38,872 bases of DNA from Bacteroidota bacterium (GCA_006218065.1 VBWE01000047.1:1-38872), one strand, 5' to 3'; counted from the stretch's first letter, positions 1 to 38,872 are shown. Numbers and translations: made by a program. Notes: generated by a model not told the origin, from the sequence alone.

Positions 1-231
1 GTTGAACCTCCTGTAGTTGTTGTCGTACTGCCACCTGTTGTGGTTGTTGTTCCTCCAGTTGTACTTCCACCGGTAGTTGCAGCAACATCAGTTCCGCCAG
101 TCGTAGTTGAACCTCCTGTAGTTGTTGTCGTGCCACCGCCCGTTGTGGTTGTTGTTCCTCCGGTAGTTGTAGCGACATCAGTTCCACCAGTGGTAGTTGA
201 TCCGCCGGCTGTCGTTGTTCCGGTACTTCCC
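1..231. repeat. In-frame tandem repeat encoding a Thr/Gly linker, period about 105 bp
   Basis: The first 105 bases recur from position 106 with a small internal deletion. Both copies begin gttgaacctcctgtagttg and end near an acatcagttcc segment. On the coding (-) strand they encode TTTTGG / GGTDVA-type linker. Shorter tracts of the same words occur at 817-888, 1198-1350 and 2245-2388. Repeats of this kind change copy number easily and often break assemblies, which may explain why the contig or window begins here. Confidence 0.75.
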
Positions 232-3200
232 TGCTCCACTTTTGCCGTCGCAGCCGAAGCCTGTTCTTCTTTCTGCGTTACAAGCGCATCCAGCACATCG
301 ATCTGCTGTTGGATTTTTACTTTTCGCTTCGGGTCTTTTGTTTTGTCAAGCTCGTCTTTTTTCGCCGTCAGTGTGCTGTCGAGGTCTTCCGCCCAATTGG
401 TCAGCAATTCCGCTTTTGCTTTATTCTTTCCGGGTCCGTCGGGCATCTGGTCGATGACACGGTCCTGGTCTTCGTAACGATCATTGATTGCGAGTTGCGG
501 ATTTTCTGCTGCCTGCTGATCTTTCTCCGTCTTCGCTTTAGCGGCGGCTGTTTCTGCGCTCTTCTGTTCCTTTTTTACTTCGGCGGATTTCGCTTCAAGT
601 TCTTTGATTTCTTTTTTCAGCGAGTCTTTCCGGGCTTTGTCCTTCTCCGCGGCAAGTTCGTTTTTCGTTTCGGCGATATCGTTGACTATCGCCACATTCC
701 AGTCCTGGAAAAGCTTCGCACGTTTTACTTCACGCGCATATTTGTCCGGTGTCGAATCTGCCGAAGCCATTTCCGTCGTAAACTTATCGTTGTACGATGG
801 TCCAACCGGGTCGGATGAACTTGTTCCACCGGTAGTCGTGGCCACATCCGTTCCACCGGTGGTAGTCGTTGTTCCGCCGGTCGCCGATGCAGTCTGCTGT
901 TTGATTTTATCCGCATTATTTTCACTGGTCCGCGCGAGTCCCTGGTTCTCCGCTTTCTGTTTTTCCAATTCCTTTATGCGGTCGCTGATGACTTTCTTTT
1001 CATCGCGGTTCTTTGTTTTGGACAGCTTCTCTTTTTGCTTCGCGATTTCCGAACCGGTGGCCTGCACCCATTCGTTGTACACTTCAGCCAGTTCCGATTC
1101 ACGTTCGTAAGGATCTGTTTTCGCCGTCGCCGTTTCTACCTGCTCGCTGAAACGGTTTTTCAATTCCGTCGCAGGATCAGCATCCGTTGAAACCGGGTCA
1201 GTACCTCCGCCGGTTGTAGTTCCACCCGTAGCAGCGACATCCGTTCCGCCGCCGGTTGTTGTCGTGCCTCCTGTTGTCGCTACGTCGGTTCCACCGGTAG
1301 TGGTGGTCGTTCCGCCTGTAGTACCTGCTGTTGTGGAACCGCCGGCAGGCCTGATCACGCGGGTTTCGGGGCTTTCCACAATCTCACGCTGGTAGTTCTT
1401 TACGTCGTCCTGTATCTTCTGGCGATCGGTAGCGGCGACTATGGGGGCGGATGTTCCGCTGTTTTTCTGGTCAACGAGTGCGTTCACCGCGTTTACCTGT
1501 TCGTTTACACCGGCCAGTTCGGATTCGAGTTGTCCTGTGCGCGTTTCTTTTTTATCGAGTTCTTTCTGTTTTTCTTTTTTCTCTTCCTGCAGATCGGTGA
1601 CCTGCGCGAGCATGCCGTCTCTCAGTTGCGGATCTTTTTCATTCTTCGCATCCGTTTCCAGTTTGCCGATCTGGCTATCTATATCCCTGATCTCTTCGCG
1701 GACATCTTCGGCGGCGGCTTTCGCTTTGGCGAGTTCCCCGGCTTTTTTCTCCGCTTCGGCCTGCAATCCTTTTACGGCGTCATCACTTTCATTGGAAGAA
1801 CCGGCGTACTCTTCCATTTTCTCGCGCTGTTTTTCCAGTTTATCCTGTTCAGGCCCGGATTTGATTTTGTTTTTTACAACATTTTCAAAACGCTTCGCAT
1901 AATCATCAGCGAGTTCCGCCTCTTCGCGCTTGCGCTTTACATCCCGCTCCGCACTTTCGTGAACGCTCCAGGCGGCTATCGTGGCATTTTCAGCAGCGTT
2001 GCCTTCTGCGCGAAGATCATCCGCTTTTTGCTGTTTTATTTTTTTCTGCTCCGGGTCGCTTTCTGCATCGGCTTCTCTTTGCGCTTCGTCGGCGGCATTA
2101 TTCTTCGATTTCGCTTCCTCGTTTTTCTTCACGGCAAAAGCCAAAGCCTGGTCGCGCAGGTTTTCTAAATCTTTTTCTTCGGCACGAAGGTCGGAGGCAT
2201 TGTCATACGCGGTTTTCACCATGTCGGCTTCCGAAATGCCCGTGCTTGTTCCGCCTGTCGTGGTAGTCGTTCCTCCGCCAGTAGTTGTCGCAACAGGATC
2301 CGATCCGCCCGATGTTGTGGCCGTTGTTCCGCCTGTAGTAGTGGTCGTGCTTCCACCGGTTGTCGTTGTTGTTCCTCCGCCCGTCAGGTCGATGGCGACT
2401 GGTGTGGTTACCGGTTTATCAAAATTGATTTCCAGCTTCGCTTTTTCTTTCAGGAAATCGGAAGAGAGGAAAGCGGTATCGTTATCAAACAAAGTATTGA
2501 CATACAGTTTTTGACCGCGCTCGGTATAGCCCATCTCCTGCCGGATGGTTTTGATTTCGTACTGCGTGGGCACGAGCATCAGCGCGGTCTGCGTTTCCAT
2601 GCCGCCTTTTTCAACCGTAACGTTGAACTTTCCGCCGTTCGGCAGGTTCATCAGGTAATCGCCGGTCTGTTCGTTGCTTTTGAATATGCCGACGAGTTCA
2701 TCGTTCTCTGCTTTCTTCACGATGATGCGCGCCTGGCGGTTGCCGTCTTCTTTCACTGGCTGGAAAACGCCTTTGATGAGGCAGAGTTCGACCGGGCGGC
2801 GATCCACGCGCACGCGGTAAACCGTCATTTTTCCCGAAGGGCTGCTGCGTGATGATGAAAAGTACGCGGTCTTCCCTTCGTAGTCGGTGATGTACAGGAT
2901 ATCGTCGTCCGGCGTATTGATGGCGAAATCCAGGTTCACCGGCTTGGTCCAGGTATTCGTTTCTTCGTTCAGCGTCGATTTGAAAATATCGTAACCGCCC
3001 ATGCTCGTGTGACCTTTCGAGCAGAAGTACAACGTTTTTCCGCTGGGATGCAGGAACGGGTAATCCTCATCGTATTCGGTATTGATCGGGTAACCGATAT
3101 TGGTGGGCTTGCCCCATTCACCGTTGGGCAGGCGGCGGGCTACGTAAATATCTTTCCCGTTGCTTTCGTCGTTTCCGTAACTCGAGAAATAGATTTCCGT

Positions 3201-3842
3201 TTTTTCCGTGGGAAGAAAAATCACGGAGCGTTCGTTTTTCTTTTTGTCCAGCGCCGTTTTAAAATCGTCGGGCTTCACGAGCAGTTTCCCGTTGTAATCG
3301 CTCAGGTCGTATGTCCTGAAAAATTCACTTTCGGAAAGTTCTTTTTTCTCGAGTACGGTGAGGTCGGTAATGGACTTGAGCAGTTTGCGCCCGGTGCGGC
3401 AGGATGCGATCTGGTTATCGACCTCCATTTTTTCCGCTTTTTTCGGACCGGCGACTTTTTTGTAGGTATCGTATGCTTTTATCGCATCCTCGAACCGGTA
3501 GTTCAAATGATACGCGCGGCCGAGGTAGAAGAAAACTTCTTTTTCGACCGAAGGATCTTTCGACGCTTTTTCGAGATAGCTCAGCGCCTGGTCTTTATCG
3601 CCCTGCGAGAAGAGCATACAAACGCCGAAACGGTAATTGTAATTCGGATCTTTGGGATACGTAGCCAGCAACTGCGAATACAGCTTAAATGCCTGGGGAT
3701 AATTGCCTTCGGTGAAACTGACTTCGGCGGCTTTTTTAACCTCTTCTTCGGTGCCCGGTTCTTTCTGGGCGGCAAAAACCTGCTCACCCGCCGACCAGAG
3801 CAGAATGCCGAATATTGCGGATAAAAGTAGCCTTACACGCAT
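1..3842 (-). CDS. Giant TPR-PD40-CRD protein with Thr/Gly linkers and coiled-coil modules, 3' end beyond window (partial)
   Basis: An open frame runs from an ATG at 3842 off the left edge (1280 codons, no stop). It begins with a signal peptide (MRVRLLLSAIFGILLWSAG). Residues about 30-150 are TPR-like (NYPQAFKLYSQLL, FYLGRAYHLNYRFEDAIKAY). Residues about 205-340 carry PD40/TolB-like propeller blades (EIYFSSYGNDESNGKDIY, TSMGGYDIFKS, GKTAYFSSSRSSPSG). Residues about 348-410 look like a carboxypeptidase-regulatory fold. This order matches the N-terminal part of PorE-type T9SS/envelope proteins, which end in an OmpA domain; whether OmpA follows here cannot be seen. From about residue 485 onward, Thr/Gly linkers (2245-2388, 1198-1350, 817-888, 1-231) alternate with Lys/Glu/Ala coiled-coil modules. 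Three modules share a Trp followed by a roughly 40-residue charged helix. Architecture is confident; the role is inferred to be cell-surface or periplasmic scaffolding. Confidence 0.85.
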   Translation of the reverse strand, partial: MRVRLLLSAIFGILLWSAGEQVFAAQKEPGTEEEVKKAAEVSFTEGNYPQAFKLYSQLLATYPKDPNYNYRFGVCMLFSQGDKDQALSYLEKASKDPSVEKEVFFYLGRAYHLNYRFEDAIKAYDTYKKVAGPKKAEKMEVDNQIASCRTGRKLLKSITDLTVLEKKELSESEFFRTYDLSDYNGKLLVKPDDFKTALDKKKNERSVIFLPTEKTEIYFSSYGNDESNGKDIYVARRLPNGEWGKPTNIGYPINTEYDEDYPFLHPSGKTLYFCSKGHTSMGGYDIFKSTLNEETNTWTKPVNLDFAINTPDDDILYITDYEGKTAYFSSSRSSPSGKMTVYRVRVDRRPVELCLIKGVFQPVKEDGNRQARIIVKKAENDELVGIFKSNEQTGDYLMNLPNGGKFNVTVEKGGMETQTALMLVPTQYEIKTIRQEMGYTERGQKLYVNTLFDNDTAFLSSDFLKEKAKLEINFDKPVTTPVAIDLTGGGTTTTTGGSTTTTTGGTTATTSGGSDPVATTTGGGTTTTTGGTSTGISEADMVKTAYDNASDLRAEEKDLENLRDQALAFAVKKNEEAKSKNNAADEAQREADAESDPEQKKIKQQKADDLRAEGNAAENATIAAWSVHESAERDVKRKREEAELADDYAKRFENVVKNKIKSGPEQDKLEKQREKMEEYAGSSNESDDAVKGLQAEAEKKAGELAKAKAAAEDVREEIRDIDSQIGKLETDAKNEKDPQLRDGMLAQVTDLQEEKKEKQKELDKKETRTGQLESELAGVNEQVNAVNALVDQKNSGTSAPIVAATDRQKIQDDVKNYQREIVESPETRVIRPAGGSTTAGTTGGTTTTTGGTDVATTGGTTTTGGGTDVAATGGTTTGGGTDPVSTDADPATELKNRFSEQVETATAKTDPYERESELAEVYNEWVQATGSEIAKQKEKLSKTKNRDEKKVISDRIKELEKQKAENQGLARTSENNADKIKQQTASATGGTTTTTGGTDVATTTGGTSSSDPVGPSYNDKFTTEMASADSTPDKYAREVKRAKLFQDWNVAIVNDIAETKNELAAEKDKARKDSLKKEIKELEAKSAEVKKEQKSAETAAAKAKTEKDQQAAENPQLAINDRYEDQDRVIDQMPDGPGKNKAKAELLTNWAEDLDSTLTAKKDELDKTKDPKRKVKIQQQIDVLDALVTQKEEQASAATAKVEQGSTGTTTAGGSTTTGGTDVATTTGGTTTTTGGGTTTTTGGSTTTGGTDVAATTGGSTTGGTTTTTGGSTTTTTGGS

Positions 3843-3906
3843 GGCTATGGGTTAGACCCTTTAGCAGCGAAGTTTCCAGGTTTCGTCAGCATAAGGCCTA
3901 TCTAAA

Positions 3907-3914
3907 CAAAGTTA
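3907..3914 (-). promoter_or_regulatory. Putative -7 box TAACTTTG for the giant TPR-PD40 gene
   Basis: On the minus strand this is TAACTTTG, a perfect match to the Bacteroidota -7 consensus TAnnTTTG. It lies 64 bases upstream of the ATG at 3842 and predicts a leader of roughly 55-60 nt. No convincing -33 element was identified. Confidence 0.5.
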
Positions 3915-4018
3915 AGACATTTAAAGGCAAGTTTTTACGCCTTCCGGCGACTTTTGAACTACCCGTTGTGAAAGATGCGGAAAAAGTGATTTTTCCATAC
4001 AAAAAGCCCGCGAAAATG

Positions 4019-4070
4019 CCGAACTCCGAATGGCGAAGTTTAGCTGTACAATTCACCATTCGGAGTTCGG
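4019..4070. repeat. Palindromic element with 15-bp perfect arms
   Basis: Left arm ccgaactccgaatgg (4019-4033) and right arm ccattcggagttcgg (4056-4070) are perfect reverse complements around a 22-base loop, with three further pairs inside after one mismatch. It lies between the divergent genes starting at 3842 and 4104. The AT-rich sequence tattattttg follows directly, so the right arm would sit in the -33 region of any promoter for the 4104 gene. The ttcggagtt word also occurs in the palindrome at 17171-17281. Confidence 0.8.
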
Positions 4071-4103
4071 TATTATTTTGCATCTTCGTTAAAACTGATT
4101 GTT

Positions 4104-4469
4104 ATGGCAAACCTCCAACTGATGAATGTGGCCCAGGCCGGCGAAAAAATCATTTTTGTTTATGCTCCCTGCCCGCCCCAGCAAGTGGCTGACGCCGCTG
4201 CAGCCCTCATGCACCGGGAAGGATACCGGCTTGAACAGGGCAACCTGATGAACGGCGTTTGGGGAATAGGAAACAAAACCATGCGTATTCTTTTCGGGGC
4301 GTTTGTAAAGCGTTTTTCCTTTCATATCATGATCGGTCCGGGACTAAACGGTGAAGTGCAGCTCGAATTTTCCAAAGGCATGTCGGGATTCTCCGGCGGC
4401 GTAATCGGGATTGCGAAGCTGAATACGGAGATGAACAGGATGCAGCAGTTGCTGCGGGGATTGTACTAG
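4104..4469 (+). CDS. Small protein of unknown function
   Basis: A 121-aa protein from ATG (MANLQLMNVAQAGEKIIFVY) with no signal peptide and no clear transmembrane helix. The sequence alternates hydrophobic and polar residues, has a Gly-rich stretch (GMSGFSGGVIGIAKLNTEM), and looks like a compact alpha/beta domain. I do not recognise the family. It is transcribed alone, divergently from the giant TPR-PD40 gene, and its stop lies 9 bases from the convergent plsY stop, so there is no room for a separate terminator. The start is the first ATG after the palindrome at 4019-4070. Coding character is supported by an uninterrupted frame and protein-like composition, but nothing independent confirms expression. 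Confidence 0.65.
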   Translation: MANLQLMNVAQAGEKIIFVYAPCPPQQVADAAAALMHREGYRLEQGNLMNGVWGIGNKTMRILFGAFVKRFSFHIMIGPGLNGEVQLEFSKGMSGFSGGVIGIAKLNTEMNRMQQLLRGLY

Positions 4470-4478
4470 GTAGCCAGA

Positions 4479-5147
4479 TTATATACCCGTTTCCTGCTCC
4501 ACGACGGGTTTTTCTTTCTTTTTCAGCAGCCGTATTTTCGATTCCTGTTTCTTCAGCAGGCGTTCGATGTTTTTCTGGTGCGTGATCAGGATCAGTACGG
4601 CCACCAGGGCGGAAAACAGCACCATGGAAGGCAGCGCAGAATCACGAAAAAACAGGGTGATGATAAAGGGAAATGCGATCCCGGCAGAGATCGAGCCGAG
4701 CGATACGTAGTTTGTGGTCAGGAAAACAAGCAGGAAAACCGACGAAGCCGCCAGGCAGGCCATCGGGTGAACGGCCAGGATCACGCCGAACAGCGTGGCG
4801 ATTCCTTTTCCGCCGCGGAAGCCCACGTAAACCGGGAAAATATGACCAAGTACCGCAGCCACACCCAGGGCAATCTGCATTTCCACGAAATCGTTCGTCT
4901 GCACCTTGTAATCGCCGGCGAGCATAACCAGGCTCACGGCCCCGAAACCTTTGAGAATATCGATGAGCAGGACCGGGATACCGGCTTTTTTGCCCAAAAC
5001 GCGGAATGTGTTCGTTGCCCCGGCATTCCCGCTGCCGTGTTCACGGACGTCAACCCCGTAAAAAAACTTACCAAGCCATACCGCCGTCGGTATCGATCCG
5101 ATCAGGTAGGCGGCAAGAAGCGCCAATGCTGAACTTGTGGTAATCAT
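4479..5147 (-). CDS. plsY: Glycerol-3-phosphate acyltransferase PlsY
   Basis: A 222-aa integral membrane acyltransferase. PlsY transfers an acyl group from acyl-phosphate to the sn-1 position of glycerol-3-phosphate, the first step of phospholipid synthesis in most bacteria. Family motifs are visible: an N-terminal helix followed by GSGNAGATNTFRVLG (about residues 37-51), and GHIFPVYVGFRGGKGIAT (about 101-118), which contribute to the phosphate and glycerol-phosphate sites. Five hydrophobic helices and a Lys/Glu-rich cytoplasmic tail complete it; length is normal. It is the last gene of the prmA - 1497-aa protein - plsY run, starting 47 bases after the previous stop, so co-transcription is likely. 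Confidence 0.95.
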   Translation of the reverse strand: MITTSSALALLAAYLIGSIPTAVWLGKFFYGVDVREHGSGNAGATNTFRVLGKKAGIPVLLIDILKGFGAVSLVMLAGDYKVQTNDFVEMQIALGVAAVLGHIFPVYVGFRGGKGIATLFGVILAVHPMACLAASSVFLLVFLTTNYVSLGSISAGIAFPFIITLFFRDSALPSMVLFSALVAVLILITHQKNIERLLKKQESKIRLLKKKEKPVVEQETGI

Positions 5148-5194
5148 TTTTTATGTTTTCGTCCGCTCCCGAAACCGGGAACGATCCGCTCGTT

Positions 5195-8100
5195 TTAATT
5201 TCCGCCCCCGTCGCCGGGTTCGCCGGACTGCTCGATCCGGAGCATCTTCTTGGTAAACAAGCCTTTATCCGCGGGATTACCCAGGATAAACCGGTAGGGC
5301 TTCCCTCCTTTTTCGGCTTCTTTTCTCCGCTTTTCGTCCTTCAGTTCCTTGATGATATTGTTGAAGGCATCGTTCGAAGAAATCGCTGTCATTACCCCGT
5401 TCACGTACTTGAAGTAATACCAGTTTCCGCCGTCCAGTTCGAAATAAATATGGAGTACATCGCCCCCCCGTTTACGTTCCAACTGGACCTTTCCGTCCAC
5501 AAATTTATTAATTTGATTCTTATTAATGTTACCCAGGCCCAGTTTACCTACCGAAATATACGACTTTGAGGCCTGGTGCCACTTCATTTTCAGGTCGTTA
5601 AAGAATAATGCGTACTTCAATTCGTCCGGGAATTTGCGGGGCGCTCCGTACAGGTTATACTGGGTAATCAGCTTGTCGGCCTTGTCTTTGCCCATCAGTT
5701 CGGTCAGGGCCCGCTGGAAGGTTGTGCTGGAGAAATCCGTCGGGGGCAGCGCCGTATTCGCATTGATCGCATCGGCCATTTTCTCCAGGCAATTGTCGTC
5801 GAAGAAGAAATCGACCACCATCACCATATTGAACACGGTACTGTCGGCGATGCTGAAATTGGTGGCATTCCCGATCGGCATGAGCACTACCTGCCCGAGG
5901 TCGGCGCCGAGGTTCATTTTTCCTTCGCCGGTAACCGTGCAGTTGGTGGTATGGAAAGCGATGTAATTGCCCGGCAGCGAGCGTTCCACCAATTTTTCCT
6001 TGTTCGAAATACGGTATTCGCGCGAGTTTTTATCGAAAACCAGGAAGCCGGTGGCGGTAATCACTTTTACGTCGCTGCGCGCGCGCTGCGGGGAAAGGAA
6101 CGCGGAATAGATATGCGTGGAATCCACGGTACTCATGATACCCAGCGCGACGGGCACGTTTTCTTCGTTGGCCGGAACTTCGCCCACAGGGATCATGATC
6201 TGCAGCGGATCCACCTCGCCTTTGAACTTCATGCGGCTTTTCCCGATGGAGCAATCGTGCTGGAGCTGCGTGGTTCCGTCGAATACGAGGAACTGGTTAT
6301 TCGCCGCCAAGACCACTTTCCCGCGATAGTCGAACGCCGGGCTGAGCATGAATTTCGCGGTATCGGCGATCGATCCTTCAGCATACGTCTGACCGCTGGT
6401 ATCGGGCGTTACTTTGGCGAAATGGATAATCTGCTCGCCTTTATTCTCGTCAATATAAGCGTAATCGGCGACGGCTTCGTATGATTTTTTCGCGTAAATA
6501 TTTACGGTCGCGTTGAACAGTTTGTGGTACCGGGTAATGGCGTTGGCTGTGATTTCTGCGCTTTCGAGTGTTTTCATGTGCGCGTTCTTTTCGATGATCA
6601 CGTCGCCTTTGTACGGTTTGATCTCGGCGTCGGCCACGAGAATCTTTTTTACATCTTCTGCAGAAATGATGTAGTTCTTCAGATCGTATTTCGCACGCGG
6701 AGCGTTGAAGCGCAGGGAATCCTGTTTCGGGTGAATGGAAATGAATTCCGGTCCTTCGATATTGATTTCCGCCTGGCTGGGTTTCGGTTTTCCGCCCAGT
6801 TCGATTTCGCCTTTGTCCATAAACCATTTGAACTGGTCCATGTAACAGATGTACTGGTTCACGGGGAATTCCACGATCGATCCTTTTCCGTTGGCTTTGA
6901 ATTCGCCTTCGCGTTTTTCAAAATCGAGATGCGCATTCATGTTCTTGGTATCGAACGCGAGTCCCGCCAGTTCAAGCGCTTTCAGGCGGAAGTTGGCCGT
7001 GTCGGCATCCACCACGTGCTGTTTGAACACCATGTCTTTCGAATCCATTTCAGCCGTGGCGAATTCCAGCAAACCGTTGCCCGAAAGTTCCTGCGGGGTA
7101 AGCGTAAGCGTTCCGCCGAAAGATGAACTGCCGTCGTACATGCTGAATTTTTTCTCTTTGCTGGTCACCTGCATATTGTCTCTCTTCGGCAGGTAGTGCA
7201 GCTGCACGTTTTCGCCTTTCACGTTCGGGTATTCCGTTTTCCCGCCCTTCTGTTCTTTCATATCGAAAACCTGGGCCACGCCGTTCACTTCGTCCGGGAA
7301 GAACAGGAAGTCATTCGATTCCACGTGCGAAGTCAGGTAATCGATAGAACCTTCCCCGTGAAGTCCCTGGTTACTGAGGTGGAACGTATTGTTGAATTTC
7401 GCTTTGCTGCCGTAGTTGGCCAGGCCCGCCGGCGGCGATTTCCGGTCGAAGCCCAGCGAATAATCGGGCATCAGGCGAAGCGTATCGCGCATTTCGGGGA
7501 AAATACCGGCCGATTTAAACGTACCGAGGAACTTCAATCCTTCGTTCGAGAAGTTATCCAGCGAGTCGATTGTAAACGGATCGAGTTTGAAATAAAAATC
7601 ATCGCGTTTGTACACGCTTTTGTGAATAGTCGGCCGGTCGTAATAAACGAACGATTCTTTATTCGAAGTGAACGTCGGGTATTTCGCATACGGTTTCAGT
7701 CCTGATTTATTCGCGGGCAAATCGATGAGCAGTTCGCCGTTCAGGTTTTCGATCACGCTTTTTACTTTTACCTGGATGGGCCGGCCTTTGGGATCGTTCG
7801 GGTCGGGTTTGTCACCGTCCACCCAGATCCGCACGGAATCCACGTTGTCCAGCTTGAGTTTAAACGCATCGTAGTCGAACAGGAACTGCTTCCCGTAATA
7901 GTCGAAACGGCCGGCCATGATGGAGCCCTGGAAGGTGAAGTTCCGGTTCTTCTTCAGGATGAGTTTATCCTCGGCGGGGAAAACCACCACGTTCTGCGAA
8001 TCGCTGAGCGCGACTTCTTTCACACCGAAAATCGTCAGGTCGTTGTTCAGCAGGTTTAGCGAGGCGTTTGCCGTTCCGGGCTGCACTTTCGAACGGAAAT

Positions 8101-9688
8101 CGAGTACGTCGTAATCCACCTGCTTGGCGCGGGCCAGCGTATAACTGAAGAGTTTATCCTTGACCGTGATTTCGTCGTCGGGAATATCGAACATGATAAA
8201 GCCCGCATTGGACAATGGAACCAGCGCCGGGCGTAAATTCTCGGGCGTGATTTTCCAGAAGCTGGCCAGTTGCAAAACGGTGAATGTCCGTACATCGCCG
8301 TTCTTCTTCACGAAGTCGCGGATACGGATCAGCGGGTGCACGGCATCCATGCCCTGGAGCTTATCGTACAGGTACTGGCGATAATAATTACTAGACTGGA
8401 ACTGCGCTTCACCGAGCGAACTGCCCGGCGTGGTTTGCAGGATGATCCGCGGTTCGTCCGTTTTCCAGACGATACGTTCCACATCGATATCCACCTGGTG
8501 GTAGGAATCGTAGTACGGTGTTGCCGTCGCCCCATCGCCGCTGCGGTACAGGACAACCTTATTGCTGTCGATGAAATATTTGAAATCGAGGCCGGGGTGG
8601 AAAATGGAATCTTTATCGAGGCTGAACCGCACCGAAGCATCCGGACAGGTCAAACGTTCTTTCGTAATCACAAAACTTTTCCCTTCCAGGCGGAGGAAGT
8701 CCTTGTTGTTGCGTTTGAAAACGACGAAAGCGCGGTTCTCTTTATTTCCCGAGCCGATAAAGCGTGCACCGACCTGCGTAAAACCGCCTTCAAAATCAAC
8801 ATTCGGGAAAAGCGACTTGATCTGGTAACGCTGCGAATACGATTCGAAACGCGGGTAACTCGCATTTTTATCGGAAGCGTCGGCCACTATTTTTTCGCTG
8901 AGCTTGCCGAGCAGCGGCTTTCCCTGGAAGTAATTTTTATTGTAGAATATGGCCGAATCCGCTTCGTAGCCGCCGCTTTTCAGGGTGATCCTGTAATTTT
9001 TCAGTTCGGCTTTCAGTTCCTCTTCCGGGATTCCGACGCGGCGCCAGTTTACTTTCCCGTTTTTCCCGACCCAGGTTCCGGTTGACGGGAAATACGTTCC
9101 CGAAGTATTGTAAATGATGGAACTGTCGCCTTTAGCTAAGCATTTCAGCGTGAGCGAACCGAATTTCACCATGGGTACGCTGTCGCAGATGATCATCCAG
9201 TTGGCGTTATCCGCTTTCCACAAAGTCGTCTGCGATTTGTAAAACGTATTGTCGGCAAAAAGCGTTTCGCTCATGGCCAGGTAATCCGCAAAATATTTAT
9301 TCGATTTACCGGCTGCCAGCTTATCGAAGCAGATCTGCCAGTCGTTCCAGCTTCCGCCGGAAAGATTATTGTCCACGAAGGATTTGACCGCGTTCAGGTA
9401 GTTGCGGAACTCGGGCGTAGGCTTGAAACGCCGTTTGAGCATCTGGTTGCAGTTGCGGTAGATGTACTGCTTTTTATAATCGTCTATTTTATTGGTAATC
9501 CAGTAGAGTTTGCTGAATTCCTCGACGTAATCTTTTCCTTCTTTTTTCTCGGCAGACTCAAAATAGCTTTGCAGTTCCTCGATAAACTTTACCGGGTCTT
9601 CGCTGAAACTTTTGATTTGTGACTGGGCCTGCAGGGCGGGGATTCCGCTGCAAAGCAATACCAGGGTTACAATCGCCTTCCTTATCAT
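5195..9688 (-). CDS. Very large secreted protein of unknown function (1497 aa)
   Basis: Begins with a clear signal peptide (MIRKAIVTLVLLCSGIPALQA, cleavage before Q-S). The mature part is about 1475 aa, rich in beta-strand-like alternation with many Asp/Lys/Tyr/Phe, no internal transmembrane helices, and a Lys/Glu-rich then Gly-rich end (GEPGDGGGN). Residues about 840-1200 contain serial short strands (KGDVIIEKNAHM, GKVVLAANNQFLVFDGTTQL) that loosely resemble stacked beta-sheet (OstA/LptA-like) folds; this is an impression only. No T9SS tail, lipobox or catalytic motif was found. Its ATG overlaps the prmA stop by four bases (ATGA), so it is translationally coupled to prmA, with plsY downstream. 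I do not recognise a characterised family. Confidence 0.85.
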   Translation of the reverse strand: MIRKAIVTLVLLCSGIPALQAQSQIKSFSEDPVKFIEELQSYFESAEKKEGKDYVEEFSKLYWITNKIDDYKKQYIYRNCNQMLKRRFKPTPEFRNYLNAVKSFVDNNLSGGSWNDWQICFDKLAAGKSNKYFADYLAMSETLFADNTFYKSQTTLWKADNANWMIICDSVPMVKFGSLTLKCLAKGDSSIIYNTSGTYFPSTGTWVGKNGKVNWRRVGIPEEELKAELKNYRITLKSGGYEADSAIFYNKNYFQGKPLLGKLSEKIVADASDKNASYPRFESYSQRYQIKSLFPNVDFEGGFTQVGARFIGSGNKENRAFVVFKRNNKDFLRLEGKSFVITKERLTCPDASVRFSLDKDSIFHPGLDFKYFIDSNKVVLYRSGDGATATPYYDSYHQVDIDVERIVWKTDEPRIILQTTPGSSLGEAQFQSSNYYRQYLYDKLQGMDAVHPLIRIRDFVKKNGDVRTFTVLQLASFWKITPENLRPALVPLSNAGFIMFDIPDDEITVKDKLFSYTLARAKQVDYDVLDFRSKVQPGTANASLNLLNNDLTIFGVKEVALSDSQNVVVFPAEDKLILKKNRNFTFQGSIMAGRFDYYGKQFLFDYDAFKLKLDNVDSVRIWVDGDKPDPNDPKGRPIQVKVKSVIENLNGELLIDLPANKSGLKPYAKYPTFTSNKESFVYYDRPTIHKSVYKRDDFYFKLDPFTIDSLDNFSNEGLKFLGTFKSAGIFPEMRDTLRLMPDYSLGFDRKSPPAGLANYGSKAKFNNTFHLSNQGLHGEGSIDYLTSHVESNDFLFFPDEVNGVAQVFDMKEQKGGKTEYPNVKGENVQLHYLPKRDNMQVTSKEKKFSMYDGSSSFGGTLTLTPQELSGNGLLEFATAEMDSKDMVFKQHVVDADTANFRLKALELAGLAFDTKNMNAHLDFEKREGEFKANGKGSIVEFPVNQYICYMDQFKWFMDKGEIELGGKPKPSQAEINIEGPEFISIHPKQDSLRFNAPRAKYDLKNYIISAEDVKKILVADAEIKPYKGDVIIEKNAHMKTLESAEITANAITRYHKLFNATVNIYAKKSYEAVADYAYIDENKGEQIIHFAKVTPDTSGQTYAEGSIADTAKFMLSPAFDYRGKVVLAANNQFLVFDGTTQLQHDCSIGKSRMKFKGEVDPLQIMIPVGEVPANEENVPVALGIMSTVDSTHIYSAFLSPQRARSDVKVITATGFLVFDKNSREYRISNKEKLVERSLPGNYIAFHTTNCTVTGEGKMNLGADLGQVVLMPIGNATNFSIADSTVFNMVMVVDFFFDDNCLEKMADAINANTALPPTDFSSTTFQRALTELMGKDKADKLITQYNLYGAPRKFPDELKYALFFNDLKMKWHQASKSYISVGKLGLGNINKNQINKFVDGKVQLERKRGGDVLHIYFELDGGNWYYFKYVNGVMTAISSNDAFNNIIKELKDEKRRKEAEKGGKPYRFILGNPADKGLFTKKMLRIEQSGEPGDGGGN

Positions 9689-10524
9689 ACGCCTCTTGTT
9701 TTTTCAAAATAAAGCATGCTCCAGTTGTTCCGCGAATTCCGGTCTTTGATGTGCAGGCCGGATGCCTGGGCTGCCGCGATCAGTTCATCTTCATCGGTAA
9801 CAAAAAATCCGCTGATGGCGAGCGCGCCTGCTTCGCTTAATGCTTCCGCATACCGGGAGATACTTTGGAGTAATACATTTTTATTGATGTTAGCTAAAAT
9901 TACTTCAAAGTTCCGGCCTTCGAGCAGGCGCTGGTCTCCTTTTTCAACAGGGAAATCAACGTTATTCCGCGAAGCATTTTCCCGGGCGTTTTCCACGGCG
10001 TTTTCTTCCACGTCAACGCCTTGGGCCGCAGCAGCGCCGAGCCGGAGCGCCAGGATACCGAGAACGCCTGTTCCGCAACCCATATCCATCAGCGTTTTCC
10101 CGGCAAGTTCCATTGTTAATAACTTTTCAACCATTAAACTGGTCGTTTCGTGGTGGCCGGTGCCGAACGACATGCGCGGCTCGATCAGCAGGTCGAATTC
10201 CACGCCATGATCCGGCTCATGAAACGGGGCGCGGATACGGCAACGGCCGGCGACGAGTACCGGTTCGAACTGGCTCTCCCAAACACTGTTCCAGTTTTGC
10301 GCGGGGATGGTGCGGCGGGTGTACGTTATCTGCGCCAACTGCTGGTCCCAGCCGGTGAGCGGCTGAAGCGCCTGTTCCGTAAAGTTTTCCGCGACGATAT
10401 AGGCTTTCAGGCCCTCTTTCGTTTCATCAAAACTCTCAAAACCCGATTCGGCCAGTTCGGTCATCAGGATATCGCCTGCGGGAATGCGGGGAGTGATTTT
10501 TATATCTAATTCTATATAGTCCAA
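9685..10524 (-). CDS. prmA: Ribosomal protein L11 methyltransferase PrmA
   Basis: A 279-aa class I SAM-dependent methyltransferase that trimethylates ribosomal protein L11. The N-terminal substrate-recognition part (MDYIELDIKITP) matches Bacteroidota PrmA. The family signature GTGHHETT is at residues 121-128 and the SAM-binding MDMGCGTGVLGI at 146-157; a central LANINKN also fits. The first in-frame codon giving the expected N-terminus is TTG (10522-10524). Upstream in frame the codons are ATT, ATC, TAC, CGA and then TAA, so no ATG is available and a weak start is likely. The stop overlaps the next gene (ATGA). A palindromic repeat lies 20 bases upstream. Confidence 0.95.
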   Translation of the reverse strand: MDYIELDIKITPRIPAGDILMTELAESGFESFDETKEGLKAYIVAENFTEQALQPLTGWDQQLAQITYTRRTIPAQNWNSVWESQFEPVLVAGRCRIRAPFHEPDHGVEFDLLIEPRMSFGTGHHETTSLMVEKLLTMELAGKTLMDMGCGTGVLGILALRLGAAAAQGVDVEENAVENARENASRNNVDFPVEKGDQRLLEGRNFEVILANINKNVLLQSISRYAEALSEAGALAISGFFVTDEDELIAAAQASGLHIKDRNSRNNWSMLYFEKTRGV

Positions 10525-10543
10525 AATGATGTATCGTTAACTG

Positions 10544-10629
10544 ATTTCCGATTTGGGATTGTTGATTGCCGGTTTTAAGAAATTGTGCGGCTGGTTGTGC
10601 GCAATCGAAAATCGGAAATCCCAAATCGG
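10544..10629. repeat. Palindromic repeat, diverged member of the GCTGG-core family
   Basis: The arms ccgatttgggatt (10548-10560) and aatcccaaatcgg (10617-10629) are perfect reverse complements, and an alternative pairing uses atttccgattt. The core tgtgcggctggttgtgcgca (10584-10603) matches the core of the repeat at 22235-22380 (tgcgcgctggctggtgcgca) at about 14 of 20 positions and can fold the same way, with TGYGC pairing to GCGCA. It lies between the divergent prmA and TPMT-like genes. Confidence 0.75.
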
Positions 10630-10742
10630 CAATATAAAGTATGACGCACAAAACAACGCTTTGTTACGCTACCCAATTGGGCGCGGGCCGGGATTTTTTC
10701 CACAAGACGCACTGCATGAAGGAACCCGGAATAGCTTATTCG

Positions 10743-10750
10743 TAACTTTG
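10743..10750 (+). promoter_or_regulatory. Putative -7 box TAACTTTG for the TPMT-like gene
   Basis: A perfect TAnnTTTG match ending seven bases before the ATG at 10758. The usual spacing from box to transcription start would place the first nucleotide at or next to the start codon, so the transcript may be leaderless or nearly so. Confidence 0.5.
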
Positions 10751-10757
10751 GATAATC

Positions 10758-11348
10758 ATGACATTGCCTGCACTGGATAAAAATTACTGGAACGACCGCT
10801 ACCTGAACCGCGATGCTGCCTGGGATATCGGCTATCCGTCAGGGCCGCTCAAAGGGTATATCGATCGGCTTACGGATAAGAATACCAAAATACTTATCCC
10901 CGGCGCGGGGAATGCCTATGAGGCGGAATATCTTTGGAATCAAGGCTTTACCAATACGTACGTGATGGACATCGCGCCGGTGGCTTTGGAACAATTTCAC
11001 CAAAGAGTTTCCGCTTTCCCGGAAAAGCAGCTGATCTGCGATGATTTTTTCACACATGCGGAAACGTACGACCTCATTCTCGAACAAACCTTTTTTTGCG
11101 CGATCGATCCTGCCATTCGCCCCGCTTATGCCCGGAAAATGGCGGAATTGCTGAATCCCGGCGGAAAACTGGCCGGCGTGCTTTTCAATGATGCGCTGAA
11201 TACCGATAAACCGCCTTTCGGCGGAAGTCCGGCGGAATATGAACCGTATTTCAAGCCGTATTTCAACTTCGGGGTTTGGGAAAGCTGCCGGAATTCGATT
11301 GGTCCGAGGGAAGGAAGAGAGTGGTTTATGGTATTGAGTAAAAAGTGA
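10758..11348 (+). CDS. SAM-dependent methyltransferase, thiopurine methyltransferase (TPMT)-like family
   Basis: A 196-aa class I methyltransferase. The N-terminal signature YWNDRYLNRDAAWDIGYPSG is typical of TPMT-like proteins (PF05724). It is followed by the SAM-binding ILIPGAGNAYEAEYLWNQGF (about residues 46-65), the acidic strand end VMDIAP, and a PGGKLAGVLF strand. Family members methylate small thiol, thioether or halide-like substrates; the substrate here cannot be deduced. It stands divergently from prmA and upstream of an NlpC/P60 gene on the same strand. The ATG is supported by the near-adjacent -7 box and by the family N-terminus. Confidence 0.88.
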   Translation: MTLPALDKNYWNDRYLNRDAAWDIGYPSGPLKGYIDRLTDKNTKILIPGAGNAYEAEYLWNQGFTNTYVMDIAPVALEQFHQRVSAFPEKQLICDDFFTHAETYDLILEQTFFCAIDPAIRPAYARKMAELLNPGGKLAGVLFNDALNTDKPPFGGSPAEYEPYFKPYFNFGVWESCRNSIGPREGREWFMVLSKK

Positions 11349-11434
11349 AGTAAGTACTTTAATATAATGATTTTGAATATTTTAAGTAAATATAAATTGG
11401 CCAGAATACGCTGTACACGGGCTCCGGGTTCTTC

Positions 11435-11455
11435 GGGCGATTCGGTGAATCGCCC
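11435..11455. repeat. REP-like hairpin inside the 5' end of the NlpC/P60 gene
   Basis: gggcgattc / gaatcgccc form a perfect 9-bp stem around the loop ggt, followed by cctacag. In reverse complement it reads CTGTAGGGGCGATTCACC..., the same type as the GTAGGGGCGA...TCGCCCCTAC palindrome at 35141-35175 beside the RAYT gene. The element is in frame with the downstream gene and supplies its candidate GTG start from the loop. Confidence 0.7.
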
Positions 11456-12008
11456 CTACAGTATCCGGAAAGCGGTTTTTGTGCTGCTGGCCTCTTTTAT
11501 TCTTTCCTGTCCGTTTGCTTCCGGGCAGACGGATACTTTAAAGGCTGTGCCGGTTCCTGTGATCACCGACAGTTTGCGGAATTATTACAGCCGCTTCGGG
11601 CTTTTCCCGGATTCGGCGGAAAGCCGGGTATTGTATTATCATGTCCACGACTGGCTGGGGACACGGTACCTGCGCGGCGGGCATACCAAAAAAGGGATCG
11701 ATTGCTCGGGGTTTGTAGCAAAAATGTATGGCAACAGTTACGGGCTTCTTCTGCAGGGCGGCTGCAGTAATCTTTTCCCGCTGACCGATACCGTCTCCAA
11801 AAAAAATCTCCGCGAAGGCGATATGGTCTTCTTTAAAATCAAGAAAGGACGAATATCACATGTCGGTATCTATCTCGGCAACAACAAGTTTGCTCACGCT
11901 ACGGTACACGGCGGCGTGATGATCAACGACCTGGACGAGGCCTATTACCGGAAATACTACTATTCCGCAGGCCGGCTGAAGGAAAGCTGTAAGAGGAAGG
12001 TCCTTTGA
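11445..12008 (+). CDS. NlpC/P60-family cell-wall peptidase (C40), secreted
   Basis: The NlpC/P60 domain hydrolyses gamma-D-Glu-diaminopimelate-type bonds in peptidoglycan stem peptides. Numbering from GTG 11445 (187 aa), the catalytic Cys is C87 in GIDCSGF, the His is H139 in RISHVGIYLGNNKFAHA, and H151 is the likely third polar residue. A signal peptide (SIRKAVFVLLASFILS, cleavage near ASG-Q) precedes it. The start is uncertain. The frame is open from an ATG at 11367, but that would put about 34 residues before the signal peptide. GTG 11445 gives a normal signal peptide yet lies in the loop of a REP-like hairpin. Insertion of the repeat may have replaced the original start region. Confidence 0.88.
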   Translation: MNRPYSIRKAVFVLLASFILSCPFASGQTDTLKAVPVPVITDSLRNYYSRFGLFPDSAESRVLYYHVHDWLGTRYLRGGHTKKGIDCSGFVAKMYGNSYGLLLQGGCSNLFPLTDTVSKKNLREGDMVFFKIKKGRISHVGIYLGNNKFAHATVHGGVMINDLDEAYYRKYYYSAGRLKESCKRKVL

Positions 12009-12015
12009 ACCAATA

Positions 12016-12139
12016 AGAGAAGCTCTGCAAGCAAGGAGTTCGAGGCGGGTGAATAGCTGAAAAGCGCAGTCTGCCTTCGTAAATGAGCATTTTCAGCTAT
12101 TCGCCCAACGATGAAATCCGCCGTTTTCAGAGCTTCTCT
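12016..12139. repeat. Nested palindromic element at a convergent junction
   Basis: The outer arms agagaagctctg (12016-12027) and cagagcttctct (12128-12139) are perfect. Inner arms gggtgaatagctgaaaa (12047-12063) and ttttcagctattcgccc (12090-12106) pair with one G-T. The central part begins gcgcag. It follows the NlpC/P60 stop and precedes a separate strong terminator, so it is not needed as a terminator itself. Its layout resembles the other nested palindromes of this window. Confidence 0.78.
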
Positions 12140-12146
12140 GAAACAA

Positions 12147-12176
12147 GAAAGCCCTTCGGATAACCGAAGGGCTTTC
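12147..12176 (-). terminator. Intrinsic terminator, probably bidirectional
   Basis: gaaagcccttcgg (12147-12159) and ccgaagggctttc (12164-12176) form a perfect 13-bp GC-rich stem with a four-base loop. On the minus strand it is followed by a modest T-rich run (cttgttt). It lies 24 bases past the stop of the membrane protein gene at 12201 and could also stop readthrough from the plus-strand NlpC/P60 gene. Confidence 0.8.
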
Positions 12177-12200
12177 ACATTTCCTGCGAAAAATCGCTGG

Positions 12201-12704
12201 TTACTTCATATGTTTCAGGTTCAGGCCGTAGAGGACCACGAACAAAATCGGCAGTACGAATGTGCTTGCGATCATCATGCCGCCTTCCATAGCGTAGCCT
12301 GTTCCAAGCAGAACGATAGCTGCGATGGGAGCGCCGAGTTCACCGGCAACATAAACATAGAAACCTGTTTTCTTAAGTTTCCACATCATAACCGATCCTA
12401 CGATGCAAAGGAGAGCGCAGATAATACCAACGATCAGGTAAGTACCAAAATTAGCGGCTACTTTATCAACTTCGGACATAGCTTTGCTCATTTCTGCCGA
12501 TGCTGCGCTTCCGCTTTCGCCAGCTGACTCGGCCATAGCTGCGCCCAGGTTGCCCATTGCTTCGGCTCCTGATGATACTACTGAAAGTGCTGCCTTTGCA
12601 AGAAAAAGCATGACAATTGCGATACCGCTTCCTACCCATGTGAGAATGCAAAGCACTGTCAGAAGAGTCGGTCTTGCCGGTGCAGCGTTAGCTTGTTGTT
12701 CCAT
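12201..12704 (-). CDS. Small four-helix membrane protein of unknown function
   Basis: A 167-aa protein with hydrophobic segments at about residues 14-38, 92-112, 118-138 and 142-162. The first two are separated by a loop of about 50 residues rich in Ala, Ser, Glu and Met (VVSSGAEAMGNLGAAMAESA...), likely an amphipathic helix. The N-terminus (MEQQANAAPARPTLL) is polar. I do not recognise the family. Codon choice looks different from its neighbours (many CTT, GCA, GCT), and the leader is almost free of G, both suggestive of efficient translation. A strong terminator lies 24 bases downstream. It is a stand-alone transcription unit, separated from the M61 gene by 147 bases. Confidence 0.75.
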   Translation of the reverse strand: MEQQANAAPARPTLLTVLCILTWVGSGIAIVMLFLAKAALSVVSSGAEAMGNLGAAMAESAGESGSAASAEMSKAMSEVDKVAANFGTYLIVGIICALLCIVGSVMMWKLKKTGFYVYVAGELGAPIAAIVLLGTGYAMEGGMMIASTFVLPILFVVLYGLNLKHMK

Positions 12705-12746
12705 AGTTGTTCTTTTTTGGTTGTTGGTTTAGATTGGTTGGTTTTG
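12705..12746 (-). promoter_or_regulatory. A/C-rich, G-depleted 5' leader
   Basis: Read on the coding strand, the 42 bases before the ATG at 12704 contain a single G and consist of CCAACC/AAACC/AACAACC words. Such a leader cannot form stable structure. With no Shine-Dalgarno present, A-rich unstructured leaders are known to favour translation in Bacteroidota. No perfect -7 box was found upstream, so the transcript start is unknown. Confidence 0.4.
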
Positions 12747-12851
12747 AATCTGACTGCTAAACAAGCCCTTTTTATACAGTTTTCAAATAGGTAGGTGTTA
12801 GGACTTATTAACAACTACAAAATCTGTTGATATACAATGATTTATTGTCGT

Positions 12852-14588
12852 TTAGAAGCTGGAAACGGTACGTTTTCCACACCAGTTTTGCCAGGAATCG
12901 GTTTGCACGACACTCATTTGGTCGGCTTTTTCGACTTTACAGACCGGGTAAAACGTCTTTTCGGCGATTTCCAGTTTCAGTACCTGGACTTTCCCGGCGG
13001 AAGAAATGACGAGTTCAGCGGGCCGTTTTCCAAAATAGCGCAGCCATTCCGCCAGGTCGGCTTTTACCGGCATACCGTTTACCCCGAGAATGTCGTCGTT
13101 CAGCGCCAGGCCGGCTTTTTCGGCCGGTGAGCCGGGATAAACAGCCGTTACCCGGGTAATTCCGCCCGGTTCGGCTACTTTAAAGCCGAAATAATGCTCC
13201 TGCAGTTTCGATGACGGCCGCATCACCAGCTTATGCCCGATATACGCAAGCGCATCTTCCAGCGCAGGCGTGTAATCGGAAGCGGCATTGATGTAGCTAT
13301 CGAACAAATCCGTAAAATCGGTACCGGATACTTTTTCCAGCAGGGCTTTATAGTCGGCTTCGGTGTAGCCTTTACCTTTTTTCGCGAAGTCTTCGTAAAG
13401 CAGGCGCATTACGTCATCCAGCGACGAATCGTTGTTCGTGGCCCGGCGGATGCGGATATCCGTTATAAAAGCGAGCAGGCATCCTTCGTCGTAAATGGAC
13501 GTTTTGCGGCCCGGCGCACCGGGAACGTACCCGTCGAGCCAGGTATCGAAGGAACTGTCGGCTACCGACAGGTTGTACCGGCCGGGATTATCGTAATGTT
13601 TCTGCAGGCGTTCTTCAAAAGTGGGCCAGTATTCCTCTTCCGAAAAAACGGTGGAACGCAAAAGCATCAGGTCGCCGTAATAAGTCGTTACGCCTTCGCA
13701 AACGTAACCGGAGCGCGAATAGTTTTCTTTCGTGAAATCGTAAGGCAGCATCTCGGCGGGACGAATGCTTTTGATGTTCCAGGCGTGGAAAAGTTCGTGC
13801 GAACTTACACCGAGCAGGTCGTGGTAAACATCCGTCATCAGTTTATAACCGGGCCCGAGCGCGATCACGGTAGAATCCACGTGTTCCACGCCATGGTAAA
13901 AACGGAAAGGCACGACCTGGAAAAAGAAATGGTACGCATGCGTGGGACACGATGAGCGAAACAGCATCATCTGCTCGTTCACGAAAATAAAAAAGTCCGC
14001 AATCAGTTTTCCCCAGTCGGGTTTGCATTCGCCCTGGAACCAGAGGTGGAATTCCACGCCGTCGAGCACAAACCACTGGTGTTTCAACGTGGCGCTGCAG
14101 ATGAGCGGGCTGTCGGCCAGCCGGTCGAAATCCGGCGCGACGAGCGTGCGTTTGTCTTTTTTCGTAAGCGCGCAGGCGATCTCGTAATCTTCGGGCAGCA
14201 CGAATTCGAGCACATGCTCCTCTCCCATCCGCTCCGGCACATACACGCAGCAGTTCACCGGGTTCATGTAAAGCTGGAACTCGTCGAGATACGTCGAGCC
14301 CGCGTTGAGATCGGTAGCGAAGTATTCGTAACAAACCCGGACCGTGGAAACGCCTTTGCAGGAAACCGACCAGCAGTCTTTGGTTATTTTGGTATGCTGC
14401 AGCGCATTTCCTTTTTCGTCGGAAACGCGGAACCCGCGCACGTTCTTCGCAAAATTACCAAGCTCATAACGGCCGGGGCGCCAGGACGGAAGCTGGATGA
14501 GCAGCGCATCTCCTTTTACTTTGCCGATGGTACATTCGAACGAAATATAATGCTGCTGCGGATTGGTGTAGGATACTTTGTAGTGCAT
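12852..14588 (-). CDS. M61-family metallopeptidase with C-terminal PDZ domain
   Basis: A 578-aa protein from ATG 14588 (MHYKVSYTNPQQHYI). The N-terminal beta domain contains LLIQLPSWRPGRYELGNFA, typical of M61 (glycyl aminopeptidase-like) proteins. The zinc site HELFH is at residues 264-268 (H264, E265, H268) followed by AWNIKSIRP, the M61 signature. A PDZ domain near residues 480-560 contains YPGSPAEKAGLALNDDILGV. There is no signal peptide, so the site is probably cytoplasmic. M61 enzymes remove N-terminal Gly or Ala; the natural substrate is unknown. An upstream TTG at 14615 is rejected because it lies within the -7 box at 14613-14620. It is divergent from the rsmH-like gene. Confidence 0.93.
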   Translation of the reverse strand: MHYKVSYTNPQQHYISFECTIGKVKGDALLIQLPSWRPGRYELGNFAKNVRGFRVSDEKGNALQHTKITKDCWSVSCKGVSTVRVCYEYFATDLNAGSTYLDEFQLYMNPVNCCVYVPERMGEEHVLEFVLPEDYEIACALTKKDKRTLVAPDFDRLADSPLICSATLKHQWFVLDGVEFHLWFQGECKPDWGKLIADFFIFVNEQMMLFRSSCPTHAYHFFFQVVPFRFYHGVEHVDSTVIALGPGYKLMTDVYHDLLGVSSHELFHAWNIKSIRPAEMLPYDFTKENYSRSGYVCEGVTTYYGDLMLLRSTVFSEEEYWPTFEERLQKHYDNPGRYNLSVADSSFDTWLDGYVPGAPGRKTSIYDEGCLLAFITDIRIRRATNNDSSLDDVMRLLYEDFAKKGKGYTEADYKALLEKVSGTDFTDLFDSYINAASDYTPALEDALAYIGHKLVMRPSSKLQEHYFGFKVAEPGGITRVTAVYPGSPAEKAGLALNDDILGVNGMPVKADLAEWLRYFGKRPAELVISSAGKVQVLKLEIAEKTFYPVCKVEKADQMSVVQTDSWQNWCGKRTVSSF

Positions 14589-14612
14589 ATCGGCGTATGG
14601 ATTGCTTCCGTC

Positions 14613-14620
14613 CAAAAATA
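14613..14620 (-). promoter_or_regulatory. Putative -7 box TATTTTTG for the M61 peptidase gene
   Basis: On the minus strand TATTTTTG is a perfect TAnnTTTG match, 24 bases upstream of the ATG at 14588. It fixes that ATG as the start, since a start at 14615 would precede transcription. Confidence 0.55.
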
Positions 14621-14692
14621 TCCATTAAATGAGAACGATCACATCCCGGTAAGAAGAATAGTATTCACATCGCATCGTTGATTAGAATTCAA

Positions 14693-14700
14693 TAGTTTTG
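14693..14700 (+). promoter_or_regulatory. Putative -7 box TAGTTTTG for the rsmH-like gene
   Basis: A perfect TAnnTTTG match ending only four bases before the ATG at 14705, which predicts a leaderless transcript. It lies about 75 bases from the divergent M61 -7 box, so the two promoters share one short regulatory region. Confidence 0.5.
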
Positions 14701-14704
14701 CGTT

Positions 14705-15754
14705 ATGGATGACCAGGAGCCGAAACGTCCCCGCCGCATACGCTACAAAGGCACGCATCCCAAATCCTTTAAAGAGAAATACAAAGAACTGCAGCCGGAG
14801 CAATATGCAGATGATGTTGCCAAAGTGATGCAGCAGGGTCGCACTCCGGCAGGCATGCACCGTTCCATCTGCGTAAACGAAATCATGGAATTTCTCCACA
14901 TCCTTCCCGGGCAAACCGGCCTGGATGCTACGTTGGGTTATGGCGGGCACAGTTCTGAAATGGTTAAACGTGTGCTTCCCGGCGGACGCCTGTATGCCAT
15001 TGATGTGGATCCGCTGGAACTGCCCCGGACGCGCGATCGCATGGCCGCACTGGGTTACGGACCGGATGTCCTGGTTATCAAAAAGCTGAATTTTTCCGGT
15101 ATTGATCAAATTGTCGCCGAATCCGGTCCGCTGAATTTTGTACTCGCGGACCTGGGTGTTTCTTCCATGCAGATCGATAACCCGGAACGGGGTTTTTCAT
15201 TTAAAGTGGAAGGTCCGCTGGATTTACGGTTGAATCCCAAAACCGGGAAATCCGCCGCCACGCTTTTGAAAACCATTTCGCGGGATGAGCTGGAAGAACT
15301 ACTCATGAAAAACGCCGACGAACCGTATTACGATCCTATTGCCGAAGCCATTATATCCCGGGTCAAAAAAGGAATCGCGATCGAAACCACGACACAACTA
15401 CAGGAAATCATTAAAGAAGCGCTGGAATTTATTCCACAGACAAGCCGGAAAGAAGAAGTTAAAAAAGCCTGCCAGCGCTGTTTCCAGGCCCTGCGCATCG
15501 AAGTGAACGACGAATTCGGCGCGCTGGAAAAATTCCTGGAAAAACTACCCGATGTACTCGCACCCGGCGGACGCGTGGCCATACTTTCCTTTCATTCGGG
15601 AGAAGACCGGCGCGTAAAAAAATCCTTCCAGCGATTATTCCGTGAAGGCATTTACAGTGAAGTCGCCCCGGACCCGATACGGCCATCAGCGGAAGAATGC
15701 AATGCCAATCCGCGCGCGCGTTCGGCGAAGCTGCGTTGGGCCATAAAAGCATAA
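14705..15754 (+). CDS. rsmH: RsmH-like 16S rRNA (cytosine-1402 N4) methyltransferase with N-terminal extension
   Basis: A 349-aa protein of the MraW/RsmH family, which N4-methylates C1402 in the ribosomal P site. The SAM-binding DATLGYGGHSS is at residues 74-84, followed by LADLGVSSMQIDNPERGFSF, PLDLRLNP, CFQALRIEVNDE, ILSFHSGEDRRVK and the C-terminal NPRARSAKLRWA. Standard RsmH is about 310 aa with the SAM motif near residue 33, so this one carries roughly 40 extra basic N-terminal residues (PKRPRRIRYKGTHPKSFKEK). The usual YHVPVLL start is replaced by AGMHRSICVNEIMEFL. It is also outside the mraZ-ftsL-ftsI cluster where rsmH normally lies. It is either the genome's only RsmH, relocated, or a paralogue with another rRNA target. 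Confidence 0.85.
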   Translation: MDDQEPKRPRRIRYKGTHPKSFKEKYKELQPEQYADDVAKVMQQGRTPAGMHRSICVNEIMEFLHILPGQTGLDATLGYGGHSSEMVKRVLPGGRLYAIDVDPLELPRTRDRMAALGYGPDVLVIKKLNFSGIDQIVAESGPLNFVLADLGVSSMQIDNPERGFSFKVEGPLDLRLNPKTGKSAATLLKTISRDELEELLMKNADEPYYDPIAEAIISRVKKGIAIETTTQLQEIIKEALEFIPQTSRKEEVKKACQRCFQALRIEVNDEFGALEKFLEKLPDVLAPGGRVAILSFHSGEDRRVKKSFQRLFREGIYSEVAPDPIRPSAEECNANPRARSAKLRWAIKA

Positions 15755-15785
15755 GTATGTGATTCTTTCCGACGACGGAACGCAC

Positions 15786-15857
15786 AATGTCAAACGCTCA
15801 ACGCTCAATGATCAATTAATTTCTCCGATGAACCTTGTTCACTGGGCGTTTGGCATT
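15786..15857. repeat. Imperfect palindrome at the rsmH / ilvE convergent junction
   Basis: aatgtcaaacgctc (15786-15799) pairs with gggcgtttggcatt (15844-15857) at 12 of 14 positions; neighbouring aatgatcaattaattt and gatcattaaaat add further pairing. It fills the gap between two convergent genes, as other palindromes here do, and may act as a terminator, although no U-tract is evident. Confidence 0.55.
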
Positions 15858-15888
15858 GATCATTAAAATGCCCCGCAGAAAATCAGGC

Positions 15889-16767
15889 TCAGACCACTTT
15901 TACTACCCAGCCGTGCTTGTCTTCTGCACGTCCGCGGCGGATATCGTCGAGGGCTTTGCCTACTTTGTTGGAGAAGTAACGCTGCGGAACGGGCGGCAGT
16001 TCGTAATCTTTTCCTTCGTGGCCGATGGTGGAAATCTGCGCAATCGTAGCGGCGGTGCCGGTTCCGAATGCTTCCTGGAGATGCCCGCGGGCGTGTGCGT
16101 CGAAAATTTCATCCACGGCGATGCGGCGTTCCTGGACTTTCATTTTCCAGTCGCGGGCAAGCGTGAGTACGCTGTCGCGCGTGATGCCGGCGAGAATGGT
16201 ATCGCCGAGCGGGGGCGTGATCAGCACGTCGTCGATCACGAACATGAGGTTCATCGTTCCCGATTCTTCCACGTAACGGTGCGAGCTGGCATCCGTCCAG
16301 ATCAGCTGGTCGTAGCCTTTCTGTTTGGCGAGCTGCGTGGGATAAAGCGAACGGCCGTAGTTCCCGGAAACTTTCGTAGAACCTACTCCGCCCTGCACGG
16401 CACGGAAAAACTGGGTTTCCACCATCACGCGAAGCGGTTCGGAATAATAATGTCCGACCGGCGTGGTGATGATCATGAATTTATATGTATCCGATGCTTT
16501 TACACCGATGTATTCATCGGTAGCCATCTGGAACGGGCGGATGTACAGGGAATGTCCTTCGCCGTCGGGAACCCAGTCGCGATCAATGCGCACCAGTTCG
16601 AGCAGGCTTTCCATGAAAAGATCTTCGGGTACTTCGGGCATGGCCATCCGGCGGGCCGATACGTTCATGCGCTTCTGGTTTTCAACCGGGCGGAAAAGCA
16701 ATATCCCGCCGTTGTCGGAGCGATACGCTTTCATGCCTTCGAAAATCGACTGGCCGTAGTGGATCAT
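15889..16767 (-). CDS. ilvE: Branched-chain amino acid aminotransferase IlvE, N-terminally truncated reading frame
   Basis: A fold-type IV PLP aminotransferase of the roughly 355-aa BCAT group, interconverting Val, Leu and Ile with their 2-oxo acids. Visible motifs are HYGQSIFEGMKAYR, SLYIRPFQMATDEYIGV, the PLP-lysine region GGVGSTKVSGNYGRSLYP (K132 in this numbering), YVEESGTMNLMF and LQEAFGTGTAA. The frame gives 292 aa from ATG 16767, about 65 fewer than relatives. In-frame codons upstream still encode IIPYGDLPISPASS, which is conserved BCAT sequence, but then meet TGA at 16812-16810. Another frame just upstream encodes what looks like the true N-terminus. A deletion of about 35-40 codons with frameshift is the simplest explanation: a pseudogene or an assembly error. 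Confidence 0.9.
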   Translation of the reverse strand: MIHYGQSIFEGMKAYRSDNGGILLFRPVENQKRMNVSARRMAMPEVPEDLFMESLLELVRIDRDWVPDGEGHSLYIRPFQMATDEYIGVKASDTYKFMIITTPVGHYYSEPLRVMVETQFFRAVQGGVGSTKVSGNYGRSLYPTQLAKQKGYDQLIWTDASSHRYVEESGTMNLMFVIDDVLITPPLGDTILAGITRDSVLTLARDWKMKVQERRIAVDEIFDAHARGHLQEAFGTGTAATIAQISTIGHEGKDYELPPVPQRYFSNKVGKALDDIRRGRAEDKHGWVVKVV

Positions 16768-16792
16768 CGAACTGGCCGGGCTGATCGGAAGA

Positions 16793-16849
16793 TCACCGTA
16801 AGGTATGATTCACCTTCTGCACCGAAATATTCATTGTAAGGCTCGCCAT
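16793..16849 (-). pseudogene. Detached N-terminal remnant of ilvE
   Basis: From ATG 16849, or 16834, a short frame encodes MASLTMNISVQKVNHTLR and stops at 16795-16793. MNISVQKV resembles the beginning of Bacteroidota branched-chain aminotransferases, and the frame runs into the ilvE body in a different phase. A near -7 box (CATCTTTG on the minus strand, 16896-16903) lies upstream, as expected for the original promoter. Confidence 0.5.
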
Positions 16850-16972
16850 ACCCTGAATTAAAAGTTGAAATTACTTTAGTGATTTCCTATGCTCACAAAG
16901 ATGTCGACTATTTTTTGAATTCCCTACCCTGCTTTGTGCTTTTTTCGACGGGTCTACATTATTCTACGTTCA

Positions 16973-17085
16973 CTGTTCGCCGTTTACCGTTTACTGTTCT
17001 CCCGTTCACCGTTTACTGTTCTCCCGTTTACCGTTTACTGTTTAGTATTTAACTGAAAACGGTAAACAGGTAAACGGGCAAACGG
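16973..17085. repeat. Tandem 22-bp repeat plus inverted copy in the gap 16850-17324
   Basis: Three consecutive units of ctgttctcccgttyaccgtt-ta type lie at 16973-16993 (21 bp), 16994-17015 and 17016-17037. They are followed after a short spacer by the inverted words aaaacggtaaacaggtaaac (from 17056), which pair imperfectly with the last unit. The surrounding gap contains no plausible gene. Units abut without spacers, so this is not a CRISPR array. Confidence 0.75.
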
Positions 17086-17158
17086 ATAACGGAATATGCG
17101 TTAACCTTAATTAACCATATTCACGGGCCTGTTAACCTGCCCCGGGAACAAACTGAAA

Positions 17159-17166
17159 TACTTTTG
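17159..17166 (+). promoter_or_regulatory. Candidate -7 box TACTTTTG upstream of the outer-membrane barrel gene
   Basis: A perfect TAnnTTTG match 158 bases before the ATG at 17325. If used, transcription would start near 17173 and the entire palindrome 17171-17281 would become the 5' leader of the mRNA. No clearer promoter was seen between the palindrome and the gene. Confidence 0.35.
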
Positions 17167-17170
17167 TTCC

Positions 17171-17281
17171 AGTTCAGAGTCGGGAGCTTTGAGTTCGGAG
17201 TTTTGTATTAAGTCGGTCTCGTCTCCGCTCGACCTGACAAGTATGTGTAAAACTCGAACTCAAAGCTCCCGACTCTGAACT
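17171..17281. repeat. Long palindromic element, arms of 33-34 bp with a hairpin core
   Basis: The left arm (17171-17204, beginning agttcagagtcgggagcttt) and right arm (17249-17281, ending gctcccgactctgaact) are reverse complements apart from one missing base. The 44-base loop contains ggtctcgtctccgctcgacc, which can itself fold (GGTC with GACC), giving a nested structure. It lies directly upstream of the outer-membrane barrel gene. Confidence 0.85.
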
Positions 17282-17324
17282 GATACACGGTTTATTCCGG
17301 TAGGAATTTTAAACAATCATTAAT

Positions 17325-20150
17325 ATGTTCATCATGCTGAAACGCTTTATCTTTTTTTTCCTTGTTGCCGCACCATCTTTTCTTTCGGCGCAAAATGGTT
17401 TTGTCGGCGGAACGCTTACCGATTCATTGAATCGCCCGGTTGCCAGTGCAACGGTCACTTTGCAGAACAGCAAAGATTCTTCACTGGTCGGTTTTACGCT
17501 TTCGCAGGTCAACGGCAGTTTCCTGCTTAAGAACGTTCCTGCCGGATCGTACAGGATACTGATCACGCACCTCGCGTTCCACAGCATGAGCCGGCGTTTT
17601 ACACTTACGCCTGAAAAACCGAATCACCAGTTCGATACGCTCCGCCTCTTCGATAAAGCGCAGGTACTTCCCGAATTCGAAATCGCCGAAGATGCTCCGC
17701 CGGTTACGCTGAAAGGCGATACGCTCGAATTCAACGGCAGTTCTTTTAAAACGACATCGAATGCTGTGGTGGAAGATTTGCTGAAAAAACTGCCCGGCGT
17801 GGAAATCCAGTCCGACGGCTCGATCAAGGTAAACGGGCAAACGGTGAACAAGGTGCTGGTTGACGGGAAGGAATTTTTCGGCGACGATCCAAACATCGCT
17901 ACGCAGAATCTTCCGGCGGATGCGATCGACAAGGTGCAGGTTTTCGACAAGAAAAGCGATAATGAAAAACTGACGGGCATGGACGACGGGAATACCGACA
18001 TGGCCATCAACCTGAAGCTGAAGAAGGACAAGAAAAAAGGCGCCTTCGGAAATATCCAGGGCGGATACGGGTACGAAAATAAATACAAAGGCAAAGTCAA
18101 CATCAACCGTTTCGAAAACGGCCGCCAGTTCGCGATCCTGGCGAATGCCAACAACATCAACGAGCGGCCGTTTTCATTCCGCGACATCATGAGCTTTATG
18201 GGCGGCATGGGCATGTCGACGGGCGGCGGCGATATGCAGGTAACGCTTACCGACGATGGAAGCAGCGGACTGAGCAGCCTGCTTTCCGGGCAGAAAAAAG
18301 GACTGAACGACAACTGGTCGGCCGGCACGCATTTCAGCGACGACTGGGGAAAGAAAAACCAGGCAGAACTTACCGGGAGTTATTTCTACAACCGGCTGCA
18401 CCCGGTGATCAACCAGGTTTCGGACCGCCAGTATTTTTTGCCGGACTCCTCTTTCTTCACTTCCACGACAAGCAAAAGCGAAGGATATACCGACAATCAC
18501 CGGCTGAACCTGCAGCTGCGTTACAAAATCGATTCGCTGAGCCTGCTGCGGATTGCGCCGGCGTTCAACCTGCAGAACGGCCGGACGAGTTCGTACGACG
18601 TATTCCGCACGCTGACCGGCAGCGGGTTGTACAGCAATTCGGGCATACGCGGCGTACGCAGCGGGAACGACGGCTATACGTTTACCAACGAGGCGCTTTA
18701 CCAGAAATCGTTTGCGAAACGGGGACGCAGCTTCAGTCTTTCGCTCAACAGCAATTATAAGGACGGTGATAATTTCCAGTACAACGATTACCAGACGACG
18801 TTCTACGATTCGGCCGGCGCGACGACGGACAACCTGCCTGTAAAACAAAAAGTAGCGCAGGCCGCCATCCAGCACGATGAAACCGCGCGCAGTTCGTGGA
18901 CCGAGCCGCTCGGGAAAAAATCGCTGCTGGAAATTTCCGCCAAAGGCTCCTGGTCGATGAGCGAAAACAAACGCGAGACTTTTGATTTCAACAGCGCCAG
19001 CGACGATTACGATTTGCTGCACGACGTGTACAGCGGGCATTACCGGATGGATTTCCGGTACGGCCAGGGCGGTATCCGGTACAAACGCGCCGGTGAAAAG
19101 CTTTCGTTCACGCTCGGTTCTTCGCTGCAGCAGTCGCAGCTCAGCGGCGGCGTGCCGGGAAATGCAACCGATTTCGGCAGCAAGTTCACGCACGTGCTGC
19201 CGTATGCGCAGATCATGTACGCATTCAGCAAATTCAGGGACATCCGCATTTCGGGAACCAGCAATGTGATTGCGCCTTCCATGGGCAGCATCATGCCGGT
19301 GATCGACAATTCGAACCCGCTGTATATCCGCACGGGCAATCCCGCGCTGAGCCCGGAACAATCGTACTCGGCTTCGCTTGATTTCAAACTGATGAACCCT
19401 TTCGAGAACAAACATTTTTTCCTGTTCGCATCCGTTACGCGCACGGAAAACGCGATAGCCAATTCGGAAACGATCGACGCATACGGCGTTACCACCTCGA
19501 TGCCGGTGAACGGCGCACCTTCGTATCGCGGCAATTTATTCTCGGGCATCGAGTTCCCGGTCAAAAAGCTGAAGAGCAATATCAGCCTCGAACCGGAAGT
19601 TTCGTACAACCGTTACGTCAGTTACATCAACGGTTCCGAGAATTTCGCGAACAGCGTCACGTATCGTCCTTCGCTGCGCTGGCGGGTGAATATCAAGGAC
19701 AAGGTGGATATTTCCGCCACGGCGCGATACTCGGTAACGGACGCCGCTTATTCCCTGCGCAGTTCGGCGAATAACCGGTATACCAACCAGTCGTACGGCA
19801 TCGAACTGGAATGGGAACTTCCGAAAAACTTCGAGCTGGAATCGAATTTCAGTTACCAGATTAACGAGAGCAATGCAGGCAGCGGCATCCGCACGGAATT
19901 CCCGCTCTGGCGTTCTTCACTGGCCTGGCAGTTCACGGAATTCAAGCGCGCGCAGCTCAAACTTTCGGTTTACGATATGCTGAATCGCAATACCGGCATC
20001 ACGCGAAACAATACCGGCTCATACGTGGAAGATTTACAGTACAATACGTTGCAGCGTTACTTCCTGCTTACGCTGAACTGGAAATTGAACAAAGCCGGGA
20101 AAGGCCGCGAGCGTGGTGGGGTGGAAATAAGGATTGGTGGGGATGATTAA
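17325..20150 (+). CDS. Outer-membrane beta-barrel protein with carboxypeptidase-regulatory N-domain (TonB-receptor-like)
   Basis: A 941-aa protein with a signal peptide (MLKRFIFFFLVAAPSFLSAQ; ATG at 17325 or 17334). Residues about 25-105 form a carboxypeptidase-regulatory-like domain (GTLTDSLNRPVASATVTLQN, VPAGSYRILITHLAF). Residues about 140-210 resemble the TonB-receptor plug (VVEDLLKKLPGVEIQSDGSI, VNKVLVDGKEFFGDD). The rest is a predicted beta-barrel with alternating aromatic strands. It matches the OMP_b-brl_3-type family of Bacteroidota, which lack a clear TonB box; the cargo is unknown. No SusD-like gene is adjacent, so it is not part of a SusCD pair here. A long palindrome precedes it and a repeat follows nine bases after the stop. 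Confidence 0.9.
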   Translation: MFIMLKRFIFFFLVAAPSFLSAQNGFVGGTLTDSLNRPVASATVTLQNSKDSSLVGFTLSQVNGSFLLKNVPAGSYRILITHLAFHSMSRRFTLTPEKPNHQFDTLRLFDKAQVLPEFEIAEDAPPVTLKGDTLEFNGSSFKTTSNAVVEDLLKKLPGVEIQSDGSIKVNGQTVNKVLVDGKEFFGDDPNIATQNLPADAIDKVQVFDKKSDNEKLTGMDDGNTDMAINLKLKKDKKKGAFGNIQGGYGYENKYKGKVNINRFENGRQFAILANANNINERPFSFRDIMSFMGGMGMSTGGGDMQVTLTDDGSSGLSSLLSGQKKGLNDNWSAGTHFSDDWGKKNQAELTGSYFYNRLHPVINQVSDRQYFLPDSSFFTSTTSKSEGYTDNHRLNLQLRYKIDSLSLLRIAPAFNLQNGRTSSYDVFRTLTGSGLYSNSGIRGVRSGNDGYTFTNEALYQKSFAKRGRSFSLSLNSNYKDGDNFQYNDYQTTFYDSAGATTDNLPVKQKVAQAAIQHDETARSSWTEPLGKKSLLEISAKGSWSMSENKRETFDFNSASDDYDLLHDVYSGHYRMDFRYGQGGIRYKRAGEKLSFTLGSSLQQSQLSGGVPGNATDFGSKFTHVLPYAQIMYAFSKFRDIRISGTSNVIAPSMGSIMPVIDNSNPLYIRTGNPALSPEQSYSASLDFKLMNPFENKHFFLFASVTRTENAIANSETIDAYGVTTSMPVNGAPSYRGNLFSGIEFPVKKLKSNISLEPEVSYNRYVSYINGSENFANSVTYRPSLRWRVNIKDKVDISATARYSVTDAAYSLRSSANNRYTNQSYGIELEWELPKNFELESNFSYQINESNAGSGIRTEFPLWRSSLAWQFTEFKRAQLKLSVYDMLNRNTGITRNNTGSYVEDLQYNTLQRYFLLTLNWKLNKAGKGRERGGVEIRIGGDD

Positions 20151-20158
20151 CCAATTAC

Positions 20159-20239
20159 CCGATTTGAAAATTTGAAAATGCGCACCGGCCAGCGCGCAGG
20201 GAATCTTCTCCATTTTCAAATTGAATAATTTTCAAATCG
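20159..20239. repeat. Palindromic repeat, family copy A (81 bp)
   Basis: Begins ccgatttgaaaat and ends attttcaaatcg, with core tgcgcaccggccagcgcgca (20179-20198). That core differs by one base from the reverse complement of the core of copy B at 22325-22344. It is in inverted orientation to copy B, and the two flank the phosphatase gene. It fills the convergent gap between the barrel gene and the phosphatase gene and may terminate both transcripts. Confidence 0.88.
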
Positions 20240-20252
20240 TTTCACTGTGTGA

Positions 20253-22169
20253 TCAGATTTTAATTCCGACCACACACACATCATCCACTTGTTCGAGTTT
20301 GCTTTTCCAGTTTTCAAAAGCGGTATCCAGCGCGTTTTTCTGCTCGCGGCCGGGCAGGCGGAATACGGACAAAATATGTTCCTTGAACTGTTTGTACATC
20401 AGTTTTTTCCCTTTCGGGCCGCCAAACTGGTCGGCATAGCCGTCGGTAAACAGGTAGATCCAGTCGCCTGTTTTTAATTCCAGCGTATGCGTGGTAAACG
20501 GTTTCGGTTCATCGGTTTTCCCGATAGCCTGTTTATCCGCCTTTATCTCGTGCAGTTCGCCGGAAGAGAAATACCACAGCGGGTTGTTCGCCCCGGCCCA
20601 GCTCAGTTTGTTTCCATGAAAAGCGCAGAGGGAAATGTCCATGCCGTCTTTCACATCCTTGTCGCTTTTCGAAAATGTTTCCAGCACCAGTTCGCGTGTT
20701 TTGTCCAGTATTTTTCCCGGCTCCGTCAGTCCGAATTCGAGCACTGCGCGGTTCAGCGCACCGCTGCAAACCACGCTCACCAGCGCGCCCGGCACGCCAT
20801 GCCCGGTGCAGTCGGCCGCCGCGATAAACGAAATGCCGCCGATACGTTCAAACCAGTAAAAATCACCGGCGACAATATCTTTCGGCTTGTACAGGATGAA
20901 ATTATCCGCGAAAGCACGCTGCACGGTTTCAACGGCGGGAAGAATCGCTTCCTGCAGGCGCCGCGCGTAATTGATGCTGTCGAGCATTTCTTTTTTCTGC
21001 ACTTCGATCACCAGTTTCTGCCGCTGCGTAAGTTTGAACCGGTTATAGAGAAAGACGGAAAACACAGCCACGATAAGCAGCACGGCGATTGCCGACCAGA
21101 GCAGCAGGTTGCGTTTTTCGAGCCCGGCCTGGTATTCGGCTTTCTTGATGGCATCGCGCTTATCGAATTCATAATCCATTTTAGCCTGGATGCTCTGCCG
21201 GGTATTTTCCTGGTTGAACATGCTGTCCTTCAGCACCTCGTATTTTTTCCGTGCCACAAGCGCCTGCTGAAACTCGCCTTTCTGTTCGTACGCCAGGCCG
21301 ATAAAATTGTATGCCGTTTTCAGCACATCGATATTCTTCGTTTGCTCCGCTACGTTTATCGCGCTGTCCAGGTAAATGATCGCACTGTCGAGCGTCGTTT
21401 TATTTTCGCACAACACCTGGCCGATATTGCTCAGCGAGGAAGCCATGCCGGCCTTGTCATTGAATTTCGCTTTTATGCCGAGCGCCTGCCTGTAATAAAC
21501 CAGCGCCGTGTCATACATTCCCTGGTATTTGTACATGAGGCCGATGTTGTTATAAATCCCGGCCAGCCCGCGCTCATCGCCCAGCGTTTTCCGCGACTCC
21601 AGCGCTTTCTGAAAATAGCCGAGCGCTTCGGTGTACTTCTTTTCATCCATCAGCATATTGCCGATCGAGTTGCAGGTGCCCGCAATACCTTTCAGGTTGT
21701 TCAGTTCCGCATTGCCCTGCAGCGCTTTCAGCAGGTATTCCTTGGCCAGTTTATTATCGTTGAGATTGGAATAACATATCCCGATATTGTTATTTGCCGA
21801 AGCGATGCCCTGCTTGTTTTTTTCCTGCTCGCTCAGCTCAAGGTATTTGAAATAAAAAGGCAGCGCGCGCGAGTAGTTGTTCTGGTAAAGAAAACTGTTG
21901 CCTTTGATATTATTGGAGCGGGCTATCCCGTGTACATTTTCTGTTTTTTCGGAAAACTGCAGCAGGGTATCGCTCCAGGCTCTTGCAAGATCACATTCCC
22001 GGGATGCGATGTAACCGCTGGCAATATCATCGAGCAGTTTCACTTTTACGGAATCCGCCACGGCAGCCCGGTACAGGCCGATCAGCGAATCGGTAAGCGA
22101 CTGTTGCGCCTGCGCGGCAGCGCTGAAAGCAAAGAAGAAAAAAACGGGAACATAAAACCTGGAAAGCAT
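20253..22169 (-). CDS. TPR-repeat SpoIIE-family (PP2C-type) serine phosphatase, membrane-anchored
   Basis: A 638-aa protein: signal peptide (residues 1-21); a periplasmic TPR array of about seven repeats (50-330; GIASANNNIGICYSNLNDNK, GIAGTCNSIGNMLMDEKKYT); one transmembrane helix (353-375); a coiled-coil linker; and a SpoIIE phosphatase domain (398-638) with DIVAGDFYW (431-439), AADCTGHGVPG (451-461), the later GMDISLC and LFTDGYADQFGG metal-binding segments, and a terminal DDVCVVGIKI. In other phyla such phosphatases act on anti-sigma-factor antagonists; the partner here is unknown and none is encoded nearby. A one-mismatch -7 box (TAACATTG, complement of 22186-22193) lies 17 bases before the ATG. 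The gene is bracketed by inverted repeat copies A and B. Confidence 0.93.
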   Translation of the reverse strand: MLSRFYVPVFFFFAFSAAAQAQQSLTDSLIGLYRAAVADSVKVKLLDDIASGYIASRECDLARAWSDTLLQFSEKTENVHGIARSNNIKGNSFLYQNNYSRALPFYFKYLELSEQEKNKQGIASANNNIGICYSNLNDNKLAKEYLLKALQGNAELNNLKGIAGTCNSIGNMLMDEKKYTEALGYFQKALESRKTLGDERGLAGIYNNIGLMYKYQGMYDTALVYYRQALGIKAKFNDKAGMASSLSNIGQVLCENKTTLDSAIIYLDSAINVAEQTKNIDVLKTAYNFIGLAYEQKGEFQQALVARKKYEVLKDSMFNQENTRQSIQAKMDYEFDKRDAIKKAEYQAGLEKRNLLLWSAIAVLLIVAVFSVFLYNRFKLTQRQKLVIEVQKKEMLDSINYARRLQEAILPAVETVQRAFADNFILYKPKDIVAGDFYWFERIGGISFIAAADCTGHGVPGALVSVVCSGALNRAVLEFGLTEPGKILDKTRELVLETFSKSDKDVKDGMDISLCAFHGNKLSWAGANNPLWYFSSGELHEIKADKQAIGKTDEPKPFTTHTLELKTGDWIYLFTDGYADQFGGPKGKKLMYKQFKEHILSVFRLPGREQKNALDTAFENWKSKLEQVDDVCVVGIKI

Positions 22170-22234
22170 CGGCCGGTAATTTGTCCAATGTTAGTAACAA
22201 GACGGCGGCCGTGCAAATCGGATAGTTAATTTGT

Positions 22235-22380
22235 CCGATTTGAAAATTATTCAATTTGAAAATTGAGAAGATGACCATCATCTCGATTACTCAATTTGAA
22301 GATTTGAAAATTGAGAAGATGTTCTGCGCGCTGGCTGGTGCGCATTTTCAAATTTTCAAATTGAATAATTTTCAAATCGG
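22235..22380. repeat. Palindromic repeat, family copy B (146 bp, 30-bp perfect terminal inverted repeats)
   Basis: The termini 22235-22264 (ccgatttgaaaattattcaa...) and 22351-22380 (...ttgaataattttcaaatcgg) are perfect 30-bp inverted repeats. Inside are a 20-bp direct repeat (atttgaaaattgagaagatg at 22254-22273 and 22302-22321) and the core tgcgcgctggctggtgcgca (22325-22344). The right end overlaps the last codons and the TGA stop of the acyl-CoA synthetase gene, so the element supplies that gene's C-terminus. No coding capacity; MITE- or REP-like. Confidence 0.9.
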
Positions 22381-23844
22381 ATCATTAAATAATTTCCGCA
22401 ACTCCCCTTTCATCGTTTTTCCCATCGCGTTGCGCGGAAGCGTTTCAACCGATTTCAGCAGGGTCGGAATTTTATACGGGGCGAGTTCCTGTTTAGCAAA
22501 GTTTTTCAATTCGTCCAGCGTAACGGACCGGTCTTTTTTTGTGACGATGACAGCGGTTACACGTTCGCCCCAGGTTTCATCGGGCAGGCCGATCACGGCG
22601 CATTCGGCAATGGCAGCATGTTTCAGCAAAACGTCCTCTATTTCGATGGCAGAAACTTTATAACCGCCGGTTTTGATAATATCCGTGCCCAGACGACCGG
22701 CTATTTTGAAATATCCTTTTTCGATGCACACCATATCGCCGGTGCGGAACCAGGAAACTCCGTTTTCCCCGGCGGTAAAACTTTTTTCCGTTGCTGCCGG
22801 GTTGCTCCAGTAAGCGCGGAAAACGGCCGGACCGGCGACCTGCAATTCGCCTGCGCATCCTTCCGCAGTAATGTCGCGATCCTGTTCATCCACCACGCGC
22901 ACACGCACCGTCGGTAAAGGCAAACCCACAAAGCCCGGCCTGCGCTCGCCCCGCAGCGGGTTCGATAAAGCCATCCCGATTTCCGTCATGCCGTAACGTT
23001 CGAGCAGGATATGCCCGCTGATCATTTTCCATTTTTCGAGCACCGGAACAGGCAAAGCCGCCGAACCGGAAACCACCAGGCGCAATTTTCCGCAGGCCGA
23101 CGACCAGCGCTTTTTCGTCGCATCATCCGCTTCCTCCCATTTCGAAATCAGTTTGGCGTAAATGGTCGGCACGGCCATGAATATGGTGTAATCGCCGGTT
23201 TCCAGCCGGTTCCAGGTTTCCGCCGCATCAAAAGACGGGAGCATATCGCAGCGCGCGCCGGCTGCAAGCGAACAAAAAAGTTTATTTACGATGCCGTGCG
23301 TATGGTGCAGCGGCAGGAAATGTAAAATCCGGTCCTGCGCAGTCCATGCCCAGGCCTGCAGCAGGCAATCGATCTGCGCGCGGATGCTGCGATGCGTGTG
23401 CACGGCTCCTTTCGGTTTTCCCGTGGTCCCGCTGGTGTACAGGATCATCGCGTCGCTTTCCGGTTCAGGCGCTGCGTTTCCCGGTTCCGTTCTGCCCTCC
23501 GGAAGTTCCGACACCATAGCGGAAACGGAATGCGGCAAAAGTGCGGACATGTTTTCCTGGACAAGTACAACGGAAACTTCGCTGTCGCGGATCACATGCT
23601 CCAGCTCCGCAGCGGGATGCGCCGGGCACAGCGGGACACAGGCCGCACCGCTTTGCCATATCCCGGTCATACCGGCGACGTAAGGCAGACCGGGCGGAGC
23701 CAGCAAAGCGATACGCTGCCCGCGCCGGTCGCCGAGCAGGCGGGATACAGCGCCGCCCGCTTCCAGCAAATCGCGGCCGGTGTATTCGCCGGCACTGTCG
23801 CGCAACAGGATTTTATCGCCGTGTGCAGAAATCAGATCAAGCAT
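22372..23844 (-). CDS. AMP-forming acyl-CoA synthetase, ACSF3/malonyl-CoA synthetase-like
   Basis: A member of the ANL superfamily, which activates a carboxylic acid with ATP to an acyl-adenylate and then forms the CoA thioester. Visible motifs: ILYTSGTTGKPKGAVHTHRS (ATP/P-loop), FLPLHHTHGIVNKLFCSLAA, FMAVPTIYAKLISKWEE, VVSGSAALPVPVLEKWK, LLERYGMTEIGMALSNPLRG, WFRTGDM, and a C-terminal region ending PRNAMGKTMKGELR with the catalytic Lys. The HHTHGIVN and GMTEIGMALSNP segments are most like ACSF3/MatB malonyl- or methylmalonyl-CoA synthetases; substrate is inferred only. I chose ATG 23844 (MLDLISAHGDK, 490 aa) over ATG 23883 because a near -7 box (TACTTTTC, complement of 23856-23863) lies between them. 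The C-terminal NDPI and stop come from repeat B. Confidence 0.9.
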   Translation of the reverse strand: MLDLISAHGDKILLRDSAGEYTGRDLLEAGGAVSRLLGDRRGQRIALLAPPGLPYVAGMTGIWQSGAACVPLCPAHPAAELEHVIRDSEVSVVLVQENMSALLPHSVSAMVSELPEGRTEPGNAAPEPESDAMILYTSGTTGKPKGAVHTHRSIRAQIDCLLQAWAWTAQDRILHFLPLHHTHGIVNKLFCSLAAGARCDMLPSFDAAETWNRLETGDYTIFMAVPTIYAKLISKWEEADDATKKRWSSACGKLRLVVSGSAALPVPVLEKWKMISGHILLERYGMTEIGMALSNPLRGERRPGFVGLPLPTVRVRVVDEQDRDITAEGCAGELQVAGPAVFRAYWSNPAATEKSFTAGENGVSWFRTGDMVCIEKGYFKIAGRLGTDIIKTGGYKVSAIEIEDVLLKHAAIAECAVIGLPDETWGERVTAVIVTKKDRSVTLDELKNFAKQELAPYKIPTLLKSVETLPRNAMGKTMKGELRKLFNDPI

Positions 23845-23921
23845 AGCATCGCTGCGAAAAGTACAAAAGAAAAACCGCCTCATTTTTTCAAATAAGACGG
23901 TTCATATTTTATATAACACCA

Positions 23922-24422
23922 TCAGGGTTTTTCACCCGATTCTTCTTCTCCTTCTTTTTTCTTATTGCTTTTCGGTTTCTTTCCGCCCTTTTCACCGCCC
24001 ACGTAGTCGTAGTGTTTTTTCACTTTTCCTTTTTTGTCGAGCAGTTCCAGCGAGCCTTCGATTCCGTATCCGTCAATGATACCGGTCATTTTCACTTCCT
24101 GGCCTTCTTTGTCGTTGGCCGTGGCTTCGAATTCGATGTAGATCGTTTCCGTTCCTTCATACGTATAAACCGAATCGATCGTCAGTTCGTATTTGATCTG
24201 CCCGAAACCGAAAGGATCGGTCAGCGTTTTGCATTTCACCTTCCCGCTCCGGAATTCGATTTCGTCCTGCGCAGGTTTTCCCGATTTGCCTTTTTTGGCT
24301 TCGGTCATCGTAACCTTGAAAGTTTTGTTATTCAGGGCGTCCTTGGTTTTCTGGGCCATCAGCCCCGTCGTGGTCAGCAGGAAGCATGCGATCAACAGCA
24401 CATGGAGTCTCGTTCTCATCAT
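23922..24422 (-). CDS. Small secreted protein of unknown function
   Basis: A 166-aa protein from the paired ATGs at 24422/24419 (MMRTRLHVLLIACFLLTTTG...MAQ), a clear signal peptide. The mature part has a beta-rich domain (TFKVTMTEAKKGKSGKPAQD, KYELTIDSVYTYEGTETIYI, GIIDGYGIEGSLELLDKKG) and an intrinsically disordered Lys/Glu/Gly tail (KKPKSNKKKEGEEE). I do not recognise the family; the single-sheet look could suit a lipocalin-like or lipid-binding periplasmic protein, which is a guess. A perfect -7 box upstream (24445-24452) supports an independent transcript and excludes a start farther upstream. It lies divergently from rarA. Confidence 0.8.
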   Translation of the reverse strand: MMRTRLHVLLIACFLLTTTGLMAQKTKDALNNKTFKVTMTEAKKGKSGKPAQDEIEFRSGKVKCKTLTDPFGFGQIKYELTIDSVYTYEGTETIYIEFEATANDKEGQEVKMTGIIDGYGIEGSLELLDKKGKVKKHYDYVGGEKGGKKPKSNKKKEGEEESGEKP

Positions 24423-24444
24423 TTCTTTGGAGATGTTTGTTTCA

Positions 24445-24452
24445 CAAATATA
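24445..24452 (-). promoter_or_regulatory. Putative -7 box TATATTTG for the small secreted protein
   Basis: A perfect TAnnTTTG match on the minus strand, 22 bases before the ATG at 24422, predicting a leader of about 15 nt. Confidence 0.55.
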
Positions 24453-24562
24453 ATCGGATTTACACAAAAACCGAGCCGTGATTAAAAAGGCAAAAAGCAA
24501 AAAACAAAAGGCAATCTCAAAGGGCAAAAAGCAGTTTAACTATCCCTGGTACCGGGGTCTCT

Positions 24563-24593
24563 GCTGGTCGAAGTCTCCAAGGCTTCGACCAGC
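24563..24593. repeat. Short palindrome upstream of rarA
   Basis: gctggtcgaag (24563-24573) and cttcgaccagc (24583-24593) are a perfect 11-bp inverted repeat around tctccaagg. The GGTC...TCTCC...CGACC pattern resembles the core inside the palindrome at 17171-17281. The preceding stretch (24480-24540) holds a repeated ggcaaaaagca word and no gene. Confidence 0.7.
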
Positions 24594-24624
24594 GAAGTCT
24601 GTTTAACCATTATCTTTACGGGTG

Positions 24625-25899
24625 ATGTACACGCCTATTCCCCTTGCCGAACGGCTTCGCCCCGCTTCGCTCGATGATTATATCGGGCAGAAACATCTTG
24701 TGGGAGAAGGCGCGATCCTGCGCAAAGCCATCGACACGGGTGCATTGCCTTCGATGATTTTCTGGGGACCTCCGGGCGTAGGCAAAACAACGCTGGCCAA
24801 TATCATCGCGCACCAGCTGAAACGGCCTTTTTACGGGCTGAGCGCCATCAACTCGGGCGTGAAAGATATCCGCGACGTGATTGAGAAAGCGAAAAGCCAG
24901 GCTTTTTTCGGAACGAATATGCCCGTGCTGTTTATCGACGAGATCCACCGCTTCAGCAAAGCCCAGCAGGATTCGCTGCTCGGCGCGGTTGAAAAAGGCC
25001 AGGTAACGCTGATCGGCGCAACTACCGAAAACCCGTCTTTCGAAGTCATCTCCGCCCTGCTCTCGCGCTGCCAGGTGTATGTGCTCAAAGGGCTCGAGGA
25101 AAGTGATCTTGCCGACCTGCTCGAAACCGCCTGCCGGAAAGACGATGAACTGAAAAAGAAAAAAATCACGATCCGTGAAAACGAAGCGCTGATCCGTTTG
25201 TCGGGCGGCGATGCGCGGAAACTGCTGAACGCGTTCGAACTGGTGATCAATGCCATCGGCGGCGACGAAATCGAGATCACGAACGAAGCTGTGCTGAAGC
25301 ATATCCAGCAAAACATGGCGCTGTACGACAAAGCCGGCGAACAACATTACGATATCATTTCCGCGTTTATCAAAAGTATCCGCGGCAGCGACCCGAACGC
25401 CGGCGTTTATTGGCTGGCCCGCATGCTCGAAGGCGGCGAAGATCCGCTGTTCATCGCCCGGCGGCTGGTTATCCTCGCTTCCGAAGATATCGGCAACGCG
25501 AATCCCACCGCGCTCGTGCTGGCGTCCAATTGCTTCCAGGCAGTGAATATGATCGGCTTGCCGGAAGGCAGGATTATTTTATCGCAGTGTGTAACGTATC
25601 TCGCTGCTTCGCCCAAAAGCAATGCCGCCTACATGGCCATCAACCAGGCTTCGGAACTGGTGCAGCGCACGGGCGACCTTTCCGTTCCGCTGCATATCCG
25701 AAACGCCCCTACCCGGCTGATGAACGAAATGGGATACGGCAAGGATTACCGCTACAGCCATGATCATTCGGGAAATTTTGCGGAATATCTGCCCGAAGGA
25801 CTCAGCGGAACAAAACTCTATGATCCGGGATTGAACGCGCGGGAAAAGGAATTGCGCGATTATTTGAGGAAATGCTGGGGGGATAAGTATCAATACTAA
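24625..25899 (+). CDS. rarA: Replication-associated recombination protein RarA (MgsA/WRNIP1 family AAA+ ATPase)
   Basis: A 424-aa clamp-loader-like AAA+ ATPase that acts at stalled replication forks and binds SSB and DNA ends. Walker [10 protein letters not shown] is at residues 48-56, Walker [10 protein letters not shown] at 102-110, sensor 1 [11 protein letters not shown] follows, and [14 protein letters not shown] is the sensor 2 region. The C-terminal tetramerisation domain contains [51 protein letters not shown] and the family end-piece. Length is normal. ATG 24625 is chosen; GTG 24622 directly before it is equally open. A near -7 box (TATCTTTA, 24611-24618) leaves almost no leader. A strong palindrome follows the stop. 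Confidence 0.96.
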
Positions 25900-25917
25900 A
25901 AAAAGAGTCTCTTTTCC

Positions 25918-26032
25918 AGCAGCAGCGGCAGTCGGCAGCAGCAGTATTTGTATTACAGCAATGCTCTTGGAAAATCCGGACAACCTGCGAAGCGCATTTC
26001 GTTGACTGCTGCTGCCGACTGCCGCTGCTGCT
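25918..26032. repeat. Palindromic element with perfect 28-bp arms at a convergent junction
   Basis: The left arm 25918-25945 (agcagcagcggcagtcggca...) and right arm 26005-26032 (...tgccgactgccgctgctgct) are exact reverse complements around a 59-base centre that contains tgcgaagcgca. It lies between the convergent rarA and the small membrane-protein gene. The whole gap 25900-26102 holds no gene. It may terminate transcription in both directions; there is no clear U-tract. Confidence 0.88.
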
Positions 26033-26102
26033 CAATGGAAGACTATTCCGACGTAAAAAAATACTTTCCTGGAAAAGGGATTCCGGAGGAATTTTAAAGG
26101 AA

Positions 26103-26552
26103 CTACTCCTCGTCCTCAAACGTCATGCGTTCCGGCAAAGGTTCGTAAACGTACATATACACAAGACCAACCACAACACCGCCGATCGTTTGTTCGATGA
26201 TCTGCCACACCAGGTCGAGCGCCAGGTACTGCACGCTGGCATTCCGGCTGTACGTGATTCCTACAACGACCACGATCATAAACATAAGCACCCCGGCAAG
26301 CGCGCCGGCAAGGGGACCACGGACCATCGGGTGTTTCGAAATACGGTCGAGTTGTACGAGCAGGAAAGCACGGCAAACAAGGAGGCTGATGAACAGGTAA
26401 ACAACGGAAGCCGCAGCCAGGAAAATGCCCTGCGAAACGTTCATCATGCTGTAATCATTCAGGAAAAGCCCATGCCAGCAATAGGAAAGGCCGTACATCA
26501 CGAGTGAACTCGCGATAAGGGAAACCCAGAAACGTTTACCGTACTTATTCAT
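26103..26552 (-). CDS. Small polytopic membrane protein of unknown function
   Basis: A 149-aa protein from ATG 26552 (MNKYGKRFWVSLIASSLVMY) with about four hydrophobic helices (residues roughly 9-28, 38-58, 82-102 and 115-137) and an acidic cytoplasmic tail (LPERMTFEDEE). Gly/Ala-rich helices (GPLAGALAGVLMFMIVVVVG, IGGVVVGLVYMYVY) suggest tight packing. I do not recognise a named family. An upstream TTG (26567) is rejected because it falls within the -7 box at 26565-26572. The gene is divergent from the lipoprotein cluster and convergent with rarA. Confidence 0.78.
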   Translation of the reverse strand: MNKYGKRFWVSLIASSLVMYGLSYCWHGLFLNDYSMMNVSQGIFLAAASVVYLFISLLVCRAFLLVQLDRISKHPMVRGPLAGALAGVLMFMIVVVVGITYSRNASVQYLALDLVWQIIEQTIGGVVVGLVYMYVYEPLPERMTFEDEE

Positions 26553-26564
26553 GGTTGTACGGGG

Positions 26565-26572
26565 CAAATTTA
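26565..26572 (-). promoter_or_regulatory. Putative -7 box TAAATTTG for the small membrane protein
   Basis: A perfect TAnnTTTG match on the minus strand, 12 bases before the ATG at 26552. It implies a leader of only a few nucleotides and rules out the in-frame TTG at 26567 as a start. Confidence 0.5.
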
Positions 26573-26687
26573 CGAAAAGTCGGGGGAAAAGGTTTCCTTT
26601 TCATTCTGAACGGGTAAGATTAATCCGGTTTTGCCAGAAAGAAAACATTCATTATTGCTACATTTACTTCGGATCAAATACCTATTT

Positions 26688-28313
26688 GTGAGAAAACTAT
26701 TGATTATCAGTTCTGCTGTCCTGGTGCTCGGTTCCGGGTCCTGCCGGAAAGAAGGCGCTCCCTTTTGGGATACCGGGGTGATGGCTCCCCTGGCACATAC
26801 CACCCTTACCGTGGATAACCTGGTTCCCGACAGCCTGCAGCAGGTGAACGGCGATCAGTCGGTGACTATCGTGTACTCGAACGATTTTTTCAACTTCACG
26901 AGCGATTCGCTTTATACTATCCCGGACACCACGCTGACGAATTCTTATAACTGGCCTTTCGGATCGCTCACCGTTACGCCGGGCACGCAGCTTACACCGA
27001 ATAATAACGTTCAGCAAACCACCTATGCCATAAGCGGTATCGACCTGGTGTATGTGCTGCTGCGGCAGGGCGACATGAACCTGCAGATGAAAAACGATAT
27101 CCGCCAGCCGATCCAGCTTACTTACCGCATTCCCTGTGCAAAAAAGAACGGTGTTCCTTTCGATACTACCTTTTACGTACCGGCTGCACCGGATTCGCTC
27201 AACGCTACGTATCTCAATGCGTACGTTGACCTGAGCGGTTACGATATTACGATGACCGGCGTGGCCGGAGACCGCGTAAATACCATTGTTACGGAGTTTA
27301 TCGCGGTGATCGACCCGGCGGCCAGCGGTCCGACAACGATCTACCAGCCGGACAGCGTTTCGGTGATCAATACGTTTTCGGGAATCGAGCCGTATTACGT
27401 GCGCGGGTATTTCGGAAACAATACGATCGACATGGGGCCGGACGAATCGGACTTTGAGTTTTTCAGGAAGATCACTTCCGGGAATTTATCCCTCGAAAGC
27501 CTGCAGATGAATATCGAGCTGGAAAACTATATCGGGATGGATGCGCGCCTGTACATCAACGATATTTACTCGCGCAATACGCGTACCGGGAACACGGTCA
27601 ATCTTACCGCGCCCATCATCGGCCAGGCGATCAACTTCAACCGGGCTGTAACGGCCGGGGGCTGGCTTCCGATCACACCGTACGTGTACACGTACACGCT
27701 CGACAATTCCAATTCGAACGCCAAACAGCTGGTGGAAAACATGCCCGACAAGCTCGGTTACGATATGCGCATCATCACCAACCCGCTCGGCAACGTTTCG
27801 GGAAGTAATGATTTCTTTTTTGTGGACTACCCGCTCAAGGCGCGGCTCAACCTGGAAATGCCGTTGTCCTTCATCGCTTCGGCACTGACTTTTACAGATA
27901 CCGTGCAATCCGATTTTTCCGGCCTTTCGGATAAGGAAAAAATCCTGAGCGGAACGATTAATGTGCATGCCGATAACGGCCTGCCGTTTTCCACGGGACT
28001 GCAGGTGTATTTCCTGGATCCCGCAGGATTCATCACGGATTCGGTTGTAGCTGCGCCCAACAGCATCGCCTCCGCGCCGGTAAGCATCGCCTCCACGTCT
28101 CCGCTCAATACCTGGAAAGCGAACGGCAGCACCAAAAGCACCGTGCGCATACCGCTCGATGAAACCAAAATGCAGAAATTCCTGTCCAGCGAACGCCTGC
28201 TGATCCGCGCCGTTTTCAATACCGCGCAGGGACCTTATCACACCAAAGTTTACAACACCGACAAACTCGACATCCGCGTAACCGCCGACATCAATTACCG
28301 CGTGGAGTTCTGA
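26688..28313 (+). CDS. Lipoprotein of unknown function, first gene of an envelope cluster
   Basis: A 541-aa protein from GTG 26688, giving a compact lipoprotein signal (VRKLLIISSAVLVLGSGSC, Cys at residue 19). A TTG at 26631 in the same frame would add 19 residues before the signal and is rejected. The mature protein is beta-rich with many Thr/Asn/Asp and repeated Ig- or jelly-roll-like strands (TVDNLVPDSLQQVNGDQSVT, LQMNIELENYIGMDARLYIN, KILSGTINVHADNGLPFSTG). No catalytic motif was recognised. It starts a run of four genes with gaps of 7, 11 and 7 bases, the second encoding an outer-membrane-type protein, so it is probably an outer-membrane-anchored partner of that protein. Confidence 0.85.
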   Translation: MRKLLIISSAVLVLGSGSCRKEGAPFWDTGVMAPLAHTTLTVDNLVPDSLQQVNGDQSVTIVYSNDFFNFTSDSLYTIPDTTLTNSYNWPFGSLTVTPGTQLTPNNNVQQTTYAISGIDLVYVLLRQGDMNLQMKNDIRQPIQLTYRIPCAKKNGVPFDTTFYVPAAPDSLNATYLNAYVDLSGYDITMTGVAGDRVNTIVTEFIAVIDPAASGPTTIYQPDSVSVINTFSGIEPYYVRGYFGNNTIDMGPDESDFEFFRKITSGNLSLESLQMNIELENYIGMDARLYINDIYSRNTRTGNTVNLTAPIIGQAINFNRAVTAGGWLPITPYVYTYTLDNSNSNAKQLVENMPDKLGYDMRIITNPLGNVSGSNDFFFVDYPLKARLNLEMPLSFIASALTFTDTVQSDFSGLSDKEKILSGTINVHADNGLPFSTGLQVYFLDPAGFITDSVVAAPNSIASAPVSIASTSPLNTWKANGSTKSTVRIPLDETKMQKFLSSERLLIRAVFNTAQGPYHTKVYNTDKLDIRVTADINYRVEF

Positions 28314-28320
28314 AAAAATT

Positions 28321-29604
28321 ATGCGAACCTTTTTAGCCACTTTTTTAATCACGGCATCTGCCCTGTCCCTGCACGGGCAGCAGATTTTTCCGCCCGATTA
28401 CCATCCGCTGCAAAGCGATGACAGTTCCCGTTTCGAAATCACCGCTTTCGGCGGTTATTCCGCGGCTTCGGATGCGATAACCAATGCATTCATGCGCAAA
28501 CTTTACCTCGGCGGATATATCGACACCACGCTGAAGGAAAACGTGTATGACCGCCTGCGCAAAGACAACCGTTTCGGTCTCGACGATGAAGCGGGTATTT
28601 ATTTCCGCTGGACCTGCCCGAAGCAGCCGGACTGGTCGTACTTCGCTTCCCTTCGCAGCCGGCAGCATGCCGACGGATTTTTTACCGGCGACGGTTTCCG
28701 TTTTGCATTTTCGGGCAACCGGCCTTTTGCGGGAAAAACGATCGACGCTTCTTCCACGAACTTCCGGATGTTCAGCTGGAAACAGGTACAGGGCGGAGCA
28801 GCCTACACGCGAAAGACCGGGAATAACGGCACGGTCAGGCTTTTCGGAGCTTTATCGGCATACGCGGGCTCCTCGCTGCTCGAAGTCGATCTCGACCGCG
28901 CTTCCCTGTTCACCGACAGTCTCGCATTTTTCCTGGATGCCGATGCGGCCTATTCCATCAGGCAAAGCGATACCGCGGTAACCGGGTTCGGAGCGATGAA
29001 CGGAGCAGGCGGCGGTATCGATCTCGGTATTCACGTAGTCATTCCCGCAGGCGATCACGATACGGTGAACAAACTTTTTTACTCGCTCAGCCTGCACGAT
29101 ATCGGCTGGATGCACTGGAACACGAATACGCTGAACAGGTCGGCCGATACCAGTTTCCATTTCGAAGGCTACGCGCTCAACCTCGACGACCTGGCGGATT
29201 CGACCATCAACGGGTTTACCGTCGATACGCTGAAAACGGTGAACGAGAAAAAAGCATACACACATATTCTTCCCTGGTGGATCAATTCCGAATACGGGTA
29301 CAGTTACCGCGGCAATTTGCAGAAAGGCAGTATGAGCACCTCGCTGGGCATCCGCTTCCGCAACAACGGCAATATGCTTCCTGATTTTTACCTGAAGCAA
29401 TCCGTGGACTTCGGCAACCGGTGGAAAATTTCACTGGATGCCGGCTATGGCGGATACTGCCGTTTTCATGCAGGTCTCGACGTGCAGGGCGTTTTTGCGG
29501 GGGGCTGGCTGGTTCGCATCGGCAGCAACAATATTGCGGGATACCTCGTACCGGATAAAACAACCGCGCAGGGCGCATACCTGGCCCTCGGTAAAAGATT
29601 CTGA
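28321..29604 (+). CDS. Predicted outer-membrane protein, possibly DUF5723-like
   Basis: A 427-aa protein with a signal peptide (MRTFLATFLITASALSLHGQ). The remainder has alternating aromatic/polar strands (FRFAFSGNRPFAG, FRMFSWKQVQGGAAYTRK, INSEYGYSYRGNLQKGSMST, WKISLDAGYGGYCRFHAGLD) and ends in a basic-aromatic residue pair (ALGKRF), a terminal Phe typical of outer-membrane barrels. The overall style resembles the DUF5723 family of Bacteroidota, but I could not verify this. It starts seven bases after the lipoprotein gene, which supports a shared function, perhaps a barrel with an attached lipoprotein. Confidence 0.82.
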   Translation: MRTFLATFLITASALSLHGQQIFPPDYHPLQSDDSSRFEITAFGGYSAASDAITNAFMRKLYLGGYIDTTLKENVYDRLRKDNRFGLDDEAGIYFRWTCPKQPDWSYFASLRSRQHADGFFTGDGFRFAFSGNRPFAGKTIDASSTNFRMFSWKQVQGGAAYTRKTGNNGTVRLFGALSAYAGSSLLEVDLDRASLFTDSLAFFLDADAAYSIRQSDTAVTGFGAMNGAGGGIDLGIHVVIPAGDHDTVNKLFYSLSLHDIGWMHWNTNTLNRSADTSFHFEGYALNLDDLADSTINGFTVDTLKTVNEKKAYTHILPWWINSEYGYSYRGNLQKGSMSTSLGIRFRNNGNMLPDFYLKQSVDFGNRWKISLDAGYGGYCRFHAGLDVQGVFAGGWLVRIGSNNIAGYLVPDKTTAQGAYLALGKRF

Positions 29605-29615
29605 TTCAAAAGCGC

Positions 29616-31103
29616 ATGAAACCTATTTTCAAAATAACGGCAAGCCTCCTCCTCTTTTCCTCACCCGGGATGTTTTACGCGCAATCGCCCACCATGTTCA
29701 ACCAGGTTTACGGCGGAACAGCTTACGAATACGGGCGCTGTGTGAGGCAGACGTACGACAACGGTTACCTGCTCGTGGGTTCTACAAGCAGTGCGGGGAA
29801 CGGCCTTACGGACGGATACGTAGTAAAAACCGACAGCCTCGGCATTGCGCAGTGGACTAAATATTTCGGCGGAAACAATGTGGACTGGCTTTATTCGGTG
29901 AAAGAACTCCGCGATTCGGGCTTCGTGATGTGCGGATATTCCAACAGCTACGGCAACGGCGGATACGACGGCTGGCTCATCCGTACGGATAAAAACGGCG
30001 ATACGCTGTGGACCAAAACCATCGGTACCGACGACTGGGATTTCCTTTACTCGGTGGATACGCTGCCGAACAATAACGGGTTCGTGCTTTGCGGCGGAAC
30101 CTACGGTGCGGGAACGAACGACGAAGCGGGATACATCGTGCGCACGGACATGAACGGAAACGTGATCTGGACCAAAGCCTACGGCGGGCTGATGCAGGAT
30201 GAACTGAATGCGATCACCTACAATTCGAACAATACGATTTCGTGCGTGGGCACCGTGCGCAGCCTGGGCGATTCGCTCGGCGATATCTGGGTACTGAATT
30301 GCACCACATTCGGCGATACGCTCTGGTCGCACCGCGAGGGCCTTCCCGGGCGTGCGGACGCAGGCTACGGCATTGTCGATTTCCGGGTGCAGTACGCTAT
30401 GTTCATCTGCGGAACGATCGAATTCAGCCCCGGGAACAACGACGCGTACATCAATGAAATTTTATACACCGGTGCCGAAGCCGGCTGGGAATATAATTTC
30501 GGATCGCCCGCTTACGATGATTTCCGCGGGATGGCCGTCATGCCCGATTTCGATTATGCCGCTATCGGCACTTCATTCGGACTCGGTGCAGGATATGGTG
30601 ATTTTTACATGTTCCGTGCTTTCGCCAATTGCTATACCACGTTCGGCACCCTGCAGGAAGATGTGGGGTACTGCATTTCCTCCACGCGCGACAACGGCTC
30701 GATTGCCTGCGGATATACGCTCGGCTACAACAGCATTCTTCCGAATGCATTTCTCGTGAAAATCAGTTCGGCCTGCCAGTCCACGAACGTGGTCGGCATA
30801 CAGCAGCACCAGGCTATTTCCTATCCCGCGGCAGCGCGCGTATATCCGAACCCGCTGACCAGCCAGGGCACCGTCATGCTCAGCAGCCATGAAGGATTTG
30901 ACAAGTCCGCTTTACAGGTAAGCATTTATGATCTTGCCGGGCGGTACCTCGGGAATTACCAGGATGATGCACTGGTGCAGGTCTCGGATCATACGGCAAC
31001 CGTTGTCATTCATCGCCGTGATCTTCCTGCCGGATCCTATGTTTTCAGGGTATCGGATGAGACGCGCGTACTCGCGACAGGGAAACTGCTGATCGCGGAT
31101 TAG
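29616..31103 (+). CDS. Secreted beta-propeller-like protein with T9SS type A sorting domain
   Basis: A 495-aa protein with a signal peptide (MKPIFKITASLLLFSSPGMFYAQ). From residue about 30 to 390 it repeats a roughly 50-residue unit: GG...D, an aromatic strand, DNGYLLVGST, a Gly-rich turn, DG.(V/L).(K/R)TD, and G...WTK.(F/I)G (for example DGWLIRTDKNGDTLWTKTIG), typical of propeller-like blades in Bacteroidota cargo. The C-terminal about 85 residues are a T9SS type A tail: VYPNPLTSQGTVMLSS, VSIYDLAGRYLG, DLPAGSYVFRV and a basic-hydrophobic end. It should be exported by T9SS and attached to the surface or released. It starts 11 bases after the preceding gene. Confidence 0.92.
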   Translation: MKPIFKITASLLLFSSPGMFYAQSPTMFNQVYGGTAYEYGRCVRQTYDNGYLLVGSTSSAGNGLTDGYVVKTDSLGIAQWTKYFGGNNVDWLYSVKELRDSGFVMCGYSNSYGNGGYDGWLIRTDKNGDTLWTKTIGTDDWDFLYSVDTLPNNNGFVLCGGTYGAGTNDEAGYIVRTDMNGNVIWTKAYGGLMQDELNAITYNSNNTISCVGTVRSLGDSLGDIWVLNCTTFGDTLWSHREGLPGRADAGYGIVDFRVQYAMFICGTIEFSPGNNDAYINEILYTGAEAGWEYNFGSPAYDDFRGMAVMPDFDYAAIGTSFGLGAGYGDFYMFRAFANCYTTFGTLQEDVGYCISSTRDNGSIACGYTLGYNSILPNAFLVKISSACQSTNVVGIQQHQAISYPAAARVYPNPLTSQGTVMLSSHEGFDKSALQVSIYDLAGRYLGNYQDDALVQVSDHTATVVIHRRDLPAGSYVFRVSDETRVLATGKLLIAD

Positions 31104-31110
31104 TTCCTTT

Positions 31111-31425
31111 ATGCCCATGAACGAAGAACTTTCACGCCGCCCGGGCTACACCGCGCTGGTTACTTTTCTCCCCGGCAGCGCAGGCGGACGACGGAGTCCT
31201 GTTTCATCCGGGTATGCCGCACAGTTTGAAGTGGAAGGACAAAAGCGTATTCCTGCCATGCAGACGTTCGAAGACGAATTGCTGGTTTATCCCGGCGATA
31301 CCGTTCCTGCACAAATCACTTTACTGGCTGATGTAAACCCCGGTATTTTTTACGAGGGACTTTCCTTCCGTTTTTTTGAAGGAGAAAAACTTGCCGGAAC
31401 AGGCGTAATAACAGGTATTTTATAA
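31111..31425 (+). CDS. Free-standing EF-Tu domain-3-like protein
   Basis: A 104-aa cytoplasmic protein (no signal peptide). Its order of features matches domain 3 of elongation factor Tu: YTALVTFLPGSAGGRRSPV corresponds to the strand and G-G-R-x(2)-P loop, GYAAQFEVEG to the YRPQF strand, ELLVYPGDTVPAQITLL to the MVMPGDN strand, and GLSFRFFEGEKLAGTGVIT to the RFAIREGGRTVGAGVV strand. It lacks the GTPase domain and domain 2. In EF-Tu this domain contacts the tRNA T-stem. Similar short proteins occur in Bacteroidota, with no known role that I can name. It starts seven bases after the T9SS cargo gene. ATG 31117 is an alternative start. Confidence 0.78.
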   Translation: MPMNEELSRRPGYTALVTFLPGSAGGRRSPVSSGYAAQFEVEGQKRIPAMQTFEDELLVYPGDTVPAQITLLADVNPGIFYEGLSFRFFEGEKLAGTGVITGIL

Positions 31426-31491
31426 TTACTCTGTCATCCGAAAGAACCCGAACCTTATCATCAGTCCGCACAAAAACCCCAAAAAAGTCAC

Positions 31492-33264
31492 ATGTCCAGG
31501 CAGATACTGACCACCATCCTTGCATTGATCCGATCGGTGATCTTCGAAATCCTGGTTGTGTGCGTCCTTCTTCTTACGTTCTACAATTATATCGGGATAG
31601 CGGACACGCACATCGGCGCCGATGGCGAAGGCTATTATGAATACCTGCCTTCCGTTTTCATTCATAAAGACATCAACCGGAAAGACAGCGATCCGAAAAA
31701 AAATCCCGAACTGTTTGCACGCACAGGCAGCATGGGTGTTTACGCCGATCTCGACAGTATAACCAGGGTGAATAAATATCCGTGCGGAACGGCTTTGCTG
31801 CAAAGCCCGTTTTTCTTTTACACGCGTCTTGCCACTCCATCCGACGGAACAAACAGGGACGGATACCAGCAGCCTTACCAGGATGCTGTTTTTTATTCCG
31901 CCATTTTTTACCTGTTTCTCTCGCTCTGGTTTTTGAAAAAACTGCTGCTGCGTTATGAAATCAAACCGTATATCATTGTACTTCTGCAGCTTTTCCTGGC
32001 GCTGGCTACTTCCGTGACAAACTATGTACACCAGGACGCGGCATTCAGCCATGTATATTCCCTGTTTGCCATCACGGCATTTTTCTATTGTGTGAAATCT
32101 TATTTTTCAGGCTACCGGGCATCGCATCTTATATGGGCTTTCGTTTTACTGGGCCTGATTATTATTCTTCGAAATGTCAATGTACTTGTGATCCTCTTCA
32201 TTCCTTTTCTCGCGGGATCGGGCGGGAACCTGAAAGCCGGTGTTCTTGCAACATTCCGGAATTTTAAAGCGCTGTTTTCCGGCATGGCTTTAACTGTGGC
32301 GATAATCAGTATACAATGTATTTCCTGGTACCTGCAAACGGGGAAATTTTTCGTTTACTCCTACCCGGGCGAAGGCTTCAATTTCTCCGACCCGCATTTT
32401 TCCGACATCCTGTTCAGTTACCGGAAAGGACTTTTTATTTATGCACCCGTTTTATTTATTTCCTTGTTCGGGTTAATTTCGCTGCTGAGGGAAAGAGAAT
32501 TTTACCTGTTCTTTTCGTGGATCTGTTTCTTCCTCATCCTGACCTATGTACTTTCTTCCTGGCACAGTTGGTATTATGGCGGCAGTTTCGGCCTGCGGGC
32601 ATATATTGACTTTTACGCGATATTCTTCGTTCTCTTTGCCCTGCTTCTGAACAGGTCGCGGCGCTGGGTGCAAGGAATCATATTGATTCCTGCGCTGATC
32701 ACCATACCGCTGAACCTGGTTCAAAACTACCAGTACAGGAATTATATTCTCCACTGGTTTAACATGAACGAAACCAATTACTGGAAAGTTTTCCTGCACC
32801 AGGAAAAACAGTTCGAAGGAATTCTCTGGAAAAGGGAGTTCAACTATGATTACTACGACAACGTGAAAGAAATCACGATCGACAAAGCAGAACTCGGAAA
32901 GGATACGTTGAAACAATTCTACGAAATACACAGCAGCGACATACCCGGTTTTCACAAAGTAAGCATCATCCGCATCTCGCTCGAAAACGATTTTGATGAA
33001 GCCCTGGATGGAAAACTGGAAGTCTTTATTACGGATTCCGTCAGCGGCCTTTTTACCTACACGTACAGCCCGACACTGCTTCATTTTGCCGACGGACCTT
33101 TGAATCAATACGGAACAGGCACATATCCATGCGAGATTCCGGATAATACCTACGACACCGCGACCGGGCAGCAGTCGCTCCGGTTCAGGGTACAAAGCGG
33201 CCGTTCGCGGACGAAAGTCGCGTTAAAAAATATCAAAATCAGTTTTCTTGTTTTGAAATCGTGA
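31492..33264 (+). CDS. Polytopic membrane protein, GT-C-like glycosyltransferase candidate
   Basis: A 590-aa protein with a first helix at about residues 12-32, an extracytoplasmic loop with an acidic motif (HIGADGEGYYEYLPSVF, about 39-55), about ten further helices to residue 410, and a C-terminal soluble beta-rich domain of about 170 residues. An acidic residue in the first loop followed by many helices is the general plan of GT-C lipid-linked glycosyltransferases. The loop segment VNKYPCGTALLQSPFF also resembles Bacteroidota GT-C-like proteins. Catalysis and substrate are not demonstrable. It lies 66 bases after the EF-Tu-domain gene on the same strand and six bases from the convergent S4-domain gene, with no terminator between. 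Confidence 0.7.
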   Translation: MSRQILTTILALIRSVIFEILVVCVLLLTFYNYIGIADTHIGADGEGYYEYLPSVFIHKDINRKDSDPKKNPELFARTGSMGVYADLDSITRVNKYPCGTALLQSPFFFYTRLATPSDGTNRDGYQQPYQDAVFYSAIFYLFLSLWFLKKLLLRYEIKPYIIVLLQLFLALATSVTNYVHQDAAFSHVYSLFAITAFFYCVKSYFSGYRASHLIWAFVLLGLIIILRNVNVLVILFIPFLAGSGGNLKAGVLATFRNFKALFSGMALTVAIISIQCISWYLQTGKFFVYSYPGEGFNFSDPHFSDILFSYRKGLFIYAPVLFISLFGLISLLREREFYLFFSWICFFLILTYVLSSWHSWYYGGSFGLRAYIDFYAIFFVLFALLLNRSRRWVQGIILIPALITIPLNLVQNYQYRNYILHWFNMNETNYWKVFLHQEKQFEGILWKREFNYDYYDNVKEITIDKAELGKDTLKQFYEIHSSDIPGFHKVSIIRISLENDFDEALDGKLEVFITDSVSGLFTYTYSPTLLHFADGPLNQYGTGTYPCEIPDNTYDTATGQQSLRFRVQSGRSRTKVALKNIKISFLVLKS

Positions 33265-33270
33265 ACACGG

Positions 33271-33486
33271 TTATTTCATCACGATCCGGTTTCCTTCCAC
33301 TTCCACTATATCGCCGCTGCGCAGTTTGGCTCTTTTGCGGAGTTCGGTTTTCCCGTTGAGTTTTACCATGCCGTCTTCCACCATGAATTTGGCTTGTCCC
33401 CCGGTATCGGCCATGCCGGTTACTTTGAGCAGTTGAATCAGTTCAATGTATTCGCCTTTGATTAAAAAATCGGAAGATCTGCTCAT
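33271..33486 (-). CDS. Small S4-domain RNA-binding protein (YbcJ/YaaA-like)
   Basis: A 71-aa protein from ATG 33486 (MSRSSDFLIKGEYIELIQLL). The S4 fold is clear: EYIELIQLLKVTGMADTGGQ, AKFMVEDGMVKLNGKTELRK, RAKLRSGDIVEVEG. These small stand-alone S4 proteins bind structured RNA, probably rRNA. The ATG overlaps the stop of the DUF4421-like gene (ATGA), indicating translational coupling. A longer frame reaching 33528 is rejected because the extra residues lie inside the upstream gene and do not belong to the domain. Confidence 0.9.
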   Translation of the reverse strand: MSRSSDFLIKGEYIELIQLLKVTGMADTGGQAKFMVEDGMVKLNGKTELRKRAKLRSGDIVEVEGNRIVMK

Positions 33487-34577
33487 AGCATTTTGTAATA
33501 TTCGTTTTCCTGGAGTTTCTTCACCCACTTGCGCTGTTTGAAGGGAAAGCGGTACCCGATATTAAAATCGCCGGTGATGTAACGCGGTTCGATGAGGAAG
33601 TTTTTCGCCAGGTATGAATTATAATCTATCCGCAGCGTGAGCGAAGTGAAAAAGTTTTTGAAATTCAGACCGAAAGCTGCACGGAAATCGGATGCAAAAC
33701 CGGCACGCCACATGACCCGCGACATGTCGTAAACACGTGTATGGTAATACTGGTGCTGCATATCCAGGCCCGTAGTCAGCGTAAGGTTCAGGTAGGCCAC
33801 TTTAAAAAGCACCAGGTTATACGAAGCGCCCGGTCCGACGGAGATCCCGAATACGTTGAAATAATCCATGTATCCCCAGGTATCATAAAACACCCGCGAC
33901 GATGGCGGAAAAAAAGAAGGATCGCTGCGGAACCGGTACCCGTAAACGTTCGCCACACCAAGCCAGGAACCTGCCGATTTGATTTGCCTGTACGTATTGT
34001 AATACGCGGCATTGTACGAGAACCGTTTCTTGTTGAAGATGAACAATGTTTTCGCGCGCAGCGAGCGGACATCCATGGGCGACTGGTAATACGGCACAGA
34101 ATCAGTAAACGGGGAAATGTACCGCGCGGAATTCAGATCGTAGAAATTTTTGTAATTCCGGTACGAAGTCTCCACCCGGAACCGGAATGCGTTGAACGAA
34201 AGTGAAAAACTGCTGTAACTGGTTTTTCCTTTTTTCTGAACAACGGCATCCGTCGGCGAAACCGATTTCAACGAAAATGAAAACGATATTTTATCGAAAT
34301 CAATAGCGGCGCCGGTAACTACATTTGCATCGGCAATATACTGGTGCGAAGAAATGCCTGATGTATCCGGGTGAACTTTCTGCGAAAACTGGACATCGTA
34401 ATGCCGGTAGGATTGATTGAGTGAAATGATGAGCCGGTCGAGATACTTCCGCACGTAATTGGTATCCTGCCGGTTATGCACACGGATCATGGAGTCGCGG
34501 CGGGCTTTGCGGGGGGATTGGGCCTGCAGACCTAAAGAAAACACAACCAGGAAAATGAAAAGGACTCTGGACTTCAT
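33483..34577 (-). CDS. Outer-membrane protein, DUF4421 family
   Basis: A 364-aa protein with a signal peptide (MKSRVLFIFLVVFSLGLQAQ). The N-terminal DTNYVRKYLDRLIISLNQSY and the central RFSYNAAYYNTYRQIKSAGS match the pattern of DUF4421 proteins (the rFSy...Q.kSAGS region). The rest is barrel-like, with alternating aromatic strands (YNLVLFKVAYLNLTLTTGLD, NFLIEPRYITGDFNIGYRFP). The function of the family is not known to me. The stop overlaps the S4-domain gene by four bases. A gap of 26 bases separates its start from the RAYT stop upstream on the same strand, so readthrough from the RAYT gene is possible. Confidence 0.8.
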   Translation of the reverse strand: MKSRVLFIFLVVFSLGLQAQSPRKARRDSMIRVHNRQDTNYVRKYLDRLIISLNQSYRHYDVQFSQKVHPDTSGISSHQYIADANVVTGAAIDFDKISFSFSLKSVSPTDAVVQKKGKTSYSSFSLSFNAFRFRVETSYRNYKNFYDLNSARYISPFTDSVPYYQSPMDVRSLRAKTLFIFNKKRFSYNAAYYNTYRQIKSAGSWLGVANVYGYRFRSDPSFFPPSSRVFYDTWGYMDYFNVFGISVGPGASYNLVLFKVAYLNLTLTTGLDMQHQYYHTRVYDMSRVMWRAGFASDFRAAFGLNFKNFFTSLTLRIDYNSYLAKNFLIEPRYITGDFNIGYRFPFKQRKWVKKLQENEYYKML

Positions 34578-34603
34578 AGCAAGAAGGAGCTAAAATAAGA
34601 AAA

Positions 34604-35107
34604 CTATATTTCAGCTGTCAACCGTTGTTCAGAATCCCATTTTGCCGGATTCTGCCGGCTATACCAGCGAATTCTTTCTACGTCTTTTTGGGTTTTCAGA
34701 ATACGGTCGTAATAATTTCTCTGCCATAACCGGTTTCCTTGTCTTCCAAGCAAAACATTAACTTCCTGTGCGCTGAAGGATTTGAACGATTTCAGAATAT
34801 TACCAACTGTAACACGCTCTACTCTGGTTTTGATCTGCAGGATAGCATGAAAATGATCCGGCATGACGACAAATTCATCCAGCGAAGTATTCGGGTAAAC
34901 AACCGGTACTTTTTTCCAGTGTTTACCTATGATTTTTCCTGCTTCGCTCAAAATTATCTTTCCGTTTTCAATTTTACCAAACAGGCGTTCGCCATCATTG
35001 ACCATGATCGTAAGAAAATAGTATGCGGGGGACGCATAATCATGGCCTTTTTTGCGGATACTCTTCCGGTTTAGGATTTGCGTCCTGGGCGGGCGTTGGG
35101 AAATCAT
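34604..35107 (-). CDS. REP-associated tyrosine transposase (RAYT), Y1_Tnp family
   Basis: A 167-aa single-strand DNA transposase related to IS200/IS605 TnpA. The fold markers are YYFLTIMV (29-36), the HUH metal motif VVMPDHFHAIL (H85, H87), a GNILKSFKS helix and the catalytic-tyrosine region LWQRNYYDRIL (Y132/Y133), ending with IRWYSRQNPAKWDSE, characteristic of RAYTs rather than mobile IS200. RAYTs nick and process REP palindromes. Fittingly, a 16-bp-stem palindrome (35141-35175) lies 33 bases upstream of its ATG. No terminal IS ends or duplicate copy are seen, so it looks like a resident, domesticated gene. All key residues are intact. Confidence 0.92.
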   Translation of the reverse strand: MISQRPPRTQILNRKSIRKKGHDYASPAYYFLTIMVNDGERLFGKIENGKIILSEAGKIIGKHWKKVPVVYPNTSLDEFVVMPDHFHAILQIKTRVERVTVGNILKSFKSFSAQEVNVLLGRQGNRLWQRNYYDRILKTQKDVERIRWYSRQNPAKWDSEQRLTAEI

Positions 35108-35140
35108 GTTGCTGGAAAATACGTTCGGTGCAGGTTACGT

Positions 35141-35175
35141 TACGTAGGGGCGATGCCGAGCATCGCCCCTACGTA
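35141..35175. repeat. REP palindrome adjacent to the RAYT gene
   Basis: tacgtaggggcgatgc (35141-35156) and gcatcgcccctacgta (35160-35175) form a perfect 16-bp stem around the loop cga. It lies in the 78-base gap between the RAYT start and the aconitase stop. It is of the GTAGGGGCG...CGCCCCTAC type, as is the hairpin at 11435-11455. Confidence 0.88.
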
Positions 35176-35185
35176 TTACCTACCG

Positions 35186-37453
35186 TTATGCACCAACCGA
35201 TGCACGGATAATGTTCAATGCCCCGCCCGCTTTGAACCACTCGATTTGCTGTGCGTTGTAACTGTGGTTCACTTTAAACTCGTCTTTCGATCCGTCCTGG
35301 TGGTTGCACACCAGCGTCAGTTGCACGCCGGGAGCGAAGCTCGTCAGTCCGAGTACGTCGATGTCGTCGTCCTCGCGGATTTTATCGTAATCGGCGGCAC
35401 TGGCGAAAGTAATCGCCAGCATGCCTTGTTTTTTCAGGTTCGTTTCGTGGATACGCGCAAACGATTTCACCAGTACCGCTTTCACACCGAGGTGGCGCGG
35501 TTCCATAGCTGCGTGCTCGCGCGAAGATCCTTCTCCGTAATTTTCATCACCCACCACGATCGTGCCGATGCCGGCCGCTTTGTAGCCGCGCTGTACTTTC
35601 GGCACTTCATCGTGATTCCCGTCGAGCTGGCTTTTTACGCTGTTCGTTTTTTCGTTGAAGAAATTCGTTGCGCCGATGAGCAGGTTGTTCGAAATATTGT
35701 CGAGGTGGCCGCGGTATTTCAGCCAGGGACCGGCCATCGAAATATGGTCGGTGGTGCATTTGCCTTTCGCTTTGATCAGCAGTTTGAGTCCTTTGAAATC
35801 GGCGCCGTTCCAGGGCGCGAAAGGATCGAGCAGTTGCAGGCGCTGCGAAGCGGGACTCACTTTTACGTCCACTTTGCTTCCGTCGGCTGCAGGCGCCTGG
35901 TAACCGGCGTCTTTCACGTCGAACCCTTTTTGCGGAAGTTCGTCGCCCGTGGGAGCGTCGAGTTTTACGGATTTTCCTTCTTCGTTGATCAGCGAATCCG
36001 TCAGCGGGTTGAAACCGAGATCACCTGCGATAGCCAGCGCCGTTACGATTTCCGGCGAAGCCACGAAGGCATGCGTATTCGGGTTGCCGTCCTGGCGTGA
36101 ACTGAAATTCCGGTTGAAAGAATGGATGATCGTGTTCTTTTCTTTTTTATCGGCGCCGGGACGATCCCACATGCCGATGCAGGGGCCGCAGGCATTCGAG
36201 AATACGTTTCCGCCGATGCTGTTGAAAATTTTGATGAAGCCGTCGCGGTCGATCGTATAGCGAACCAGTTCGGAACCGGGCGTGATGGTGAATTCGCCTT
36301 TGGCTTTGAGTTTTTTATCCGCCGCTTGTTTGGCCAGCGAGGCTGCGCGGGAAATGTCTTCGTACGAGGAGTTGGTGCAGGAACCGATCAGGCCGACTTT
36401 CACTTCCATCGGCCAGCCGTTTTTCTGCGCTTCGGCTTTCATCTGCGAGATCGGCGTGGCGCGGTCGGGTGTAAACGGACCGTTCACGTAAGGCTCGAGT
36501 TCGTCGAGGTTGATCTCGATCACTTCGTCGAAATACTTCGCGGGATCGGCATATACTTCCGGGTCGCCGGTCAGGTGCGCTTTTACACTGTTGGCGAGAT
36601 CAGCCACGTCGGCGCGGCTGGTGGCGCGCAGGTAGCGTTCCATCGACGCGTCGTAACCGAATGTAGAAGTGGTCGCTCCTACTTCCGCGCCCATGTTGCA
36701 GATCGTGCCTTTGCCTGTGCAGGAAAGCGAAGCAGCGCCGTCGCCGAAATATTCGATGATTTTATCCGTGCCGCCTTTTACGGTGAGAATTCCGGCCACT
36801 TTCAGGATGATGTCTTTTGCAGAACACCAGCCGCTGAGTTTGCCCGTCAGTTTTACGCCGATCAGTTTCGGCATTTTGAGTTCCCAGGCAAGCCCGGCCA
36901 TCACGTCGCAGGCATCCGCACCGCCCACGCCGATCGCGATCATACCGAGACCGCCGGCGTTTACCGTATGCGAATCGGTACCGATCATCATACCGCCCGG
37001 GAAAGCGTAGTTTTCAAGCATCACCTGGTGAATGATGCCCGCGCCGGGTTTCCAGAAACCGATTCCGTACTTATTCGAAACCGAGGAGAGAAAATCATAC
37101 ACTTCCTGGTTCACTTTGATGGCGCGCTCGAGGTCGGGCGCTGAACTGTCTTTGGCTGTGATCAGGTGATCGCAGTGCACCGTGCTGGGCACAGCCACTT
37201 TGGGGCGGCCTGCCTGCATAAACTGGAGCAGGGCCATCTGCGCGGTGGCATCCTGCATGGTAACGCGATCGGGATTGAAATCGACATACGATTTTCCGCG
37301 CTCGTACGCTGCTGCGGGCAGTTTGCCGGACAAGTGCGCGTAAAGGATTTTTTCAGTGAGCGTGAGCGGACGGCCGAGCAGCTGGCGGGCAGCTTCTGTT
37401 TTGGCCGGGAGGCCGGCGTAAACCGCGCGGATCATCTCGATGTCGAATGCCAT
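35186..37453 (-). CDS. acnA: Aconitate hydratase (mitochondrial/AcnA-like, 4Fe-4S)
   Basis: A 755-aa TCA-cycle enzyme that isomerises citrate to isocitrate via cis-aconitate. The iron-sulfur ligands are C359 in [10 protein letters not shown] and C422/C425 in [14 protein letters not shown], one position from the porcine mitochondrial enzyme (358, 421, 424). Also visible are [68 protein letters not shown] and [17 protein letters not shown] of the swivel domain. The start is ATG 37453 ([14 protein letters not shown]); a longer frame to 37534 is rejected because a perfect -7 box lies between the two. It stands alone; the neighbouring genes are not TCA-cycle genes. The symbol follows common usage and the paralogue class is not certain. 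Confidence 0.96.
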
Positions 37454-37498
37454 AAGGTGTTTTGTTTTTTGGTTTGCGATGTTGTGTGAAAACGGCTC

Positions 37499-37506
37499 CA
37501 AAATTA
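37499..37506 (-). promoter_or_regulatory. Putative -7 box TAATTTTG for aconitase
   Basis: A perfect TAnnTTTG match on the minus strand, 45 bases before the ATG at 37453, predicting a leader of about 38-40 nt rich in A and C. It supports the internal ATG as the real start. Confidence 0.55.
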
Positions 37507-37586
37507 GCAAATATTGCCCTGTTTTATCGTTCATAAAACAAATCGGCCGCTTAAAATGTTCCGGGCAGAGGCAGTTTTGTTTTGTG

Positions 37587-37594
37587 TAACTTTA
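37587..37594 (+). promoter_or_regulatory. Near -7 box TAACTTTA for the permease gene
   Basis: TAACTTTA differs from TAnnTTTG in the last base and lies 23 bases before the ATG at 37618. The preceding gttttgttttg run could include a -33 TTTG, but the spacing is short. Confidence 0.35.
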
Positions 37595-37617
37595 CCCGCT
37601 TAATTGCCCGATTGAAT

Positions 37618-38862
37618 ATGCAACTGCCGCTGCGCGAAAATTACCGGATTGCCATCAGTTCCATCAAAGGGCAAAAGCTGCGCGCGCTGCTCACCATGCT
37701 CATCATCGCCATCGGCATCACTTCGCTGGTAGGCACGCTCACCGCCATCGAAGCCATGCGGTATTCCATCAGCAGCAATTTCCAGAATATGGGTGCGAAT
37801 ACGTTTACCATCCGCAACCGGGAAATGACCATCCGGATCGGGCGCGGCGGTAAAAAACCCCGGAGATACAAACCGATCACTTACCAGGAAGCAGTCGATT
37901 TCCAGCGCACATTCGATTTTCCCTGCTACGTTTCCGTTTCGACTGTCGCTTCGTTCAACTCTACGCTGAAATACCGCTCGGAGAAAAGTAATCCAAACGT
38001 GCAGGTTTTCGGGGCGGATGAAAATTACCTGATGACTTCGGGTTACGAGCTGAAGAAAGGGCGCAATTTCTCGATCACGGATATCCAGAACAGCGCGCAT
38101 GTCTGCCTGCTCGGCGCGGATATGGTGAGCCAGCTTTTCAATAAATACAAAGAAGATCCGCTGGGCAAAACGATTTCCGTAGGCAACGGGAAATACCAGG
38201 TGATCGGCGTACTCGGCTCCAAAGGAAACACGTTCGGATTCGGCGGCGACAAACTGGTCATTCTTCCCCTGCCCAACGTACGCCAGTACTTCTCGCGCCC
38301 GAACATGACATTTACGATCAACGTACTTGCGCGGGATGCTACCATGCTCGAATCCACCGTCAGCGAAGCCACTGGCTATTTCCGCGTGGTACGCAAGGTG
38401 GAGATCGGCGAAGAAGACAATTTCGAGATCACCAAAAGCGACAGCCTGTCGAACCTGCTGAACGAAAACCTGAGTACCGTGTATTTCGCCGCAACCGGCA
38501 TCGGCATCATCACGCTGATCGGCGCGGCCATCGGCTTAATGAACATCATGCTCGTTTCGGTAACCGAACGCACGCGCGAAATCGGTACACGGAAAGCGCT
38601 CGGGGCCACGCGCGCGGTTATCCTCCGCCAGTTCCTGATGGAATCGGTGATGATCAGCATACTCGGTGGCCTGGGGGGAATCCTGCTCGGCATCATCATC
38701 GGCAACCTGCTCATGATGCAGCTCAGCGGAACTTTTGTCATTCCCTGGGCCTGGATGCTGGGCGGAGTAACCATTTGTTTTGTCGTCGGCATTATTTCCG
38801 GTATCGGTCCCGCGATCAAAGCTTCGCGGCTCGATCCGATCGAAGCGCTGAGGTTTGAGTAG
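37618..38862 (+). CDS. MacB/FtsX-type ABC transporter permease
   Basis: A 414-aa inner-membrane permease from ATG 37618 (MQLPLRENYRIAISSIKGQK). The first helix follows at about residues 24-44 (LRALLTMLIIAIGITSLVGT), then a large periplasmic MacB_PCD domain (about 45-280; NPNVQVFGADENYLMTSGYE, VCLLGADMV, YQVIGVLGSKGNTFGF). The FtsX domain has three helices (IGIITLIGAAIGLMNIMLVS, ISILGGLGGILLGIIIG, WMLGGVTICFVVGIISGIGP) and the cytoplasmic coupling motif VTERTREIGTRKALGATRAV, ending ASRLDPIEALRFE. Such proteins transmit ATPase motion to the periplasm for efflux or lipoprotein and cell-wall processes. The ATPase is not in the window and may lie downstream. A TTG at 37582 is rejected because it lies upstream of the -7 box. 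Confidence 0.94.
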   Translation: MQLPLRENYRIAISSIKGQKLRALLTMLIIAIGITSLVGTLTAIEAMRYSISSNFQNMGANTFTIRNREMTIRIGRGGKKPRRYKPITYQEAVDFQRTFDFPCYVSVSTVASFNSTLKYRSEKSNPNVQVFGADENYLMTSGYELKKGRNFSITDIQNSAHVCLLGADMVSQLFNKYKEDPLGKTISVGNGKYQVIGVLGSKGNTFGFGGDKLVILPLPNVRQYFSRPNMTFTINVLARDATMLESTVSEATGYFRVVRKVEIGEEDNFEITKSDSLSNLLNENLSTVYFAATGIGIITLIGAAIGLMNIMLVSVTERTREIGTRKALGATRAVILRQFLMESVMISILGGLGGILLGIIIGNLLMMQLSGTFVIPWAWMLGGVTICFVVGIISGIGPAIKASRLDPIEALRFE

Positions 38863-38872
38863 TCCGGGCCCC

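Follow-up and report, generated by a model that had tools for sequence, protein, structure and literature searches.

The window, a stretch of 38,872 nucleotides from a Bacteroidota bacterium (GCA_006218065.1, VBWE01000047.1:1-38872; contig C76), begins with a minus-strand open reading frame (3..3842) of 1280 amino acid residues that is still open at the window edge. All window coordinates of the protein given below lie on the minus strand. The encoded protein starts with a type I signal peptide that has no lipobox cysteine (residues 1-24, 3771..3842), as read from the sequence. It is followed by a TPR region (residues 35-132, 3447..3740) matched by the Pfam models TPR_19, TPR_14 and TPR_16, and by a PD40-type beta-propeller (residues 205-346, 2805..3230) found with PD40 at E 4e-10 and with hhalign at 100% probability. 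Next comes a CRD-like domain (residues 352-425, 2568..2789), which hhalign aligned to a set of PorE-like proteins and which CarboxypepD_reg matched in 7 of 16 relatives. The order of TPR, propeller and CRD, given by Pfam and hhalign, is that of PorE, a protein of the type IX secretion system (T9SS) of P. gingivalis.

The PorE-like N-terminal head claimed in the first-pass annotation was borne out by profile-profile comparison. With hhalign, almost the whole head was aligned to six PorE/CHU_0125-like OmpA proteins of the same genome (100% probability, E 3e-54). In NCBIfam, the best match of the window part was CHU_0125 (NF053607) with 113 bits, far under the cut-off of 620, and PorE (NF052230) reached 78.1 bits, below its cut-off of 600. 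The propeller was about 90-100 residues shorter than in the PorE/CHU_0125-like proteins of the same genome, as seen from a gap in the hhalign alignment, and the shortening was common to the family alignment. Since the propeller of PorE is five-bladed (PMC7192894), a gap of this size means that part of it appears to be absent from the window protein. The alignment of the head stopped at the start of the paralogues' OmpA domain. A conserved segment behind the CRD (residues 440-480, 2403..2525) was aligned by hhalign with this OmpA start and is possibly a vestige of an OmpA domain. A clear lipobox was found neither in the window protein nor in any of about 60 relatives. The protein is thus predicted to carry a type I signal peptide and not to be a lipoprotein, in contrast to PorE of P. 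gingivalis, which has a lipobox. The PorE homologues of F. johnsoniae are likewise reported to have none (PMC7192894).

Thr/Gly linkers and helical units of the stalk

From about residue 485 to the window edge, stretches with 70-90% Thr/Gly/Ser alternated with stretches with 30-60% charged residues, which confirmed by composition the long alternation of Thr/Gly linkers and charged helices described earlier. The linkers were located at residues 488-535 (linker 1, 2238..2381), 832-888 (linker 2, 1179..1349), 985-1015 (linker 3, 798..890) and 1208-1280 (linker 4, 3..221), where linker 4 runs past the window edge. The helical parts were modelled with AlphaFold. A first unit (residues 538-657, 1872..2231) consists of two helices of about 56 and 61 residues with a pLDDT of about 90, and a second one is a helical hairpin (residues 685-795, 1458..1790). 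Three modules with a tryptophan follow: module A (NEWVQATG, residues 890-987, 882..1175), module B (QDWNVAIV, residues 1017-1113, 504..794) and module C (TNWAEDLD, residues 1115-1207, 222..500), with the Trp at residues 925, 1048 and 1150, respectively.

The three modules are copies of a real repeat. Their pairwise local alignment scores were 121, 99 and 73, as compared to means of 35-44 for composition shuffles (6-10 SD), and an iterated module HMM detected A, B and C with E 8e-19, 3e-18 and 7e-17. With the same HMM, 42 of 61 family proteins together yielded 120 copies, as against none from a decoy set four times larger than the family set. The tryptophan, which had been named among the features shared by the three modules, is kept in just about 55% of the family's copies and is missing from a fourth, diverged copy (residues 691-758, E 2e-13) that lies mostly inside the second hairpin and had been overlooked.

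The model of the stalk had a mean pLDDT of 78 and a pTM of 0.43. The helical segments were confident and the Thr/Gly linkers disordered, with a pLDDT below 50 in linkers 2 and 3; because of the low pTM, the relative placement of the units is not predicted. Each Trp module was modelled as a short helix and, behind it, a unit of two longer helices of about 32 and 42 residues with a break of three residues (17, 32 and 42 residues in module A). In the structure comparison, the unit at residues 685-795 matched CT398, the dynein stalk and SMC arms and is an antiparallel hairpin. These matches are generic antiparallel hairpins and no homology is claimed. From the same helix pattern, the Trp modules probably form antiparallel hairpins as well. 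A search of the rod against known structures gave no Foldseek match at E 0.001. One long, continuous and extensible coiled-coil rod, as proposed earlier, was not supported, since the AlphaFold model breaks the stalk into helical units that are chained by disordered Thr/Gly linkers. We also searched for the Bacteroidetes O-glycosylation motif D-S/T-A/I/L/V/M/T and found five scattered sites, none of them inside the Thr/Gly-rich linkers.

Continuation on contig C35 and the SPOR domains

The open reading frame of the window is the 5' fragment of a longer gene. When the first 600 bases of the window were compared with the other contigs of the same genome, only C35 was matched, at its extreme end, with an exact overlap of 56 bp (window 1..56, identical to the reverse complement of C35:1-56). 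On C35 the gene continues in frame on the plus strand (locus L006, C35:1-2082) with a helical segment, three SPOR domains and a stop codon, and the joined protein has 1955 residues without an internal stop. Neither a frame break at the edge nor a C-terminus devoid of an anchor, which the first-pass annotation had named as the two dangers to its proposal, was encountered.

A 75-bp, nearly identical repeat coding for Thr/Gly spans the contig break (window 1-208, L006:1-116). Linker repeats may therefore be collapsed in the assembly and their real number perhaps undercounted. For the same reason, contig ends could have been mispaired, and the join could be an artefact that connects the window gene to the SPOR end of a different gene. 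We regard this as very improbable, because the overlap is exact and in frame, no contig other than C35 was matched, and about 40 of 60 related loci have an uninterrupted gene with the same full layout, mostly coding for 1660-2400 residues. In addition, the flanking genes are conserved on both sides. Upstream in the relatives we found prmA (21 loci), a gene for a 1497-residue protein (24 loci) and plsY (20 loci), and directly downstream the gene of an M48 peptidase (20 loci). This is the order given by C76 plus C35, and the conservation on both sides in about 20 relatives supports the join. The contigs of many relatives likewise end within this gene.

The neighbours of the gene are envelope and housekeeping genes. 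The 1497-residue protein (window 5195-9688, minus strand) has a signal peptide and is encoded between prmA and plsY. It keeps its place upstream in the relatives, and it had no match in Pfam or NCBIfam and none that was convincing in the PDB. The M48 metallopeptidase (L006:2521-3345) has a lipobox-like signal (LGLSC) and is a candidate functional partner of the SPOR protein.

The SPOR domains occupy residues 1546-1625, 1698-1777 and 1864-1949 of the joined protein and are encoded on the plus strand of C35. In the window protein itself, PF05036 (SPOR) matched the C-terminal part with a modest 23.6 bits, above the cut-off of 21. SPOR was matched in 36 of 37 relatives, with a best E of 9e-14, and in an iterated search 40 of the 44 complete proteins had exactly three copies, three had two and one had a single copy. 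An OmpA domain was absent from both halves of the protein in Pfam. The C-terminus of a relative (L008) was then modelled by AlphaFold with a 37-row alignment and showed three alpha/beta domains, mostly with a pLDDT above 90, separated by disordered linkers. Its first structural neighbour was the SPOR domain of CwlC (Z 7.7, rmsd 2.3, 70 residues aligned). The SPOR domain of RlpA with denuded glycan (Z 7.2) and those of DamX, DedD and FtsN were also found, so that the matches listed include five different SPOR proteins. The Z scores are middling, and we accept the SPOR fold because SPOR entries recur and the sequence matches agree. A sequence profile likewise placed CwlC first.

In RlpA, Q270, A273, F274 and N276 contact the glycan (PMC6895207), and by our reading of the motif VQVGAFRN, the first SPOR copy keeps residues at the corresponding positions. 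The glutamine of QxGAF and the aromatic residue are kept in all three copies, where the correspondence to RlpA was read by eye. In the same way, an arginine that is likely equivalent to R309 of RlpA was read in copies 1 and 2 and apparently not in copy 3. SPOR domains bind glycan without peptide stems, which is produced by amidases and enriched at the septum (PMC6895207). The envelope anchor expected beyond the edge thus exists, and its supposed identity as OmpA was wrong: by its sequence matches, the AlphaFold model and the PDB neighbours, it is predicted to consist of three SPOR domains instead.

FtsN, DamX, DedD, RlpA and CwlC share with the window protein the SPOR fold and, as read by eye, a putative glycan-contact motif of the QxGAF type, whereas a PorE head is not known from any of them. 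They usually have just one SPOR domain, combined with different partner domains.

Paralogues and distribution of the family

Known PorE runs directly from the CRD (residues 441-527) into OmpA (residues 534-668; PMC7192894), as the first-pass annotation had stated. The genome analysed here has many PorE-like genes, and the proteins end in OmpA, in nothing recognisable or in SPOR. At least two of these paralogues end in the same SPOR subtype as the window protein. One of them (C31, L114:454-3276) has 941 residues and proceeds from the PorE head directly to three SPOR domains; second-best matches of 968-1008 residues in several relatives may be of this kind. The other (C79, L109:391-2499) has 703 residues and a PorE-like head with one SPOR domain in the place of OmpA. 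Both resemble the window protein in the replacement of OmpA and differ from it in that they have no long stalk, a longer propeller region and a separate position in the tree. A third protein (C47, L108:1350-3539) of 730 residues has a PorE-like head and one more diverged SPOR domain, found with the Pfam model only. Its gene lies downstream of a PorP-family gene, and the C38 paralogue also adjoins a PorP gene. Four tandem PorE-like genes on C53 (L111:639-9305) code for two proteins ending in OmpA, one ending in an OmpA-like domain and one without a recognisable anchor.

In the tree, the window family formed a clade (100/99) and the SPOR-bearing paralogues another one; a single joint clade of all SPOR-bearing proteins was not rejected (p-AU 0.32). 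Since paralogues of the C31 and C79 type occur in the same genome, the replacement of OmpA by SPOR is wider than the window gene. The exchange thus took place at least once in this lineage, and of the forms compared here the window gene is the most elaborate.

A strong match to the gene was found in each of 11 further genomes sampled from the family of the own genome and in 37 of 59 relatives, the own genome counted. In an even, phylum-wide sample (n=198), a strong match was obtained only in the own genome and one other, and the weaker matches were short paralogues. The gene is lineage-restricted yet not rare. A comparison of the module number among relatives, as proposed earlier, gave 0 to 6 detected modules, and the number of SPOR domains stayed at three. 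The layout is not confined to one strain and defines a family spread through the Bacteroidia. A fixed number of SPOR domains next to a variable stalk suggests that function centres on the triple anchor, with the stalk as a spacer whose length is loosely constrained. The largest member observed (L047:871-11736) has 3621 residues, about 2700 of them in the stalk, and only two detected SPOR domains.

Possible functions of the protein

With a probability of roughly 0.65, we read the open reading frame of the window as coding for the N-terminal two thirds of a periplasmic tether of 1955 residues that combines a PorE-family head, a jointed stalk and a triple SPOR wall anchor. By analogy with PorE, which binds the outer-membrane beta-barrel PorP (PMC9143113), the head would dock to an outer-membrane protein. 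The three SPOR domains would jointly hold the peptidoglycan, most likely at glycan strands that have been stripped of their peptide stems. The jointed stalk of about 1000 residues, with its helical units and disordered linkers, would provide a long and compliant reach. The sequence data are best read as a long, flexible connection between a partner in the outer membrane and peptidoglycan that is probably denuded. PorE itself binds peptidoglycan (PMC7192894) and has its binding module at the C-terminus, as is predicted for the window protein. It differs from the window protein, which has neither OmpA nor a lipobox, a propeller that is about 90-100 residues shorter, about 1000 extra residues and three SPOR domains. 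CHU_0125 of C. hutchinsonii shares the TPR-PD40 head and likely the link from the outer membrane to the wall, whereas it has only 656 residues and an OmpA domain (PMC5891637), which the window protein does not have.

Such a tether might work at the division site, where the SPOR domains would bind septal denuded glycan and the protein would pull or hold the outer membrane at the constriction, the job of Tol-Pal elsewhere. SPOR domains are established modules for targeting to the septum and bind glycan denuded by amidases (PMC6895207), the three copies suggest avidity, the genome has one Amidase_3 enzyme with a SPOR domain of its own, and the head homologue CHU_0125 is required for the integrity of the outer membrane (PMC5891637). 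We hold this role to be possible and rather doubtful, as no division genes lie beside the window gene, the SPOR subtype is unlike that of the genome's canonical SPOR domains, and the patchy occurrence of the gene across the phylum speaks against a role in division that is universal. An accessory role in the T9SS or in surface anchoring is about as tentative. Here, the head would hold a PorP/SprF-like barrel and the SPOR domains would fix the complex to the wall, like PorE does for PorP-PG1035. The homology of the head to PorE, the known PorE-PorP complex (PMC9143113), the presence in the genome of 23 genes that score above the PorP-family cut-off and of at least 150 sorting domains of the T9SS, and the C47 and C38 paralogues next to PorP genes are in line with this role. 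Against it, no PorP match was obtained on C76 or C35 and hence there is none next to the window gene, the score of 78 bits is far below the PorE family cut-off of 600, and the propeller is partly missing.

A more speculative and rather unlikely extension of the tether reading is a Bacteroidota-specific class of septal tethers, in which the OmpA anchor of a PorE-type head has given way to a trivalent SPOR anchor carried by a long jointed stalk. Through these proteins, septal peptidoglycan processed by amidases might be coupled to the constriction of the outer membrane or to the positioning of PorP-type surface complexes.

The predicted variant of the PorE-type tether with a SPOR anchor is described here as a family. 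No description of a PorE-type protein with SPOR domains was found in the titles and abstracts of the searchable literature, a weak result because subscription journals and preprints were covered only thinly. The Bacteroidota have numerous PorE-like proteins, which are taken to be wall anchors of the OmpA type. As this family shows, a wall-binding module of another kind and of different ligand preference can take the place of that anchor, and the head and the wall anchor can move apart by about 1000 residues. The PorE head alone is thus an unsafe basis for inferring how a protein is targeted to the wall. In conclusion, the tether offers a concrete candidate mechanism by which some Bacteroidota could connect the outer membrane with particular zones of the cell wall.
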